Shown: piece by piece, positions 1 through 64,000 of the stretch
Position numbering within the stretch: the first letter of the stretch is position 1
How the letters are laid out: the number at the start of each line of letters is the position of its first letter
Assembly (NCBI RefSeq): GCF_004362045.1
Contig: NZ_SNWX01000002.1
Coordinates: forward strand, 62,001 to 126,000
Reading direction: 5' to 3'
Source of the DNA: Halanaerobium saccharolyticum
GTDB taxonomy: Bacteria > Bacillota > Halanaerobiia > Halanaerobiales > Halanaerobiaceae
DNA length: 64,000 bases
The notes under the pieces: model-generated
Told to the model about the DNA's origin: nothing
Seen by the model: the letters and a program-made list of their open reading frames with translations, nothing else
The model's database searches: none
Translations under genes and position numbers: made by a program

Positions 1-8
1 GGATAATT

Positions 9-1658
9 ATGCAGCTATTAAAAAAAATAAAGCAGGGTTCCCCGGGCTGGTTTCTGCTGACAGCAGGGATTATTCTCCTGCTTTTAATTCCAAATCTAAA
101 TATTATCATCAATTTATTTGGAAAAGCGGGTGAGAACTGGGAACATGTAAGAGATTATCTGCTTATTAACTACTTCCAAAACTCTCTGATATTAGTACTT
201 GCTTCCGGTCTGCTGGCTGCTTTTTTAGGAGCAGGGCTGGCCTGGATAATAGCTGCCTATGATTTTCCGGGAAGAAATTTTTTGAGCTGGGGGCTAATTC
301 TGCCTCTGGCCATCCCACCTTATATAGGAGCCTACGTTTATCAGGGTATGTTTAGCTATACCGGACCATTACAGACATTTTTAAGGAATGATTTTCAGCT
401 GCAGCTTTCACAGCAGTATTTTGATTTTATGAACATCAGAGGTGCCATCTTTATCTATACAATTTTTCTTTTTCCCTATGTTTTTTTAATGACTAAGGCC
501 TTTCTGTCCAGACAGTCAGCATCTCTGCTGGAAAGCTCAAGGCTTTTAGGTAAAAATGACAGCACTATCTTTTTCAAAATAATTCTCCCACTTTCCCGGG
601 GGGCAGTAGTTGCCGGCAGCAGTCTGGTAATGATGGAAGTTTTAAATGATTATGGTGTAGTAAAATATTTTGGGATTAGCACTTTTACTACGGCAATTTT
701 TAAAACCTGGTTTGGTATGGGAGATCTGGCAACTGCAGTCAGGCTGGCAGTGATGGCAATGCTGGTTATTTTTGTGCTTCTCTTTTTAGAAAAGCTGCTC
801 AGAGGTGGCAGGAAATACAGCTATTCTACTTCCAATATCAGACCTTTAAGCAGGAGAAAATTGAAGGGCAGCAAAAAAGTTTTAGCTCAGTTTTTTTGCT
901 ATGGAGTTTTCTTTTTTGGTTTTTTACTCCCAACTATTCAGCTTTTATACTGGAGCTTTTTAAGTCGGGGAGGGGAGCTGCTGGGAACTCTAAACTTTGC
1001 CCTCACTTCCTTTTTAACCGGTGGTGGAGCCGCAGTTTTAATCTTAACAGGAGCGGTAATAGTTGCCACAACAGCCCGGATGAGTTCCAGTTTCATTTCT
1101 AATCTCCTGGCAAGAATTACAATTCTCGGTTATTCTATACCCGGGGCTGTAATTGCAGTTGGAGTTTTATTATTTATGCTGCAGCTTGACCAGATTTTTC
1201 TTTTTCTGCAGACAGGTTTTGGCATAGAGATTAATCTTGTTTTAAGCAGTACCTTAGTGATGCTAATTTTTGCCTATGCAGTTCGTTTTATGGGGATTGC
1301 TTTTAATTCCGTCAACAGCGGCTATCAAAAAATAGGAGAAAGTTATTTCGAAGCCTCACGAACTCTGGGTAAGGGAGTTACAGAAACATTTTTTAAGATT
1401 GACCTGCCAATGTTGAAACCGGCCTTAATGAGTGGATTTTTACTTATCTTTATAGAAATAATGAAAGAATTACCGCTGACCATGATTTTAAGACCCTTTA
1501 ATTTTGACACTCTGGCAACTAAAGCCTTTGAATATGCTTCTGATGAAATGATTTATCGTGCAGCTGATCTATCACTGGTTCTAATTTTCTTTTCGACAGC
1601 TGCTATTTATTTAATTACTCATCACCGAAGGAGGAAAAATAATGCAGTTGAAAATTGA
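9..1658 (+). CDS. Iron/polyvalent-cation ABC transporter permease (FbpB-like, double permease)
   Basis: This is an inner-membrane permease that carries two binding-protein-dependent transport domains in one 549-residue chain. That is the architecture of ferric-ion (FbpB/SfuB), thiamine (ThiP) and related permeases. Each half has an EAA-type loop that docks to the ATPase: ESSRLLGKNDS near residue 176 and EASRTLGKGVTE near residue 450. About a dozen hydrophobic segments are visible. The gene overlaps the downstream ATPase by 17 bases, which suggests translational coupling. The binding-protein gene should lie upstream, outside the window. Iron as substrate is inferred from the family and from the feo genes nearby; thiamine or phosphonate cannot be excluded. 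Confidence 0.9.
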   Translation: MQLLKKIKQGSPGWFLLTAGIILLLLIPNLNIIINLFGKAGENWEHVRDYLLINYFQNSLILVLASGLLAAFLGAGLAWIIAAYDFPGRNFLSWGLILPLAIPPYIGAYVYQGMFSYTGPLQTFLRNDFQLQLSQQYFDFMNIRGAIFIYTIFLFPYVFLMTKAFLSRQSASLLESSRLLGKNDSTIFFKIILPLSRGAVVAGSSLVMMEVLNDYGVVKYFGISTFTTAIFKTWFGMGDLATAVRLAVMAMLVIFVLLFLEKLLRGGRKYSYSTSNIRPLSRRKLKGSKKVLAQFFCYGVFFFGFLLPTIQLLYWSFLSRGGELLGTLNFALTSFLTGGGAAVLILTGAVIVATTARMSSSFISNLLARITILGYSIPGAVIAVGVLLFMLQLDQIFLFLQTGFGIEINLVLSSTLVMLIFAYAVRFMGIAFNSVNSGYQKIGESYFEASRTLGKGVTETFFKIDLPMLKPALMSGFLLIFIEIMKELPLTMILRPFNFDTLATKAFEYASDEMIYRAADLSLVLIFFSTAAIYLITHHRRRKNNAVEN

Positions 1659-2277
1659 TAATTTAACTTTTGCCTATAATAAAAAAGAAGGAAATATAGT
1701 CGAAAATTTTAACCTGGAAGTGCAAAAAGGTGAAGTTGTAGCTCTGGTCGGTGTCAGCGGAAGTGGTAAAAGTACAGTGCTGCGTTTAACTGCCGGTCTG
1801 GAAATACCTGACAGTGGAAAGATTTCAATTGCCGGCCAGACTGCAGCTGGAGACCATAAATTTAAAGCAGCAGAAAAAAGAAAAGTGGGAATGGTTTTTC
1901 AGGATTATGCACTTTTTCCTCATTTAAGTGTGGAAAAAAATATTGCATTTGGTATTGATCATTTAAGCAAAGCTAACAGAAAAGCCAGAGTCAGGAGGCT
2001 TTTAGAACTTGTCAACTTAGAAGGATTTGAAAAAAGATATCCCCATCAATTATCAGGAGGACAGCAGCAGCGAATTGCTCTGGCCAGAACCTTAGCTCCC
2101 GGCCCAGAACTATTACTTTTAGATGAACCTTTCAGCAATCTAGATGCTGAGTTAAAAGATAAAATCAGAAGAGATTTGAATGAAATTATTAAAGATGTTG
2201 GAGTTACAACTATTTTAGTTTCACATGATAGAGAAGATGCAGAATTTATGCAGGCCAGAGAGGTTTTGATGAGTTAG
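1642..2277 (+). CDS. ABC transporter ATP-binding protein (FbpC-like, short)
   Basis: This is the ATPase partner of the upstream permease. It has a Walker A motif GVSGSGKST at residues 37-45, a Q-loop FQDYALFP, the signature LSGGQQQR, and Walker B LLLLDEP followed by the H-loop SHDRED. At 211 residues it lacks the C-terminal TOBE/regulatory domain of full FbpC or PotA proteins (about 350 residues), so it is a short-form ATPase. The start ATG lies inside the permease gene and is preceded by GGAGG. Cation import, probably ferric iron, is inferred from the pairing. Confidence 0.9.
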   Translation: MQLKIDNLTFAYNKKEGNIVENFNLEVQKGEVVALVGVSGSGKSTVLRLTAGLEIPDSGKISIAGQTAAGDHKFKAAEKRKVGMVFQDYALFPHLSVEKNIAFGIDHLSKANRKARVRRLLELVNLEGFEKRYPHQLSGGQQQRIALARTLAPGPELLLLDEPFSNLDAELKDKIRRDLNEIIKDVGVTTILVSHDREDAEFMQAREVLMS

Positions 2278-2357
2278 ATAGTAATCTACTCCTTATTAAT
2301 AATAGTTACTGATTATTGAGATGGCAGGAACGATAAAGCATTTTTTTAAAAAATATC

Positions 2358-2386
2358 TTGACAAAAACGATATACTTATATATAAT
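2358..2386 (+). promoter_or_regulatory. Sigma-A-type promoter P1 of the feo operon
   Basis: A consensus -35 TTGACA (2358-2363) and a consensus -10 TATAAT (2381-2386) are separated by exactly 17 bases. A Fur-like operator begins 11 bases downstream, where RNA polymerase would start, so repression by Fur is the natural reading. Confidence 0.8.
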
Positions 2387-2397
2387 TTTAATTGAAG

Positions 2398-2415
2398 TTG
2401 AGAACCGTTTTCAAT
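2398..2415 (+). promoter_or_regulatory. Fur-like operator at feo promoter P1
   Basis: TTGAGAACCGTTTTCAAT contains the 7-1-7 inverted repeat TGAGAAC-C-GTTTTCA. This fits the Firmicute Fur/PerR/Zur layout TGATAAT-n-ATTATCA with conserved TGA/TCA ends. It covers the expected transcription start of the promoter just upstream. Which member of the Fur family binds is not determined. Confidence 0.65.
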
Positions 2416-2441
2416 TAAATACGGAGACAAATTATTTTTTT

Positions 2442-2467
2442 TGATATAATTTTAGGTTAACCTAAAA
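2442..2467 (+). promoter_or_regulatory. Extended -10 promoter P2 overlapped by a DtxR-type palindrome
   Basis: TGATATAAT (2442-2450) is a perfect extended -10 element. It runs directly into an 18-base perfect palindrome, TTTTAGGTTAACCTAAAA (2450-2467), which resembles the TTAGG...CCTAA operators bound by DtxR/IdeR/SirR metalloregulators. A DtxR-family gene lies about 2.3 kb downstream in the same cluster and is the obvious candidate repressor. The SD AAGGAGG and the feoA start follow 40 bases later. Confidence 0.65.
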
Positions 2468-2505
2468 AATATAAATTTCATTCTACATAAGGAGGAATTT
2501 GGAAA

Positions 2506-2727
2506 ATGACTTTAGCTGAAGTTCAGAAAGGTCAGAAGTTTATTATCAGTGATATAAGTGATGATAATATTAGAGTTCAGGCTTTAAGATTTGGTATTAG
2601 TGAGGATGCAGGTTTATTTTGTGAAGAAAAAATACCGGGAGGACCGGTTATTATTAAAAGACAGTATCAGGAAATTGCGATTGGAAGAAATCTAGCTAAA
2701 AACATAAAAGTGGAGTTGAGTCAATAA
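2506..2727 (+). CDS. feoA: FeoA family protein (first copy)
   Basis: This 73-residue protein has the SH3-like FeoA fold pattern. An N-terminal 'LAEVQKGQKFIISDI' strand is followed by a 'RVQALRFGI' helix region, and it ends in 'IAIGRNLAKNIKVEL'. FeoA proteins are cytosolic partners of the FeoB ferrous-iron channel. It is preceded by AAGGAGG at good spacing and lies one base upstream of feoB, so the two are co-translated. It is the first of three FeoA domains within 3.2 kb. Confidence 0.9.
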   Translation: MTLAEVQKGQKFIISDISDDNIRVQALRFGISEDAGLFCEEKIPGGPVIIKRQYQEIAIGRNLAKNIKVELSQ

Positions 2728-2728
2728 A

Positions 2729-4597
2729 ATGGAATGCTGTGATATTAGTCATCAAATAGATATTCCTTCTGGGAGTCAGAAAATAGTTCTGGCAGGTAAT
2801 CCAAATGTAGGAAAATCTATTTTCTTTAACAAATTCACTGGAATCTATGTAGCTGTTTCAAATTATCCTGGCACTACTCTTGATATTAGTTCAGGTATGT
2901 TTAATCCGGAAAATAAAGATAATGATTATGTTGTTCTCGATACTCCTGGAGTTTATGGAGTGTCTTCATTTAATGACGAAGAAGCAGTAGCACGTGATGT
3001 AATACTTGCTGCAGATGCAGTTGTCAATATAGTTGATGCGGTTCACTTAGAAAGAGATCTATTCTTAACCCAGCAGATTATTGATATGGGTATTCCGGTT
3101 ATTGTAGCCTTGAATATGATGGATGAAGCTGAAAGAAATGGACTTAAAATTGATATTGACGAACTTAGTTCTGAACTTGGGGTACCTGTTATAACAACTA
3201 CTGCTATTAAAGGTGAGGGACTGGAAGAGGTAAAGAACTCTGTAGATAAATCTAAAGTTGGTAATACTATTTTCAACAGTGATTTTTTAAAAGAGGAACT
3301 AGATTCACTGGCTGAAAAGATTAATAGTCGTGCTGAAGCCCTTTTAATAATGGAGGGGGATCCCAATGTTGCTGAAAAAAATAATAGGCAGGCTCTGCCG
3401 CATCGAGAAAAAATATATAAGAAACGCAGACATAGAATAAACAATATTATTGATAGTGTTATAAGTGAGAATGGAGAAAACAGCAGTCTGGGCAGCAAAA
3501 TAGGACATTTAATGCTCAAACCACTTACAGGAATTCCGATGCTGCTGGCAACACTCTATCTTTTATATGAACTGGTAGGAGTATTTGTGGCTCAGACAGT
3601 TGTTGGGATCACAGAAGAAACTTTCTTTTTAGAAATATATGAACCCTTTATAAGAGGAATAGTGACTCCGATAATACCAATTGAATCATTTTTTGGTCAG
3701 CTTTTTGTGGGAGAATTTGGGCTATTTACAATGACTGTGACCTATACTTTTGGTTTGCTGCTGCCTCTTGTAGCTGGATTTTATTTCTTTCTGGCTATTT
3801 TAGAAGATTCGGGTTATATGCCGAGAATAGCTGCTCTTGTTGATAGGCTGCTGACTTCAATTGGTCTTAATGGAAGAGCAATTATTCCAATGTTATTAGG
3901 TTTTGGTTGTGTGACTATGGCCACAATTACTACCCGTTTGTTGGGCTCAAAAAGAGAAAGGATAATTGCTACTTTCCTGCTTGGTCTTGCTATTCCCTGT
4001 TCGGCTCAGCTTGGTGTAATTGCAGGCTTAATAGCCCCACTTGGGTTTGAATATTTTGCAATCTATGTTTTAACTATTTTTGTGGTATATGTTCTGGCAG
4101 GAACTATTTTAAATAAAGTTCTGCCTGGAAAATCGACTGATTTATTAATCGATATTCCACCATTAAGAATGCCCCGTTTGAGTAATGTCTTGCAGAAGAC
4201 ATATATGAAGTCAAAATCCTTTATTAAAGAAGCTGGACCGATCTTTGCTATTGGTGCTCTCATAATTACTGTTATGCAGGAAACTGGTATGCTGACAGCT
4301 ATTCAGAATAGTTTAATTCCTTTAACAGTAGGCTGGCTGCAGTTACCTAAAGAAACAGCTACAGTATTTATTATGGGAATTATTAGAAGGGATTTTGGAG
4401 CAGCAGGTTTAAATTCTCTATCGCTGACAGCTATTCAAACAACAGTTTCTTTAGTTGTTATAACTTTATTTGTACCCTGTATAGCTGCTATGATGACTAT
4501 GTTTAGAGAACGCAATTGGAAAGAAGCTTTATTTATCTGGTTTGGAAGTTGGTTTACTGCTTTTGGAGTGGGAGGTATTCTTGCCTATTTACTATAA
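2729..4597 (+). CDS. feoB: FeoB-type metal transporter, divergent subtype
   Basis: This membrane protein is probably a ferrous-iron (or manganese) permease with an N-terminal G domain. G1 is GNPNVGKS at residues 23-30 and G3 is DTPG; the G4-like motif is NMMD instead of the canonical NxxD spelling in its context. The C-terminal half has the two FeoB gate repeats. The conserved core motifs differ from typical FeoB: GFGCVTMATITTR replaces GFGCNVPxxMATR, CSAQLGV replaces CSARLPV, and RRDFGAAGL replaces the usual KExxVGTLG. At 622 residues it is shorter than the second copy downstream. These changes suggest a paralogue with a different substrate or gating. Function is inferred from the family. 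Confidence 0.9.
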   Translation: MECCDISHQIDIPSGSQKIVLAGNPNVGKSIFFNKFTGIYVAVSNYPGTTLDISSGMFNPENKDNDYVVLDTPGVYGVSSFNDEEAVARDVILAADAVVNIVDAVHLERDLFLTQQIIDMGIPVIVALNMMDEAERNGLKIDIDELSSELGVPVITTTAIKGEGLEEVKNSVDKSKVGNTIFNSDFLKEELDSLAEKINSRAEALLIMEGDPNVAEKNNRQALPHREKIYKKRRHRINNIIDSVISENGENSSLGSKIGHLMLKPLTGIPMLLATLYLLYELVGVFVAQTVVGITEETFFLEIYEPFIRGIVTPIIPIESFFGQLFVGEFGLFTMTVTYTFGLLLPLVAGFYFFLAILEDSGYMPRIAALVDRLLTSIGLNGRAIIPMLLGFGCVTMATITTRLLGSKRERIIATFLLGLAIPCSAQLGVIAGLIAPLGFEYFAIYVLTIFVVYVLAGTILNKVLPGKSTDLLIDIPPLRMPRLSNVLQKTYMKSKSFIKEAGPIFAIGALIITVMQETGMLTAIQNSLIPLTVGWLQLPKETATVFIMGIIRRDFGAAGLNSLSLTAIQTTVSLVVITLFVPCIAAMMTMFRERNWKEALFIWFGSWFTAFGVGGILAYLL

Positions 4598-4786
4598 GAA
4601 CAGAGCTCTTCTGGTTATGAAATGATAGAAGTAAATTATAATTTATTTTTGCTAAGGGAAATGTTCTGAATGTGATAAATGTAGTTTTGTTTCGAAAAAA
4701 GCATAACTTTGTCTGCAGTATTAATTATTTATAAATATATCTTTCTTTTGTTTTCAGGTGAGACTAAAAAAATTGGGGGAATTAAT

Positions 4787-5464
4787 TTGGAAGCTAAAAT
4801 TACTTTATCAGAATCAATGGAAGATTATCTGGAAGCTATTTTCAATTTAATCAAAAAAAATGGCTCGGCCAGGGTAACAGATATCGCAAATTCACTGGGG
4901 ATTGCAGCTTCTTCTGTCAATCAGGGTTTGAAAAAACTAAATCAGCAGGGGTTAATTAAACAGCAGAAATATGGTCCGATCAAATTAACACAAAGTGGTG
5001 TGCAGGCGGCAGAGAAAGTCAACTGCAAACATCAGATTTTATATCTTTTTTTACACAAAACTCTTGGAGTTAAGCCGGAAACCGCTGATCAGGATGCCTG
5101 CAGTATTGAACATGTCTTAAGTCAGGAAAGTTTCGAAAAAATGGTTGATTATCTAATCAAAAATAATTATATAGAAGAACAGAGTTGTGCTTTTAAATTC
5201 ATGGAGAACGAGGAGGAAGAAAAAATGGCAGCTAAAGAATTGATGTTAGCTAGCATGAGTGTTGGGTCAAAAGCTGAAGTACTAAAAATTGAGTCTAAGG
5301 GTCGTCTGAAAAGAAAATTGATGGATATGGGTTTAAATAGAGGTGCCAGAGTGGAAGTTAAAGGAAAGGCACCAATGGGAGATCCAATAGAAATTAAGGT
5401 TAGAGGTTACAGTTTAAGTTTACGCCAGGATGAAGCAGCAGAGATTCTGGTAAAGGAGGTTTAA
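4787..5464 (+). CDS. DtxR-family metalloregulator fused to a C-terminal FeoA domain
   Basis: Residues 1-65 form the iron-dependent repressor winged helix (SMEDYLEAIFNL, then a recognition helix ASSVNQGLKKL). Residues 66-140 form the metal-binding/dimerisation region with the conserved DQDACSIEHVLS. Residues 150-225 are a FeoA/SH3-like domain (MSVGSKAEVLKI through QDEAAEILV). I chose the TTG start at 4787 because GGGGGAA lies just before it and the encoded protein then begins as family members do; a longer frame opens upstream at 4709. It is the likely binder of the TTAGGTTAACCTAA palindrome upstream of feoA. It sits between the two feoB systems. Iron or manganese as co-repressor is inferred. 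Confidence 0.85.
   Translation: MEAKITLSESMEDYLEAIFNLIKKNGSARVTDIANSLGIAASSVNQGLKKLNQQGLIKQQKYGPIKLTQSGVQAAEKVNCKHQILYLFLHKTLGVKPETADQDACSIEHVLSQESFEKMVDYLIKNNYIEEQSCAFKFMENEEEEKMAAKELMLASMSVGSKAEVLKIESKGRLKRKLMDMGLNRGARVEVKGKAPMGDPIEIKVRGYSLSLRQDEAAEILVKEV
5211..5227 (+). promoter_or_regulatory. Internal Shine-Dalgarno and in-frame ATG inside the dtxR-feoA gene
   Basis: A perfect AGGAGG (5211-5216) lies 8 bases before an in-frame ATG (5225) at the junction between the repressor part and the FeoA domain. It encodes the run of Glu residues there. Initiation here would yield a free 79-residue FeoA protein (5225-5464) from the same message. The signal is clear; use in the cell is inference. Confidence 0.5.
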
Positions 5465-5466
5465 AG

Positions 5467-5700
5467 GTGATGCCTTTAGCAATGTTAAGGCAGGGTGAGA
5501 CAGCCTGCATTAAAGAAATTGTTGGTGGGAGGACTGCAAGAGGTAAGCTGACGGATATGGGATTTGTAAGTGGTAAGACAGTAAAGATTCACCGCAGTTC
5601 TGGTGGACCATTAATTGTGGGACTTGGAGATAATAGAATTGCACTTGGTAGAGGAATGGCACATAAAATAATAGTAAATACAGGAGGATGTGAAAATTAA
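5467..5700 (+). CDS. feoA: FeoA family protein (third FeoA domain)
   Basis: This 77-residue cytosolic FeoA has the typical features: MLRQGETACIKEI, the LTDMGFVSGKTV helix/strand, GGPLIVGLGDNRIALGRGMAHKI, and a short C-terminal tail with Cys. The GTG at 5467 lies 7 bases after AAGGAGG; an ATG three bases later is an alternative start. Its stop overlaps the next feoB start by one base. This is therefore the dedicated partner of the second, canonical FeoB. Confidence 0.9.
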   Translation: MMPLAMLRQGETACIKEIVGGRTARGKLTDMGFVSGKTVKIHRSSGGPLIVGLGDNRIALGRGMAHKIIVNTGGCEN

Positions 5701-7748
5701 TGGCTTTAAATAAAAGGGAAAGAAAAAATACAGAGCTCAAAGTTGCTTTAGCGGGAAACCCGAATTCCGGTAAAACCACAATGTTCAATGAATTGACAGG
5801 TTCCAGACAGCATGTCGGAAACTGGCCTGGAGTAACAGTAGAAAAGAAAACAGGTCGTGCATTTTATCAGGATTATTCACTGGAAGTAATTGATCTTCCC
5901 GGTACATATTCTCTGGGAGCATATTCGGAAGATGAAGTTGTCGCACGAGATTTTCTGACAGCCGGTGATTATGATGTAGTCTTAAATATTATCAACTCTG
6001 CTAACCTGGACCGGAATCTATACTTTACAGTTCAGTTATTAGAAATGGGAGTAGACTTAATTGCAGTTTTAAATATGGCTGATGAGGCTGAGAAAAAAGG
6101 AATTAAAATTGATAAAAACAAATTAAGTCAGATGCTGGGAACACCGGTAGTAGAAACTGTAGCCAGCCGGGGTAGAGGAATTGATAATCTTTTAGAGCAG
6201 ACTGTTCAAAATAGAAATCTAACAGAAGCTTCTTTAAAAATTGACTACGGCAGTGAAGTTGAAGACCTGATTAGTGAAGTAGTAGAAATGCTTAAGCAGT
6301 ATGATTTTTCTCAGCAGATCAATCAGCGCTGGGCAGCGGTCAAGTTAATTGAACATGATCCAGAAGCTGTAAAATTACTGGAAAGAGAAGTTGGAGCCTC
6401 AAAAGCGAAAAAAATAAAGAGTTTAATTGCCGAAAGAGAGCTTAAAGCTGAAGATGATTTTGATAATATCATTATTGATAAAAAATATGAATTTATAAAT
6501 AAAATTATAGAAGAGAGTGTTAAAAGACCGGCTGCAGATGCAGAACTCGAAAATGTTTCTGACAAAATTGATGCAGTGGTAACTAATAAATATCTTGGTA
6601 TTCCAATTTTTATGGCAGTTATGTGGGCAATTTTCAAATTCACATTTACTCTTGGTGACCCGCTGATTGGTTATATTGAAACCTTCTTTGAAATAGCCGG
6701 CGGCTGGATTGGAACTCAGCTTTTAGAAATCGGGGTTGCTCCACTAATTTCTTCTTTCATAACTGATGGGATTATTGGTGGTGTAGGTTCGGTACTGGTC
6801 TTTATTCCAAATATCTTTTTATTATTCCTGGCCATTGGTGTTTTAGAAGACAGTGGTTATATGTCCAGAGCCGCTTATGTAATGGATAAGGTAATGAGCA
6901 AGTTAGGACTGCATGGAAAGTCATTTATTCCGATGATTGTTGGTTTTGGCTGTAATGTTCCTGGAGTTATGGCTACCAGAACTTTGGACAGTAAACGGGA
7001 TCGTATTATTTCAATCTTAATTAATCCACTGATGTCCTGTTCTGCAAGATTACCAGTTTATGTTGTTTTTGCAGGCGCCTTATTTTCCAGTCATGCAAGT
7101 ACTGTGGTTTTCTCACTTTATATAATGGGTATTGTGATGGCAGTAATAATGGCGGGTATTTTCAATAAAATATTATTTAAAGGTGAGCGTTCTCACTTTG
7201 TAATGGAACTGCCTCCCTATCGTTTTCCAACTTTAAAGGGTGTAATTATTCATATGTGGGAAAAAGTAGGAGCCTTCCTCAAAAAAGCAGGAACAATTAT
7301 TTTCTCAGTTGTTGTTTTAATCTGGGTTTTAGCTAATTTACCTTTAGGAGTAGAATATGCTTCTGCAGAAAGCTTTATTGGCCAGTTTGGGCAGTTAGTA
7401 GCTCCAATTTTTGCTCCACTAGGATTTGGCAGCTGGCAGGCAGCATCATCTCTGGTCTTTGGTATTTTAGCGAAAGAAGTTGTGGTTGGAACCTTAGGAG
7501 TTGTTTATGCGGCAGGAGAAGGCGGCTTAAGAACAGCCTTGCTGGCCAATTTTACTCCACTGGCAGCTTATTCCTTCCTGACAATGGTACTTTTATATAC
7601 CCCGTGTATTGCAACTCTGGGAGCAATTAAATCTGAAACTCAGAGCTGGAAGTGGACCTTAATCACAGCTTCATATCTCTTTGTTTTAGCCTGGATAACA
7701 GCCTTCGTGATTTATCAGGGTGGAATGCTGCTTGGAATTGGTGTTTAA
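5700..7748 (+). CDS. feoB: Ferrous iron transporter B (canonical)
   Basis: This GTPase-coupled Fe2+ permease has 682 residues. The G domain has G1 GNPNSGKT at about residues 19-26, the G2/switch region HVGNWPGVTVEKK, DLPG, and NMADEAEKKG. A GDI-like helical region follows, and then about nine membrane segments. The core carries the family signatures GFGCNVPGVMATR and CSARLPVYVVF, and near the C terminus AKEVVVGTLG and YTPCIATLGAI. This is the standard FeoB and contrasts with the altered core of the first copy. It overlaps feoA by one base and is followed by the Cys-rich FeoB-associated peptide. Confidence 0.95.
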   Translation: MALNKRERKNTELKVALAGNPNSGKTTMFNELTGSRQHVGNWPGVTVEKKTGRAFYQDYSLEVIDLPGTYSLGAYSEDEVVARDFLTAGDYDVVLNIINSANLDRNLYFTVQLLEMGVDLIAVLNMADEAEKKGIKIDKNKLSQMLGTPVVETVASRGRGIDNLLEQTVQNRNLTEASLKIDYGSEVEDLISEVVEMLKQYDFSQQINQRWAAVKLIEHDPEAVKLLEREVGASKAKKIKSLIAERELKAEDDFDNIIIDKKYEFINKIIEESVKRPAADAELENVSDKIDAVVTNKYLGIPIFMAVMWAIFKFTFTLGDPLIGYIETFFEIAGGWIGTQLLEIGVAPLISSFITDGIIGGVGSVLVFIPNIFLLFLAIGVLEDSGYMSRAAYVMDKVMSKLGLHGKSFIPMIVGFGCNVPGVMATRTLDSKRDRIISILINPLMSCSARLPVYVVFAGALFSSHASTVVFSLYIMGIVMAVIMAGIFNKILFKGERSHFVMELPPYRFPTLKGVIIHMWEKVGAFLKKAGTIIFSVVVLIWVLANLPLGVEYASAESFIGQFGQLVAPIFAPLGFGSWQAASSLVFGILAKEVVVGTLGVVYAAGEGGLRTALLANFTPLAAYSFLTMVLLYTPCIATLGAIKSETQSWKWTLITASYLFVLAWITAFVIYQGGMLLGIGV

Positions 7749-7789
7749 TTTAGAACTGAATTTAAGCTGGATAGCTTAAGGAGGTTATT

Positions 7790-7963
7790 ATGGAATATTT
7801 ATTTTTGGGAGTTTTAGGACTGGGAAGTCTTTATTATATAGGCAAAAAAGTTTATGGTGGAATCAAGGGTACTGATAGTCCCTGTGCCGGCTGTAGTGAT
7901 AGCGGCTGCCCGGTATCTGGTGGAAAAGAATATGATTTTGATGATATTAAGATAGATGATTAA
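7790..7963 (+). CDS. FeoB-associated Cys-rich membrane peptide
   Basis: This is a 57-residue protein. It has an N-terminal membrane helix (YLFLGVLGLGSLYYIG), then a basic stretch, then a Cys cluster CAGCSDSGCPV and an acidic tail. This is the pattern of the small FeoB-associated Cys-rich proteins that follow feoB in many anaerobes and are thought to act like FeoC. AAGGAGG precedes the ATG at good spacing, and the gene lies 41 bases after feoB, so it is in the same operon. Confidence 0.85.
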   Translation: MEYLFLGVLGLGSLYYIGKKVYGGIKGTDSPCAGCSDSGCPVSGGKEYDFDDIKIDD

Positions 7964-7975
7964 CAAACATATAGG

Positions 7976-8019
7976 ATAGGTACCAGGTACAAATAGGCCT
8001 ATTTGTACCTGGTACCTAT
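7976..8019. repeat. 44-bp perfect palindrome (GGTACC-type element)
   Basis: Two 22-base arms, starting ATAGGTACCAGGTACAAATA, are exact inverted copies with no loop. The outer part GGTACCAGGTAC is shared with shorter elements at 8986-8998 and 13104-13143. No T-run follows, so it is not a usual intrinsic terminator. It sits between the end of the feo operon and the Fur-boxed DUF2325 gene. Confidence 0.85.
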
Positions 8020-8064
8020 AAATAAAGAGAGAAAGGAAGAATAATTATATTTTTTATTTTGATT

Positions 8065-8083
8065 GATAATGAGAATTGTTTTC
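8065..8083 (+). promoter_or_regulatory. Fur-like operator upstream of the DUF2325 gene
   Basis: GATAATGAGAATTGTTTTC matches the classical 19-base Fur box GATAATGATAATCATTATC at 15 positions. It ends 26 bases before the ATG at 8109. It implies that the downstream small gene belongs to the iron regulon. Confidence 0.65.
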
Positions 8084-8108
8084 ATTTAATAATAAGGAGG
8101 AGAGTAGA

Positions 8109-8399
8109 ATGTCGTTAATGATAGTTGGCGCAGATAATTTAGGATCGATTAGAGATAATGTCAAAGATTTAGGTTTTGAAGAGATTACCCACCTTAGTGG
8201 AAGAAAAAAATCTAAGTTCAGGAATTTTGAAATCCCTGCTGACACGGATTTTGTACTGGTGATGACTGATTACATAAACCATGCTGTAATGCGAAAAGTT
8301 AAAAGTGCAGCAAAAGAGCGTGGAGTCAGCGTTATTTATGCCCGCCGCAGCTGGTCTGCTATTTATAAAAAGCTGGAAAGAAGAGCAATTTGTGTTTAG
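8109..8399 (+). CDS. DUF2325 domain protein
   Basis: This 96-residue cytosolic protein has the DUF2325 pattern: an MIVGADNLGSI start, a central VLVMTDYINHAVMRKVKSAAKERGV, and a C-terminal IYARRSWSAI. It is a Rossmann-like half-domain of unknown function that often occurs near iron-transport genes. The ATG at 8109 is chosen because AAGGAGG precedes it; a longer frame would start inside the Fur box. The Fur-like operator points to iron-dependent expression. Confidence 0.8.
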   Translation: MSLMIVGADNLGSIRDNVKDLGFEEITHLSGRKKSKFRNFEIPADTDFVLVMTDYINHAVMRKVKSAAKERGVSVIYARRSWSAIYKKLERRAICV

Positions 8400-8466
8400 A
8401 CCATTCAAATTTATTCCAAAAATAAAGAGCTAAATTTACAAAAATAAATGCGAAAGGAAGATTATA

Positions 8467-8691
8467 ATGAGTAAAATTGGAGTTTTTTATGGTAGTACTA
8501 CAGGAGATACTGAGGAATTAGTTATGAGTCTGGCAGCATAATTTGTGGGTCAATATTCTGTTGAGAGTTATGACTTTAGCGAATCAAGAGCAGTAGTAGA
8601 TGGGAAGCTAATTGGTTTAGCAATAGATAATACAAATCAGGCGGATCTAACTGCTGAGAGGCTTAGTGAGTGGAGTTCGGATCTATTTTAG
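8467..8691 (+). pseudogene. Flavodoxin remnant with internal deletion and in-frame stop
   Basis: The first 24 codons read as a flavodoxin FMN-phosphate loop (KIGVFYGSTTGDTEELV) and then hit TAA at 8539. The same frame continues with a short flavodoxin-like strand and then jumps to a flavodoxin C terminus (VVDGKLIGLAIDNTNQADLT, then ERLSEW). A normal flavodoxin has about 170 codons; here 75 remain, so roughly half, including the FMN-binding centre, is gone. A good SD (AAAGGAAG) survives upstream. Recognition is from family patterns, not from an alignment. Confidence 0.75.
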
Positions 8692-8724
8692 AAATATGTT
8701 CTGTTTTAGATCTAATTTATTATT

Positions 8725-8907
8725 TTGGGCGATCAAAATTGTGTTGATGTAATTAAAGAAATTGATAAAAATAATCTAAAAGACTATACAGATGAAGAAA
8801 ATTTTAGGCTGGGAATAATGCTGGGTTATGATAGATTAAAACAGTGTGAACACTATGTAAAAAGAAAAGCTGAGAAAAGTGAAATAAAAAACCGGATTCC
8901 TGGTTAA
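8725..8907 (+). pseudogene. Probable truncated DUF2023-like protein
   Basis: The frame encodes 60 residues ending with a stretch (EENFRLGIMLGYDRLKQCEH) that I recognise as like the C-terminal half of DUF2023 proteins, which are often encoded beside flavodoxin. The N-terminal half is missing, there is no convincing SD before the TTG at 8725, and a stop lies just upstream in frame. Together with the broken flavodoxin upstream this looks like a decaying gene pair. A short expressed protein is an alternative. Confidence 0.5.
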
Positions 8908-8929
8908 GATTAGAGGGAATCCGGTTTTA
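8888..8929 (+). terminator. Intrinsic terminator after the flavodoxin/DUF2023 remnants
   Basis: An 11-13 bp stem (ACCGGATTCC pairing with GGAATCCGGT) has a short loop and is followed by TTTTATTATT. The stop codon of the truncated frame lies inside the loop. Confidence 0.85.
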
Positions 8930-8985
8930 TTATTTAATAAAGAGTGTTCATTTTGCTGAGTAGAATCTATTTCCAACATTTCCCA

Positions 8986-8998
8986 AGTACCCGGTACT
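8986..8998. repeat. Short GTACC-type palindrome
   Basis: AGTACCCGGTACT is a 13-base palindrome related to the GGTACCnGGTACC core of the large palindrome at 7976 and the copies at 13104-13143. It abuts the 3' end of the convergent cstA gene. Confidence 0.5.
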
Positions 8999-9000
8999 AG

Positions 9001-10440
9001 TTACACTGCTTCTTTTTGAACCATAACTTCTTCTTCAAATTGAGTGCTGTTAATTTTGGCAATATAAATTCCCATAGTTATAACTGCGATAATGATTCCA
9101 GCAGTGACTGAGAAGGTATAAGGTAACTGGAAACCTTCTGGAGCATAGAGAATATAGGTCGAAGAAACACCTGTCATAAAGAAGGCTGGAATCGAGGCAA
9201 TCCAGTGATTTTTACCGTGTTTGGCAAGCCAGACTGCACCGGCCCATAGAACAACCATGGCAACTGTCTGATTTGACCAGGCAAAATAGCGCCATAAAGC
9301 ATCAAAGTTAATCTGAGATAGGGCTCCCCCAACGATAAAAATTGGAATCGCCAGCATTAGTCTATTTTTAACCGATTTTTGTTCTAAACCAAAGATATCA
9401 GATAAAGTTAAACGAACACTTCTAAAAGCAGTATCTCCGGAAGTGATTGGAGCTGCAATTACACCCAACATTGCCAGGACTCCACCAACAGCTCCCATCA
9501 TTGTACCTGTAATTTCGTGGACAACACCGGCCGGTCCACCAAGCGAGCTCAGTGCACCATTAAGACCTCCAGTTCCCTGGAAAAATGTCATAGCTGCAGC
9601 TGCCCAGATTAAAGCAACAATACCTTCAGCTACCATTGCCCCATAAAAAATACGGCGGCCTTCTTTTTCATTGGTTGTACAGCGGGCCATAATCGGTGAC
9701 TGGGTTGAGTGGAAACCACTGATTGCACCACAGGCGATTGTTACAAATAATAAAGGCCACATTGGTAATTCACCGGGATGCAGATTGTTTAGAGCTATAT
9801 TTGGAATATTATAATCTCCAAAAATCAAGCCTCCCCCAACACCCAGGGCCATAATTAAAAGTGCCCCGCCAAAGATTGGATATAATTTACCGATAATTTG
9901 ATCAACTGGTAAGAAAGTAGCAATAAAATAGTAGCCCAGAATAATAACTAACCAGATATTAACTCCCATAAAGCCTGGTGTCAAGTTAGCCAGCAGCATA
10001 GCCGGTCCGGTCATAAAAACAGTTCCTACTAAAACTAAAAGCACAATACTAAAAACTCTCATAATCTGTCTGATGGTTCCTCCAAGATTTTCCCCGATAA
10101 TCTCAGAGATAGAGGCTCCTCCGGAACGAATAGAAAGCATTCCGGAAAGATAATCGTGGACCCCACCGGCAAAAATGGTACCAAGTACTATCCAGAGAAA
10201 AGCACTTGGCCCCCATAGAGCACCGGCAATTGCGCCAAAGATAGGTCCTAAACCGGCAATGTTTAAAAACTGGATCAGAAAAGCCTTTTTCCAGTCCATT
10301 GCTATGTAGTCTACACCATCTTCCATCGAAATTGCAGGAGTTTCCCGTTCAAACTGTGAACCAAAAATTTTGTCCACAATTTTTCCATAAGTAAAATAAC
10401 CAATAATTAATACAGCTAAAGAAATAAGAAAAGATGTCAT
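9001..10440 (-). CDS. cstA: CstA-family transporter (carbon starvation / pyruvate or peptide uptake)
   Basis: This multi-spanning inner-membrane protein of 479 residues begins like CstA (LIIGYFTYGKIVDKIFG). It carries the family patterns GLGPIFGAIAGALWGP, GAISGFHSTQSPIMARC and APITSGDTAFRS. It is shorter than E. coli CstA/BtsT (about 700 residues) and lacks their long C-terminal part; a compact form is common in Firmicutes. AGGGGG precedes the ATG. Upstream on the same strand lie a LytTR response regulator and a LytS-type kinase. In E. coli the BtsS/BtsR pair of that type switches on the pyruvate transporter BtsT. Pyruvate as substrate here is inferred from that parallel; peptides are the alternative. 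Confidence 0.9.
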   Translation of the reverse strand: MTSFLISLAVLIIGYFTYGKIVDKIFGSQFERETPAISMEDGVDYIAMDWKKAFLIQFLNIAGLGPIFGAIAGALWGPSAFLWIVLGTIFAGGVHDYLSGMLSIRSGGASISEIIGENLGGTIRQIMRVFSIVLLVLVGTVFMTGPAMLLANLTPGFMGVNIWLVIILGYYFIATFLPVDQIIGKLYPIFGGALLIMALGVGGGLIFGDYNIPNIALNNLHPGELPMWPLLFVTIACGAISGFHSTQSPIMARCTTNEKEGRRIFYGAMVAEGIVALIWAAAAMTFFQGTGGLNGALSSLGGPAGVVHEITGTMMGAVGGVLAMLGVIAAPITSGDTAFRSVRLTLSDIFGLEQKSVKNRLMLAIPIFIVGGALSQINFDALWRYFAWSNQTVAMVVLWAGAVWLAKHGKNHWIASIPAFFMTGVSSTYILYAPEGFQLPYTFSVTAGIIIAVITMGIYIAKINSTQFEEEVMVQKEAV

Positions 10441-10546
10441 TAAATATAACCCCCTAATAAATTTTTATTACATTTTAATTATACATGGATTCAGAGGTTA
10501 TAGAAGGATTTTTAACTGAATTGTAAAAATATTATACTCAATTGCA

Positions 10547-11314
10547 TTATTTGAGATTTAAGAGTTTATTTATCTGATCAACCCGGGAACGACTGACGGG
10601 AATTTTATGTTCCGAAAAATCTTCCATTAACACCTGATATTTACCTTTAAACCAGGGTATAACTGCTTTAATATGTCTCAAATTAACAATATAGCTTTTA
10701 TGAATCCGGAAAAACTGTTCCGGCAGCATCTTTTCTAATTCCTTAAGCTGAAATCCTGTCATATATGATTTTTTGTGGCAGTGAGCCCAGACTTTCTTTT
10801 CTTTAGTGGAAAAATAGTAAATATCCTCAAAATTGAGCATCAGATAATAATCTTTTTCCATCACTGCAATTTTATTCAGGCAGTCTTTTTGCTTTGAGCT
10901 ATTGAAATTTGCAAATAAATTTTCCAGCTGTTGATTAAAATCAGTGCTTTTATTAATTTCGTTTTTTGCCCGTTCTAAACTTTCTTCCAGGCGCTGGTCA
11001 CTGATTGGTTTTAATAAATAATCAACTGCAGATAGCCTAAAAGCTTCGACTGCATATTCATCATAGGCGGTAGTAAAAATAATATAAGGAGCAGTTTTTT
11101 GCTGTTTTAAAATTCGAGCAATTTCGATTCCACTTTTACCCGGGATCTGAATATCTAAAAAAAGCAGATCAATTTTATTTTTCTGTAAAATTTCAAATGC
11201 CCTTTTGCCATCTGCTATTTCGTAAAGAACTTCAAAGTCGGGATCTTCTTCAATTAAAAACTTTAACTCATCTCTAGCCAATTTTTCATCTTCGACAATC
11301 ATTGTTTTGATCAT
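10547..11314 (-). CDS. LytTR-type response regulator (BtsR/YpdB-like)
   Basis: This DNA-binding response regulator has 255 residues. The receiver domain (1-120) has the acidic pair in MIVEDEKLA, the phospho-acceptor Asp in LLFLDIQIPGKSG and the conserved Lys in YLLKPI. The C-terminal part (about 145-250) is a LytTR domain with FFRIHKSYIVNLRHI. Its ATG overlaps the stop of the kinase gene by one base, so the pair is translationally coupled. The cstA gene follows 106 bases downstream and is the likely target. Confidence 0.93.
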   Translation of the reverse strand: MIKTMIVEDEKLARDELKFLIEEDPDFEVLYEIADGKRAFEILQKNKIDLLFLDIQIPGKSGIEIARILKQQKTAPYIIFTTAYDEYAVEAFRLSAVDYLLKPISDQRLEESLERAKNEINKSTDFNQQLENLFANFNSSKQKDCLNKIAVMEKDYYLMLNFEDIYYFSTKEKKVWAHCHKKSYMTGFQLKELEKMLPEQFFRIHKSYIVNLRHIKAVIPWFKGKYQVLMEDFSEHKIPVSRSRVDQINKLLNLK

Positions 11315-13020
11315 CAGTTTGCTTTTCTCCTTTCAAAAAGAAACTCGGAAGGAATCTTGATTATATTTTGAGTACCCTGCCCGGCTGCAGATTTAATTTT
11401 GAAGTCTGCATTACTGCCGTAAACAGAATGTAATCTCTCTTTTATATTATTGATTCCTATGCGATCATTATTTCCATTTTCAATTTCAGCAATTTTTGCC
11501 TCGGTTATTCCCGGCCCGTTATCTTCAATACTGATCTGGAGCTGATCACCCTTTTTCTGGGCACTGACAATAATCTGGCCGCCTTCTTCCTGAGGGTAAA
11601 TTCCATGTTTAATCGAATTTTCAACTAAAGGTTGAATAATAAATGGTGGTATAATAGTACCTTTTAATTCAGCCGGGATTTCCCACTTGACCTGAAGTCT
11701 TTTGTCCAGTCTTGCTTTTTCTATACTTAAATAATCCTGACAGAATTCAATTTCCTCCTCTAAGGTTATTTGATACACATCTCTCTTTAGAGTTCTGCGG
11801 AAGATGCCTGCCAGTTTTATCAGCAGTTCCCGGGCCTGCCGGGGCTGAGTTCTGCAGGAAGCAGCAATTGCATTAAGTGAGTTGAAAAGAAAATGTGGAT
11901 TAACCTGAGCCTGGAGAGCTTTAAGTTCAGCTTCACTCTTAAGTTCAGCCTGTTTTGATAATTTGGCCAGCTTAATTTGAGTTGCCAGCAGGTTAGAAAT
12001 TCCTTCTGCCAGTTTAATATCCAGCACAGTTATTTTTTGATTACAGCGGTATAATTTGAGAAGTCCATAAACACTATTTTCAATTTTTAAAGGAGTAATT
12101 ACAGCATCAGTTAACTGACATCCCTGATGATTGCAGTTAATTTCTTTTTTATTATCAATCAGGATAGATTTTTTTTGCTCGATGGCTCTGCGGCTGGCTT
12201 CAGTTTTGATTTCCTCACCTGCAAGATGATGATCTTCTCCGGTACCGGTAAAAGCTAGAACCGTTTCTTTATCAGTTATAGAAACTGCATCAACCTGACT
12301 TTCTTTTTTGATCATCTTAATAATCTCTGCCGCAGCTTCCTGGTCAAGCCCATCTTGCAGCAGCGGTAATGAGCGATCAGCTATAGAAAGTACTTTCTCT
12401 GCCTGTAAAGCTCTTATTTTTTGATTATCTTCCTTAACTTTATTCAAAATGCTGATAAAAATTGCTATCCCCAGACTGTTGCTCAGGATCATTGGAATGG
12501 CAATGATTTTAACTAATTCTACTGCCTGAGCCAGGGGGCGGCTGAAAAGAACTACGATGATCATTTCCACCGTTAAGGCAAAAGCTCCAATTAAAAATCC
12601 ATTTTTAAAATTTATTTCATTATTGCGATACTTTTTATAAAAAAGCCCCCCAATTAGGCCGCTGGTTGTTGTACCTATCGCACAGGCTAAAGCTGTAAAA
12701 CCTCCCAGCGAAAAGCGGTGAAGACCTGCAATTAAACCTGCTGTAAGGCCGACAAGTGGGCCACCTAAAATCCCGCCCATCAGGGCACCGATAGCTCTAA
12801 TATTGGCATAGGCATCCATAATAATGATTCCCAGAAATGTACCCAGAATTGATAAAACTGCAAAAAAGATTGTCAAAAATATTTTTTCGTATTTATTAAA
12901 ATTATCAGCAAAAATATGTTTTACACTATTGAGACGGCTTAAAATATAGGCAAAAGTTACTATTACACTCATGCTTTTAAAAAGGGTAAATAATACTTCC
13001 AAAATTCTGCTGTTATACAT
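11314..13020 (-). CDS. LytS-family sensor histidine kinase (5TMR-LYT)
   Basis: This 568-residue membrane kinase has an N-terminal 5TMR-LYT sensor of about six hydrophobic segments (residues 10-185, including the Gly-rich GALMGGILGGPLVGLTAGLI). A GAF-like domain (about 210-345) follows, then the His-kinase motif QVNPHFLFNSLNAI around residue 375 with the phospho-His. The C terminus is an ATPase domain (VENSIKHGI N box, IEDNGPGI G box). It is encoded immediately upstream of its LytTR regulator. By analogy with BtsS/YpdA it may sense extracellular pyruvate, but the ligand cannot be read from the sequence. Confidence 0.93.
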   Translation of the reverse strand: MYNSRILEVLFTLFKSMSVIVTFAYILSRLNSVKHIFADNFNKYEKIFLTIFFAVLSILGTFLGIIIMDAYANIRAIGALMGGILGGPLVGLTAGLIAGLHRFSLGGFTALACAIGTTTSGLIGGLFYKKYRNNEINFKNGFLIGAFALTVEMIIVVLFSRPLAQAVELVKIIAIPMILSNSLGIAIFISILNKVKEDNQKIRALQAEKVLSIADRSLPLLQDGLDQEAAAEIIKMIKKESQVDAVSITDKETVLAFTGTGEDHHLAGEEIKTEASRRAIEQKKSILIDNKKEINCNHQGCQLTDAVITPLKIENSVYGLLKLYRCNQKITVLDIKLAEGISNLLATQIKLAKLSKQAELKSEAELKALQAQVNPHFLFNSLNAIAASCRTQPRQARELLIKLAGIFRRTLKRDVYQITLEEEIEFCQDYLSIEKARLDKRLQVKWEIPAELKGTIIPPFIIQPLVENSIKHGIYPQEEGGQIIVSAQKKGDQLQISIEDNGPGITEAKIAEIENGNNDRIGINNIKERLHSVYGSNADFKIKSAAGQGTQNIIKIPSEFLFERRKAN

Positions 13021-13103
13021 AATCCTCTCCTTTAAAAAGTCTTAACCTTCTCTTGATTAAATAATACTACAATAGATTTACTTATTCAAATTCAATTTTT
13101 TTT

Positions 13104-13143
13104 GGTACCTGGTCCAGTAAAAAGATTTAGGTACCTGGTACCT
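13104..13143. repeat. Pair of GGTACCTGGT repeats
   Basis: GGTACCTGGT at 13104-13113 is followed by AGGTACCTGGTACCT at 13129-13143, itself a 15-base palindrome. Both match the arms of the 44-bp palindrome at 7976. They lie between the divergent kinase and HD-GYP genes. Confidence 0.6.
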
Positions 13144-13231
13144 GACGTTGATTGCTATTATTTAACTGAATTGATATACTAAATGGTATAGTATAAGATT
13201 AATTATAATTTAAATGTGGGAGAGAACAGTA

Positions 13232-15073
13232 TTGCTCAAAATAGTAATTATCATAAATGATGTCATAGAAAAAAACAAAATAAAATCTCACCTCAATCGG
13301 GCTAAAAGGAAAATAAGAGATTTTGATTTTGAACTGGTTAAAGAATTTGATGATAACCGCCAGGCAGTCAATTATCTTTATCAGAATTCCGGGATAGATA
13401 TCATAATAGTCGAAAATGCTATAGGTAAGGTGTTTTCTGGACTGGATTTAGTAATGCTGGCAGAGAAAGAATTTCCCGGGACAAGTTTAATACTTCTGAA
13501 TGAGTCGGGTAATGAGCTTGAACTTGATTTTAGAAATGTCAGTAATCTGACTGCCATTTTAAATAAAAGGGAAAGTTATTCTACTTTTAGTAATCTGCTA
13601 TTATTAACCATTTTGAAACAGAAACATAAAAATGAGGAATCCAGAAAAAAAGAAAAAAAGTTGAATGATTATCGGACAATTATTGATCATACTCATGATG
13701 CAATATTTTTGCTGGAGGTGGATTGTGACGAAAATTTTTATTATAAGCGAATTAATGCTACCCATCAGCGTTTAACAGCTCTGAGTAATGAGGAGATTCA
13801 GGGGAAGAGGACCGATGAAATTTTCGGAGAAGAAGTTGCAGCAGAATTGGAGAAAAATTACCGCAGATGTTTAAGAAAAAAAGGTCGGATTAACTATACG
13901 GAAAAACTGAAATTTCCGGCCGGTCAAAAATACTGGCAGACAACATTATATCCGGTTGTGCGAAATGGAAGAGTAGAAGAGATTGTGGGAGCCTCCTATG
14001 ATATTACTGATATGGAGGCCAAACAGCAGAGGTTAGATTATATTAAAAGACATGATAGACTGACCGGGCTTTATAATAAAGAATATTTTAATCAGTTATT
14101 TGCTGAGCTTAATCAAAAACAGGAGGATGATCTGGCTTTAATTCTGCTTAATGTTGAAAATTTTCATCTGGTAAATAAGTTTTTTAGTTATCAAAAAGGT
14201 GATCAGATTTTAAAAGAAATTGCTTCTATTCTGGCTCAAGTTTCGGATAATAATAAAATTGCAGCTCATTTATGTGCAGATCATTTTGCTGTAATTTTAA
14301 AAAACCAGAGCAGTTTAGCAGTAGAAAAAACACTTAATTTTATTAAAAAAGAAGTGGGGCAGATTAATATTAAGGGGATTTACATTGATATTGGTGCAGT
14401 TTCTTTAAATAAAGTTAATAATAAAATAAATGCTCATGATTTTTTTAATGACGGGGTTTCAAAATTAATACTGCATAGATATAAAGCAAGTAAAAATAGT
14501 AAATTCTACTGCTCATTAATGAAGTATCTCGAGGAAAACAATTATAAAGAATTAAGGCGGTATAAACAACTTATCAAAATCACAAAAAAGACTGCCGCTT
14601 ATTTTAAATTAAATAAAAAAGAAAAAACAAAACTGCTGCTGCTGGCCAGACACCATGATCTGGGTAAATTAGCTCTGGATAAAAACATTGTAAAAAAAGG
14701 AGAAAATTTAACAGCAGAAGAGTGGCACGAATATCAAAAACATGTCTTGATTTCTGCTAATTTTGCTGCCTACTATCATGATCTAGCTGGAATCCGCAAT
14801 TTAATTTACTCCCAGCATGAACATTTTGATGGCAGCGGCTGGCCGGAAGGACTAAAAGGAAATAAAATACCATATCTAAGCAGACTTTTTGCAGTCATTA
14901 ATTTTTACAGCAAGTTAAAATCAAATCTATATTTTCCTTTTTCCCAAAACGCCTATTATTTTGGAGCTCTGGAAGAGGAAGAAATTGTTAGAGAATTCAA
15001 TCACTATCGTGCAAAAGTTTTTGACCCGCAAATTGTGGATAAATTTTTATCTTTTCTTAAAATTGAAAGTTAA
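13232..15073 (+). CDS. Receiver-PAS-degenerate GGDEF-HD-GYP signalling protein
   Basis: The protein has about 613 residues with four modules. Residues 1-120 resemble a receiver domain, 140-265 a PAS domain, 270-395 a GGDEF domain whose active-site motif is CADHF (not GGDEF, so cyclase activity is unlikely), and 440-605 an HD-GYP domain. The HD-GYP domain retains HHDLGK and HEHFDGSGWPEGLKG, with GW in place of GY. A cyclic-di-GMP phosphodiesterase is therefore the likely output. I chose the TTG at 13232 because GGGAGAG sits 7 bases before it; the frame also opens at ATG 13214, which has no ribosome binding site. Confidence 0.85.
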   Translation: MLKIVIIINDVIEKNKIKSHLNRAKRKIRDFDFELVKEFDDNRQAVNYLYQNSGIDIIIVENAIGKVFSGLDLVMLAEKEFPGTSLILLNESGNELELDFRNVSNLTAILNKRESYSTFSNLLLLTILKQKHKNEESRKKEKKLNDYRTIIDHTHDAIFLLEVDCDENFYYKRINATHQRLTALSNEEIQGKRTDEIFGEEVAAELEKNYRRCLRKKGRINYTEKLKFPAGQKYWQTTLYPVVRNGRVEEIVGASYDITDMEAKQQRLDYIKRHDRLTGLYNKEYFNQLFAELNQKQEDDLALILLNVENFHLVNKFFSYQKGDQILKEIASILAQVSDNNKIAAHLCADHFAVILKNQSSLAVEKTLNFIKKEVGQINIKGIYIDIGAVSLNKVNNKINAHDFFNDGVSKLILHRYKASKNSKFYCSLMKYLEENNYKELRRYKQLIKITKKTAAYFKLNKKEKTKLLLLARHHDLGKLALDKNIVKKGENLTAEEWHEYQKHVLISANFAAYYHDLAGIRNLIYSQHEHFDGSGWPEGLKGNKIPYLSRLFAVINFYSKLKSNLYFPFSQNAYYFGALEEEEIVREFNHYRAKVFDPQIVDKFLSFLKIES

Positions 15074-15216
15074 GTGGATAAGTAGGTTTAAATAGATAGT
15101 TATCCACAAGTTACTCACAAAACAGGTGTTTTATCCACAGTTGTTAACAATTAATCAACAAAAATTGTGGATTAAAACCCATAGTTATCAACAATTTATC
15201 CACAAAATGTGGATAT
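15073..15216. promoter_or_regulatory. DnaA-box cluster
   Basis: Three perfect DnaA boxes TTATCCACA lie on the + strand at 15100, 15131 and 15196. One-mismatch boxes lie at 15185 (+), and on the - strand at 15073, 15166 and 15208. Weaker ones occur at 15111 and 15152. All fall within 145 bases, followed by about 60 very AT-rich bases before the corA ribosome binding site. Such density is typical of replication origins or DnaA-titrating clusters. No dnaA, dnaN, rpmH or other origin-linked gene is nearby. Confidence 0.8.
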
Positions 15217-15308
15217 TAAAAATAATTACTAATAAAAAGAGGATTTAAAAAATCACTTTTCCAGGCGAAACTGGTAAAAAATAAATACTTTGTTAAAGGA
15301 GGAGCCAA

Positions 15309-16358
15309 ATGAGAAAATTTTCGCGAGTTAAGTCAAGTGAAATCGGACATACTCCCGGTACTTTACACGGAATTGAAAAAGATATAGAGGCCGAAATTGA
15401 GTTAATTCAATTTAATGAAGACAATGTTAAGAAAAAAACAGTTGAAGATTTTTCGTTAGAATTACTGGAAGCAGATTATGTCAACTGGGTTAATATTACC
15501 GGAATTCACGATGTAGAATTGGTTAAAGAGGTGGGAAAAGCAATTGATTTACATCCTCTTACCCTGGAAGATATTACTAATACCCGGCAGCGGCCAAAAA
15601 AGGAAGAATTTGATGATTATATAATAACAATTCTGGATATGCTGAGTTATCAGGGAGAATACATCCAGTCAGAACAGGTGAGTTTGATTTTGCTGAAAAA
15701 CACAGTTATTACTTTTCAGGAAGCCCGGGGTGATGATTTCAATCCGGTTCGAGTTAGAATTGAAGAAAATAAAGGACAGATTAGAAAAAAGAAAGCAGAT
15801 TATTTATTTTATGCCCTACTGGATTCAATAGTAGATAATTATTTTCACATTTTAGAAAGAAACGAAGAGGTTTTAGAGGAGCTGGATGATTTAGTGGTTG
15901 CTGCTAAAACTGGTGCTGATACTTTAGAGACTATTCAGAATTTAAAACAGGAGATAGTCTTTTTACGGAAAACTATCTGGCCTTTAAATACAATTTTGGG
16001 TAATCTCTACCGGATTGAATCTCCACTCATCAAACAGGAAACAGATTACTACCTGCGTGATGTTTATGACCATATCGGCCAGCTGATGGATGAGATTGAT
16101 GTCAGCCGGGACATGCTCTCGAGTATGCTGGATATTTATCTTTCCAATAAAAGCAACAAAATGAACGAAGTCATGCAGTTTTTAACAGTAATTTCTACAA
16201 TTTTTATCCCCCTGACTTTTATTGCCGGAGTTTATGGAATGAATTTTGCCTACATGCCCGAACTGGAACACGAGCTTGCCTATCCTGCTGTGATGTTTTT
16301 GATGCTGGTAATTGCTGTAATCCAATTGATTTATTTTAAGAGGAAAAAATGGTTCTAG
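15309..16358 (+). CDS. corA: CorA-type magnesium/cobalt transporter
   Basis: This 349-residue protein has a large cytosolic N-terminal funnel domain (residues 1-285) and two C-terminal membrane helices. The selectivity motif YGMNF lies between them and is followed by the acidic periplasmic loop MPELEHE. It ends in a basic tail (KRKKWF), as in CorA. It forms a Mg2+ (Co2+, Ni2+) channel. The SD AAAGGAGGAG precedes the ATG. Its stop overlaps the start of the DUF445 gene by ten bases. Confidence 0.95.
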   Translation: MRKFSRVKSSEIGHTPGTLHGIEKDIEAEIELIQFNEDNVKKKTVEDFSLELLEADYVNWVNITGIHDVELVKEVGKAIDLHPLTLEDITNTRQRPKKEEFDDYIITILDMLSYQGEYIQSEQVSLILLKNTVITFQEARGDDFNPVRVRIEENKGQIRKKKADYLFYALLDSIVDNYFHILERNEEVLEELDDLVVAAKTGADTLETIQNLKQEIVFLRKTIWPLNTILGNLYRIESPLIKQETDYYLRDVYDHIGQLMDEIDVSRDMLSSMLDIYLSNKSNKMNEVMQFLTVISTIFIPLTFIAGVYGMNFAYMPELEHELAYPAVMFLMLVIAVIQLIYFKRKKWF

Positions 16359-19300
16359 ATCTATTAGCAATCATCTCAGCGGCAGGTACAGGAGCAGTTA
16401 CCGGCTATTTAACCAATAACCTGGCATTAAAAATGATTTTCAAGGAGTACGGTCCACTTGGGGGAGTGGTAGTCAAAACTAAAGACGAGTTTATTGACAG
16501 TATTTCTGCACTGGTAGAAAGAGATCTGATCAATCATCATACTCTAGAAGAAGAGTTTTCTCGTCCAGAATTTAAGAAAAATTTCAATCAGAGTCTGGAT
16601 GACTTTTTAAATATTTACCTGGAACAGCGCAGTGCTGATGTGAAACTGGGAGATATACCCGGCTGGGAAGAAAATTTTGGTCTTCTCAGTTCAGCTGCAG
16701 CAGAAACCGGAGTCGAGTTTCTGGCAGCAGGTAGTAAGGAATTAGAGGAGCAGCAGCTGAGTCAAATAATTTCGGAGTCCGGACAGCAAAAACTGCTGGA
16801 GGAAGTTTTTAGTAGAGTAATTAACAAAGCAGAAGCTGCAGAAAGTGGGGAAAATTTACTGCTCAGTTTTTACGAACAGTTGAGATCCCAGAAATTATCT
16901 CAACTTTTAAATGAAGAAAGTCAGCTGCAGCTGAAAAAACTGGTTAAAGAGCTTGCTCATTATTTTAGAGATAATTATCAGAATTTAGAAGCGCCCGCAA
17001 AGGAAGTTTTTAAAACAGAGATTAGTCAGCTCTTTAATTTAGAAAAAATTAGTCAGAATATAGTAACGGGAATTAAAGGACTTAAAATGTCTGATCTGAT
17101 CAAAGACAGCAGTGAGTTGGAGAAAATTTTATCCAGATCAGATCTGCGTGATCTTTTAAAAGAAATAGTTGTCAATTTGAAAATTGAACTGGATAATTCG
17201 GAACTTCTTTTAGAAGAGTTTTTTACAGAAGAACTGGAAGCAGATTTAACTAAAGAATTTTCTGAACTGATTGATACTGCGGAATCAGAATTATTGGAAT
17301 TCCTGGAGTCAGAAGAAGCCGAGTTGAATGACCTGATTCTGGAGGCAGTTGAGGAAGAGATCGAAGCAAGTACAGGCTTTAAAGCAATGAGTCGGCAGGG
17401 TATTTACAATAAATATCAGGAAAAGATAGAAGAATATGGTCTGCCGCTGACTCATCTTAAAGATTATTTAGCAGCAGATTTAAATTCTGACAATCAAAAA
17501 CTGGCTGCTGAGCTGATAGCACAAATTAAAGAAATTAGAATGAGTAAAATCCTGCCGAAAATTGATCTGGATAAAGTTATAGAAAGTCTTGAAAAAACAG
17601 TGCTGAAGCTCTACCAGCAGTATGAAGATCAAAAAATAATTGAACTTTTTTCAGAAGAAATTTTTGCCGGGGAAATGCTGACAGATAAAATTGTTGAATT
17701 AATCTTTACTTCTCTGGAAAAAATAAGCAGTGATGCTGGCTCAATAGAGATTCTGATAGATTATTTAATGGAGCTGAAACTGGAAGATCTGCTCAGTCAG
17801 GAAAAAATTGCTCTAAAAAAGGATAAAATTGCCGGGGAAGTTTACCGGCTGCTGTCAGAACAGAATTTTCTGGCAGTAGAAGGAGCGGCTTATCTTAATC
17901 AAAATTTTTTCAGTCTTCTAAATAAGGAAGTTAATGATTCTGGACCAGAATTTAAAAATGGAATAGAAAATTATCTCAATCAGCTGCAGCCAGAGATGAG
18001 TGATAAAGAAATTAAATCTTTATATAGTTTTTTTCAGGATGATCCGGAGGCTGTTGCAGATTTAACTGAATCAATCACTGCCTTCTTTTATAATAATTTA
18101 CCTCAGCTTCTGGAAGGTAAGGTGGCACAGGCGGCATCAGCAAATTTACATCAGCTTTCTGATCAGGAAGTACAGACAGCTATCGAAGATTTTATGGGGC
18201 AGGAATTAAAACCGATTACTTATTTAGGAGCCCTGCTGGGAGCGGCTGCAGGAATTATCTTTTCACTCAGTGGAGCTGAAACAGCAATTTTTAATGCCTC
18301 ACCAGTCTGGGTTGATTATTTAAGTTCTGCTGTTTTATATGGTGGAGTGGGCTGGCTGACCAATGTTCTGGCAATCTGGATGATTTTTCATCCCTATCAG
18401 GAGAAGAATATTATGGGAGCCAGAATACCCTTTACTCCGGGAGTTGTTGCTAAAAACAGAAGTCGTTTTGCTGATTCTATGGGTAAGTTTGTGGAAAAAG
18501 AACTGCTTAAAGCCAATTCGGCAGCAGAAATTATAGAAAATAATCGCTCAGAAATAAAGGATAGAACACTGGAATATTTTGCGGCCGGTGATTATCAGCA
18601 GTTTTTTGAGCTGCTGAGAGATAAAAATGAAATACTGGCAGAGTCATTGCTAAATAACCTGGACCAGCTGTTATTGGAACTGGAGCCAGCTGATTTTAAA
18701 GCTTTAGTTGGAGCTTTAGAGCAGCAAATAAATAGCTCACTGACTCAAAAAGTGGACTCCTTTGATTTTAGAGCTGCAGTTGAGAAATATTTAAGTCAGG
18801 AAGAAAATTATCTTTCAAAACTGGAGTCCCGGATTGTTTCCGGATTCAGTCTGGAACAGCTGTCAGCTTTTGTAAATGGAAAATATAAAGTTAATCTAAA
18901 CTCCAGCCAGCTGAAACAGCTGCTTAAAAATAGGGAATTTTATCCTTTCTTTAAATTCCTGGCACCACAGCTGCTGGATGGGAAAATGGAATTTGACTTA
19001 AAGAATTATTTTCTAAAATTATTGAAACAGGATTCTGATTACTATCTTGATCAAACTTTAAATATATTTTTTGAGCAGCAGGAGAAGATTGCCCGTTTAA
19101 TTAATTTCAAAAAAGACGAAATTATAGAAAATGAGAAAGAAAAAGAGGGAGGTCTGCTTAAAAATACCCTGATCTCCAGTGCTCTCTACATGGCTGATCT
19201 GGATCAATTTGTGGATGCAGTAGTTGAGCGTGTTTTTAATAAACTTCAAAATGAATATTTTGTTGATCAAAGAGATAAATTAGAAGTACTTTATTCTAAT

Positions 19301-20101
19301 TTGCTGGAAGAACTGGAATCTAAAGAGCTGTTTAAAACGGAAAGTCTAAAGCTGAATCAGATATTAAAGAACTTTGTTAGTACTGATCAGGGTTCTGAGC
19401 TGTTAACCGAAGTGCTTTATCTAAGTGATCAGCCGCTGGCTGAGCTGACCGATTTAGTCTTTAAAGAAGAAAAACAGGAATTGCTGTCTCTCAATTTGGA
19501 AATAAAAGCGGAGGCAGTGGAACAATTTATTAAGCAGCAGCTTAACCTGGAGCAAAAGTTGAAACTTCTGCTGTTATTAAAAGATCTATTTACAGCAGAA
19601 AATATTAAAAAAGAAATTCTGCAGCTGCTGAAGACAGCTGATCTAAAAGTATTAAATCAGGAATTAAAAAGTTTATTGAAAGAAATCAAGTTAATTGATT
19701 CAGATTCGTTTGATGCTGAATTATATACAGAAATTAAGGCTAATTTGGTTTCGTTATTAAAAACTGAAAAAATAAATAAACTGTTTGTTAATACAGGTGC
19801 AGAGGAAATTACAGAGTTAGCTGAGGCTCTGGAACGGGAAATGGACAGAGATAGTCTGGAATATTTGCTGGCCTTATTTGTAGAAGCTGGTGTTGACAGC
19901 TTTAAGGCTAATTCGGAAGCTCTGCTTAAAAGTCTGGAGTTAAAAGAGTTAACAGCTGCTGAAGTCAGGAAAATGAATCCGGCGGAAATAGAAGAAGTTT
20001 TTGATAGTTTTGCCGGCAAATATTTTGCTCACTTAAAACAGTATGGCTGGTTTGGCGGTGTTTTTGGAGTGCTTCAGTTACTGCTGAGAAATATTATTTA
20101 A
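16349..20101 (+). CDS. Giant DUF445 family membrane protein with two DUF445 units
   Basis: This protein of 1250 residues is about three times the usual DUF445 length (near 400). Residues 5-60 carry the DUF445 start (GAVTGYLTNNLALKMIF). A second start appears at about 615-700 with two membrane segments and the related GGVGWLTNVLAIWMIFHPYQ and RIPFTPGVVAKNRSRFA. The rest is Leu/Glu/Lys-rich helix, and a last hydrophobic segment (GWFGGVFGVLQLLLRNII) closes the chain. It thus looks like a tandem fusion anchored at the start, middle and end. Function is unknown; family members have been linked only loosely to envelope processes. Coupling to corA may be meaningful. Confidence 0.85.
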   Translation: MVLDLLAIISAAGTGAVTGYLTNNLALKMIFKEYGPLGGVVVKTKDEFIDSISALVERDLINHHTLEEEFSRPEFKKNFNQSLDDFLNIYLEQRSADVKLGDIPGWEENFGLLSSAAAETGVEFLAAGSKELEEQQLSQIISESGQQKLLEEVFSRVINKAEAAESGENLLLSFYEQLRSQKLSQLLNEESQLQLKKLVKELAHYFRDNYQNLEAPAKEVFKTEISQLFNLEKISQNIVTGIKGLKMSDLIKDSSELEKILSRSDLRDLLKEIVVNLKIELDNSELLLEEFFTEELEADLTKEFSELIDTAESELLEFLESEEAELNDLILEAVEEEIEASTGFKAMSRQGIYNKYQEKIEEYGLPLTHLKDYLAADLNSDNQKLAAELIAQIKEIRMSKILPKIDLDKVIESLEKTVLKLYQQYEDQKIIELFSEEIFAGEMLTDKIVELIFTSLEKISSDAGSIEILIDYLMELKLEDLLSQEKIALKKDKIAGEVYRLLSEQNFLAVEGAAYLNQNFFSLLNKEVNDSGPEFKNGIENYLNQLQPEMSDKEIKSLYSFFQDDPEAVADLTESITAFFYNNLPQLLEGKVAQAASANLHQLSDQEVQTAIEDFMGQELKPITYLGALLGAAAGIIFSLSGAETAIFNASPVWVDYLSSAVLYGGVGWLTNVLAIWMIFHPYQEKNIMGARIPFTPGVVAKNRSRFADSMGKFVEKELLKANSAAEIIENNRSEIKDRTLEYFAAGDYQQFFELLRDKNEILAESLLNNLDQLLLELEPADFKALVGALEQQINSSLTQKVDSFDFRAAVEKYLSQEENYLSKLESRIVSGFSLEQLSAFVNGKYKVNLNSSQLKQLLKNREFYPFFKFLAPQLLDGKMEFDLKNYFLKLLKQDSDYYLDQTLNIFFEQQEKIARLINFKKDEIIENEKEKEGGLLKNTLISSALYMADLDQFVDAVVERVFNKLQNEYFVDQRDKLEVLYSNLLEELESKELFKTESLKLNQILKNFVSTDQGSELLTEVLYLSDQPLAELTDLVFKEEKQELLSLNLEIKAEAVEQFIKQQLNLEQKLKLLLLLKDLFTAENIKKEILQLLKTADLKVLNQELKSLLKEIKLIDSDSFDAELYTEIKANLVSLLKTEKINKLFVNTGAEEITELAEALEREMDRDSLEYLLALFVEAGVDSFKANSEALLKSLELKELTAAEVRKMNPAEIEEVFDSFAGKYFAHLKQYGWFGGVFGVLQLLLRNII

Positions 20102-20123
20102 AAAATATAAAGAGGTGATTTTT

Positions 20124-21065
20124 ATGTGTTCGACCAGAAGAGTGTTTTTGCTTTTTATAATACTAATACTGCTCCTGGCAGGATCTTTTTCGGCTGCTGC
20201 AGCTGAAGCCACAGTTGCGGTAACAATTGTACCCCAGCTGGAAATGGTGAAGGCAATTGCTGGTGATAGAGTAGAGGTTGTAGAAATGATTCCCAGGGGA
20301 TATAGTCCTGCTAATTATGCTCCTTCACCTGCAGAAATGCGGGCTTTTAATCAAGCCAGAATCTATTTTTCGATGGGAGTACCGGCAGATGTGCAGAATA
20401 TTCTACCCAGAGCAGAAGAACAGTCCGGCTTAGAGGTGATAAAATTATTTGAAAGAATTGAATCAAAATATCCTCACCGTTATTTTGGAGAGGAAGAGAC
20501 TGCACCCGATGTTGACGAGGAGCAGAAAGTGGGAGCTGATGATCACGGCCCCAGTCATCAGGAAGGCAGAGACCCTCATATCTGGCTTTCTCCAGCCAGA
20601 GTTAAACTGATGGTGAAAATAATGAGAGATCAGTTAATAGAAATTCTGCCTGCATATAAAGCAGAATTTAAAGAAAATACAGAGCAGTATTTAGAAAAAC
20701 TGGCTGCTGCTGATCAGGAAAATCAGGAGTTATTAGCAGAATATCAGGGTCAGGAAATCCTGGTTTATCATCCGTCATTTGGATATTTCACTGAACATTA
20801 TGGCTTAAATATGCTGGCAATAGAAGAAGAGGGTAAAGAGCCCGGACCCCGGCATCTGCAGGAAATTATAGAATATGCGCGTCAGCAGGGAATCAAGAAT
20901 GTCTTTTATCAGGCAGAAATTGACAGCAGCAGGGCCAGAGCGGTTGCTGAAGAACTTGGTGGAGAAATCATTCAGCTCAATCCTTTAGCCCAGAATTATA
21001 TCGATAACTTAAAAGTAATGGCGGAAAAAATAGCAGCTGTACTTGCAGAAAGAGATGATCAGTAG
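20124..21065 (+). CDS. znuA: ZnuA-like metal ABC transporter binding protein
   Basis: This exported protein (about 313 residues) has an N-terminal signal peptide (LLFIILILLLAGSFSAAAA). Family features are VTIVPQLEMVKAIAGDRVEV, a His/Asp/Glu-rich loop at about 130-150 (GADDHGPSHQEGRD), DPHIWLSP, and YHPSFGYF. The usual first metal ligand, the His in 'PHxYEPTP', is replaced: this protein reads SPANYAPSPAEM. The remaining His ligands are present. The start at ATG 20124 follows AGAGGTG; a GTG at 20115 is less likely. It is followed with a one-base overlap by the ATPase gene. Confidence 0.88.
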   Translation: MCSTRRVFLLFIILILLLAGSFSAAAAEATVAVTIVPQLEMVKAIAGDRVEVVEMIPRGYSPANYAPSPAEMRAFNQARIYFSMGVPADVQNILPRAEEQSGLEVIKLFERIESKYPHRYFGEEETAPDVDEEQKVGADDHGPSHQEGRDPHIWLSPARVKLMVKIMRDQLIEILPAYKAEFKENTEQYLEKLAAADQENQELLAEYQGQEILVYHPSFGYFTEHYGLNMLAIEEEGKEPGPRHLQEIIEYARQQGIKNVFYQAEIDSSRARAVAEELGGEIIQLNPLAQNYIDNLKVMAEKIAAVLAERDDQ

Positions 21066-21838
21066 TGGCTTATGCAGTTGAATTGAAAGATGTTTCAGTT
21101 AAATATGGTAAGATAAATGCTTTAAAAGAAATTAGTATTCAGGTTGCAGAGGGTGCTTTTTTAGGGATTATTGGCCCCAATGGTGGAGGAAAGACCACAC
21201 TTTTAAAAGTTATCCTGGGTTTAATTGAACCTGAGGCAGGAGAGGTCAAAATTTTTGGTAATCCTCTCAGCCGGGCGGTTGATAAAATTGGATATGTGCC
21301 TCAGATCTCTAATTTTGACCGTGATTTTCCGATTAGTGTGCTGGATGTAGTCCTGATGGCCAGGCTGGGCGGTAGAGTCAGATTTTTTCACCAGTATAAA
21401 AATGAAGATATTAAAAAAGCTGAGGCAGTTTTAGATCAGCTTAATCTGCTTCAGCTTAAAGATAGACAGATTGGTAAACTTTCGGGAGGCCAGCTGCAGC
21501 GGGTTTTAATCGCCCGAGGACTGGCCGTAGAACCTGAGATTTTACTGTTAGACGAGCCAACTGCAAATGTTGATGCCAGCTCCAGCTCCCAAATTTACGA
21601 ATTGCTAAAGAATTTAAATGAGGATAAAACAATTATTGTTGCAACCCATGATATGGCAGCTGTATCTTCTTATTTTGATACTCTGGCCTGTTTAAACGAA
21701 AAACTCTATCATCATGGTGATAAGTATCTGGACCAGGAGACAACAGAACAGGTTTTTGGCTGTCCGGTAGATTTAATTGCCCACGGTCATCCTCACCATG
21801 TATTTGCCCCTCATGGAGAGGAGGAGAATAATGATTGA
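21065..21838 (+). CDS. znuC: ZnuC-like metal ABC transporter ATPase
   Basis: The ATPase has 257 residues with Walker A GPNGGGKTT at about 37-45, the Q-loop YVPQI, signature LSGGQLQRV, Walker B LLLLDEPTA and switch His in ATHDM. A His-rich C-terminal tail (AHGHPHHVFAPHGEEE) is seen, as in some ZnuC proteins, where it may bind zinc. The GTG start overlaps the znuA stop, and its own stop overlaps the znuB start, so all three are coupled. Zinc versus manganese cannot be settled from sequence. Confidence 0.92.
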   Translation: MAYAVELKDVSVKYGKINALKEISIQVAEGAFLGIIGPNGGGKTTLLKVILGLIEPEAGEVKIFGNPLSRAVDKIGYVPQISNFDRDFPISVLDVVLMARLGGRVRFFHQYKNEDIKKAEAVLDQLNLLQLKDRQIGKLSGGQLQRVLIARGLAVEPEILLLDEPTANVDASSSSQIYELLKNLNEDKTIIVATHDMAAVSSYFDTLACLNEKLYHHGDKYLDQETTEQVFGCPVDLIAHGHPHHVFAPHGEEENND

Positions 21839-22637
21839 TGCAATTTTAAACTATCAATTTATGCAGAATGCATTTTTTGCAGCAGTTCTGGCCAGTATTG
21901 CCTGTGGCCTAATTGGAACGATTATTGTGGAGAAAAAACTGGTGATGTTAAGTGGAGGAATTGCCCATACCTCCTTTGGAGGAATTGGGCTGGGTTATCT
22001 TCTGAATATTGAACCAATTTATGGAGCTTTTGGCTTTGCCGTTGCCGCCTCCCTGGCTATTGCCTCTATTCGCCGCAAAATCGGGACTGGCTCAGATACC
22101 CTAATTGGAATGTTCTGGTCTTTAGGAATGGCTCTCGGTGTCTTATTTATTGGTTTTACTCCGGGATATCCACCTGATATTTCTTCCTATTTATTTGGAG
22201 ATATTTTAACAGTCCGCAGAATGGACGTCTGGCTGATGGGAGCCTTAACTGTATTTATGATTTTAGCTATCACCAGTCTTTTTAATTACTGGAAAGCCTA
22301 TTTATTTGATGAGGAATTTTTGCGGGTGCTTGGTGTTAAGTCCACTCTTTTAGAAAATTTCTTATTTGTGATGATTGCTCTGGCAATAGTGATTTTAATT
22401 AGAGTTGTCGGGATAGTACTGGTTATTGCCCTGCTGACAGCACCTCCGGCAGCAGCCCGCTTATATACAGATAATCTGAAAAAAATTATGGGACTGGCTG
22501 TTGTTTTCGGGCTTTTATTTTCTTTTAGCGGCTTAACTTTTTCCTATTATTATGATCTGCCATCTGGAGCGGTGATTATTATTACAGCAGTTTTATTTTA
22601 TTTTGGTTCTGTAGTAATCAAAGGACGTAATGAGTAA
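21831..22637 (+). CDS. znuB: ZnuB-like metal ABC transporter permease
   Basis: This membrane protein of 268 residues has about eight hydrophobic segments. It has the ABC-3 family patterns VMLSGGIAHTSFGGIGLGYLL near the N terminus and LLTAPPAAARLYTDNL in the EAA-like region. I place the start at ATG 21831, right after GAGGAGG and overlapping the ATPase stop by eight bases. An in-frame TTG at 21777 would add 18 residues that run through the znuC tail and look unlike the family. Confidence 0.93.
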   Translation: MIDAILNYQFMQNAFFAAVLASIACGLIGTIIVEKKLVMLSGGIAHTSFGGIGLGYLLNIEPIYGAFGFAVAASLAIASIRRKIGTGSDTLIGMFWSLGMALGVLFIGFTPGYPPDISSYLFGDILTVRRMDVWLMGALTVFMILAITSLFNYWKAYLFDEEFLRVLGVKSTLLENFLFVMIALAIVILIRVVGIVLVIALLTAPPAAARLYTDNLKKIMGLAVVFGLLFSFSGLTFSYYYDLPSGAVIIITAVLFYFGSVVIKGRNE

Positions 22638-22819
22638 ATATTTAATTTGATTCTGCTGATCAGCAGAAAAAAAAGTGAGTATTTTAGAGAAAAATTATCT
22701 TTAATTAGAGCTCAGCTTGAAATTTGTTTGTAGATTCGCATTGTGATATTTGTGATTTTTCGGCAGATGTATTAAGATAAAAATAGTTAATTAAAAATTG
22801 AATAGTTTTAAATAAGGGT

Positions 22820-23040
22820 TTCAGTCACTATTTTGGCGTTAATAGCGAAAATAACTGATTGAATTAAAATGGGAAAGAGGTTAAAAACCTCTGCGGTCCC
22901 GCCGCCGTAAGGTTTAAAGATAATCAAAATTGCCACTGGGAAACTGGGAAGGCTGATTATTAACTGAACCGAGCCGGAAGACCTGCCTTTATTTATAAAC
23001 ACCATAAACTCACGGGTCATGAGGGGTGTTAGAGCAGATT
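22820..23040 (+). promoter_or_regulatory. Cobalamin (B12) riboswitch
   Basis: The conserved cobalamin-aptamer blocks occur in order: GGGAA followed by GGTTAAAAACC (22871-22889), GCGGTCCCGCCGCCGTAA (22893-22910), GCCACTGGGAA (22932-22942), and the B12 box AGCCGGAAGACCTGCC (22972-22987). The kissing-loop/expression region follows to about 23040. It lies upstream of nrdD, with an intrinsic terminator at 23185 between them, so B12 most likely turns the operon off. The exact 5' end is approximate. Confidence 0.93.
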
Positions 23041-23116
23041 TTATTTAAGTTTGATTTATTTAACTGCTGGCAGCAGTAATTTTTTTAAAAGCCTTTAGCT
23101 AAATTGGAGGAGACTG

Positions 23117-23147
23117 CAGCTTATTCTGGCTTAAGAATAACGAGCTG
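23117..23147 (+). other. Hairpin between B12 aptamer and terminator
   Basis: CAGCT-TATTCT pairs with AGAATA-acg-AGCTG around a six-base loop. It may serve as part of the anti-terminator or as a spacer in the riboswitch expression platform; this is inference. Confidence 0.4.
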
Positions 23148-23184
23148 ATTTTAAATAAAATTCTGACAACTAACTTTAATTATT

Positions 23185-23221
23185 AATCCCTTTCGTGAGC
23201 AGCAAGCGAAGGGGATTTTTT
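23185..23221 (+). terminator. Riboswitch-linked intrinsic terminator upstream of nrdD
   Basis: AATCCCTTTCG pairs with CGAAGGGGATT (11 bp, one wobble) and is followed by T6. It lies 117 bases before the nrdD start and about 200 bases after the B12 box. It is the probable off-state structure of the cobalamin riboswitch. Confidence 0.8.
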
Positions 23222-23337
23222 ATTGCTCATTTTATTAGCAGTTTTTCTAAATTCTATTTTTCAAAGCAGGATTATTTAAATGAGTCGAGAAATAGTTAAA
23301 TATAAGCAAACATTAGTTCGAAAATAGGAGGCAGGAA

Positions 23338-25398
23338 ATGACTTTAGATTATGTAAAAAAAAGAGACGGCAAAAAAGTTGAATTTAAAGCAGAAAAGATC
23401 AAAAGTGCGGTAGCAAAAGCCGCTGAGGCAGTTGACCAGGAAAATGATGAGGTGGCAGAAGAAATAACAGCTGAGGTTTTATCTTATTTGAAAATCTTTT
23501 TTAAAAATGGTGGAACTGTAGAAGTAGAACAGATTCAGGACTTAGTCGAGAAAATTTTAATTGAAAAAGGCTATGCTGAAATTGCAAAGGCTTATATTCT
23601 CTATCGGGAACAGCGCAGCAAGCTTCGGGACAGCAAAAAATTATTTGCAGATGCGGTTAACATTATGGACGATTATTTAGACCGCAGTGACTGGAAGGTA
23701 AATGAAAACTCCAATATGAGTTATTCGCTCCAGGGCTTAAATAATTATATTGCCTCTGAGGTTACAGGTCAATACTGGCTGCAGGAAATTTATCCGGAAG
23801 AAACTGCCAAACTGCACAGCAGTGGTGACTTACATATTCATGATCTGGGTAACTTGAGTGTTTACTGCTGTGGGTGGGATTTAGAGGAGTTACTGCGGAC
23901 TGGTTTTAGAGGAGTTCCAACCAAAATTGAAAGTGCTCCCCCAAAACATTTAAAGACAGCACTTGGACAAATTGTAAATTTCATGTATACATTACAGGGA
24001 GAGGCTTCAGGCGCAATGGCTTTTTCCAATTTTGACACCTATCTGGCACCATTTATTGCCTATGATAACCTAGATTACGAAGAAGTTAAGCAGGCAATGC
24101 AGGAATTTTTATTTAATATGAATGTGCCGACCCGAGTTGGATTTCAGAGTCCTTTTACAAATATCACCATGGACCTCGAGATTCCCAATTATTTAAAAGA
24201 TCAGGCGGTTATAATTGGTGGCCAGTATCAGGAAAAATGCTATGGAGAATTTCAGCAGGAGATGGATATGCTTAACCAAGCCTTTGCTGAATTGATGATG
24301 GAGGGTGATGCCAAGGGCAGAATGTTTTCTTTTCCGATTCCTACTTACAACATAACTGAGGACTTTGAGTGGGAAAATGAAAAACTGGATCCGGTCTGGG
24401 AAATGACAGCAAAATTCGGGATAGCATATTTTTCCAATTTCGTCAATTCGGATATGGATCCTGAAGATGCAAGGAGTATGTGCTGTCGCCTGCGTCTAAA
24501 TAACAAAGAGCTCCGCAAAAGAGGAGGAGGCTTATTTGGGGCTAACCCGATGACAGGCAGCATAGGTGTGGTAACTTTAAATATGCCCCGAATTGGTTAT
24601 CAGGCTCAAACTAAAGAAGAGTTTATGGAGAGAGTCTATTATCTGATGGATCAGGCAAAAGAAAGTTTAGAAGTTAAGCGTAAAGTTTTGGAAACCCTAA
24701 CTGAGCAGGGATTATATCCCTACGCAAAATTTTATTTAAGAGATATTAAAAAGCGCTTTGATCAGTACTGGAAAAATCACTTTAATACAATTGGTCTCAA
24801 CGGAATGAATGAGGCTCTCCTCAATTTTATTGGTAAGGATATTTCAACTCCAGAAGGCCAGCAGTTTTCTAAAGAAGTAATGGAAAAGATGAGAGAGCTC
24901 CTGCAGCAGTATCAGGAAGAAACAGATAATCTGTATAATCTGGAAGCAACTCCGGCTGAAAGTACAGCCTATCGTTTTGCCCGCCTGGACAGAGAAAAGT
25001 TTGGTAATCAGATAATTGCTGCCAATCAGGAGCGAGTAGTAAAAGAAGATGCAGATCCCTATTATACTAATTCAACTCAGCTGCCAGTGGGACTGACTGA
25101 TGATATTTTTACAGCCTTAGAGCTGCAGGATGAACTGCAGTCACTGTATAGTGGAGGAACGGTACTTCATGGATTTCTGGGAGAAAAAATAGACTCCATT
25201 AAAGCCACTAAAAAGCTGGTTAAAAGAATTGCTGAAAATTTTAAACTTCCTTATTATACCCTGACTCCATCCTTCAGCATCTGTCCGGTTCATGGTTATC
25301 TGCCGGGAGAGCATCAGTACTGCCCTAAATGTGAAGCAGAATCAGAAGTTAAAAAAAATAATAAAGAAAAAATTAAAGCAGAAAGTGGTGTCAATTAG
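23338..25398 (+). CDS. nrdD: Anaerobic (class III) ribonucleoside-triphosphate reductase lacking its glycyl-radical domain
   Basis: This 686-residue protein is the catalytic subunit that makes dNTPs in anaerobes. Residues 1-90 are an ATP-cone. The barrel carries NrdD patterns LHIHDLGNLSVYCCGWDL, GEASGAMAFSNFDTYLAP, and CCRLRLNNKELRKRGGGLFG with GANPMTGSIGVVTLNMPRIG. Near the end is the zinc site SICPVHGYLPGEHQYCPKC. The chain then stops after a short charged tail: the expected RVxGY glycyl-radical loop, essential in the family, is absent. A separate small gene downstream of nrdG encodes exactly that loop. The SD AGGAGG precedes the ATG. Expression is under a cobalamin riboswitch. Confidence 0.95.
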   Translation: MTLDYVKKRDGKKVEFKAEKIKSAVAKAAEAVDQENDEVAEEITAEVLSYLKIFFKNGGTVEVEQIQDLVEKILIEKGYAEIAKAYILYREQRSKLRDSKKLFADAVNIMDDYLDRSDWKVNENSNMSYSLQGLNNYIASEVTGQYWLQEIYPEETAKLHSSGDLHIHDLGNLSVYCCGWDLEELLRTGFRGVPTKIESAPPKHLKTALGQIVNFMYTLQGEASGAMAFSNFDTYLAPFIAYDNLDYEEVKQAMQEFLFNMNVPTRVGFQSPFTNITMDLEIPNYLKDQAVIIGGQYQEKCYGEFQQEMDMLNQAFAELMMEGDAKGRMFSFPIPTYNITEDFEWENEKLDPVWEMTAKFGIAYFSNFVNSDMDPEDARSMCCRLRLNNKELRKRGGGLFGANPMTGSIGVVTLNMPRIGYQAQTKEEFMERVYYLMDQAKESLEVKRKVLETLTEQGLYPYAKFYLRDIKKRFDQYWKNHFNTIGLNGMNEALLNFIGKDISTPEGQQFSKEVMEKMRELLQQYQEETDNLYNLEATPAESTAYRFARLDREKFGNQIIAANQERVVKEDADPYYTNSTQLPVGLTDDIFTALELQDELQSLYSGGTVLHGFLGEKIDSIKATKKLVKRIAENFKLPYYTLTPSFSICPVHGYLPGEHQYCPKCEAESEVKKNNKEKIKAESGVN

Positions 25399-26097
25399 AT
25401 GCGGCTGGCAGGACTGCAGAAAACTTCGGTTATTGATTTTCCGGACCAGATATCAGCTGTTGTTTTTACTCAGGGCTGTAATTTTCACTGTTCCTACTGT
25501 CATAACAGTCAGCTGATTCCGCTGAAACTTCCCTCTGGAAAAGAATTGATGCCGGAATCATATTTTTTCGGTTTTCTGGAGCAGCGGCAAAATCTGCTGG
25601 ATGGAGTAACTATCACCGGAGGAGAACCGCTGCTGCAGTCTGATTTAAAAGATTTTCTCTTTAAAATCAAAAATGATTATAATTTGTTAATCAAACTGGA
25701 TACTAATGGCAGCAATTCTTCAGAACTGAAGAAGTTAATGGAGGCAGATTTAATAGATTATCTGGCAGTTGATCTCAAATTTAGCTGGTCTAATTACAAA
25801 CAGCTGGCTCCAGAAGCTTTGGTCTCAGAAATTAAAAGTTCAGTTGAGCTGATAATTGATTCCAATCTGGACTATGAATTTAGAACCACTGTTGTTCCCA
25901 GTTTACACGACAAAGAGGAGCTAGAAAAAATTGCTCAGCAGATTAAAGGAGCAGAGAAATATTTTGTTCAGAACTTCAGGCCAGTTAATACACTCGATCC
26001 TGGACTAAAAGATCAGCGAAGTTTTGCACCATCAGAACTGGAAAAATTCAAGTTAGCTGCAGAAAAATATCTTAAAAATGTTCAAATAAGAGACTAA
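25399..26097 (+). CDS. nrdG: Anaerobic ribonucleotide reductase activating protein (radical SAM)
   Basis: This radical-SAM enzyme has 232 residues and would install the glycyl radical on NrdD. The [4Fe-4S] motif CNFHCSYCH is at residues 27-35, and a GGEPL motif for SAM binding is near residue 75. It belongs to the longer, NrdG2-like activase group (E. coli NrdG has about 154 residues). Its ATG directly follows the nrdD TAG with no gap. Because the radical glycine is encoded on the small gene 136 bases downstream, the activase may act on that peptide alone or in complex. Confidence 0.93.
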   Translation: MRLAGLQKTSVIDFPDQISAVVFTQGCNFHCSYCHNSQLIPLKLPSGKELMPESYFFGFLEQRQNLLDGVTITGGEPLLQSDLKDFLFKIKNDYNLLIKLDTNGSNSSELKKLMEADLIDYLAVDLKFSWSNYKQLAPEALVSEIKSSVELIIDSNLDYEFRTTVVPSLHDKEELEKIAQQIKGAEKYFVQNFRPVNTLDPGLKDQRSFAPSELEKFKLAAEKYLKNVQIRD

Positions 26098-26233
26098 TTA
26101 TATAGCTGGCACTGCTGCCGGCAGCTGTCTATTTTCAATGCAGAAAAGGAGACAGTAAATTTTAATAGGTAAAGATTATTTGATTTAATTTCTTTTTGGA
26201 AACATTAAAATGGAATCGAAAGGAGGTTTGAAA

Positions 26234-26368
26234 ATGGCTAAAAAACAAAAATGTGAGGTTTATTCTCGTGTTGTTGGTTACCTGTCACCAGTTTCGGAAT
26301 GGAATAAAGGAAAAAAAGAAGAATTTAAAGACCGCAAGACTTTTAAATACAAAAAAAACAACACTTAA
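26234..26368 (+). CDS. Stand-alone glycyl-radical domain of class III ribonucleotide reductase (split NrdD)
   Basis: The 44-residue protein starts MAKKQKCEVYSRVVGYLSPV and continues with EWNKGKKEEFKDRKTF. This is the pattern of the NrdD C terminus, with the radical Gly at residue 15 and a Cys at residue 7. Its own AGGAGG lies 7 bases upstream of the ATG. It completes the truncated NrdD encoded upstream, in the order nrdD-nrdG-mini-nrdD, and is followed by a strong terminator. A parallel is YfiD/GrcA, a separate glycyl-radical domain that repairs pyruvate formate-lyase. Function in trans is inferred; a pseudogene is unlikely given the intact SD and frame. Confidence 0.9.
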   Translation: MAKKQKCEVYSRVVGYLSPVSEWNKGKKEEFKDRKTFKYKKNNT

Positions 26369-26419
26369 TTAAAGATTATAAACTACAAATTTTTTTGATT
26401 ATAACTATTGACTATTACT

Positions 26420-26457
26420 AAGGAACTATCATAATGATAGTTCCTTTATTTTTTTCC
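26420..26457 (+). terminator. Terminator of the nrd operon
   Basis: AAGGAACTATCAT pairs with ATGATAGTTCCTT with almost no loop, followed by TTATTTTTTT. It closes the nrdD-nrdG-small gene unit. Confidence 0.92.
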
Positions 26458-26569
26458 TAATTTGCAGGAACTTGTAAATAAAGAGAGAAATCAATTAAGT
26501 GTAGGTAATTTTTTAAATACTGAAATAATTTTTAAAAGATAAAGACTATTTGGTGGAAGGGTGTAAAAA

Positions 26570-29104
26570 TTGCAGGTAGAAACAATACAAAGTCAGAGTC
26601 TACATGAACTAATTAATTTTTTTAAAACAGTTAAAGATTCACCTGCTCAGGTTGTACAGGTTTTTTCAGCTAAATCTGAATCGGTGAATAAAAGGATAAT
26701 ATCTGCTTTTAATCGCTATTTACCCCTATCCACTTTAATTGGGGTTAGTGCAGAAGAAGTAATTTTTGAAAATGAAGTAAATGTAAAAACTATAACTGCA
26801 GTGGCTCTTCTTTTTGAAAAAAGCAGTTTTAAACTGCTGAAAAGTGAGTTGAGCAGTCGGGAAAACGCAAAAAAAATAATGAAAGAAATAGAAAGTGATA
26901 CTAAAGCAATAATAATTTTTTCTGATAATCAATATAATAATGGTGATAATCTGGTTGAAGAACTGAACAAATATAATTCTGAATTTTTAATTGCTGGTGG
27001 GCAGGCAGTAACTGCAGAAGGAAGTGATTCAGGCTATGTATTTGATAAAGGTGGAATAATAAAAAAGGGTAGTCTGGCTCTGATTCTTAATGGCAGCCAG
27101 CTGAAAGCTAAATGGAATTACAGTATGGGCTGGGACAGTATCAGCCGAGAAATGGAAATTACTAAGGTTGAAGATCAGGTCGTTTATGAACTTGATGGTA
27201 GAAATATTTTTCAGGTTTATTCTGAATATCTGGGAGAAGATATTAAAAAGGAGCTGTCATCTTCAGAATTTACTAAATTCCCTTTGGTTTTCAACCACGG
27301 CTTTAAAAATGCGCGTTCTCCTATGAAGTTGGTAGGAAATGGGGTTAAATTTTCAGGTGAATTGAAGGTAGGGGATCGAGTTAAAATTTCTTATGGAAGT
27401 TTAAATAAAATCTTAACTAATTCGATGCGTCTGCAGAAAAATCTTGATTTTCACCCTGAGTTTTCATTTATTTATTCTTGTTCCGGGAGAAGTAAGCATT
27501 TAAAATATCTAAATTCCAATTTAAGTGAAGAAATTAAAGTTATTCCTTCTCGCAAGGCAGGTTTTTGTACTCATGGAGAATATGGAATTATAGATAATCG
27601 ATTTGAATATTTAAATATTACAACTACTGTTCTGTATTTAAGCGAAAAGAATGAGGTTGTACATCAGAAAATAGAATTTGATACAGAAAAACCAGATGTA
27701 AAAACTGAGCATCTTTTTTACTTATCCAAAAAAGTAGTTTCTGAGCTGGAAATGATCAATGATAAAATGAGGAAAGCCAATCAGGCAACTGGTAATCATA
27801 AGGTGGAGGAAACTGCTGCCATCCTTTTTAAGATGATTTTTGAGGAGCAGAATTATACCGGAGGAATAATAATTCAGGAGGCTGAAAATTTAAACAAAAT
27901 TTATCTTGATGATAATCTGGGAGCAAAAGCCTATGATGTATTTAAAGAATTCTGGCAGCAGCGGCCGACAAAGATCAGCAGCAGGAAAAATATTCTGGGT
28001 TTTAAAAATGCATTTTTAATTCCTCTGGCTGAAGAAGTAGAAGCTTTAATGGTGATTTTGAGCAATGAAGTGGATCTCTATGATATTAAGAAAAATCATC
28101 TTTTTATAGAGCAGATTCCAAATTATCTAAAAAAAGCCATTTTATATGAGAGTCTGGAACGAAACTTAGCCAGCCTCTCAACTCTGGAGCAGACTTCCGA
28201 CTTCCTTTATTCAACTCTGGATTTAGATCTGCTTTATGAGCGGATACTTGATATAATTGTTGGCACAATGGGGATGTCAGCTGCAGTAATTTTTAAACAG
28301 GAAGATAATAAGCTAAAGATGATGAAAAATATAAATGTAGAAGCAGAGAGTGAATTATATTATTACTTAAAAGGTCACTATAAAGATATTGCGGCTTCAG
28401 AACAAATATTGATAGAAAATGAGATTAATGTTTTTGAAAATATTGAGACTTTAATTGCAATTCCCATTAATTTAAATGATTACCAGGGAATTCTCTATGC
28501 AATGCAGTCCAAGTATCAGCAGTTAATTAATGAAAATCAGAAGAAGTTTATCAGGACTCTGGCCAATCAGATTCGGGTCAGTATTCGAAATGCACTAAAT
28601 CATCATAAGGTAAAAAGACTATCGGTTACTGACGGTCTGACCAATCTTTATAATCATTCCTATTTTCATAACCAGCTGCAGCAAAAAGATGGAGAAAAAT
28701 ATTCAGTTGCCATAATGGATATTGATAACTTTAAAGATTTTAATGATCAGTACGGCCACCAGGCAGGAGATCAGGTTTTAAGAGAATTATCAAAAGTTTT
28801 ACAGTCAGAAATTAGAGAAAACGACATTGTGGCTCGCTATGGCGGGGAAGAATTTGTAATTTATTTTAAGGTAGTTGATCAGAATATTTTATCCAGAGTA
28901 ATCAGCCGTTTAATGAATAAAATACGAAATTTGGAAGTTAATTTTGAAGGTGAAAAATTAAAAATAACTGTTTCGATAGGAGTGGCGGTTAATCAGGAAG
29001 GAAAACATTCTGCTGAGAGGTTAATTAAACAGGCAGATACGGCCCTTTATATTGCCAAAGGTGCAGGCAGAGATATGGTTAAATTTTATAGAAACCTGGA
29101 TTGA
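26570..29104 (+). CDS. FIST-GAF-GGDEF protein, probable diguanylate cyclase
   Basis: The 844-residue cytosolic protein starts with FIST_N and FIST_C small-ligand sensor domains (about residues 30-375). A linker and a GAF-like domain (about 540-680) follow, then a GGDEF domain (about 685-840). The catalytic motif is RYGGEEF near residue 757, and an RxxD inhibitory site (REND) lies five residues before it, so the enzyme should make c-di-GMP with product inhibition. FIST domains are thought to bind small ligands such as amino acids. The TTG start follows a weak SD (GGAAGGGTG). No membrane segment is visible. Confidence 0.85.
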   Translation: MQVETIQSQSLHELINFFKTVKDSPAQVVQVFSAKSESVNKRIISAFNRYLPLSTLIGVSAEEVIFENEVNVKTITAVALLFEKSSFKLLKSELSSRENAKKIMKEIESDTKAIIIFSDNQYNNGDNLVEELNKYNSEFLIAGGQAVTAEGSDSGYVFDKGGIIKKGSLALILNGSQLKAKWNYSMGWDSISREMEITKVEDQVVYELDGRNIFQVYSEYLGEDIKKELSSSEFTKFPLVFNHGFKNARSPMKLVGNGVKFSGELKVGDRVKISYGSLNKILTNSMRLQKNLDFHPEFSFIYSCSGRSKHLKYLNSNLSEEIKVIPSRKAGFCTHGEYGIIDNRFEYLNITTTVLYLSEKNEVVHQKIEFDTEKPDVKTEHLFYLSKKVVSELEMINDKMRKANQATGNHKVEETAAILFKMIFEEQNYTGGIIIQEAENLNKIYLDDNLGAKAYDVFKEFWQQRPTKISSRKNILGFKNAFLIPLAEEVEALMVILSNEVDLYDIKKNHLFIEQIPNYLKKAILYESLERNLASLSTLEQTSDFLYSTLDLDLLYERILDIIVGTMGMSAAVIFKQEDNKLKMMKNINVEAESELYYYLKGHYKDIAASEQILIENEINVFENIETLIAIPINLNDYQGILYAMQSKYQQLINENQKKFIRTLANQIRVSIRNALNHHKVKRLSVTDGLTNLYNHSYFHNQLQQKDGEKYSVAIMDIDNFKDFNDQYGHQAGDQVLRELSKVLQSEIRENDIVARYGGEEFVIYFKVVDQNILSRVISRLMNKIRNLEVNFEGEKLKITVSIGVAVNQEGKHSAERLIKQADTALYIAKGAGRDMVKFYRNLD

Positions 29105-29143
29105 AATATTTTCAATATAAAATAAATTGTCAGAAACAAACCC

Positions 29144-29172
29144 TTGAAATGGTTTTTTGCTTATGGTATAAT
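29144..29172 (+). promoter_or_regulatory. Promoter of the cold-shock gene
   Basis: TTGAAA (29144-29149) and TATAAT (29167-29172) are spaced by 17 bases, followed by a leader of about 65 bases and the SD AGGGGGAA. Confidence 0.75.
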
Positions 29173-29244
29173 CACTATCGATGGGTGAAGTTTTAACTGA
29201 ACGAACCCCAAATATAGAATTATTCCTAGGGGGAATGAATTAAT

Positions 29245-29448
29245 ATGATTTACACAGGTAAAGTAAAATGGTTTGACGCGAAAAAAGGTTATGGTTTTAT
29301 TGAAAGAGAAGATGGCGATGATGTATTTGTACACTTCTCAGCTATTGAGGACGAAGGTTTCAAGACACTTGAAGACGATCAGGAAGTAGAATTCGAAATC
29401 GTTGAAGGCGACCGCGGTCCACAAGCTGAAAACGTTGTGAAGTTATAG
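29245..29448 (+). CDS. Cold-shock protein, CspA family
   Basis: This 67-residue single cold-shock domain has RNP1 KGYGFIE and RNP2 VFVHFSAI, starting with [20 protein letters not shown]. It binds single-stranded nucleic acid and acts as an RNA chaperone. It has its own promoter and terminator, and codon choice looks like that of a highly expressed gene. Confidence 0.96.
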
Positions 29449-29478
29449 AGTTTAAAACTGTATAAACTGAGACAACTT

Positions 29479-29510
29479 ACCCCGTCCAGGGTTCTGGGCG
29501 GGGTTTTATT
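29479..29510 (+). terminator. Terminator of the cold-shock gene
   Basis: CCCCGTCCAG pairs with CTGGGCGGGG over a four-base loop and is followed by TTTTATTTTT. Confidence 0.92.
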
Positions 29511-29550
29511 TTTATCTGCATCTTTTACAGCTTTACACCTTCCGTTTATT

Positions 29551-29567
29551 TGTCGAAATTTGTCAAA
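29551..29567 (+). promoter_or_regulatory. Tandem Spo0A-like (0A) boxes
   Basis: TGTCGAA (29551-29557) and TGTCAAA (29561-29567) are direct repeats one helical turn apart and match the Spo0A box TGTCGAA. They lie between the cold-shock terminator and a second terminator-like hairpin at 29588. A similar pair occurs at 43804-43820. Binding is inferred. Confidence 0.45.
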
Positions 29568-29587
29568 ATATATAAAAGAATTTGTTC

Positions 29588-29614
29588 TAAATCTCCTGTA
29601 GAGGGGATTTTTTC
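29588..29614 (+). terminator. Second terminator-like hairpin in the cspA-amylase gap
   Basis: AAATCTCCT pairs with AGGGGATTT (one wobble) over a GTAG loop, then TTTCTTTTT. No gene lies between this and the upstream cspA terminator, so a short RNA from about 29510-29590 may end here. The remaining 150 bases up to the amylase hold only AT-rich sequence and its SD. Confidence 0.6.
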
Positions 29615-29764
29615 TTTTTAGAATTGAAATTAATGTAAAAAAGCTTCAATTTATGATAAAATAAATAACAAGTCAAAGATTAAACTTAAAACTATTAGAC
29701 AATTAGAACATAAATAGAACATAAAATATTTGAGCTAATTATTATTTCTTGAGGAGGATTAACA

Positions 29765-31195
29765 TTGGAGAATCCTGTTATTTTACAGACTTTTTACTGG
29801 GAGATGAATACTGGCAAATATGCAGAAGAATATCCGGAAGAGGCTAATTTATGGCAGCTGCTGGCTAATCAGGCTGAAGAGATTGCGGAGGCAGGTTTTG
29901 ATTTACTCTGGTTTCCTCCAGCAAACAAGGGAGCTGCAGGGGTTGATGATGTTGGTTATGGCACCTATGACCTCTGGGATCTGGGAGAATTTGAGCAAAA
30001 GGGTTCTAAAAGAACAAAATATGGAACAAAAGAAGAACTGCTCAATGCTGTAGAAGAACTGCATAAATGTGATTTAAAATTATTATATGATGCAGTACTG
30101 GACCACCGAATGGGTGCTGATAAAAAAGAAAAAGTTAAGTTAAAGGATTGTTCTGAGGCAGAAGTCTGGACTAAATTTAATTTCCCCGGTCGGAATAACA
30201 AATACAGTTCTTTAAAGTTAGACTGGAATTGTTTTGATGGTACAGACTGGAACGAATTAACTCAAGAAGCAGGTAAACTGCTTTTTAATACAAAAGAATG
30301 GGATGATTCTTTTGCTGATGATTATCTAATGGGGGCCAATCTGGATTATCAAAATCAGGATGTGCGAGCAGATACTATTAACTGGGGTAAATGGATAATT
30401 AATGAGATAGGGTTTGATGGTTTTCGTTTTGATGCCAGCAAACATGTAGCCAATTCTATGATTTATGATTTTATTGAAGAGACGAATCAGTCTTCAGAGA
30501 AAGAATTATTTTATATTGGGGAAGCCTGGATTAATGATGTTGATACTTTAGTTAATTATTTAGAGTCAATAAATCATCCTAAATTACATGTTTTTGATTT
30601 TCCCTTAAGAGAGAGATTTATAGAGCTGATGCATGGTAATTTAGATCTGCGCTGGCTGGGAGAAAAAGGGCTCGTTAACAGAAAAAATTATAAACACCGG
30701 GCTATAACTTTTATTGAAAATCATGATACAGAAAGAGATGAAGCCAGTGAATATCATACAGAAGCTGTGGCCCAACGAAAGCTGCAGGCTTACTGCTATA
30801 TTTTAATGCGCAGGGATGGTGTTCCGAAAGTGTTCTGGAAGGATTATCATCATTTTGGCTTAAAAGAGGTAATTAATAACTTAATTGAGGCCCGCAAAAA
30901 ATTTGCCTATGGGGAAGCTTATGAGAGTGAATCTAATGATCAAAATACTTATTCCTATATTCGCAGTGGTGATCAGGATCATCCCGGCAGTGGACTGGTA
31001 ATGATGATCACTAAACATGAAAATGGAAAAATTATAGAAAAAACGGTTAACTCAGGTAAGGCAGATACAGAGTATTATGACTATACAGGAAATATTGAAG
31101 AAAAAGTTAAAACTGATGGTGAGGCAAATGGGCAATTTAAAGTAAAAGGTACAGCAGAAAAAGGCTATTCTGTCTGGGTACCGGTGGAGTCTTAA
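29765..31195 (+). CDS. Cytoplasmic alpha-amylase, GH13
   Basis: This 476-residue enzyme has no signal peptide and resembles intracellular AmyA/GH13_5 amylases. It begins VILQTFYWEM and includes LLYDAVLDHRMGAD. The catalytic triad regions are visible: GFRFDASKHVA (nucleophile Asp), YIGEAW (acid/base Glu) and FIENHDTE (stabilising Asp). It would split maltodextrins or stored glycogen inside the cell. The start is a TTG after GAGGAGG. It is followed after two bases by the MocA gene, but a functional link is unlikely. Confidence 0.92.
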   Translation: MENPVILQTFYWEMNTGKYAEEYPEEANLWQLLANQAEEIAEAGFDLLWFPPANKGAAGVDDVGYGTYDLWDLGEFEQKGSKRTKYGTKEELLNAVEELHKCDLKLLYDAVLDHRMGADKKEKVKLKDCSEAEVWTKFNFPGRNNKYSSLKLDWNCFDGTDWNELTQEAGKLLFNTKEWDDSFADDYLMGANLDYQNQDVRADTINWGKWIINEIGFDGFRFDASKHVANSMIYDFIEETNQSSEKELFYIGEAWINDVDTLVNYLESINHPKLHVFDFPLRERFIELMHGNLDLRWLGEKGLVNRKNYKHRAITFIENHDTERDEASEYHTEAVAQRKLQAYCYILMRRDGVPKVFWKDYHHFGLKEVINNLIEARKKFAYGEAYESESNDQNTYSYIRSGDQDHPGSGLVMMITKHENGKIIEKTVNSGKADTEYYDYTGNIEEKVKTDGEANGQFKVKGTAEKGYSVWVPVES

Positions 31196-31197
31196 TT

Positions 31198-31827
31198 ATG
31201 CTGACAGCAGTTATCCTGGCAGCTGGAGAAGCGAAAAGAATGGGTCAATTAAAGCAGCTTCTGGACTGGGAAGCAGAGAACACCATACTTGGTAAAACTA
31301 TTGATAATTTGCTGACAGCAGAAATTGTGGATGAGCAGCTGAAGGTTGTAGTTGGTGCTGAAAAGGAAAAAATAAAAAAATATTTGCTGGAAAAATACAG
31401 GTCTGAGTTGAAAAAGGGCATTCTTAAAATTGTGGAAAATGATGATTATCAAAAGGGAATGATGTCTTCAATTAAAAAGGCTCTAACCCAGCTGCCAGCA
31501 GACAATCAATATCTGCTTTTTACCCTGGCTGATAAACCATTTATTGGCCCTGAGATATACAGTGAATTTTATCAAAAATGTTTAGAACTTGAAGCAGAAA
31601 TTTTTCTACCTGAGTACAGGGGACAAAAAGGTCATCCGGTAATCATAAAAAATAAATTTAGAAAAATTATTTTAAAACTTGAAGGTCAAGCTGGACTGCG
31701 TAATTTATTTGAGATAGTGCCAGAAAAAATATATCGTTACCCTTCTGGCTATCAGGAGATTACTGTTGATCTTGATTTTAAAGAGCTATATCAAAAATAT
31801 AGAGATAATAATTTTAAACTAAAATAA
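31198..31827 (+). CDS. MocA-like molybdenum cofactor nucleotidyltransferase
   Basis: This 209-residue NTP-transferase has the N-terminal nucleotide motif LAAGEAKRMGQLKQLL, VVGAEKEKI, the metal-binding FTLADKPF and GHPVI. The family (MocA/YgfJ) transfers CMP or a related nucleotide to molybdopterin for molybdenum hydroxylases. The neighbouring XdhC genes support this role. The hydroxylase subunits themselves are not in the window. Confidence 0.85.
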   Translation: MLTAVILAAGEAKRMGQLKQLLDWEAENTILGKTIDNLLTAEIVDEQLKVVVGAEKEKIKKYLLEKYRSELKKGILKIVENDDYQKGMMSSIKKALTQLPADNQYLLFTLADKPFIGPEIYSEFYQKCLELEAEIFLPEYRGQKGHPVIIKNKFRKIILKLEGQAGLRNLFEIVPEKIYRYPSGYQEITVDLDFKELYQKYRDNNFKLK

Positions 31828-32020
31828 TTGGCATGGACCATAGGAAAACAAATTTTTAAACCGGATAGAGATTGATATTTTCCGGAAAGAAAAATAGTTT
31901 GGCTGGTGGATACAGGAATAATTAGCTTTTGATGCAGGAAAAATATTATTTAATGGAGAAATTAATAATAAAGATAGGCAAAAACAATTCCCTGATTTAG
32001 AACTACCGATCATTATTTAA
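31828..32020 (+). pseudogene. Degenerate coding remnant between mocA and xdhC
   Basis: From 31828 the frame reads AWTIGKQIFKPDRD, then TGA, then YFPERKIVWLVDTGIISF. After a one-base shift it reads DAGKILFNGEINNKDRQKQF, ending with ELPIII and TAA at 32018. This protein-like text, broken by one stop and one frameshift, suggests a decayed gene. I do not recognise the family. A selenocysteine reading of the TGA is conceivable but unsupported. Confidence 0.35.
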
Positions 32021-32064
32021 ATAACTAATGTTTTAAACTTTCGTAATGAAAGGACGTGGCAGAA

Positions 32065-32841
32065 ATGGAAGATTTCTTCAAAAAAGTTTTTGATGAATTA
32101 CAGGGAAATAAAAAAATACTGACAGCGGTTTTAACAGATATTGATAGTGAAGAAATATCACAAAATTTGCTGGGAGAGATGTTTTTATTTGATGAGGAAG
32201 GAATAATTGAATTTTCTTCTGATCAGCTGGAAACTGAACTGGAGAAGTTCTTTTTAAATGCAGATTTGAAAAATCAGATCCTGGCGCTTAGTGAAAAAAA
32301 GAATAAAGACTCTCAGCTGAAAGAAATCAATTTAGATCCGGATAATAAACTGGAGGTTTTTCTGGAGCCGGTAGTTGATCAGCCGCACTTAACAGTATTT
32401 GGTGCCGGCCATATTGCTGAACCGCTGGTTAAAATTTGCAGTCTTCTGGATTTTACAATTACAGTGGTCGATGATCGGGAAGAATTTTTAAATTATGATA
32501 AATTTCCAACAGCTGATCAGCTGCTGCTTTTAGATTATACTGATTATTTTGCCAGTGCTAAAATTAAAGAAAACGATTATTTAGTGATTATTACCAGGGG
32601 ACATCAGCATGATTATCAGGTTTTAAAAAATGTTATTAATTCTGAAGCAGCTTATCTGGGTATGATTGGCAGTTCTCGCAAGATCAAAACGGTTTATAAT
32701 CAACTGCGAGATGATGGAATAACTGAGGAAAAACTGGAAGCAGTTCATGCTCCAATAGGACTGGATATCGGCAGTGAAACACCAGCAGAGATAGCTGTGG
32801 CGATTGCGGCAGAGATCATTGCCGTCAGGAGGGATAAGTAG
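32065..32841 (+). CDS. xdhC: XdhC/CoxI-family molybdenum hydroxylase maturation factor
   Basis: The protein has about 258 residues. Its N-terminal part is a weak XdhC/CoxI domain. The C-terminal part is an NAD-binding-like Rossmann domain with VFGAGHIAEPL, then VVDDREEFLN, ITRGHQHDYQVL, YLGMIGSSRK and HAPIGLDIGSETPAEIAVAI, all typical of XdhC. XdhC binds and inserts sulfurated molybdenum cofactor into hydroxylases. I chose ATG 32065 over GTG 32056 because the AAAGGA SD is better spaced. The stop overlaps the next start by one base. Confidence 0.88.
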   Translation: MEDFFKKVFDELQGNKKILTAVLTDIDSEEISQNLLGEMFLFDEEGIIEFSSDQLETELEKFFLNADLKNQILALSEKKNKDSQLKEINLDPDNKLEVFLEPVVDQPHLTVFGAGHIAEPLVKICSLLDFTITVVDDREEFLNYDKFPTADQLLLLDYTDYFASAKIKENDYLVIITRGHQHDYQVLKNVINSEAAYLGMIGSSRKIKTVYNQLRDDGITEEKLEAVHAPIGLDIGSETPAEIAVAIAAEIIAVRRDK

Positions 32842-33155
32842 TGAAGAAAGAAATTCTAAAAAAAATTATTGAACTAAAAAAAGAAAATCTTAAACTGGCC
32901 AGAGCCTTTATAATCCAGGCTAAGAGTTCTTCTCCCCGTAATACTGGAACTGAAATGATAATTAGCGAAGAGGGGGAAACTTTCGGCAGTATTGGTGGAG
33001 ATCAGGACGAAAAAAAGGTGATAGAAAAAGCTATGGATTTAATAGAAAAGGGTAAATCCGAAAAGTTGAAACTGACTTTAACTCGTAAAGAAGCAGCAGA
33101 AATCGGATGGGTCTGTGGTGGTCAGATAGATATTTTCATTCAGACAATTTACTAA
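32841..33155 (+). CDS. Short XdhC/CoxI N-terminal-domain protein
   Basis: The 104-residue protein consists only of the XdhC_CoxI domain: ARAFIIQAKSSSPRNTGTEM, EEGETFGSIGGDQDEKKVIE, and the C-terminal WVCGGQIDIFIQ with the conserved Cys. The usual GGG of GSIGGG is GGD here. It overlaps the upstream xdhC gene by one base. Together the two genes give a full XdhC-like set in which this domain acts as a separate subunit, as in some selenium-dependent hydroxylase clusters. Confidence 0.8.
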   Translation: MKKEILKKIIELKKENLKLARAFIIQAKSSSPRNTGTEMIISEEGETFGSIGGDQDEKKVIEKAMDLIEKGKSEKLKLTLTRKEAAEIGWVCGGQIDIFIQTIY

Positions 33156-33291
33156 TTAGTTTCAAACTGTTAGAAAACTCAAAGTTGACAATATTACTAA
33201 AGATTGATATAATTTTTCATATAAAATGTCCATCTAAAAATTTAAACAGAAGTGGATATTCAAAAAATATAAATTTGGATGGAGGAAAAAT

Positions 33292-34056
33292 ATGTACCCA
33301 AAAATTTTAATTATATCTTTTAAAATTCCCACAGAAAAAATGGGAGAACAGTATGAACTTGAGGGAGTAGACTTTTCTCTGGTAACTCAGGATTATTCAG
33401 AATCATTGAGTATGGCAGGTGCTATACCTTTGATTATGCCCTATCTTGAGTCAAGAAGAGAAGATGATCAATATATTAAGGAGTTTCTGGCTGAAGCTGA
33501 TGGTGTTGTTTTACCTGGAGGCAGTGATATTGATCCTGCTTTATATAATTCTTATCCGCAAAAGTATCTGGGGAATATTTCGCCTGAGCGTGATCGCTGG
33601 GAGCTTAAAATTCTGCAGATGGCAATGGAAATGAAAAAACCTATTCTCGGGATTTGCCGGGGTTTTCAGCTGATAAATATTCATTATGGTGGTTCTTTAA
33701 AGGTTGATGTTTGTGGAAACAATGCTGACAGTAAAATACCGCATATGGCTCTAATGGTTCCCAAGTATTATAAAACTCACCAGGTTGATATACAGGAAAA
33801 TACCCGCCTGGCTAAAATTTTCGCTGGTGATGAAGTTGCGGTAAATTCCTATCACCATCAGGCAGTTGATAAAGTTGGTGAAGGGTTAAAAGTATCGGCG
33901 GTGGCTCCGGATGGTTTTGTAGAAGGAGTTGAAGATCCTGATTACCCTTATTTAGTCGGGGTACAGTGGCATCCAGAGATGATGGCAGCTAAAGATCCAA
34001 TTCAGTTAAAATTATTTAAAGATTTTGTGGAATTTGTTGAGCAGGCTAAAAAATAA
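33292..34056 (+). CDS. Class-I glutamine amidotransferase-like hydrolase (peptidase C26, PuuD-type)
   Basis: This 254-residue cytosolic enzyme has the C26 pattern ADGVVLPGGSDIDP, the nucleophile Cys in LGICRGFQLIN, and the His-Glu pair in VQWHPEMM. PuuD-type members hydrolyse gamma-glutamyl-GABA and related gamma-glutamyl amides. The peptide-binding protein gene starts 46 bases downstream, so gamma-glutamyl peptides or amines are a reasonable but unproven substrate class. Confidence 0.88.
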   Translation: MYPKILIISFKIPTEKMGEQYELEGVDFSLVTQDYSESLSMAGAIPLIMPYLESRREDDQYIKEFLAEADGVVLPGGSDIDPALYNSYPQKYLGNISPERDRWELKILQMAMEMKKPILGICRGFQLINIHYGGSLKVDVCGNNADSKIPHMALMVPKYYKTHQVDIQENTRLAKIFAGDEVAVNSYHHQAVDKVGEGLKVSAVAPDGFVEGVEDPDYPYLVGVQWHPEMMAAKDPIQLKLFKDFVEFVEQAKK

Positions 34057-34101
34057 GCAAGTAATATTATAAGTATTAGTATGATACGAGGAGGAAGTAG
34101 A

Positions 34102-35646
34102 ATGAAAAATAAGTTTTTAGTTTTATTATTGGTTTCTTTATTTATGGTTTCCGTTTTTTCTGCTGTTCAGGCACAGGAAAAGGTGACGGAAGAGTTTGTT
34201 ATGGGGATAGAGGATGAAGTGAGCAATCTTGATCCCGGGGAGACTACTATTTCTGTTAATGAAAGAGTAGCTTCCTTGATTTTTGATGGTTTAGTGAGAT
34301 ATGGTAAGGCAAATAAGATTGTTCCAGGAATTGCTAAAGACTGGACGATTTCTGAGAATGAAATGGAATATACATTTGAGTTAAGAGAAGGTGTATTATT
34401 CCATAATGGTCAGGAGTTGACTGCTGAAGATGTAGAATATACTTATCAGCGGATTCTGAATCCGGAATATGGTTCCGGTTTGAGAGCTAAAATTGAATCA
34501 ATTAAATCAATTGAGGTAATTGATGATTATACAATTAAGTTTACTTTAAATGAACCATATGCTCCTTTTATGCTGGGTATGACTTTTGGAATTATCCCCA
34601 AAGAATACGCAGAAAAAATAGGGAATGAAGAATTAGGAAGAAATCCAATTGGTACAGGTCCTTTTAAATTGGAAGAATGGTCTCCTGGAAATCAGATAGT
34701 TTTATCTGCTTATCAGGATTACTGGGATAAAGTTCCTAACATTAAAAAATTGGTCATCAGATCTATTCCGGAATCTGCAACTCAGGCAATGGAACTTCGC
34801 AGTGGGGGTATTGATTTTGGAGTAAACCTTGATGTAGGTCAGCTGGAATCATTTAGAAACAATCCTGATTTTAAAGTTAAAACAGCTGCGGGAGCAGGTA
34901 TTAATTTCTTAGGTTTTAATTTTGATATGGCACCAACTAATGAACGCAAATTTAGAGAAGCTGTACTGCAGGCTGTTCCGTTTGACCAGATGATCCCTCA
35001 GATTTTTGGAATCCTGGGAGAAAGGGCCTATTCCATGCTGCCTCCAACACTCTGGCCGGAAGAGAGAGAATATTTGAAAGAAAATGCAGTTGGTTTTGAT
35101 CCAGAAGCAGCAGCACAGAAATTTGAGGAATTAAAAGCAGCGGGCGTGATTCCAGAAGACTATGTTGCTCGAGTATATGTTTCAAATAGTCGTCCTAATC
35201 AGGTCAAGACTGCAGAAGCTATGGTAACAGCATTAAACCAGGCAGGTTTAAGAGCAGAAGTAAAAGCTATGGAATTTGGTACAATGTGGGATATGCTGGG
35301 ACGTGGAGAAATAGGCATGTTCTTCTTACGTTTTGTCTCAGATCCCGATCCTGATTACTGGTTATATAGATTCTTTAAATCTGATGGTTCTTTAAACAGG
35401 GCTTTTTATGAGAATGATCAGGTAGATCAGTGGCTGGAAAAAGCAAGATCAATTTCCAATCAGGCCGAAAGAGAAGATTTATATCAAAAAGTATTAAGAA
35501 AAGTATTAATTGAAGATCTGGTCTTCCATCCGCTTGCCCATTCCAATCAAATTTATGTCATGCAGGATGAAGTTCAGGAATTAAACCCTGGTAATTCACT
35601 GATAATTCCCTTAGTTACTCCAACAGCAAATGTTTATAAGGAATAG
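34102..35646 (+). CDS. Peptide/nickel-type ABC transporter binding protein (family 5)
   Basis: This exported solute-binding protein has about 514 residues. Its signal peptide is FLVLLLVSLFMVSVFSAVQA. The family 5 motif region is present (SNLDPGETTISVNERVASLI, GLVRYG, LREGVLFHNGQELTAEDVEY). I chose ATG 34102, 10 bases after GAGGAGG, over an upstream ATG at 34081 that precedes the SD. It feeds the two permeases downstream. No Cys lipobox is obvious, which suits a periplasmic protein in a diderm. The ligand is probably oligopeptide but is not fixed by sequence. Confidence 0.92.
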   Translation: MKNKFLVLLLVSLFMVSVFSAVQAQEKVTEEFVMGIEDEVSNLDPGETTISVNERVASLIFDGLVRYGKANKIVPGIAKDWTISENEMEYTFELREGVLFHNGQELTAEDVEYTYQRILNPEYGSGLRAKIESIKSIEVIDDYTIKFTLNEPYAPFMLGMTFGIIPKEYAEKIGNEELGRNPIGTGPFKLEEWSPGNQIVLSAYQDYWDKVPNIKKLVIRSIPESATQAMELRSGGIDFGVNLDVGQLESFRNNPDFKVKTAAGAGINFLGFNFDMAPTNERKFREAVLQAVPFDQMIPQIFGILGERAYSMLPPTLWPEEREYLKENAVGFDPEAAAQKFEELKAAGVIPEDYVARVYVSNSRPNQVKTAEAMVTALNQAGLRAEVKAMEFGTMWDMLGRGEIGMFFLRFVSDPDPDYWLYRFFKSDGSLNRAFYENDQVDQWLEKARSISNQAEREDLYQKVLRKVLIEDLVFHPLAHSNQIYVMQDEVQELNPGNSLIIPLVTPTANVYKE

Positions 35647-35721
35647 CTGCGGAATTAGCTTTAAAGTGAATTAACATTTTAACAGGTTAGAAAGAGATTA
35701 AAAGATTAATTATCTTAAACT

Positions 35722-35759
35722 ACTATGCAGATAGCTGAGACTATCTGCATAGTCTTTTT
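35722..35759 (+). terminator. Attenuating hairpin between binding protein and permease genes
   Basis: ACTATGCAGATAG pairs perfectly with CTATCTGCATAGT (13 bp) around six bases, followed by CTTTTT. It lies inside the operon, just before the permease SD, so partial termination would keep binding protein in excess of permease. Confidence 0.85.
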
Positions 35760-35776
35760 AGAAAGAGGTGAACAAT

Positions 35777-36715
35777 TTGTTTGCTTATATTATTAAAAGA
35801 CTGCTCTGGTTAATTCCGGTTGTCATTGGAGTTTCCTTAATTTTATTTGGAATTATGCAGCTGGTGCCGGGTAATCCGGCTGCAATTATGCTGGGTACAA
35901 ATGCAACACCAGCGGCAATAAAAGCACTTAATGAGAAATTTGGTTTTAATGAACCATTTCATATTAGATATTTTTTAATGCTTAAAAATTTTATAACAGG
36001 AGAACTTGATTCAATCTATTATGGGGATGAAGTAATAAATATTATCAGTAATAGACTTATTCCAACAATAGAACTGGGTCTACTTTCTCTGATTATTGCA
36101 GTTTTAGTGGCAATTCCAACAGGGGTTATTGCTGCGGTTAAAAAGAATTCTTTATTTGATCTTATAAGTATGTTTATTGCAACTATTGGTATTTCTGTGC
36201 CAGCTTTTTTTACAGGTATTATTTTCATCTACATATTTTCTGTTTATTTTCCGTTTTTTCCTTCTTCGGGCTATGGAGGACGGATCTGGACTTTAAGTGG
36301 GCTGCGGCACTTAGTTTTACCAGCTTTTGCTTTAAGTACAGTAATGATTGCTTCCACCAGTCGGATAACCAGATCCTCAATGCTTGATATTATGAAAGAA
36401 GATTATCTGGTTACAGCACGCTCTAAAGGAGTTGCCGAAAAAGTTATTATTTTAAAACATGCTTTTCGCAATGCTTTGATTCCAATTATAACTAATATTG
36501 GTAATCAATTAGCTATGATGTTTGGTGGAGCAATTTTAATCGAATCAGTTTTTGCCTGGCCGGGTGTAGGAAGACTTGCAGTCAGTGCTGTTGAAGCCAG
36601 AGACCAACCGCTGGTTTTTGGTTCAATCTTAATTTTATCTATTCTTTTTGTCCTGGTCAATTTGCTGGTTGATATTATTTATGTTTTTATTAATCCCCAG
36701 ATTAGCTATAAATAG
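35777..36715 (+). CDS. Peptide ABC transporter permease (DppB-like)
   Basis: This inner-membrane protein of about 312 residues starts FAYIIKRLLWLIPVVIGVSL as DppB proteins do. It carries MQLVPGNPA, the EAA loop ARSKGVAEKVIILKHAFRNALIP, and FAWPGVGRL near the end. I chose TTG 35777 after AGAGGTGA; GTG 35768 overlaps the SD. It pairs with the DppC-like permease that starts 23 bases downstream. Confidence 0.93.
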   Translation: MFAYIIKRLLWLIPVVIGVSLILFGIMQLVPGNPAAIMLGTNATPAAIKALNEKFGFNEPFHIRYFLMLKNFITGELDSIYYGDEVINIISNRLIPTIELGLLSLIIAVLVAIPTGVIAAVKKNSLFDLISMFIATIGISVPAFFTGIIFIYIFSVYFPFFPSSGYGGRIWTLSGLRHLVLPAFALSTVMIASTSRITRSSMLDIMKEDYLVTARSKGVAEKVIILKHAFRNALIPIITNIGNQLAMMFGGAILIESVFAWPGVGRLAVSAVEARDQPLVFGSILILSILFVLVNLLVDIIYVFINPQISYK

Positions 36716-36738
36716 CAGTAGAAATGAGGTGTTGAAAT

Positions 36739-37770
36739 TTGAAAAAGAAAATTATTTTATTTATACTATTAGTAATCCAAATTTATATTAGTTATCAAAA
36801 TTGGCTGGTGGAGGGAAAGATCTGGAGCAGTCTGGAATATAAATTTGCCACAGCTTTTTCTGTGCTCTTAATTGTTTTGCTATTATTATTATTATTTAAA
36901 AAAAGTATTTTTCTTAAATTTAAAGAAAATGCTCTTTATGCAAAAATGTTTAAAGAATTTAATAAAGGTTATGGAGGTAAAATTGCAGTTGTCATGCTGG
37001 CTCTGATTTTTTATGCTGCCTTTATGGCACCTTTTATTGCCCCCTATTCTCCGACTAAAATTGATTACAGCAATATGACCTATTCAGCACCTTCCCTGGA
37101 GCACTGGTTTGGCACAGATGATTTTGGTAGAGACATGTTTTCGCGAGTGCTTTATGGTGCACGAATTGCTCTGGGCGTTGGTTTTTCAGCTGTTTTAGTT
37201 AATGCCAGTCTGGGTGTTAGTTTAGGTCTGCTGGCCGGTTATTATGGTGGTAAAGCGGATATGATAATTATGCGGCTGGTAGAAATCTGGAATTCAATTC
37301 CTTTCATTCTGCTGGCTCTGGCTATAATTTCTGCTCTGGGAACAGGAATATTCAATATAATAATTGCTGTGGGGATTACCGGTTTAATTAATTTTTCTCG
37401 TCTGACTCGTTCTATAGTTTTTCAAATCAAAGAAAAAGAATATGTTACTTCGGCTAAGGCTCTGGGAGCAAGTGATTTGCGAATCTTATATAATCATATC
37501 TTACCAAATTCAATTTCATCATTAATAGTACTTGGAACTTTAAGAATTGGGATCTCGATTCTGGTTGTTGCCGGTCTCAGCTTTTTGGGGCTGGGAATTC
37601 AGCCGCCAACTGCTGCCTGGGGAACAATGTTAAATCGGGGTCAGGAATATTTAATTCAGGCACCCTGGATGTCAATTTTTCCGGGACTGGCAATTATTAT
37701 TACAGTATTGAGCTTTAATTTACTCGGGGATGCTTTAAGAGATGCGCTTGATCCCAGACAGCTGGACTAA
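36739..37770 (+). CDS. Peptide ABC transporter permease (DppC-like)
   Basis: This permease of 343 residues has an N-terminal extension with two membrane segments (residues 3-20 and 35-53) before the DppC core. The core has PFIAPYSPTKID, HWFGTDDFGRDMFSRVLYGARIAL, the EAA loop TSAKALGASDLRILYNHILPN, and a C-terminal GDALRDALDPR. The start is TTG after ATGAGGTG. No OppD/OppF ATPase gene follows; azlC comes next, so the ATPases must be encoded elsewhere. Confidence 0.93.
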   Translation: MKKKIILFILLVIQIYISYQNWLVEGKIWSSLEYKFATAFSVLLIVLLLLLLFKKSIFLKFKENALYAKMFKEFNKGYGGKIAVVMLALIFYAAFMAPFIAPYSPTKIDYSNMTYSAPSLEHWFGTDDFGRDMFSRVLYGARIALGVGFSAVLVNASLGVSLGLLAGYYGGKADMIIMRLVEIWNSIPFILLALAIISALGTGIFNIIIAVGITGLINFSRLTRSIVFQIKEKEYVTSAKALGASDLRILYNHILPNSISSLIVLGTLRIGISILVVAGLSFLGLGIQPPTAAWGTMLNRGQEYLIQAPWMSIFPGLAIIITVLSFNLLGDALRDALDPRQLD

Positions 37771-37842
37771 CGTGTCCTTACCGTTTACCGAACCAGTTTT
37801 TTCCAGTAAATGATTTAATTTTTAAAGGAGTAGATCAGACTT

Positions 37843-38571
37843 ATGCAGCAGAGCGAAGAGAGTATAACTAAAGAGAATAAATTAACTGCTAAATTGAATG
37901 ATTCAAGTTTAAAAGATGGAGTCAAAGATGCCCTGCCAATTATTTTGGGATATCTGCCAATTGGTATTGCTTATGGAATGCTGGCTGTAAATAAAGGCTT
38001 AACACCCCTGCAGGCTACTGCAATGTCACTTTTTGTTTTTGCTGGTTCTGCTCAGCTAGTATCGATTGAGATGATAGCTGCCGGAGCAGCAGTGGCGGCC
38101 ATAGTTGTAATGACTTTTCTGGTGAATCTACGCCATCTGTTGTTATCAGCTTCTTTAAGCCTTCATTTAAGAAATCTGCCGTTCTATTATTATCCGTTTT
38201 TGGGTTTTTTAATAACAGATGAGTCTTTTGCAGTTGCTATGAGCAAAATAGAGAGCCAGAAGAATAAACAGCGATATTTCCTCGGCCTTGGTTTCACCGC
38301 TTATCTGGGCTGGGTTTTTAGTTCTGCCGTAGGGGCTTTCTTAACCGAATTTATTGATTTAGGTAGTGGAGGGGCACTGGATTTTGTTTTACCGGCAATG
38401 TTTGTAGTCCTGCTGGTAATGCAGATTAGCTCCAGAACTGAAATAATTGTTGCTCTTTTTTCTGTCTTTGCATCACTTTTTTTTGCCCTGACGATTAATG
38501 GCAGCTGGAATATTATTCTGGCCACAGTTCTGGCTGCATTTTTAGGGGTGTATATCGATGGAAATAGTTAA
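37843..38571 (+). CDS. azlC: AzlC-family branched-chain amino acid exporter subunit
   Basis: The 242-residue membrane protein has the AzlC pattern DGVKDALPIILGYLPIGIAYG, then FVFAGSAQLVSIEMI and LVNLRHLLLSASLSLHLR. AzlCD pairs export branched-chain amino acids and their analogues. It overlaps azlD by 14 bases, as usual for this pair. An AAGGAG SD precedes the ATG. Confidence 0.93.
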   Translation: MQQSEESITKENKLTAKLNDSSLKDGVKDALPIILGYLPIGIAYGMLAVNKGLTPLQATAMSLFVFAGSAQLVSIEMIAAGAAVAAIVVMTFLVNLRHLLLSASLSLHLRNLPFYYYPFLGFLITDESFAVAMSKIESQKNKQRYFLGLGFTAYLGWVFSSAVGAFLTEFIDLGSGGALDFVLPAMFVVLLVMQISSRTEIIVALFSVFASLFFALTINGSWNIILATVLAAFLGVYIDGNS

Positions 38572-38881
38572 GTTTATGCTGATGATTGGGGGAATGGTGC
38601 TTGTAACTTTTATTCCCAGAGTTTTACCACTGGCTCTGCTGGGTAAAAAAGAACTTCCCGAAAAGGTAGTGCTCTGGCTGAGTTTTATCCCGGCGGCTGT
38701 GCTGGCAGCTTTACTGGCACCATCAATACTGCTTAAAAATGGAAATCTTTATTTAAGTCTGGAAAATACAGCTTTAATTGCTTTTTTTCCAACTCTGCTG
38801 GTTGCATATAAGACAAAAAATATATTTTATACAGTTAGTGGAGGTTTGATTTTCTATTTATTAATATCACTTTTATTTTAG
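38558..38881 (+). CDS. azlD: AzlD-family branched-chain amino acid transport subunit
   Basis: This is the small partner of AzlC, 107 residues with four hydrophobic segments, and carries the AzlD pattern VTFIPRVLPLALLGKKELPEK and WLSFIPAAVLAALLAPSI. Its overlap with azlC implies translational coupling and a 1:1 complex in the inner membrane. Confidence 0.92.
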   Translation: MEIVKFMLMIGGMVLVTFIPRVLPLALLGKKELPEKVVLWLSFIPAAVLAALLAPSILLKNGNLYLSLENTALIAFFPTLLVAYKTKNIFYTVSGGLIFYLLISLLF

Positions 38882-39018
38882 AATGTTTTTTTCTATTAGG
38901 TTTAGATAATATCAGGCAGCTATAGCTAATGATTTATTGTGGATGTCATTTTAGTTCATTTACTTAGTGTCTTTTTAAAAAACAGATTACAGCATAATTT
39001 AACTGGGGGAATTTAAAA

Positions 39019-40056
39019 ATGGAAATCAAAGTTGATTTATTTAGTGATACGGGGACAAGACCTTCCCAGGATATGAGAAGATTTATGTCTGAGGCAGAAG
39101 TTGGGGATGAGCAGCTGGGAGAAGATCCAAGTGTAAATCGTCTCTGTCGAATGACTGCCGAAATGCTGGGCAAAGATGATGCAGTATATTTACCTTCTGG
39201 TTTAATGGCAAATCAGATTTCTTTTGCTGTCCATACAGACCAGGGAGATGAAATAATAATGGATCAGACAGCACATCCTATTCATTATGAGAGTGCTGCC
39301 CTGGCTGTTATTTCTGGAGCCTCAATTAAGCCGCTGGCGGGAGAGGGTGGAATTTTTACTGCTGAGCAGGTAAAGGAAGCTATCAGAGAGAAGGATTATC
39401 ACAGTCCCCAGACAAAGGTTATTTCTATTGAACAGACAACTAATCTAGGTGGTGGGCGAATCTGGCCCCTGCAGAGAATTAAGGAAATAGCAGAAGTTGC
39501 GGTAGAAAATGGACTAAAAATGCATATGGATGGGGCCCGGATGCTTAATGCTGCAGTTGAGGCAGAAGTTGATCCAGCAGAATACGGCCAGTATTTTGAT
39601 TCGATCTGGATCGATCTGAGTAAGGGTCTGGGAGCACCGGTTGGTTCAGTTCTGGCTGGATCAGCAGAATTTATAGAAAAGGCTCGCTTCTGGAAACAGA
39701 GGCTGGGTGGAGCCATGAGGCAGGCAGGAATTATTGCAGCTGGCGGAATTTTTGCTTTAGAGCACAATGTTGCTCGTCTAAAAGAAGATCACAAACATGC
39801 TAAGATGCTGGCAGAAACTATTGCCGATCAGAAAGGGCTGGAAATTGATCCAGACACAGTTGAAACCAACATAGTTCTTTTTTCTGTGGCAGATGGAAAG
39901 ACAGATTTATTTGCAGATCAACTGCTCAAAAAAGGAATTAGAGTCAGCAGACTGGAAGGAAAACTGCGTGCTGTTACTCACTTAGACTTAAGTTTAGAAG
40001 ATATTCGCTATGCTGTCAAACATATTGAAAAGACAGCTCGAGAAATTTTTGCTTAA
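39019..40056 (+). CDS. ltaE: Threonine aldolase (low-specificity, PLP-dependent)
   Basis: The 345-residue fold-type I PLP enzyme has DLFSDTGTRPSQDMR at the N terminus, VGDEQLGEDP, HMDGARMLNA, and the Schiff-base Lys in DLSKGLGAPVGSVLAG. It splits threonine/allo-threonine to glycine and acetaldehyde in the cytosol. AGGGGG-type SD (CTGGGGGAA) precedes the ATG. It is not obviously in an operon. Confidence 0.93.
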   Translation: MEIKVDLFSDTGTRPSQDMRRFMSEAEVGDEQLGEDPSVNRLCRMTAEMLGKDDAVYLPSGLMANQISFAVHTDQGDEIIMDQTAHPIHYESAALAVISGASIKPLAGEGGIFTAEQVKEAIREKDYHSPQTKVISIEQTTNLGGGRIWPLQRIKEIAEVAVENGLKMHMDGARMLNAAVEAEVDPAEYGQYFDSIWIDLSKGLGAPVGSVLAGSAEFIEKARFWKQRLGGAMRQAGIIAAGGIFALEHNVARLKEDHKHAKMLAETIADQKGLEIDPDTVETNIVLFSVADGKTDLFADQLLKKGIRVSRLEGKLRAVTHLDLSLEDIRYAVKHIEKTAREIFA

Positions 40057-40171
40057 ATTAAATTATTAAATAGGAAGGATTTTAGTCTTCTGTCAAGAAT
40101 ATTTTAATATGAGCTAATTAATCTATCAATAAACTTAACTTTATTAAATTTAAAAGAGGAGAGTGAGTCCA

Positions 40172-40825
40172 ATGGAACAGGTGTATGAAAAAAAGCGTGA
40201 ACAGCTTCTTAGTGATCTCAGTGATATGAGTGAAGTTGCAGAGGAAATGCTGCAGAATGTTATTAAAGCAATGGATGATTTGAATGTGGAGAAAGCTCAT
40301 GAAATTATTGAAAGAGATGATGTGCTGGATAACTATTTAATTACAATAGAAGAAGAAGTTTCGCGCTTGTTAACCCTGGATCAACCCCTGGCAGCTGATA
40401 CCTGGTTTAGTATTGCAATGATCAAAATTGCAAATGACCTGGAAAGAATAGGAGATCAGGCAACCAATATAGCTGAGATTTTACTTGAATTAAAACATGA
40501 TGGAATTATGAAACCTTTAGTTATGATTCCAGAACTCGCTGATATTGTCACTGATATGCTGGATGTAGTATTAGAGTCATTTTCCACCAAAAATTCGGAT
40601 CTTGCAGAAGCGGCCTGCCGAATGGACGAAAAAGCAGATAATCTTTATGAAGATATTTATTCTAAAGCTATTAAAATGATTAGCGAAAAAGAAGATAAGG
40701 AAACAGTAAAACAGATAGTTCAACACATCAATTTAGCTAAAGCACTGGAGCGGGTAGGAGATCATGCAACTAATATTGGTGAGGAAACTATCTTTATTGT
40801 TACTGGTAAAAGAGTTAAGTATTAA
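40172..40825 (+). CDS. phoU: PhoU-family phosphate regulator
   Basis: The protein has about 217 residues with two PhoU helical repeats, each with its metal-binding signature: DLERIGDQATNIAE and ALERVGDHATNIGEE. PhoU modulates phosphate transport and signalling at the membrane. I chose ATG 40172 (8 bases from GAGGAGAG) over GTG 40163. No pstSCAB or phoBR genes are adjacent, so this is an orphan copy in this window. Confidence 0.93.
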   Translation: MEQVYEKKREQLLSDLSDMSEVAEEMLQNVIKAMDDLNVEKAHEIIERDDVLDNYLITIEEEVSRLLTLDQPLAADTWFSIAMIKIANDLERIGDQATNIAEILLELKHDGIMKPLVMIPELADIVTDMLDVVLESFSTKNSDLAEAACRMDEKADNLYEDIYSKAIKMISEKEDKETVKQIVQHINLAKALERVGDHATNIGEETIFIVTGKRVKY

Positions 40826-40897
40826 ATATATAATTTAATTTTATGTAAGGTATATAAAAGAAGTGAAAATATTTTTGGAAATTTAGTATAAATTAAG

Positions 40898-40927
40898 AAA
40901 ACGGCCTATAAAAATAGGCCGTTTTTT
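40898..40927 (+). terminator. Terminator after phoU
   Basis: AACGGCCTAT pairs with ATAGGCCGTT around AAAA and is followed by T6. Confidence 0.92.
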
Positions 40928-40951
40928 GCTGTATAAATCTATTTATTAAGT

Positions 40952-41057
40952 TTAAAGATCGTCTTCGTAAAATAAAAATCCACCAGGTCCAATTGGCAAA
41001 TTGAAGATAAGCCAGTTAGGATCTGCGAGATTATTATTCTTAAAATTAGTTTTAGAA
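40952..41057 (-). pseudogene. Possible short coding remnant downstream of the P1 peptidase
   Basis: On the minus strand a 35-codon frame without a usable start reads NLADPNWLIFNLPIGPGGFL and ends with FYEDDL and stop. It looks protein-like and could be the tail of a lost gene. The family is not recognised and chance cannot be excluded. Confidence 0.2.
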
Positions 41058-41960
41058 TGCTGAATTTAAAATTGCTTCTTTAACTACCCGGGCAGCCAGA
41101 ATACCGACCTGATTAATATCAGCTTTAATCTGATTTGAGGCTAAAGTAAAGACACTATCCCCATCTAAGAGGGTGTGCACAGGATAAATTGTCCGGCTCA
41201 GACCGCTGTGGGCCATCATAGATACTCGATTTGCCTCTGATTTATTCAAAAAAGCATTAGTTGCTACTACAATTAGAGTTGTATTTTGTCGTAAAAATCC
41301 GAGATTTATCTCTGGCTGATTAATAATGGTTTCTTCTGTGTTAATAAAATTCCCGGCCTGATCCTGAGCTCCAGCAATAATTTTTCCGCTCTCCGGATCT
41401 TTGAGATCACCGAAAGCATTGACCACTGCCAGGGCAGAAACAATAAGCTCACCACTCTGGCGGGCAGCATGACCGAGTCCTGTTTTGCTTGCGTTTTCTA
41501 TCCCCTTGATTTTACCACAGGTAGAACCTGCAGCAGCACCAATACTTTTGTTTTCCTGAATAGAACTGTCAGCAGCAAGACAGGCCTGATAGGCCATTTC
41601 CTGATCCGGATAGTCATTACTTTTGTATTCTAAATCGTAGATGACAGCTGCAGGAACAATCGGGACCACTCCCCCGCCAGTCTGAAAGCCAATATCCTTT
41701 TCTCTTAAATACCGCATAACTCCTCCGGCAGCGTCAAGTCCATAAGCACTACCTCCGGTTAAAAAGACAGCATTAGCTTTGTCAACTGCAGCCCGGCTGT
41801 CAGTCAGAGCAAATTCTCTGCTGCCAGGTGCTCCACCGCGCACTTCTGCCCCCACTGTAAAATCTGCTTCAGTTAAAACCACTGAACAACCGGTACCTGA
41901 TTTTTGATTATCAGCATGGCCAACTTTAATTCCCTTGATAGCTGTTAGATCATTATTCAT
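41052..41960 (-). CDS. P1-family peptidase (DmpA/BapA-like, S58)
   Basis: The 302-residue protein has family patterns GIKVGHADNQKSGTGCSVV, DSRAAVDKANAVFLTGGSAY and GLDAAGGVMRYL. The self-cleavage/nucleophile region looks like AAAGSTCGKIKG at about residue 150. Such enzymes are N-terminal-nucleophile aminopeptidases that mature by self-cleavage into two chains and act on beta-amino or small peptides. AGGAGGGAG precedes the ATG. The gene diverges from the 5'-nucleotidase gene. Confidence 0.9.
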   Translation of the reverse strand: MNNDLTAIKGIKVGHADNQKSGTGCSVVLTEADFTVGAEVRGGAPGSREFALTDSRAAVDKANAVFLTGGSAYGLDAAGGVMRYLREKDIGFQTGGGVVPIVPAAVIYDLEYKSNDYPDQEMAYQACLAADSSIQENKSIGAAAGSTCGKIKGIENASKTGLGHAARQSGELIVSALAVVNAFGDLKDPESGKIIAGAQDQAGNFINTEETIINQPEINLGFLRQNTTLIVVATNAFLNKSEANRVSMMAHSGLSRTIYPVHTLLDGDSVFTLASNQIKADINQVGILAARVVKEAILNSAF

Positions 41961-42130
41961 TTTCTCCCTCCTAATGTGCTCTTTTGCTTTTATAGTAGCC
42001 TGAATTTAGAGTTTTAACTTTTAAAACAAGATCTGCTAATTTAAATTATAACATTTCTGAGCAGAAAATTTTAGTCCCGGAAGGAAAATCAAAATTATGA
42101 ACAGAAAAGAAGCTGCAGCTTAAAAGTATT

Positions 42131-42147
42131 TAAGTAAAATATACTTA
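42131..42147. promoter_or_regulatory. Inverted repeat in the divergent peptidase-nucleotidase region
   Basis: TAAGTA-AAATA-TACTTA is a 17-base inverted repeat between the divergent genes, of a size typical for a repressor operator. The rest of the 297-base gap is AT-rich with no gene. No regulator is assigned. Confidence 0.35.
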
Positions 42148-42257
42148 CTTAATTTAGAAAATATTTCTTTTTAGAGGCAGGAAAATCAATTTTTATATCA
42201 AATAATATATAGTATAAGAGAAGAAACAATTTTCAAAAAAATATGGAGGTGGAATTT

Positions 42258-43772
42258 GTGAATTTTAAGAAATTATCGATTGCTTTATTAACTCTGGTTT
42301 TAGTGATGACTCTATCTTTTACTGTGCTGGCAGAAGAAGTTGAACTGAGAATTTATCATGTAAATGATGTTCACTCAAGAGTAGAAGAAGATGACTATGC
42401 TGGTAGTATGGGTTATGCTAAAATGGAAACCCTGATTAAACAGGGTAGAAAAGAAAAAGAAAATGTAATGTTTTTAGATGCCGGAGATACTTTCCACGGT
42501 CAGACTATTGCTAATATAAATGAAGGGGAAGCAATCAGCCATATTCTGGATTTGATGGATCTGGATGCCTTAACCTTAGGTAATCATGATTTTAATTATG
42601 GTCAGGATAGATTAAAAGAATTAGCTCAGATGAGTAACTTCCCATTTTTAGCTGCTAATTTGAGCAGAAAAGATGGTGAAGAAATTCCATATACTCAGGA
42701 TTATATTATCAAAGAATATAATGGAGTTAAAGTGGGAGTTTTTGGTTTAGCAACTCCAGAGACAAGTTATAAAACTCATCCTAAAAATGTGGAGGGATTG
42801 GTCTTCAATAATCCAATTATTACTGCTAATGCTGTAGTAAATGAACTGGAAAGCAAAGTAGATGTAGTTATTGCCCTAACTCACCTGGGGATTAGTGAGG
42901 GTAGTAAATATACAAGTAAAATGGTAGCAGAAGAAGTCCCTGGTATTGATTTAATTGTTGACGGTCACAGCCATAATGTAATAGAAGGTGGAATGATGGT
43001 TAACGATACAATGATTGTTATGGCAGGTGAATATTCTAAATATCTGGGCTATGTAGATCTCACAATCGAAAATGGTGAAGTTTCAAATATAGATGCTAAT
43101 TTAATTCCCAGAGAAGATACTAAGAATGTAGAAAAAGATTATATTATTTCAACAGTTGTAGATAGAATTAACAGAGCCAATCAGGCAATTACTTCTCAGG
43201 TAGTTGGAAGAACAGCAGTTGAATTAAATGGTGCCAGAGGAAGTGTAAGAACTGGTGAAACTAATCTTGGTAACTTAATCACAGATGCCATGAGAGCAAA
43301 ACTGGATACTGATGCTGCTATAACTAATGGTGGCGGAATTAGAGCTTCTATTGATCAGGGCGAAATTACTCAGGGGGAAGTTATCACGGTTCTACCTTTT
43401 GGTAATACAGCAATGGCAATAAAGTTAAGTGGTGCTGATCTGAAAGCTGCTTTAGAGCATGGAGTTTCTAAATATCCTGCAACTGAGGGTCTTTTCCCAC
43501 AGGTATCCGGAATTAAGTTTACCTTTGATGGTGATGCTGAAGCTGGAAATAGAGTCCAGCAGGTCTGGGTTGGTGGCGAAAAACTTGATCCAGATGCAGT
43601 GTATACTGTAGCTACCAATGACTTTATGAAAGCCGGTGGAGATGGCTACACAATGTTTAAAGAGGCTCCAATTGTAAAAGAAGCTGGAGGCCTGGAAGAA
43701 GTATTAATGGATTACATTGCAGCTAATTCTCCTGTAGCTCCAGAAACAGAAGCAAGAATATTAATTAAGTAA
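42258..43772 (+). CDS. Secreted 5'-nucleotidase / 2',3'-cyclic phosphodiesterase (UshA family)
   Basis: This exported metallophosphoesterase has about 504 residues. The signal peptide is LSIALLTLVLVMTLSFTVLA. The N-terminal domain has the metal ligands in YHVNDVHSR, FLDAGDTFHG, LGNHDFNYG, THLG and DGHSHN. The C-terminal nucleotide-binding domain has NLITDAMR, NGGGIRA and VLPFGNT. It would release nucleosides and phosphate outside the inner membrane. I place the start at GTG 42258, seven bases after GGAGGTGG; an ATG at 42243 lies on top of the SD. No sortase motif is visible. Confidence 0.93.
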   Translation: MNFKKLSIALLTLVLVMTLSFTVLAEEVELRIYHVNDVHSRVEEDDYAGSMGYAKMETLIKQGRKEKENVMFLDAGDTFHGQTIANINEGEAISHILDLMDLDALTLGNHDFNYGQDRLKELAQMSNFPFLAANLSRKDGEEIPYTQDYIIKEYNGVKVGVFGLATPETSYKTHPKNVEGLVFNNPIITANAVVNELESKVDVVIALTHLGISEGSKYTSKMVAEEVPGIDLIVDGHSHNVIEGGMMVNDTMIVMAGEYSKYLGYVDLTIENGEVSNIDANLIPREDTKNVEKDYIISTVVDRINRANQAITSQVVGRTAVELNGARGSVRTGETNLGNLITDAMRAKLDTDAAITNGGGIRASIDQGEITQGEVITVLPFGNTAMAIKLSGADLKAALEHGVSKYPATEGLFPQVSGIKFTFDGDAEAGNRVQQVWVGGEKLDPDAVYTVATNDFMKAGGDGYTMFKEAPIVKEAGGLEEVLMDYIAANSPVAPETEARILIK

Positions 43773-43803
43773 AAGGTGCAGCTGCCGTTTACTTCCCGAT
43801 ATA

Positions 43804-43820
43804 GGTCGAAAAATGTCGAA
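43804..43820 (+). promoter_or_regulatory. Tandem Spo0A-like (0A) boxes
   Basis: GGTCGAA (43804-43810) and TGTCGAA (43814-43820) are direct repeats with 10-base spacing, as at 29551-29567. They lie between the nucleotidase stop and its terminator. Both sites share flanking CCGTTTA and a downstream GTAGAGGG-containing hairpin. Confidence 0.45.
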
Positions 43821-43831
43821 TATACAACAAA

Positions 43832-43869
43832 AACCCCCTCTATTGATTTTTCAGTAGAGGGTTTTTTTC
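43832..43869 (+). terminator. Terminator after the 5'-nucleotidase gene
   Basis: CCCTCTATTGA pairs with TCAGTAGAGGG (one wobble) and is followed by T7. Confidence 0.9.
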
Positions 43870-43981
43870 GGTTATATCATTAAAAGAGAACATCTGCTTT
43901 ACAATTGTCAAAAAATTAGATAAAATCAAGCTGTAATTTAAGCTAGTGAAGTAATAAAATAACAAAGAGGAGGTAATTATT

Positions 43982-45700
43982 ATTAGTGGAGAAACAGTTG
44001 GATTTTTATCAATAATTCCACCCCTGCTGGCTATTTTGCTGGCAATGTATACCAGGGAGGTACTTATTTCTTTATTTGCTGGAGTCTGGTCTGCGGCTTT
44101 GATTATTAGCAGCTGGAATCCGATTTCGGCAACTGCATTGTCTTTACGCTGGATTGTTAGTACAGTTAATGATCCCTGGAATGCTAAATTTTTGATTTTG
44201 ATTATGCTGATGGGAGCGGGAGCAGCCTTGATTTACAAGTCGGGAAGTGTGCTGGCCCTGGAAAATTGGATGGGTAATGCCGTCAGGACTTCAAGAGATT
44301 CGCAGATCTTAACCTGGATGATTGGAATGTTTATCTTTATCGACTCTTATACCAGTACAATTGTAACTGGAAATGCAACCCGGGATGTGAGTAGCAAAAA
44401 TAAAACATCCAGAGAAGCACATTCCTATATCTTAGATTCCACAACTGCTCCGGTGACAACCTTTGGTCCGGTTTCCAACTGGATTGGTTATCAGGTTTCG
44501 ATGATTGCAGCAGGATTTACGGCTGCTGGAATAACTGCTGAGCAGATTGGAGTTACACCTTATGCCGTATTTTTGCGTTCTATTCCCTGGAATTTTTACT
44601 GTCTTTTAGCATTTTTTATGGTTGGTTTTGTAGCCATAACTCAGAGATATTATGGGCCAATGCTTGATGCAGAATGGCGGGCACGTAAAGAGGGGAAGTT
44701 AATGAAAGATGGCGCAGAGGCTTTATCAGATATTAGTACTGATGTAGGTGAACAGAGTCAGTTGAATCCAAAATTGATGAACTTCTTTTTACCAATTATT
44801 TCATTATTAGTGGTCAGTGTATTTTCTATGTGGTGGCTTGGTGATGGGTATCAGGCCGGAGTTAGTATTGCTCAGGCATTTCAGGAGACTGATATAGCAC
44901 TGGCCCTGCTTTATGGTTCCTTTGCCTTTGTCTTTTTTGCTCTTGTCGGAGCCCTGGCTTATAAAACGATGTCCTTAAGTGAAGCCAGTGATGCAGTAAT
45001 TGATGGTTTTAAAACTATGATTATTGCAGCTGCGATTATAATTTTAGCCTGGACAATTGGCTATGCAACTGATCAGGTTGGGACTGCAGACTATGTAGTA
45101 AATATTTTAATGAACATTGGCTTACCGGGTAGGGCACTGCCGATAATTATCTTTTTAGCGGCAATGTTTATTTCCTTTACTACCGGGACTTCCTGGGGAA
45201 CAATGGCTATTTTAACACCAATTGCTGTTTCTACAGGTTATGAATTAGTAGGATTTAGTATTGTACCGGTTCTGATGGGTATTTTATTTGGAGGAGCTAT
45301 TTTTGGAGACCATGTATCTCCAATTTCTGACACTACTGTCATGTCTTCAATCTTTGCCGGTTCTGATCATATTGACCATGTAAGTTCACAGATTCCTTTT
45401 GCTTTAACAGCTGCTGGAGTTACAATTTTTACTTTAATACTCTATGCTTTAGGAATTGATTCTGTAGTTATTCTATTAACTGTAGCTTTTGGGCTGACCA
45501 TAGTTTTAACAGTTCTCTTAAATAAATATGATGCAAAAAGAAAAGGACTGCCTGAGGTAATGCCGACTGTTGAAGAAATTAAAGCCGGGAGCACTTCCGG
45601 TAGTAAAATGAAGATTTTTAACAGAATTGCTGCTGCAGCTGCAGCTTTTTATCTAATCTATATGATCAGCATTTTCCTCTTTGCAAATCTGGCATCGTAG
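43982..45700 (+). CDS. nhaC: NhaC-family Na+/H+ antiporter, probable ATT start
   Basis: The membrane protein has about 572 residues with a dozen hydrophobic segments. It carries the family patterns GNATRDVSS, DSTTAPVTTFGPVSNWIGYQ, FTTGTSWGTMAILTPIAV and FGDHVSPISDTTVMSS. Such transporters expel Na+ (or swap malate/lactate) and suit a salt-loving cell. The conserved start region (FLSIIPPLLAILLAM) lies upstream of the first standard start codon in frame (TTG 44036). GAGGAGG at 43967-43973 is placed for initiation at ATT 43982, 8 bases downstream; no ATG, GTG or TTG is available there in frame. I therefore extend the gene to the ATT. Confidence 0.85.
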   Translation: MSGETVGFLSIIPPLLAILLAMYTREVLISLFAGVWSAALIISSWNPISATALSLRWIVSTVNDPWNAKFLILIMLMGAGAALIYKSGSVLALENWMGNAVRTSRDSQILTWMIGMFIFIDSYTSTIVTGNATRDVSSKNKTSREAHSYILDSTTAPVTTFGPVSNWIGYQVSMIAAGFTAAGITAEQIGVTPYAVFLRSIPWNFYCLLAFFMVGFVAITQRYYGPMLDAEWRARKEGKLMKDGAEALSDISTDVGEQSQLNPKLMNFFLPIISLLVVSVFSMWWLGDGYQAGVSIAQAFQETDIALALLYGSFAFVFFALVGALAYKTMSLSEASDAVIDGFKTMIIAAAIIILAWTIGYATDQVGTADYVVNILMNIGLPGRALPIIIFLAAMFISFTTGTSWGTMAILTPIAVSTGYELVGFSIVPVLMGILFGGAIFGDHVSPISDTTVMSSIFAGSDHIDHVSSQIPFALTAAGVTIFTLILYALGIDSVVILLTVAFGLTIVLTVLLNKYDAKRKGLPEVMPTVEEIKAGSTSGSKMKIFNRIAAAAAAFYLIYMISIFLFANLAS

Positions 45701-45756
45701 TTTACTCAGAAATTCGAATTAGAAAATAATTTAGTTATAAAAATGAAATAATTTTA

Positions 45757-45813
45757 TTTCCCCTGAGTCTTTTAAGTTGCATTAACAGGCAGCTTAAATT
45801 CTCAGGGGATTTA
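45757..45813 (+). terminator. Large hairpin terminator after nhaC
   Basis: TCCCCTGAG pairs with CTCAGGGGA, with an inner TTTAAG/CTTAAA stem, followed by TTTATTATT. The 225 bases after it up to ygiQ hold a promoter-like site, a palindrome and AT-rich sequence. Confidence 0.8.
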
Positions 45814-45880
45814 TTATTGAAGCAGCCAGAAGATGTGAAATTAATCATTTGTCCGCAAATTCGATTTAGTAGTATTTTTC

Positions 45881-45972
45881 TGCTATAATAGTGAATAGAT
45901 TGCCTTGATAAAAATGAGATGGAATTTTAGTCTTATAAGAACTATAAAAATTACTTTTAGGACAAATGTCCT
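45881..45972 (+). promoter_or_regulatory. Extended -10 promoter and palindrome upstream of ygiQ
   Basis: TGCTATAAT (45881-45889) is an extended -10 element. Seventy bases downstream AGGACA-AA-TGTCCT (45959-45972) forms a short inverted repeat in the leader, a possible operator. The regulator is unknown. Confidence 0.4.
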
Positions 45973-46038
45973 TATTTATAAAATTTTAAAAATAATTTTT
46001 TGAACTCAGGAATAATAAAGGAGTTACTGATAAATTAA

Positions 46039-47895
46039 ATGGAAAAGAAAAAGCAGGATTTAAAGCAGAAAGAAAATGAAGAAAAATTTGAAAATCCAAG
46101 AGATCAGTTTATGGTAATTTCAAAAGATGATATGCGAAAAAGAGGCTGGGAAGAGCTTGATTTTATTATTGTCAGCGGTGATGCCTATCTGGATCACCCT
46201 TCTTTTGGCACAGCGATTATTGCCCGGGTCTTAGAAGATGCCGGGTTTAAAGTGGGGATAATTGCTCAACCTGACTGGAGATCAACAGCAGATTTTAAAA
46301 AGCTGGGTAAACCAAAGTTTGGATTTCTGGTAACTGCCGGCAACATGGATTCGATGGTTAACCACTATTCAGTTTCCAGACACCGCCGCAGCTATGATAA
46401 TTATTCTCCCGGTGGAGAAAGTGGTCAGCGTCCGGATCGGGCAACTATAGTTTACAGTAATCGTCTGCGGGAAGCCTATGGAGAGATCCCAATAATCATT
46501 GGTGGGATTGAGGCCAGTCTGCGCCGTTTTGCCTACTTTGACTACTGGGATGACAGTGTTCGCCGCTCCCTGCTTTTTGACAGCAGAGCTGATCTTTTAG
46601 TTTATGGAATGGGAGAAAAACAGATTTTAAAAATTGCAGAAAATTTAGAAGCTGGACTGGAAATTAAATATATTAATTATCTGCCGGGGACAGCCTTTAT
46701 TGCTGATGAGCTGGAATCTTTATATGATTATGAACTTTTACCATCCTATGAGGAAGTAAAAAGCAGCAAGAAGCAGTATGCTTATGCTTATAAAATTGAA
46801 TATCTAGAACAGGATCCAATTAGAGGTCAGCAGCTGGTACAGCAGCATGGAAACCGTTATTTAGTTCAAAACCCACCTGTTGAGCCCCTAAGTCAGGAAG
46901 AACTGGATCATATTTATACACTGCCCTATCAGCGGGATTATCACCCTGCTTACGAAAGAGATGGTGGGGTCCCGGCGATTAAAGAAGTTAAATTCAGTCT
47001 GGTTAGTTCCCGCGGTTGTTTTGGTGCCTGTTCATTTTGTGCCATATCTTTTCATCAGGGAAAAATGATGACAGCCCGCAGTAAAGAATCACTGCTGGAA
47101 GAGGCCAGGCAGATAATTGCTCTGGATGATTTTAAAGGCTATATCCATGATGTAGGAGGACCAACTGCTAATTTTCGTAAGCCTTCCTGCACAGATCAGC
47201 TTTCGCGGGGGATGTGTAAGGGCAAAGAATGTATGTTTCCTGATCCCTGCAGCAAATTAGAGGTGGATCACGAAGAATATTTTGAGATTTTGAGAGAATT
47301 AAGGAAGCTGCCGGAAGTGAAAAAGGTTTTTGTTCGCTCCGGTATTCGCTTTGATTATCTTTTAGAAGACGAAGGAAGCCGTAAATATTTAAAAGAGCTG
47401 GCAGCCCATCATGTAAGTGGTCAGCTTAAAGTGGCTCCGGAACATGTTTCAGATAAAGTTTTAAGCTATATGGGTAAACCCGGAATAGAAGTTTTTGATA
47501 AATTTAGAAAGGCCTTTTATCAGGTTAATCAAGAAATTGGTTTAGAACAATATCTAATCCCCTATTTTATTTCCAGCCACCCGGGCAGCCGCCTGGAAGA
47601 TGCGGTAGAGCTGGCAGAATACTTAAGGGATATTAATCATCACCCTGATCAGGTGCAGGATTTTTATCCAACTCCAGGAACAATGGCTACTGCAATGTAT
47701 TACAGCGGCTATGATCCCCGGACAATGGAGGAAGTTTATGTAGCCAGGTCTAGAGAAGCCAAAAAAATGCAGAGGGCCTTACTGCAGTATCACAAAAAGG
47801 AAAATCAGCAAATAGTGCGTAAAGCTTTAAAAATGGCCGGTCGTAAAGATTTAATTGGTTATGATAAAAAATCACTTGTACCACCTACTCATTAG
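46039..47895 (+). CDS. YgiQ-family radical SAM protein
   Basis: The 618-residue protein has the B12-binding-like N-terminal UPF0313 region (FIIVSGDAYLDHPSFGTAII and FLVTAGNMDSMVNHYSVSR). A radical-SAM core follows with CFGACSFC near residue 332, and a Cys-rich segment CKGKECMFPDPC lies near residue 395. YgiQ proteins are widespread radical-SAM enzymes whose reaction is not established. It lies 32 bases upstream of larE and may be co-transcribed with the nickel-pincer genes. Confidence 0.93.
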   Translation: MEKKKQDLKQKENEEKFENPRDQFMVISKDDMRKRGWEELDFIIVSGDAYLDHPSFGTAIIARVLEDAGFKVGIIAQPDWRSTADFKKLGKPKFGFLVTAGNMDSMVNHYSVSRHRRSYDNYSPGGESGQRPDRATIVYSNRLREAYGEIPIIIGGIEASLRRFAYFDYWDDSVRRSLLFDSRADLLVYGMGEKQILKIAENLEAGLEIKYINYLPGTAFIADELESLYDYELLPSYEEVKSSKKQYAYAYKIEYLEQDPIRGQQLVQQHGNRYLVQNPPVEPLSQEELDHIYTLPYQRDYHPAYERDGGVPAIKEVKFSLVSSRGCFGACSFCAISFHQGKMMTARSKESLLEEARQIIALDDFKGYIHDVGGPTANFRKPSCTDQLSRGMCKGKECMFPDPCSKLEVDHEEYFEILRELRKLPEVKKVFVRSGIRFDYLLEDEGSRKYLKELAAHHVSGQLKVAPEHVSDKVLSYMGKPGIEVFDKFRKAFYQVNQEIGLEQYLIPYFISSHPGSRLEDAVELAEYLRDINHHPDQVQDFYPTPGTMATAMYYSGYDPRTMEEVYVARSREAKKMQRALLQYHKKENQQIVRKALKMAGRKDLIGYDKKSLVPPTH

Positions 47896-47927
47896 TAATT
47901 TGAAATAAACCAGCAGGAGGTATTTTA

Positions 47928-48746
47928 ATGTCTACAGTAACCACAGCTGACAAATACAACTTATTATTAGATAACCTAAAAGAGCTTGAACCTTTTGTAA
48001 TTGCCTTTTCGGGAGGAGTTGACAGCACCTTTTTAACTGCTGCAGCTCAAAAAGCCGGAGCCGAATTTGAAGCGGTAACGGTTAACACTCCTTTTGTCCC
48101 GGATAGAGAAATTAGGGAAGTTGCTGAACTGGTAGAGGAATTAAATTTTGAACATCAGCAAATAGAAATAGAGCTTTCAGAACTGAAAAAAGCAGCAGCA
48201 AACACGGCTGAGCGCTGTTATCACTGCAAAAAAGTAATTTTTAATCAGATTCTTGATTATGCTGCTGGTAAAACAGTGGTCGAAGGTTCTAATCTTGATG
48301 ACACCGGTGATTATCGCCCGGGACGTAAAGCCTTACAGGAACTGGGAGTTAAAAGCCCGCTGCTTGCAGCCCAGCTGACAAAAAAAGAAATTAGAATGCT
48401 CTCAAAAGATCTAGGGCTGGTGACCTGGAATAAGCCAACATTATCCTGTCTGGCTACCCGGGTTTCCTATAACAATCCGATTACAGCAGAGAGACTGGAA
48501 AAAATAGAAATTGCCGAGGAGCTGCTTCGCCGAAATGGATTTAAGCAGTTCAGGGTTCGAGACCACAACAATCTGGCCCGAATAGAATTATCGGAAGCTG
48601 ACAGAGAAAAAATTATGGATTTAAATTTAATGGATAAACTGTCTGACAAATTACAGAAATTAGGGTTTCAATATGTTACCCTGGATCTGTCGGCCTATCA
48701 AAGTGGAAGTATGAATAAAGAAATTCTGGAGGGAAAAGATGAATAA
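47928..48746 (+). CDS. larE: LarE, sacrificial sulfur transferase for the nickel-pincer nucleotide
   Basis: The 272-residue PP-loop enzyme has the ATP motif FSGGVDSTFL at about residues 26-35, ERCYHCKK, GSNLDDTGDYRPG, and the sacrificial Cys in LSCLATRV at about residue 178. It adds sulfur to the LarB product while turning its own Cys into dehydroalanine. AGGAGG precedes the ATG. It overlaps larB by eight bases. Confidence 0.95.
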   Translation: MSTVTTADKYNLLLDNLKELEPFVIAFSGGVDSTFLTAAAQKAGAEFEAVTVNTPFVPDREIREVAELVEELNFEHQQIEIELSELKKAAANTAERCYHCKKVIFNQILDYAAGKTVVEGSNLDDTGDYRPGRKALQELGVKSPLLAAQLTKKEIRMLSKDLGLVTWNKPTLSCLATRVSYNNPITAERLEKIEIAEELLRRNGFKQFRVRDHNNLARIELSEADREKIMDLNLMDKLSDKLQKLGFQYVTLDLSAYQSGSMNKEILEGKDE

Positions 48747-49509
48747 AGAAGATGTTACAGCTATCTTAGAAAAAGTTAAAAATGGAGAAGTGGAGGTAGA
48801 TGCAGCAGCTGCTTTTTTAAAGGATCTGCCGTTTAAAGATCTGGGATTTGCTAAAGTAGATAATCACCGCAGTCTGCGCAATGGTTATCCTGAGGTGATT
48901 TACTGTGAGGGGAAATCTTTAGCCGAAATTGAAGGTATAGTTAAAGAAATGTTGAAACACGAGAATAATATACTGGCCAGCAGAGCCAGCAAAAAAGTCT
49001 ATGAGCGAATTAAAGAAATTGCACCTGAGGCGGTTTATCATGAGCGGCCGCAGATGATTTTTATAGAAAAACAAAAGCTGGAGAAGACTAAGAGCAAAAT
49101 TCTGGTTGTCAGTGGTGGAACTTCGGATATCCCGGTGGCAGAAGAAGCTGTAGTAACTGCCGAAGCTCTGGGAAATTCTGTTGAGCGCCTCTATGATGTT
49201 GGAGTAGCCGGGATTCACCGTCTGCTGGGCAATCTGGATAAATTTAATGAGGCCCAGGTAATTATAACAGTAGCTGGAATGGAAGGAGCTCTGGCCAGTG
49301 TAGTCGGCGGCTTAGTTGACAAACCAGTAATTGCTGTTCCAACCAGTGTTGGTTACGGAACTAATTTTGGCGGAGTTTCTGCCCTGCTGACAATGCTCAA
49401 CAGCTGTGCCAGCGGCATTGGAGTAGTCAATATAGATAATGGATTTGGTGCTGCCTATCTGGCCAGTACAATTAACTTACAGATAGAAAAAGCAAGAGAG
49501 GAAGGATAA
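48739..49509 (+). CDS. larB: LarB, nicotinic acid adenine dinucleotide carboxylase/hydrolase
   Basis: The 256-residue protein is PurE-like in its C-terminal half (VVSGGTSDIPVAEEAVVTAE, VAGMEGALASVVGGLV, PTSVGYGTNFGGVSALLTML) and has the LarB N-terminal region (KVDNHRSLRNGYPEVIYCEG). It starts nickel-pincer cofactor synthesis by carboxylating the pyridinium ring of NaAD and releasing AMP. It lies between larE and larC in a tight operon. Confidence 0.95.
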   Translation: MNKEDVTAILEKVKNGEVEVDAAAAFLKDLPFKDLGFAKVDNHRSLRNGYPEVIYCEGKSLAEIEGIVKEMLKHENNILASRASKKVYERIKEIAPEAVYHERPQMIFIEKQKLEKTKSKILVVSGGTSDIPVAEEAVVTAEALGNSVERLYDVGVAGIHRLLGNLDKFNEAQVIITVAGMEGALASVVGGLVDKPVIAVPTSVGYGTNFGGVSALLTMLNSCASGIGVVNIDNGFGAAYLASTINLQIEKAREEG

Positions 49510-49510
49510 G

Positions 49511-50545
49511 ATGGAAAAAATATTATACTTTGATTTACTTTCCGGAATCAGTGGAGATATGACAATTGCATCTCTGCTTGATCTGGGAGTGGATCAGGAT
49601 AGATTTTTAAAAGAATTAAAAAAGTTAAATCTTGCCGGTTATGAGATTGAAATTTCTACTGTGCAGAAAAATGGAATTACTGCCACCGATTTTAAAGTTG
49701 TTTTAGAGGATGAGATTCACCCTGATCATGTGTCGACTGGAAATGACAAAGCTGCTGAGGGTCATCATTCTGGACACCATGAACATCATGAAGACCATGA
49801 ACAGAGTAAACAATCTCATGAGCACCAGCATCAGGCTGGCTGTAATGGCTGTGGCAACCATGGTAACCATGGTGACCACGATCATGGCGCTGGTGAACAT
49901 AAACACTCTCAGTCTGAACACGGCTGTGGAGAGCATCAGCATGAGAGTCAGCATCAGGATAAGCATCACCACAATCATGAGGAAGGACATTCTCACAACC
50001 ACAGCAGCAATAATCATGTCCATCGTAATTTTAATGATATCAAAGAGTTAATCAACCAGAGCCAGCTCAACCAGAAAGTAAAAGAGCTGAGTATTGATAT
50101 TTTTGCAAAAGTAGCAGAGGCTGAGGCAAAAGTCCATAATAAGTCGATTGATGAAGTTCATTTTCACGAAGTAGGAGCTGTTGATTCTATAGTGGATATT
50201 GTAGGTACAGCTATTTTAGTTGAAATGCTTAATCCAGATCACATCTATGCTGCTGCCGTGCCTTTAGGTACCGGCTTTGTGGATGCCGCCCATGGTAGAA
50301 TTCCAATCCCGGCACCAGCAGCAATTGAAATTTTAAAAGGAGTACCTGTTTACTCAACAGGAGTTAGGGGAGAACTGGTTACTCCAACCGGGGCTGCTAT
50401 CATTAAAACTCTGGCAGAAGAATTTATTGAAATGCCAGAAGTTGAGATAGAGAAAATCGCTTATGGAGCTGGCAAAAAGGATTTTGAAATCACAAATTTA
50501 CTGCGGGTTTATCAGGCTAAAAAAAAAGTAAAGAAAAGCTCTTAA
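49511..50545 (+). CDS. larC: LarC1, N-terminal part of the nickel insertion protein, with a long His-rich insert
   Basis: The 344-residue frame encodes the LarC start (ILYFDLLSGISGDMTIASLLDLG) and the core (HFHEVGAVDSIVDIVGTAIL, GRIPIPAPAAIEIL, TPTGAAI). Between residues 73 and 170 is an unusually long stretch with some forty His plus Asp/Glu and a few Cys, likely binding or storing nickel. The frame ends just after A9, and the missing C-terminal domain continues in the -1 frame from 50521. Together they make full-length LarC, which puts Ni into the pincer nucleotide using CTP. The ATG follows larB by one base. Confidence 0.93.
   Translation: MEKILYFDLLSGISGDMTIASLLDLGVDQDRFLKELKKLNLAGYEIEISTVQKNGITATDFKVVLEDEIHPDHVSTGNDKAAEGHHSGHHEHHEDHEQSKQSHEHQHQAGCNGCGNHGNHGDHDHGAGEHKHSQSEHGCGEHQHESQHQDKHHHNHEEGHSHNHSSNNHVHRNFNDIKELINQSQLNQKVKELSIDIFAKVAEAEAKVHNKSIDEVHFHEVGAVDSIVDIVGTAILVEMLNPDHIYAAAVPLGTGFVDAAHGRIPIPAPAAIEILKGVPVYSTGVRGELVTPTGAAIIKTLAEEFIEMPEVEIEKIAYGAGKKDFEITNLLRVYQAKKKVKKSS
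50519..50545 (+). promoter_or_regulatory. larC: Probable -1 ribosomal frameshift site in larC
   Basis: A run of nine A (50519-50527) in frame as AAA AAA AAA precedes the larC1 stop at 50543. A slip of one base back on A-AAA-AAA joins it to the frame that encodes the LarC C-terminal domain (LLILETNIDDMSGE). In Lactobacillus plantarum larC is also made by programmed frameshifting. No strong downstream stem-loop was noticed. Confidence 0.65.
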
Positions 50546-50976
50546 TTTTAGAAACAAATATTGATGATATGAGTGGAGAAATTTATTCTTATCTTTTTCC
50601 CAAATTGCTCAAAGCAGGTGCTAAGGATGTCTATCTCACAAATATTATGATGAAAAAGAATAGACCCGGTCAAAAACTGACTGTACTTACAGCTGCAGAT
50701 AAACGAAAAGAACTGGAAGAAATTATTTATAGAGAAACAACCACCCTGGGTATTAGGCACCGGGAAGTTGAGCGCAGCTGTCTGGAGCGCCGGTATTTTG
50801 ACTTAAATTCTTCCTTAGGAAAGGTAACCATTAAGGCCGGTTATTATGAGGGGGAGTTAATAAAATATTCTCCGGAATATGAAGAATGTCAGGAAATTGC
50901 TGAGAGAGAGAATATTGGACTGCAGAAAGTTTATGATCTCTTAAAAAAAGAGGCAGCAGAAAAATTATTTGCTTAA
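50521..50976 (+). CDS. larC: LarC2, C-terminal part of the nickel insertion protein
   Basis: This frame is open from 50521 and encodes the conserved LILETNIDDMSGEIYSYL, VYLTNIMMKKNRPGQKLTVL and VERSCLERRY of LarC. No ribosome binding site precedes its first ATG (50569), which lies inside the conserved block, so independent start is unlikely. It is best read as the C-terminal, CTP-binding half made by frameshifting from larC1. The protein ends KKEAAEKLFA. Confidence 0.9.
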   Translation, partial: KKSKEKLLILETNIDDMSGEIYSYLFPKLLKAGAKDVYLTNIMMKKNRPGQKLTVLTAADKRKELEEIIYRETTTLGIRHREVERSCLERRYFDLNSSLGKVTIKAGYYEGELIKYSPEYEECQEIAERENIGLQKVYDLLKKEAAEKLFA

Positions 50977-51007
50977 AAATTTTGACTTAACAGAGGTGAG
51001 AGCTGAT

Positions 51008-51415
51008 ATGATAAAATTTACTGTAATCGGAAAAGTTAGAAGTAAATTTAAAAAGCCGGTAGGCCCGGAAGAGATGAAAAATAATGAAAGTATTATTAAA
51101 ATTGAAGCTCAATATAAAGATGGCCTTTATAAAATAGAGGATTACGAATATCTAGAGATAGTTTATTACCTGCATCAGACAGAAGGTTATGATTTAATCT
51201 CCGAATGGAGAGTAGGGCCCAAAAGAGGTGTTTTTTCTTCCCGGAGTCCCAGACGCCCCAATCCAATTGGAGTTACCACAGTTAAATTATTAAAAAAAGA
51301 AGATAATAAACTCTTTGTCTACGGACTGGATGCAATCGATGGGACTCCGGTTTTAGATATCAAGGTTCACTCAGAATTAATGGATGAAACCTCTTCTCTG
51401 GAATTTGATATTTAG
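51008..51415 (+). CDS. TrmO/TsaA-family tRNA methyltransferase
   Basis: This small beta-barrel protein of 135 residues has the signature GVFSSRSPRRPNPIGVTTVKLL and GLDAIDGTPVLDIKVH. TrmO methylates N6-threonylcarbamoyl-adenosine at position 37 of some tRNAs using SAM; small members may have other substrates. I chose ATG 51008, after GAGGTGAGAG. It follows larC within 31 bases and is probably co-transcribed. Confidence 0.88.
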   Translation: MIKFTVIGKVRSKFKKPVGPEEMKNNESIIKIEAQYKDGLYKIEDYEYLEIVYYLHQTEGYDLISEWRVGPKRGVFSSRSPRRPNPIGVTTVKLLKKEDNKLFVYGLDAIDGTPVLDIKVHSELMDETSSLEFDI

Positions 51416-51511
51416 TTTTAGTCGCTTATTTTAGTTAGAAAATAAGCAGCTAAATTAAATCCTGAAGATTATTATGTTTACTGTTCTTTTAGCAAAATAT
51501 TTGAATCCTGG

Positions 51512-52270
51512 TTAATCTGAAAAATTAATTACTGCTAGTAATTTAAAGAGAATAATCAGGATAGAGATACCGGCAGTGATTATTACAGCCATAACAGGCA
51601 TCTGATAACTTAGCTGAGCACCGATAATTCCAGTATAAGCCCAGACAACTACCAGAGCAAAGGCAATATTTTTGTATTTATCCAGTATTTTAACTGTAAT
51701 TGCCAGCCCCAGCAAAATTCCTATCACTGCTGCAATATTGAGGAAATTAGCCGGCCAGTCTGATTTAAAATAGACCAGAACTGCCATCAGGTTTGCAATA
51801 GAAGCTACTATAACCCAGGCGGTATAAATACTGAAGGGGAATTTAAGTCCCAGGTATTCAGTCAGAGAATAATTTTGATAATTATGCAGTCTTTTAAAAA
51901 TTTGAAACAATGAGAAAGGTAAAATTAAAATAACCAGCATCGAAAGATAAAGCCTCTGATGATGCCAGAGATAAAGCCAGCTCATATTGGCTAAAGAAGC
52001 TATAATAAAATAGGGGCCAGTTGAAAATCTTTTTATAATTTCACCTTTTCCTGTAAACTGATAAATAATAAAGATTGTTAAAAAAAGATAGATTACGCCC
52101 CAGATTGAAAAGGTGAATCCCGCTGGTGTAAAAGGATTTTGATATAAATCAGATACTTCTCCACTGGAAATCCCATTAATCGGCAGATAATTTGCCAGAA
52201 AGTTAACAAAGATTGTGAGGAGTAAAAAGATCAGGTTAGTAATTTTAAGACCAAGTTTATTTTTTTGCAT
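51512..52270 (-). CDS. TspO/MBR-like membrane protein
   Basis: The 252-residue protein has about seven hydrophobic helices and the TspO-like NPFTPAGFTFSIWGVIYLFL. It is longer than classic TspO (about 160). Extended TspO-like proteins of this size occur in many bacteria; their role is unknown. AGAGGTG precedes the ATG. It is a single gene opposite to its neighbours, converging on trmO. A 9-bp hairpin (GCTTATTTT/AAAATAAGC, 51424-51447) lies in the gap between the two. Confidence 0.8.
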   Translation of the reverse strand: MQKNKLGLKITNLIFLLLTIFVNFLANYLPINGISSGEVSDLYQNPFTPAGFTFSIWGVIYLFLTIFIIYQFTGKGEIIKRFSTGPYFIIASLANMSWLYLWHHQRLYLSMLVILILPFSLFQIFKRLHNYQNYSLTEYLGLKFPFSIYTAWVIVASIANLMAVLVYFKSDWPANFLNIAAVIGILLGLAITVKILDKYKNIAFALVVVWAYTGIIGAQLSYQMPVMAVIITAGISILIILFKLLAVINFSD

Positions 52271-52468
52271 TAGTTCACCTCTTTTAGTTTTTATCCAGAA
52301 TTGAATTATATAAAACAGCAGCAGAAAAGGCTGTGATTATAATCATATTATGACTATAGTTTATATTTCTTTTTAAGTCTGATAAATCCTGCAAACAGCT
52401 TATTAAATTAGTACATTATCATGCTAAAGTACAAAAGAAATAATTTTGAAAAAATTCTCACAAAACTC

Positions 52469-52497
52469 TTGCCAAAGTGTTTTTAAAGTAGTATAAT
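52469..52497 (+). promoter_or_regulatory. Promoter of the 44-residue ORF
   Basis: TTGCCA (52469-52474) and TATAAT (52492-52497) have 17-base spacing. The 200 bases between this and the minus-strand tspO gene hold only AT-rich sequence, including the palindrome GATTATAATC. Confidence 0.7.
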
Positions 52498-52502
52498 CTA
52501 AT

Positions 52503-52619
52503 TGAACCGACAGAGAGTGAGTAGCGGAGTTATTATTAGGTCGGTGGACTTATTTCTTGGAACAAAGTAGATGTGCAGCGAGTATGTTCCCTAACAAAAT
52601 TATTAAGGGGGCATTACTA
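52503..52619 (+). other. Structured 5' leader of unknown type
   Basis: The leader of about 115 bases contains two possible stems: ACCGAC with GTCGGT around about 30 bases (52505-52547), and GGAAC with GTTCC around about 20 bases (52559-52590). The SD AAGGGGGC follows. It does not match a riboswitch class I recognise. Confidence 0.45.
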
Positions 52620-52754
52620 ATGAAGAACATTTTTAAGCACAAGCGCACTCACAAGGATCGGGTTAAGGCTAACGAGCAGTCTGATGCTGATCAGAGACAT
52701 GACAACTTAAAAAATAGCGCCTTGATGGAATATTATATGATGGGCGGCTACTAA
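52620..52754 (+). CDS. Small 44-residue protein of unknown function
   Basis: The protein starts MKNIFKHKRTHKDRVKANEQ and ends with MEYYMMGGY. It is basic in the first half and has no membrane segment. It has its own promoter, a 120-base structured leader, a good SD (AAGGGGG) and a strong terminator, and its codons are richer in GC than its neighbours. It looks like a highly expressed small gene. A longer frame from TTG 52557 runs through the leader and is unlikely. I do not recognise a family. Confidence 0.65.
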   Translation: MKNIFKHKRTHKDRVKANEQSDADQRHDNLKNSALMEYYMMGGY

Positions 52755-52782
52755 AAATCAGAAATTAACATTAAACCTAAAC

Positions 52783-52816
52783 CCTGGAGCTTTTAGCTTC
52801 AGGGTTTTTGTCAGCA
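52783..52816 (+). terminator. Terminator of the 44-residue ORF
   Basis: AACCCTGGAGCT pairs with AGCTTCAGGGTT (12 bp, one mismatch or wobble) around TTT, then TTTTG. Confidence 0.9.
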
Positions 52817-52855
52817 TAATAGTAAAAATTATTTTCAAAAAATTTATTAAATTGT

Positions 52856-52884
52856 TTGACTTTTTTTAAAACTACTGCTATAAT
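52856..52884 (+). promoter_or_regulatory. Promoter of the sugar ABC operon
   Basis: TTGACT (52856-52861) and TATAAT (52879-52884), with TGC just before it (extended -10), are 17 bases apart. Two LacI-type operators follow immediately. Confidence 0.85.
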
Positions 52885-52890
52885 TATTTT

Positions 52891-52936
52891 TGGAAGCGAT
52901 TCCATTTTATTTTTAAGTTTTTTGGAAGCGGTTCCA
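52891..52936 (+). promoter_or_regulatory. Two LacI-family operators
   Basis: TGGAAGCGATTCCA (52891-52904) and TGGAAGCGGTTCCA (52923-52936) are near-identical palindromes with the central CG of LacI-type sites. Centres are 32 bases apart, three helical turns. They cover the start of transcription. The LacI-type gene at 55957 in the same operon is the likely repressor. Confidence 0.85.
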
Positions 52937-52965
52937 AAACAAAAATTCAGAGGGGGATTTATTAA

Positions 52966-54183
52966 ATGAAATCTTTACATCCAATTATTTCAATTTTACT
53001 TGCAGTATTTATGGTTGTTGGTCTTGGGGCAGTCAGTTTTGCTCAGGAAGTTGAACTGGAGTTTTTCCAGAATAAGCGAGAAGCTGTAGAAACTTTTGAT
53101 CGGTTAATTGAAAAATTTGAAAAAGAAAATCCGGAGATCAATATTACTCAGAATCATGTGCCAGATGCAGAAACAGTTTTAAGATCAAGACTGGCCAGAA
53201 ATAATATACCTGATATTATGGGTCTCGGAGGAAATTTTACTTATGGTCAAATTGCAGACGCAGGAATTTTTAAAAACTTCGATAATGCTTCCTATTTAAA
53301 AGATATTCAACCAGCATATAAAGAAATGCTGCAGGATTTACATGAAGGAAATTCTAATTATGGCGTACCATTCACAGCAAATGCCAATACAGTTTTATAT
53401 AATAAAGATAAATTTAAAGAATTGGGTTTAGATATTCCAAAAACCTGGGATGAATTTATAACAACTGCAAAAACTATCCAGGAAAATGGTGGAACTCCCT
53501 TTTATTTAACATTTAAGGATGCCTGGACTATTATGGTTCCCTGGAATTCATTAGCTGCAAATCTGCAGGGCGAAAATTTTATTAAGCAGAGACTGGCCAA
53601 TGAAACAACTTTTCAGGCTCGTTATCAAAAAGTAGCAGAAAGAATTTATAAGTTACTGGATTATGGACAGGATGATGTTTTTGGTTATGGTTACAGCCAG
53701 GGTAATCAGGCTTTTGCCAATGGTGAATCATTTATGTATATTCAGGGTGTCTGGGCAATCAATCCAATTTTAGAAGCAAACCCCGATATTAATTTAGGCG
53801 CTTTTGCTCTGCCAGCAGTTAATGACGCAGATGAGAACATGTTAGTTTCAGGAGTAGATACTGTTCTAACAATAAGCAAAAATACTGATCATCCAGAAGC
53901 TGCAGAGAAATTTATTAAATTCTTACTTAAAAAAGAAAATGCGCAATTTTACATTGATCAGCAGATGACTTTTTCTGCAGTAGAAAATGTATTTCAAAAT
54001 GACCCTACTGTTGTTGATTTAAAAGAATATTTTGAGAGTGGAAAAATAGCACCCTTTCCTGATCACTATTATCCATCTGGAATGCAGGTTCCAAATTTAA
54101 TTCAGGGATTCTTACACCGGGGTAATGTAGAAGAATTTTTAGAAAAACTTGATTCTGAATGGAATAAAGTACAGTCTCGTTAA
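52966..54183 (+). CDS. Sugar ABC transporter binding protein (family 1)
   Basis: The exported binding protein has 405 residues with a signal peptide (PIISILLAVFMVVGLGAVSF then AQ). Family 1 features are EKFEKENPEINI, VPFTANANTVLYNKDKFKELG and FANGESFMYIQGVWAINPIL. The downstream GH13 alpha-glucosidase suggests an alpha-glucoside (isomaltose, sucrose or trehalose type) ligand; this is inference. AGAGGGGG precedes the ATG. It is directly controlled by the double LacI operator. Confidence 0.93.
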   Translation: MKSLHPIISILLAVFMVVGLGAVSFAQEVELEFFQNKREAVETFDRLIEKFEKENPEINITQNHVPDAETVLRSRLARNNIPDIMGLGGNFTYGQIADAGIFKNFDNASYLKDIQPAYKEMLQDLHEGNSNYGVPFTANANTVLYNKDKFKELGLDIPKTWDEFITTAKTIQENGGTPFYLTFKDAWTIMVPWNSLAANLQGENFIKQRLANETTFQARYQKVAERIYKLLDYGQDDVFGYGYSQGNQAFANGESFMYIQGVWAINPILEANPDINLGAFALPAVNDADENMLVSGVDTVLTISKNTDHPEAAEKFIKFLLKKENAQFYIDQQMTFSAVENVFQNDPTVVDLKEYFESGKIAPFPDHYYPSGMQVPNLIQGFLHRGNVEEFLEKLDSEWNKVQSR

Positions 54184-54207
54184 GAGATATTTATTTGAAT
54201 AAAGTAG

Positions 54208-54242
54208 GAGTTCTTCTCATTATTGAGAGGAACTCTTTAATT
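54208..54242 (+). terminator. Attenuating hairpin after the sugar-binding protein gene
   Basis: GAGTTCTTCTC pairs with GAGAGGAACTC (one wobble) around six bases, followed by TTTAATTT. It lies inside the operon between binding protein and permease genes. Confidence 0.7.
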
Positions 54243-54262
54243 TCAGATGGGAGGAAATAGTA

Positions 54263-55126
54263 ATGAAAAAAACTTCGTCGGTATTTTACTGGATGACAAT
54301 TCCGGCTTTTATATTATTTTTCGCTTTTCATACTCTTCCAGCTTTACAGGGTATATTTTATAGTTTTACTAATTATATAGGATTTGGTGATTATAGTTTT
54401 GTTGGTTTTAAAAATTATATAAACTTATTAAATGATGGTAGAGCATTTGATGCTTATATTTTTACATTTAAATTTGCTATTGTTACAACAATCATTGTTA
54501 ATATTTTAAGTTTACTTGTTGCCTTAGGACTCAATTCTAAAATAAGATTTAAAAATACTTTTAGAGCAGTATATTTTGTGCCTTATATGCTGAGTATTTT
54601 AGTTGTTGGTTATATATTTAATCATATTTTTACTTTTATTATTCCTCAATTAGGAAGTCAATTAGGAATAGGGATCTTAAGCAAAAATATTTTAGGAAAT
54701 ATGGATTTAGCCTGGATTGGGGTAGTAATACTTGCTGTCTGGAATTCCAGTGGTTTTAATATTCTGCTTTATTTATCCGGTCTGCAGACTGTTCCAGATG
54801 AATTATATGAAGTTGCTAAAATAGATGGTGCAGACAAATGGAATCAATTTAAACATATTACTTTTCCCTTAATTGCACCATTTCTTACGATTAATATTGT
54901 TATTTCAATGCGCGGTTTTTTGATGGTTTTTGACCACATAATGGCTTTAACTCAGGGTGGACCCGGTCAGGCAACTGAGTCAATTACTCTGCTTATTTAT
55001 AATGGTGGTTTTATGGGTGGAGAATTTGCATATCAGACTGCTAATGCTGTAGTTTTCTTATTTGTTGTATTAGCTATTTCTTTCTTCCAGTTAAAAATAC
55101 TGCAAAAACGTGAGGTGGATTATTAA
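54263..55126 (+). CDS. Sugar ABC transporter permease (MalF-like)
   Basis: The 287-residue permease has six hydrophobic segments and the EAA loop EVAKIDGADKWNQFKHITFPLI. The N terminus (YWMTIPAFILFFAFHTLPAL) is typical of this family. It forms the channel with the next gene, which it overlaps by one base. No ATPase gene is present in the operon; a shared MsmK-like ATPase elsewhere is probable. Confidence 0.94.
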   Translation: MKKTSSVFYWMTIPAFILFFAFHTLPALQGIFYSFTNYIGFGDYSFVGFKNYINLLNDGRAFDAYIFTFKFAIVTTIIVNILSLLVALGLNSKIRFKNTFRAVYFVPYMLSILVVGYIFNHIFTFIIPQLGSQLGIGILSKNILGNMDLAWIGVVILAVWNSSGFNILLYLSGLQTVPDELYEVAKIDGADKWNQFKHITFPLIAPFLTINIVISMRGFLMVFDHIMALTQGGPGQATESITLLIYNGGFMGGEFAYQTANAVVFLFVVLAISFFQLKILQKREVDY

Positions 55127-55947
55127 TGAAGGAAAAAACAAATTGGTGGGCTACTGGCTTATTACTCCTGGGTTCATTTATTATAATTATCCCTTTATAT
55201 ATGGCACTCATTGTTTCTCTAAAAAATCCTCAGCAGTTAGCTGAATCAATTTTAGCCGTACCAGATTCATTTCAATTTTCTAATTACATTAAAGCAATAA
55301 AAATGACTAATTATTTTCAGAGTTTAAAAAACAGTGCTTATGTTACTTTTCCAACAGTAGCGGTGGTACTGGTAGTTAATTCAATGGTCTCCTATGCAAT
55401 AGCCAGAAATATGAATAAAAAATATTTTAAATTTCTTTATTATTACTTTATTAGTGCGATGTTTATTCCTTTTCCCTTAATTATGCTGCCAATTGTTAAA
55501 GAAATGGCAATGTTAAGCCTTGATAATCTTAATGGACTTGTATTATTATATATAGTATATGCCCTCCCGTTAAATGTTTTTATCTATGTAGGGTACATAA
55601 AATCTTTACCCCGGAGTATAGAAGAAGCTGCAATAATAGATGGGGCTAATGTCTGGCAGATTTTCTGGAAAATTATTTTCCCGGTTTTAAAACCGATTAA
55701 TGCAACAGTTGCGATTTTGACAGCTCTAAAAGCCTGGAATGACTTTTTATTACCATTATTATTGATTAGTGATCGTTCCAGTATGACATTACCCTTAGTT
55801 CAGCATGTTTTTCAATCACAATTTAGTACCAACTATAGTTTAGCATTTGCTTCCTATATACTTGCTTTACTTCCGATGCTCTTAGTTTATATTATTGCTC
55901 AGAAGAAAATTATAAGTGGAGTAATGAGGGGATCAGTGAAAGGATAA
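55126..55947 (+). CDS. Sugar ABC transporter permease (MalG-like)
   Basis: The 273-residue permease has six membrane segments and the EAA loop EEAAIIDGANVWQIFWKIIFPVLKP. It ends with QKKIISGVMRGSVKG, as MalG proteins do. It is the partner of the overlapping upstream permease. GAGGTGG lies before the ATG. Confidence 0.94.
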   Translation: MKEKTNWWATGLLLLGSFIIIIPLYMALIVSLKNPQQLAESILAVPDSFQFSNYIKAIKMTNYFQSLKNSAYVTFPTVAVVLVVNSMVSYAIARNMNKKYFKFLYYYFISAMFIPFPLIMLPIVKEMAMLSLDNLNGLVLLYIVYALPLNVFIYVGYIKSLPRSIEEAAIIDGANVWQIFWKIIFPVLKPINATVAILTALKAWNDFLLPLLLISDRSSMTLPLVQHVFQSQFSTNYSLAFASYILALLPMLLVYIIAQKKIISGVMRGSVKG

Positions 55948-55956
55948 TTAATAGTT

Positions 55957-56952
55957 ATGGCAAAAGATAAAGTTAATATTTATGATGTGGCAGAAAAAGC
56001 TGGTGTTGGGATTGGAACTGTATCCAGGGTTTTAAATAACAGCAGCAAAGTTAAGGATGAAACCAGAGATAAGGTTCTCAAGGTCATGAAAGAATTAAAT
56101 TACAGGCCCAATAAAGTTGCCCAAAATCTGGCCAGTCAGAAAGCAAATGCAGTTGGGGTTATTGTGCCGACATTTATTGATCACTTTTTTGTGGAAGTCT
56201 TAAAAGGTATTCAGGATGCTCTGGAAGAGGAAAGAATAGATCTAATATTATATAAAATAGACAAAGACCAGCAGATGATGGATAAAATACTGGATATTGT
56301 TCACAGCAAAAAGGTTGATGGAATTGCAGCAGTGACAATGGATGTTTGTGAACACGACTTCCAGTCTTTATTGAATGAAGAGATTCCGATAGTTTTGGCC
56401 GACGAAAATAGTAATGATTTTCATTCTATTCATCTAGATGATGTTAAGGGAGCAGAAATGGCTGTTGATTATTTAATTAAACAGGGTCATCAAGATATTT
56501 CTTTTGTTAATGGTATTCAGGATAGTCAGCATGGAATCAAACGTTTAAAAGGTGTAAAGAATGTATTAGCGAAAAATAATCTCAGTTTAAATCCAGATCT
56601 GCTTAAATTTGGAGATTTTCATACAGAAGATGGTTATCAATCAATGCAGGAAATATTAGCACTGCCTGAACAGAAATGGCCTTCAGCTGTTTTTGCTGCT
56701 TCTGATAATCAGGCAATTGGAGTCCTGCAGGCCATGGAAGAAAAAGGTCTGACTGCTCCCGATGATATAGCGGTAATTGGCTATGATAATATAGAACTTG
56801 CTAAATATTTAAAGTTAACAACTATCTGGCAGCCGATGTATCAGCTCGGCCACCTGGCGATTGAAGTTTTATTAAAAGCAATTAATGAGGAATTAAATGG
56901 GGTTTACCAGCAAGAACTAGAGTTAAAATTAATTAAAAGAGAGACTGCTTAA
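55957..56952 (+). CDS. LacI-family transcriptional regulator
   Basis: The 331-residue repressor has an N-terminal helix-turn-helix (NIYDVAEKAGVGIGTVSRVL, then NNSSKVKDETR) and hinge (LNYRPNKVAQNLASQK). The ligand-binding domain (about 60-331) includes AVFAASDNQAIGVLQAMEEKG and IAVIGYDNIELA. It is the probable binder of the two TGGAAGCGnTTCCA sites upstream of its own operon. An imported sugar would be the inducer. It lies nine bases after the permease gene, so it is autoregulated. Confidence 0.94.
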   Translation: MAKDKVNIYDVAEKAGVGIGTVSRVLNNSSKVKDETRDKVLKVMKELNYRPNKVAQNLASQKANAVGVIVPTFIDHFFVEVLKGIQDALEEERIDLILYKIDKDQQMMDKILDIVHSKKVDGIAAVTMDVCEHDFQSLLNEEIPIVLADENSNDFHSIHLDDVKGAEMAVDYLIKQGHQDISFVNGIQDSQHGIKRLKGVKNVLAKNNLSLNPDLLKFGDFHTEDGYQSMQEILALPEQKWPSAVFAASDNQAIGVLQAMEEKGLTAPDDIAVIGYDNIELAKYLKLTTIWQPMYQLGHLAIEVLLKAINEELNGVYQQELELKLIKRETA

Positions 56953-57014
56953 GCAAAAGAACTTAATTTGATTTGATATTTTCAAAAAAATTGAAGCAGA
57001 AAAAAGGTGTAATT

Positions 57015-58220
57015 ATGAATAAACAAAAAAAGAAATATTTATTGATTGCGTTAATTTATATTGCTTTTATTTCCCTGGGGCTGCCTGATGGACTGCTGGG
57101 TGTTGCCTGGCCGGAAATGAGAAGTAGTTTTTCTCTGCCGCTTGATGCCCTGGGAATTATCTTGATTGGCTCAACTTCAGGTTATTTGCTTTCCAGTTTT
57201 TTTAATGGCTTTTTTATCAAGAAGATCGGAGTGGCAGTTCTGCTGTCCCTAAGCTGTCTGGCAACCGGACTGGCTCTGATTGGATATACGCTGGCTCCAT
57301 TCTGGTGGCTTTTGCCTCTGCTGGCTGTTCTCGCTGGTATGGGAGCAGGAGCAATTGATGCCGGCTTAAATACTTATGTTGAAAAACACTTTAACGAAGG
57401 TTTAATGCAGTGGCTTCATGCCAGTTTTGGGGTAGGAATTACAATGGGTCCGATTATTATGGCCAATGGTATTAAATATTCCAATAGCTGGCGAACAGGT
57501 TATGTAATTGTCGGTATAGCCCAGATTATACTAGCTTTAATCTTTGTTTTGACTCTTTCTTTATGGAAGGATCCGAAAAATAAAAAGACTGCCGGGACTA
57601 ATAAAAATAAAGAGCAGGAGCAGGAAATGAAGTTGATCCAGACTTTAACCCATTTACCTGCCTTAATGAGTATTCTCCTGTTTTTTATTTATACAGGAAT
57701 AGAAATGGCAATTGGCCACTGGACCTACACTTTATTTACAGAATCCAGAGGTATCAGTACAGCTCTGGCCGGGTTCTGGGTCAGTACTTACTGGGGCTCC
57801 TTTACAGTAGGCAGGATCTTAGCTGGATTTTTAGCCTACAAATTTTTGAGTCGAAAAATTGCTAAATATGCAGCTGCTCTGGGTTTACTGGGAAGTATCT
57901 TAGTTGCTGTCAATTTATCACAGTGGCTGTCACTGCTCGGGATTGCGATAACTGGAATTGCCATTGCCCCGATTTTTCCGGCTTTAATTTCCAGTACTTC
58001 CTATCGTGTTGGGAAGGAACATACAACAAATACAATTGGAATGCAGATTTCAGCTGCAGGACTGGGTGGGGCATTGCTTCCCGGACTGGCAGGGGTGCTG
58101 GCCCGTAATATTTCTCTGGAGATAATTCCAATTTTTATAACGATTTTATTTATTTTATTTTTAACTATAAATAATTTGATTAAAAAAGTAACAGATAATG
58201 ATGTAAAAAAAGCGGCTTAA
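57015..58220 (+). CDS. MFS transporter (sugar-type)
   Basis: The protein has about 401 residues with 12 hydrophobic segments. It starts YLLIALIYIAFISLGLPDGL and has the FucP/YfkF-like pattern GAIDAGLNTYVEKHF and WLHASFGVGITMGP. I chose ATG 57015 after AAAGGTG rather than an upstream frame start. Its place between the LacI regulator and GH13 gene suggests sugar uptake or efflux of a product. The substrate is unknown. Confidence 0.9.
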   Translation: MNKQKKKYLLIALIYIAFISLGLPDGLLGVAWPEMRSSFSLPLDALGIILIGSTSGYLLSSFFNGFFIKKIGVAVLLSLSCLATGLALIGYTLAPFWWLLPLLAVLAGMGAGAIDAGLNTYVEKHFNEGLMQWLHASFGVGITMGPIIMANGIKYSNSWRTGYVIVGIAQIILALIFVLTLSLWKDPKNKKTAGTNKNKEQEQEMKLIQTLTHLPALMSILLFFIYTGIEMAIGHWTYTLFTESRGISTALAGFWVSTYWGSFTVGRILAGFLAYKFLSRKIAKYAAALGLLGSILVAVNLSQWLSLLGIAITGIAIAPIFPALISSTSYRVGKEHTTNTIGMQISAAGLGGALLPGLAGVLARNISLEIIPIFITILFILFLTINNLIKKVTDNDVKKAA

Positions 58221-58244
58221 ATAATTATAAATGGAGGTTTAAAG

Positions 58245-59909
58245 ATGAATAAAAAATGGTGGAAAGAAGCTGTGGTTTATCAGATTTATCCCCGCAGTTT
58301 TAAGGACAGCAACAATGATGGAATTGGAGACTTAAGAGGTATTATTGAAAAAATAGATCATTTAGATCAGCTGGGAGTAGATGCAGTCTGGTTAAATCCA
58401 GTCTATAAATCTCCCAATGATGACAATGGTTATGACATCAGTGACTATCAGGCCATAATGGATGAGTTTGGAACTATGGAAGATTTAGAAGAGCTGATGG
58501 AGCTTCTGCATCAGCGAAATATTAAATTAATTATGGATTTAGTTTTAAATCACAGCTCAGATGAGCATCAGTGGTTTAAAGAGTCTCGTCAGAGTAAGGA
58601 TAATCCTTATCGAGATTATTATATCTGGAGAGACGGCAAAAATGGGGGTCCACCAAACAACTGGAAGGCATTTTTCGGTGGTTCTGCCTGGAAATATGAT
58701 CAGAAAACAGACCAATACTATCTCCACTTATTCTCACCAAAACAGCCTGATTTAAATTGGGAAAATTCTAAAGTCAGGCAAGAAATTTATGCAATGATTA
58801 ACTGGTGGCTGGAAAAAGGGGTGGATGGTTTTAGACTTGATGTAATTAATCTGATTTCTAAAGATCAGCGTTTCCCTGATGGGGAAAAAGAAGGACTTGC
58901 CGGGCATGAATATTTTGCAAATGGTCCCAGGGTCCATGAGTTTATCAAAGAAATGGCTGCTAATACTTTTAATAAATATGAGGCAATGACAGTTGGAGAA
59001 ACTCCTTTTGTTGATAAGGAAGAAGCGATAAAATTTGTGAAAGAAGAAAGAGAAGAATTTTCGATGGTTATTCCCTTTGAACATCTGGAATTTGACCGCA
59101 AAGAAGGATGGGATAAAATTACAGACTGGGATCTGACAGAACTTAAAGATTTAATGAGTGAGTGGCAGTATAAACTGCAGGAAAATAACGGCTGGACCAG
59201 TCTCTACTTCTGCAATCATGACCAGCCGAGAATTGTTTCTCGTTATGGTGATGATGGTAAATATCGAAAAGAGTCAGCCAAGATGCTGGGAACAATGCTT
59301 CATACTTTAAGAGGAACACCCTTTATTTATCAGGGCGAAGAAATTGGGATGACCAATATTAGCTTTGATTCCCTGACTGATTTTGATGATATTGAAACCA
59401 GAGGTTATATCAAAGAACTGCAGGAAAAGAATCAGCTGAGTCAAAAGGAAATATTGGAGATCGCCAATTATAGAACCAGAGATAATGCCCGCACTCCTAT
59501 GCACTGGGATGACAGTAAATATGCTGGTTTTTCTGAATCCGAACCCTGGTTAAAGATGAACAGCAATTATCCGGAGATTAATGTAGAAAAAGATCTAAGT
59601 TCAGATGATTCGGTATTTAAATATTATCAAAAAATGATTTCTCTGCGCAAAAAATATCCTGTTTTTGCTTATGGTAAATATGAGATTTTATTAGAAGCTG
59701 ATCAAAATATTTATGCCTATCTGCGTCAGGGAGAGCAAAATAATCTGCTTGTACTTTTAAATTTCAGCGAAAATGAGGCTGCCTATGATTTAAATGACCA
59801 GCTGGAGATTAAGCAGGCAGAATTAATTTTAAATAACTATCAACAAGAAGCAGATTTTGAGCTTGATGGTAGTTTAAGACCCTATGAAGCTAGAGTGTAT
59901 CTTTATTAA
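58245..59909 (+). CDS. GH13 alpha-glucosidase (oligo-1,6-glucosidase type)
   Basis: The 554-residue cytosolic enzyme starts KKWWKEAVVYQIYPRSFKDS, as GH13_31 and trehalose-6-phosphate hydrolases do. Catalytic sites are in GFRLDVINLIS (nucleophile Asp), TVGETPF (acid/base Glu) and FCNHDQPRI (Asp). The Val after the nucleophile Asp is typical of alpha-1,6-specific enzymes. It would split the imported sugar to glucose units. GGAGG lies before the ATG, 24 bases after the MFS gene. Sucrose isomerase or trehalose-6-P hydrolase are less likely. Confidence 0.92.
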   Translation: MNKKWWKEAVVYQIYPRSFKDSNNDGIGDLRGIIEKIDHLDQLGVDAVWLNPVYKSPNDDNGYDISDYQAIMDEFGTMEDLEELMELLHQRNIKLIMDLVLNHSSDEHQWFKESRQSKDNPYRDYYIWRDGKNGGPPNNWKAFFGGSAWKYDQKTDQYYLHLFSPKQPDLNWENSKVRQEIYAMINWWLEKGVDGFRLDVINLISKDQRFPDGEKEGLAGHEYFANGPRVHEFIKEMAANTFNKYEAMTVGETPFVDKEEAIKFVKEEREEFSMVIPFEHLEFDRKEGWDKITDWDLTELKDLMSEWQYKLQENNGWTSLYFCNHDQPRIVSRYGDDGKYRKESAKMLGTMLHTLRGTPFIYQGEEIGMTNISFDSLTDFDDIETRGYIKELQEKNQLSQKEILEIANYRTRDNARTPMHWDDSKYAGFSESEPWLKMNSNYPEINVEKDLSSDDSVFKYYQKMISLRKKYPVFAYGKYEILLEADQNIYAYLRQGEQNNLLVLLNFSENEAAYDLNDQLEIKQAELILNNYQQEADFELDGSLRPYEARVYLY

Positions 59910-59962
59910 GATTTAGACCAAATAATCTGCTGAAAAAATATAAAAATTAAAGTTTAATCTGC

Positions 59963-59991
59963 TTGACAAAAATCGTAAATATGGATATCAT
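59963..59991 (+). promoter_or_regulatory. Promoter of the riboswitch-tup operon
   Basis: TTGACA (59963-59968) and TATCAT (59986-59991) are 17 bases apart. Transcription should start near 59998, just before the aptamer. Confidence 0.75.
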
Positions 59992-60009
59992 TAATGTAAG
60001 AATTGTCGC

Positions 60010-60110
60010 ACAACTCCGAGTGCTTTTAAGCTAAAACTTTTAAGTAATGCTTACTGCACCGATAGGGTCTAAAGGGAAACGTTTAGGCCTCCCGGAATGG
60101 AAAGGAGTGA
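60010..60110 (+). promoter_or_regulatory. Moco/Tuco-type riboswitch aptamer
   Basis: The outer stem P1 pairs ACTCC (60013-60017) with GGAGT (60104-60108). Inside are GTGC/GCAC with TAAGC/GCTTA, and a second arm where GGG and TCTAAA pair with TTTAG and CCTCCCGG. The GGCCTCCCGGAATGGAAAGGAG segment end is as in the Moco RNA family. It precedes tupABC for tungstate uptake, which fits sensing of molybdenum or tungsten cofactor. Assignment rests on remembered consensus and context. Confidence 0.75.
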
Positions 60111-60114
60111 TTAA

Positions 60115-60144
60115 ATGGATTGCATTAGTGTTAATCCGCCCTAA
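60115..60144 (+). CDS. Nine-codon leader ORF (MDCISVNPP)
   Basis: ATG at 60115 lies seven bases after AAAGGAG, which is also the 3' strand of the riboswitch P1 stem. The frame ends Pro-Pro-TAA, and the last A of the stop is the first base of the terminator stem. Translation would be blocked when P1 forms, and a ribosome at the stop would cover the left arm of the terminator. Expression is inferred. Confidence 0.5.
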   Translation: MDCISVNPP

Positions 60145-60178
60145 AACTTCCGGTTTGCTGCCGGAAGTTTATTTTTTT
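60144..60178 (+). terminator. Terminator between the leader ORF and tupA
   Basis: AAACTTCCGG pairs perfectly with CCGGAAGTTT (10 bp) around seven bases, followed by ATTTTTTT. It is the expression platform of the riboswitch. Confidence 0.93.
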
Positions 60179-60266
60179 GCGCCCACTTTTTATCAGATCT
60201 GACTTAAAATTTATTTAATCAAAAAACAGAAAGCAGGTCTAGGTCATATAAACTAGGGGGGTTACT

Positions 60267-61094
60267 ATGTCAATTAAAAAGATTATTTTTACAATATTTA
60301 TTTTTGCGCTGATTTTCAGTTCAGCTGCAGCCGGCCAGGAAGTTCTAACAATGGCCACCACAACCAGTACTGAGAACTCAGGTTTACTGGAAGAACTGCT
60401 GCCGCCTTTTGAAGAAAAATTTGAGGTGAGGGTAGATGTTGTAGCAGTCGGAACCGGGGCGGCTATAGAGCTGGGGCGGAATGGGGATGCAGATATAATT
60501 TTTGTTCATGCCAGAGAGGCAGAAAATGAATTTGTAGCCAATGGCTATGGAGTGAACAGAAGAGATGTGATGTATAATGATTTTGTTATTTTAGGACCAC
60601 CATCTGATCCAGCCGGGATTAAAGAAACAGAGACTGCTGTAGAAGCTTTCCAGAAGATTGAATCAGAGGGAGCAGAGTTTATTTCCCGGGGTGATGATTC
60701 AGGTACTAATAAAAAAGAATTATCTCTCTGGGATAATGCCGGAATTACACCTGATGGAAGCTGGTATTTAGAAAGTGGTCAGGGAATGGGGCCCAGTATA
60801 AATATGGCAAATGAACGTCAGGCCTATATACTGGCTGATCGGGGAACATATTTAGCCTATAGTGGAGATATTGAACTGGAAATAGTTAATAGTGGAGATC
60901 CGGTTCTGTTTAATCCTTATGGGATTATCCCAATTAATCCGGCCTATCACAGGCATGTTAACTATCAGCTGGCCATGGCTTTAACCGGATATCTAACTTC
61001 TCAGCAGGGTCAAAACATAATTAATAACTATCAGCGTTATGATGAGCAGCTCTTTTACCCATCTGCAATAGAAGCAGAGAATCTGGAAGAATAA
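60267..61094 (+). CDS. tupA: Tungstate ABC transporter binding protein
   Basis: The exported protein has 275 residues with a signal peptide (IFTIFIFALIFSSAAAGQ). The TupA oxyanion motif TMATTTSTENSGLLEELLP is followed by GTGAAIELGRNGDADIIFVH and FISRGDDSGTNKKELSLW. The TTTS motif marks high-affinity tungstate (or molybdate) binding. AGGGGGG lies before the ATG. It is the first gene of tupABC under the Moco/Tuco riboswitch. Confidence 0.94.
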   Translation: MSIKKIIFTIFIFALIFSSAAAGQEVLTMATTTSTENSGLLEELLPPFEEKFEVRVDVVAVGTGAAIELGRNGDADIIFVHAREAENEFVANGYGVNRRDVMYNDFVILGPPSDPAGIKETETAVEAFQKIESEGAEFISRGDDSGTNKKELSLWDNAGITPDGSWYLESGQGMGPSINMANERQAYILADRGTYLAYSGDIELEIVNSGDPVLFNPYGIIPINPAYHRHVNYQLAMALTGYLTSQQGQNIINNYQRYDEQLFYPSAIEAENLEE

Positions 61095-61123
61095 ACTTTA
61101 ATAAATAGATACGCATATTAATA

Positions 61124-61160
61124 GTTGGCTGCAGGGGCAAGTTCTTTCTGCAGCTGACTG
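61124..61160 (+). terminator. Hairpin between tupA and tupB
   Basis: GTTGGCTGCAG pairs with CTGCAGCTGAC (11 bp with two G-U) around 13 bases, followed by a moderately T-rich stretch. It may attenuate transcription into tupB, as seen after two other binding-protein genes in this window. Confidence 0.5.
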
Positions 61161-61189
61161 TTTAAATCTTATTTTACAGGAGGAAAAAT

Positions 61190-61894
61190 GTGGACTATTA
61201 TACTGATGCGATATTTAGGGCTCTGGAGTTAATCATAACTTTAGATTCCGAAGTTATTCAGATTGTAACAACTTCTCTTAAAATTTCTATTTCTTCAACT
61301 TTTATTGCTTCAATTATTTCTATTCCTCTGGCAATAGTGATTGCCCGCAATAAATTTAAAACAAAAAAGTTTATTAATATAATTTTAAATACACTCTTAA
61401 GCCTGCCCACAGTTGTAGTCGGGATTTTTGTATATTCACTTATTTCCAGGCGGGGAATTATGGGAGAGTTAGATCTGCTTTTTACTCCCACAGGAATTAT
61501 ATTTGGCCAGGTGCTTTTAATCATCCCCTTAATTACCGCTTTGATCAGAAATGTTATTTTTTCAATGGACGAAAAACTGTATAAAACAGCTGTCTCAATG
61601 GGTGCCAGCCGCAGACAAAAATTTAAACTTTTAATTTCAGAAGCCAGATATGGGATTATAGGTGCAGTAATTGCAGGTTTTGGCAGAGTCCTGGGTGAGA
61701 TTGGTGTTTCAATGATGCTGGGTGGTAATATTAAGGGAGTTACCCGGACTATTACCACAGCAATGTCACTGGAAACAAACAAAGGCCGCTTTGCTTTTGC
61801 TTTAGCTTTAGGTATCATACTCCTGTCATTATCATTTTTAATAAATTTAATTACTTATTATCTGCAGGAGGGAAAAAATTATGCAAGAAGATAA
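61190..61894 (+). CDS. tupB: Tungstate ABC transporter permease
   Basis: The 234-residue membrane protein has five to six hydrophobic helices and the ABC permease loop KTAVSMGASRRQKFKLLISEA. The pattern LSLPTVVVGIFVYSLISRRG is typical of TupB/CysT-type permeases. GTG at 61190 follows CAGGAGG; the overlapping ATG at 61188 is in another frame and stops after 14 codons. It overlaps tupC by 14 bases. Confidence 0.93.
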   Translation: MDYYTDAIFRALELIITLDSEVIQIVTTSLKISISSTFIASIISIPLAIVIARNKFKTKKFINIILNTLLSLPTVVVGIFVYSLISRRGIMGELDLLFTPTGIIFGQVLLIIPLITALIRNVIFSMDEKLYKTAVSMGASRRQKFKLLISEARYGIIGAVIAGFGRVLGEIGVSMMLGGNIKGVTRTITTAMSLETNKGRFAFALALGIILLSLSFLINLITYYLQEGKNYARR

Positions 61895-62609
61895 AATTAT
61901 TGAATTAAAAAATATAGAAAAAATATGTGGAGATAGGAAAATTTTAAATATTGATAATTTTGCTGTCTTAAAAAATAAATTTAATTTTATTATTGGAGGT
62001 AATGGAAGTGGTAAAACCTCTCTCTTAAATATTCTATGTCTGGTTGATCAGGATTATCAGGGTCATCTGTATTATAAAGGTCAAAAGATAAATAAAGAGC
62101 AGCAAAATTTGGAATTGAGACGCAAATTTTCTGTGATCTGGCAGGATCCATATCTCTACCGGGGTGATGTCTTTTATAATATTGCTCTACCGTTAAAACT
62201 GAGAAATATTAATCAAAATTTGATCAATAAAAAAGTAAAAGAAATAGCTGCCAGACTGGAGATTCAGAATTTATTAGAACAATCTGCCCACACTCTTTCG
62301 GGAGGGGAAAGACAGAAAACTTCAATTGCCCGGGCTTTAATTACAGAGCCGGAGATTTTATTTGTAGATGAAGCGACAACAAATCTGGATGAGGAAAGTA
62401 TTCAATTTTTTAATTCACATTTTGCTGATTTAGTAACAGATGAGATGACTGTTGTTATGGTCAGCCATGATCGAAGGCAGATAAAACAGCTGGCAGATCA
62501 GATAACTTTACTTAAAAATGGGGAAATAAAAACAACTAAAAAGCTTAATAATTTCAATTTTGAACTATTTGGTGCAGGAATTGAAAGCCCCATAGTAGAA
62601 ATAGTTTAA
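61881..62609 (+). CDS. tupC: Tungstate ABC transporter ATPase
   Basis: The 242-residue ATPase has Walker A GGNGSGKTS at about 38-46, the Q-loop VIWQDPYLYRGDVF, signature LSGGERQKTSIARAL, Walker B ILFVDEATTN (with Ala for the usual Pro) and HisH in VSHDRR. There is no C-terminal regulatory (TOBE/molbindin) domain. It pairs with TupAB. AGGAGG lies before the ATG within tupB. Confidence 0.93.
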   Translation: MQEDKIIELKNIEKICGDRKILNIDNFAVLKNKFNFIIGGNGSGKTSLLNILCLVDQDYQGHLYYKGQKINKEQQNLELRRKFSVIWQDPYLYRGDVFYNIALPLKLRNINQNLINKKVKEIAARLEIQNLLEQSAHTLSGGERQKTSIARALITEPEILFVDEATTNLDEESIQFFNSHFADLVTDEMTVVMVSHDRRQIKQLADQITLLKNGEIKTTKKLNNFNFELFGAGIESPIVEIV

Positions 62610-62626
62610 TATAGAGGTGAAACAAA

Positions 62627-64000
62627 ATGAAAAAAATACTATTGAAAAATGCAAAATTAGTTGATGATATAGGTGTCAGAAAATCTGATCTGTTAATTGA
62701 AGGAGAAAAAATAGCGGCAGAAGAAAAAAGAGGTTTCTTTGCAGAAGAGGAGTCGAAAAATCAATTTAAAGTTATTGATCTGAAAGGAAAATATATATTT
62801 CCGGGGATTATTGATGCTCATACTCATTATCTGCTCCATTCTCGCGGTACTGTAACTGCAGATGATTTTTATCAGGGAAGTATTGCAGCTGCAGCCGGTG
62901 GAGTGACCACAGTAATTGATTATATTGATTTTCCCGTAGATGGAGATTTTAAGCGCTCTGTTGCTGAGCGTAAAAAAGAGGCCAGTGATTCCATAATTGA
63001 TTATAATTTTCATCAGGTTGTCCAGGATTTTAATGAAAACATTTCCAAAAACTTAGCTGATTTAAAAGATTTAGGGCTGGCAAGCATCAAACTTTTTACA
63101 ACTTATAAAGATGTTGGTTATATGATAGAGCGGGATCAGTGGTCTGAGCTATTTAAGCGGCTGAAAGAAATTGAAATCCTGCCGCAGGTTCATGCAGAAG
63201 ATGACGCTCTGATTCAGGATTTGAAAGAAGTTTACAGCAGACGAAACTTAACAGCTCCAGAGTTCCATCCAGCTATTAGACCGGGAATTACAGAAGCTTT
63301 AGCTGTTAAAGAGATGGGAGAAGAAGCCCTGCAGGCAGATATGCCGCTGTATATAGTCCATTTATCATCGGCAGAAGGTTTAGAAGCAGTTAGAGATTTA
63401 AGATCTAGAAAGGCACAAATCTATGCCGAAACTGCTCCTCATTATTTACTGCTTGACAGTTCGTATTTAAAAAGAGAAGAGGCCCAGCTTTATTTAATGA
63501 CTCCACCATTGAGAAGTAAATATGACAATCAAAAATTATGGCAGGGAGTCAGCACAGGTGAGTTTCAGGTAGTGGCAACTGATCACTGTGCTTTTAATAA
63601 AGAGCAAAAAATGCAGTCTAACTCCAGTCTGGAAATCCTGCCGGGAATTCCAGGAACCGAAACAATGCTGCCTCTGCTTTATAGTTCAGGAGTTAGAAAT
63701 AATAGGATAACAATTAGAGAAATGGTAGAGATGCTCTCAGTCAATCCTGCTAAAATATTTGGACTTTATCCAGAAAAAGGCTCCCTGGAAGTGGGAACCG
63801 ATGCTGATCTGACAGTTTTTGATCCAAATCTAGAAAAAAAATTAACTGCAGAAAATTTACATTCTGCAGCCGGATACAGTCCTTATAATGATTTTACAGT
63901 TAAAGGTTATCCTGTCATGACATTTAGACGGGGAGAGTTAATTTTTGCTGATAAGCTGAGAGCAGAAAAAGGAAGTGGCAAATTTATTTTTGCTCACAGT
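62627..64000 (+). CDS. Dihydropyrimidinase/hydantoinase family amidohydrolase (3' end outside window)
   Basis: The frame is open for 458 codons to the window edge. It has the amidohydrolase metal site IDAHTHY, the carboxylated Lys region SIKLFTTYK, QVHAEDD, YIVHLSSAEG and VVATDHCAF, in the order of D-hydantoinases and dihydropyrimidinases. It opens cyclic amides such as hydantoins or dihydropyrimidines. GAGGTG lies before the ATG, 17 bases after tupC. Hydantoinases of this kind also occur in selenium/molybdenum purine-degradation clusters, which may explain the neighbourhood. Nearly the whole protein is present. Confidence 0.92.
   Translation, partial: MKKILLKNAKLVDDIGVRKSDLLIEGEKIAAEEKRGFFAEEESKNQFKVIDLKGKYIFPGIIDAHTHYLLHSRGTVTADDFYQGSIAAAAGGVTTVIDYIDFPVDGDFKRSVAERKKEASDSIIDYNFHQVVQDFNENISKNLADLKDLGLASIKLFTTYKDVGYMIERDQWSELFKRLKEIEILPQVHAEDDALIQDLKEVYSRRNLTAPEFHPAIRPGITEALAVKEMGEEALQADMPLYIVHLSSAEGLEAVRDLRSRKAQIYAETAPHYLLLDSSYLKREEAQLYLMTPPLRSKYDNQKLWQGVSTGEFQVVATDHCAFNKEQKMQSNSSLEILPGIPGTETMLPLLYSSGVRNNRITIREMVEMLSVNPAKIFGLYPEKGSLEVGTDADLTVFDPNLEKKLTAENLHSAAGYSPYNDFTVKGYPVMTFRRGELIFADKLRAEKGSGKFIFAHS

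Follow-up and report, generated by a model that had tools for sequence, protein, structure and literature searches.

Upstream of the tungstate-uptake genes tupABC of a Halanaerobium-like bacterium lies a leader with a riboswitch aptamer, a nine-codon open reading frame (ORF), and an intrinsic terminator. This arrangement raises the question of whether the switch operates by refolding of the leader RNA or through translation of the ORF. The initial annotation of this DNA opted for translation, with a ribosome at the end of the ORF keeping the terminator open. All the physical features that it listed are present. The features discussed here are listed in Table 1; positions refer to the window, which is the whole stretch of 64,000 nucleotides that was analysed.

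Table 1 Features of the tup leader and downstream genes in the window.
Feature	Position	Strand	Remarks
Sigma-70-type promoter TTGACA-17-TATCAT	59963-59991	+	11/12 consensus matches
Moco/Tuco riboswitch aptamer	60002-60123	+	RF01055 model limits, P3-less form
P1 5' strand ACUCC	60013-60017	+	RF01055 alignment
Predicted anti-terminator strand 1, CCGGAA, aptamer loop P5	60092-60097	+	Pairs with 60148-60153, probability 0.97 in nascent RNA
P1 3' strand GGAGU and preceding A	60103-60108	+	Also Shine-Dalgarno (SD) sequence of the ORF and predicted anti-terminator strand 2
Predicted anti-terminator inner hairpin, GAUUAA 60109-60114 / UUAAUC 60131-60136	60109-60136	+	Folding; alternative GGAUU/AAUCC hairpin in relatives
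Nine-codon ORF, MDCISVNPP-stop	60115-60144	+	SD in P1; function putative
Intrinsic terminator	60144-60178	+	Left arm 60144-60154, right arm 60160-60170, U tract 60172-60178
tupA, tungstate-binding protein	60267-61094	+	NCBIfam TupA E 1.3e-71, 241 bits, below the curated 400-bit cut-off
tupB, permease	61190-61894	+	ABC_perm1 213.6 bits, above cut-off; TupB profile 197.5 bits, below cut-off
tupC, ABC ATPase	61881-62609	+	Named by position, the family profiles being unspecific; Pfam ABC_tran 4.4e-26; TupC profile 101 bits, below cut-off

The leader had been assigned to the Moco/Tuco riboswitch class, and a covariation-model search agrees with the assignment. The match to RF01055 covers the full model (1-135) and exceeds the cut-off of 36 bits with a score of 68.8 (E = 1.8e-14), which is far beyond chance. 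The P3-less form of the aptamer has been associated with Tuco (Regulski et al. 2008, PMC2408646). Stem P1 pairs ACUCC with GGAGU (60104-60108). Because the promoter ends at 59991, transcription probably starts near 59998, just 5' of the aptamer. As annotated, the leader is located upstream of Mo/W uptake genes, tupA, tupB, and tupC, and the RNA is probably a sensor of the Mo/W cofactor. The Moco/Tuco cofactor is unstable and labile. The tup genes match their profiles, with all NCBIfam Tup models scoring under their cut-offs, and tupA has its own SD-like sequence, AGGGGGG, 5' of its start. The putative TupC has 242 residues compared to the 319 positions of the TupC profile, and models of FtsE-type ATPases give it higher scores. 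The window also contains a cobalamin riboswitch (RF00174, 103.5 bits) at positions 22799-23004 of the + strand.

The terminator, which lies between the aptamer and tupA, is composed of a stem of 11 pairs and a seven-U tract. Its presence was correctly recognized in the initial annotation, as was the sharing of A60144, where the stop codon of the ORF ends and the stem begins. What was overlooked is a base-paired anti-terminator that is predicted to use the left arm and to exclude P1. The CCGGAA of aptamer loop P5 is complementary to UUCCGG in the left arm. The AGG at the start of the 3' strand of P1 (60103-60105) pairs with CCU (60140-60142), which runs from the final bases of the last Pro codon into the stop codon, whose first base it includes.

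The leader was folded at growing transcript lengths. The probability of P1 is 0.5-0.8 up to position 60148. When the transcript reaches 60153-60157, the anti-terminator has a probability of 0.97 and P1 of 0.00. From 60170 on, the terminator dominates with probabilities of 0.96-0.97, reaching 0.97 in the full leader. The folding energies, which describe the RNA alone with no term for ligand, tertiary contacts, salt, or kinetics, put the anti-terminator 4.8 kcal/mol ahead of P1 in the nascent RNA; for the full leader they put P1 with the terminator 6.5 kcal/mol ahead of the anti-terminator. As modelled, P1, the anti-terminator, and the terminator compete with one another in the way that is typical of transcriptional OFF riboswitches, and a ribosome would be unnecessary. 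The prevention of termination had been ascribed to a ribosome paused at Pro-Pro-stop; the predicted anti-terminator would achieve it ribosome-free, in competition with P1, and bases of the codons at the supposed pause site are among those that pair with the 3' strand of P1. The SD is indeed inside P1, but its release in the ligand-free state is not predicted by folding: it is 0.29-0.38 unpaired before the left arm emerges and 0.24 unpaired in the anti-terminator of the window, no more than at the lengths where P1 prevails (0.29-0.32).

We therefore favour, with a probability of about 0.8, the reading that the leader controls tupABC as a Moco/Tuco riboswitch whose platform is of the ordinary transcriptional kind. 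When cofactor is bound, the aptamer would hold P1 and loop P5, leaving the left arm free, so that the terminator would form and tungstate uptake would be off. The OFF polarity put forward in the initial annotation is probably right. In the absence of cofactor, UUCCGG would pair with loop P5 once the left arm has been transcribed, CCU would pair with the AGG of P1, and P1 would be dissolved. The left arm would be held until RNA polymerase has passed, and tupABC would be transcribed, with translation starting from its own SD. Control would probably be kinetic, and translation would have no required role. Since ordinary RNA refolding would account for both the off and on states, a mini-gene would be superfluous as an explanation, although the ORF is partly conserved. 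The nine-codon ORF would be mainly a by-product, because its SD belongs to the aptamer consensus (GGAAAGGAG), and because sequences that can pair with a purine-rich P1 strand of the GGAG type will often read CCN CCN.

The anti-terminator was compared among relatives. A search with RF01055 in 38 genomes of the order gave matches in 27 of them, at 54 places. The aptamer precedes tupA in all ten genomes of the genus that have tupA; the other two of the 12 genus genomes have neither tupA nor any RF01055 match. In the TupA tree, the window groups with L036, L019, L039, L022/L038, and L035 (clade A). L031 and the pair of L005 and L007 belong to the same genus outside clade A, and L014 and L041 represent sister genera. 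The leaders of L022 and L038 are identical, and L038 was left uncounted as a duplicate. The anti-terminator is predicted in all six distinct leaders of clade A (window, L036, L035, L019, L022, and L039), and in L031, L005, L007, and L041. In the unliganded nascent RNA of these leaders, it is preferred over P1 by 1.1 to 10.9 kcal/mol. The exception is L014, where the preference is only 0.1 kcal/mol in one framing, and the anti-terminator is dominant in a slightly different framing. A TupA search of GTDB-220 contigs for further relatives gave four Halanaerobium rows and no more, and these are apparently genomes of the set already compared.

Ten distinct tup leaders have a TTCCGG arm, and every one of them keeps the CCGGA of the aptamer loop and the UCCGG of the arm; the CCGGAA/UUCCGG pairs are invariant within the group, and covariation therefore cannot probe them. 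Across the same ten leaders, the right arm of the terminator drifts by wobble (CCGGAA, CCGGGA, CTGGAA). A fixed left arm next to a drifting right arm would be expected if the left arm has two partners. The downstream part of the window leader has a better pairing partner in its own aptamer than in 98% of the foreign Moco aptamers, and the corresponding range for the ten TTCCGG-arm leaders is 93-99%. In L005 and L007, UACUCU or UACUCC stands against GGAGUA, and the anti-terminator is kept with no Pro-Pro-stop; the clade A counterpart of this pairing is AUCCGCC facing GGAGUGAU.

Two wider comparisons were set aside. The association of loop and arm has a p of 5e-9 over all terminator leaders, but a Fisher p of 0.30 without the tup lineage, and was dropped as independent proof because one lineage drives the signal. 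When arms were swapped among all Moco terminator leaders, the own arm gave 3.08 against 2.88 expected pairs. This is no average own-arm preference, because GGAAAGGAG is common to the leaders, and only the group-specific comparison is informative. The survey of Moco leaders left out 28 of 129 phylum loci, in which the core motif was not found. L003 and L018 were cut at guessed arms in the folding comparison, and their values carry little weight.

Other Moco riboswitches of the order are organized in diverse ways. The genome of the window has a second one (L001, C18:56671-56789), located directly 5' of an ORF that resembles aldehyde ferredoxin oxidoreductase, as judged by eye. UAUACC just 5' of its P1 is complementary to GGUAUA in the SD region, which suggests a translational platform. 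A similar layout occurs in L008, L012, L015, L016, L020, L030, and L033. Order-level Moco switches such as L009, L026, L040, L044, and L048 have clearly different platforms and lie before different Mo/W genes, and there are often several per genome. Their platforms either conceal the SD in an extended P1 or combine a terminator with a P1-strand anti-terminator.

The nine-codon ORF is present as annotated. It reads ATG GAT TGC ATT AGT GTT AAT CCG CCC TAA, and its start is 7 nt past GGAG, a good placement for the SD that the initial annotation had identified in the 3' strand of P1. In seven percent of dinucleotide-shuffled window spacers there is an ORF of five or more codons that has an SD spacing of 5-9 and a stop at -6 to +3 of the left arm, and the chance per leader is 2-11%. 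Taken singly, the presence of the ORF is less improbable by chance than the aptamer. An SD-placed ORF of this kind is found in seven of 11 distinct family leaders, a higher frequency than the shuffles give, which counts against regarding it as a mere by-product. Under strict limits, none of the 101 other Moco terminator leaders has an ORF in register with the terminator; under loose limits there were six candidates of 101, which were rejected.

The ORF recurs in the close relatives within clade A, and L031 has a different peptide, MIKFLNADPP-stop, with an Asp-Pro-Pro-stop end. The proposed register of SD, ORF end, and terminator start holds in the leader alignment for clade A and L031 (eight of ten same-genus leaders, two of them identical), but not for L005, L007, L014, and L041. 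(Asp/Asn)-Pro-Pro is shared by clade A and L031, and Asp-Pro-Pro is in frame in L014; the motif is absent in L005, L007, and L041, and the ORF of L041 stops 19 nt upstream of the terminator. Clade A maintains the frame and starts it with ATG or TTG; differences in spacer length are confined to the stretches upstream of the start codon and downstream of the stop codon. Because the leaders of clade A are related, they are effectively a single observation of ORF conservation. Inferred changes in the clade A ORF comprise six synonymous and five non-synonymous ones, where 22% synonymous are expected (p about 0.018); the test includes just 11 changes, several of them in bases that take part in anti-terminator or GGAUU/AAUCC hairpin pairing. 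Since these changes fall on bases that also pair, coding and RNA pairing are indistinguishable here, and the coding signal in clade A is weak and confounded.

Translation may have a secondary role in the window leader. The anti-terminator could be primary, and ribosome loading at the open P1 could, in this lineage, add read-through or guard the leader RNA. Besides the conservation of the ORF, this version draws on leaders outside clade A. The P1-SD ORF stops within the terminator loop in L007 and L014, and that of L005 (reverse complement) is open through the terminator, with a stop that overlaps the start of tupA (AATGATGA); the L005 leader and tupA could be translationally coupled. Since these ORFs reach into the terminator, a translating ribosome would unfold it in most of these leaders. 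The branches are, however, few and related, start codons are common in AT-rich spacers, and the anti-terminator would also be disturbed by a ribosome. We consider such an auxiliary function of the ribosome unlikely. Similarly doubtful is the more general proposal that in the Halanaerobium lineage the aptamer gates a nine- to eleven-codon (Asp/Asn)-Pro-Pro-stop leader, at which a ribosome keeps the terminator open, alone or with the anti-terminator.

The spacer (UGGAUUGCAUUA...AAUCC) could also be kept as an RNA hairpin, for example for polymerase pausing, rather than for its peptide, which would be compatible with the anti-terminator. Clade A keeps the hairpin while one of its pairs is G-U, A-U (L039), or G-C (L019), and the outer pair is U-G or U-A. 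The hairpin is, however, missing in L031, L005, and L007, and is partly incompatible with the predicted inner anti-terminator stem of the window, and we give it a low probability. It is very improbable that the ORF itself is the switch, with P1 gating its SD and a ribosome slowed at Asn-Pro-Pro-stop covering the left arm: the register, the start codons, the shared (Asp/Asn)-Pro-Pro, the contrast between 0/101 and the shuffle chance, and the excess of synonymous changes speak for it, but the predicted ribosome-free anti-terminator would suffice, the SD is predominantly paired in either state, Pro-Pro-stop is absent from L005 and L007, the stop of L041 lies well ahead of the terminator, the synonymous changes are partly in pairing bases, and about 65 nt from the SD to the U tract, with no identified pause, would probably leave little time.

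A leader-peptide mechanism is not exotic in principle, because attenuators of Bacillota and the coupling of a riboswitch, an upstream ORF, and Rho in M. tuberculosis are known. The bmrCD (PMC4191407) and yxjB (PMC6851288) attenuators of Bacillus subtilis resemble the proposed switch in that ribosomes on a short leader ORF control a terminator; they differ in sensing antibiotics via ribosome stalling, and in an SD that is not aptamer-gated. The pe20 Mbox of M. tuberculosis (PMC12810186) is likewise a riboswitch whose translational platform acts on a small upstream ORF and is linked to termination of transcription. It is, however, of another class with another ligand and uses Rho, whereas the window has an intrinsic terminator and a predicted base-paired anti-terminator. 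In the M. tuberculosis B12 riboswitches with translated upstream ORFs (PMC11260477), the aptamer also interacts with translation of a short ORF, but, unlike in the window, control is exerted at translation of the downstream gene.

The closest counterparts of the window leader are the Moco/Tuco candidates of Regulski et al. 2008 (PMC2408646), a founding study that relied on genetic evidence and described Moco RNAs both with the ribosome-binding site in P1 and with terminators. They are alike in the aptamer, the P3-less form, the transporter targets, and the downstream terminator. The window leader differs in that the SD in P1 serves a short ORF and not the regulated gene, and in that loop P5 joins the predicted anti-terminator. 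The window leader is thus a new tup-associated Moco RNA with an already described terminator-type platform.

Read as an ordinary switch, the leader is a further well-conserved tup case, in which loop P5 would be drawn into the predicted anti-terminator. It also exposes a trap for the prediction of leader peptides, as an anti-SD-like anti-terminator in an aptamer that bears an SD can mimic a short Pro-Pro ORF. If the ORF does matter, the leader would represent a new link from an aptamer to an intrinsic terminator.
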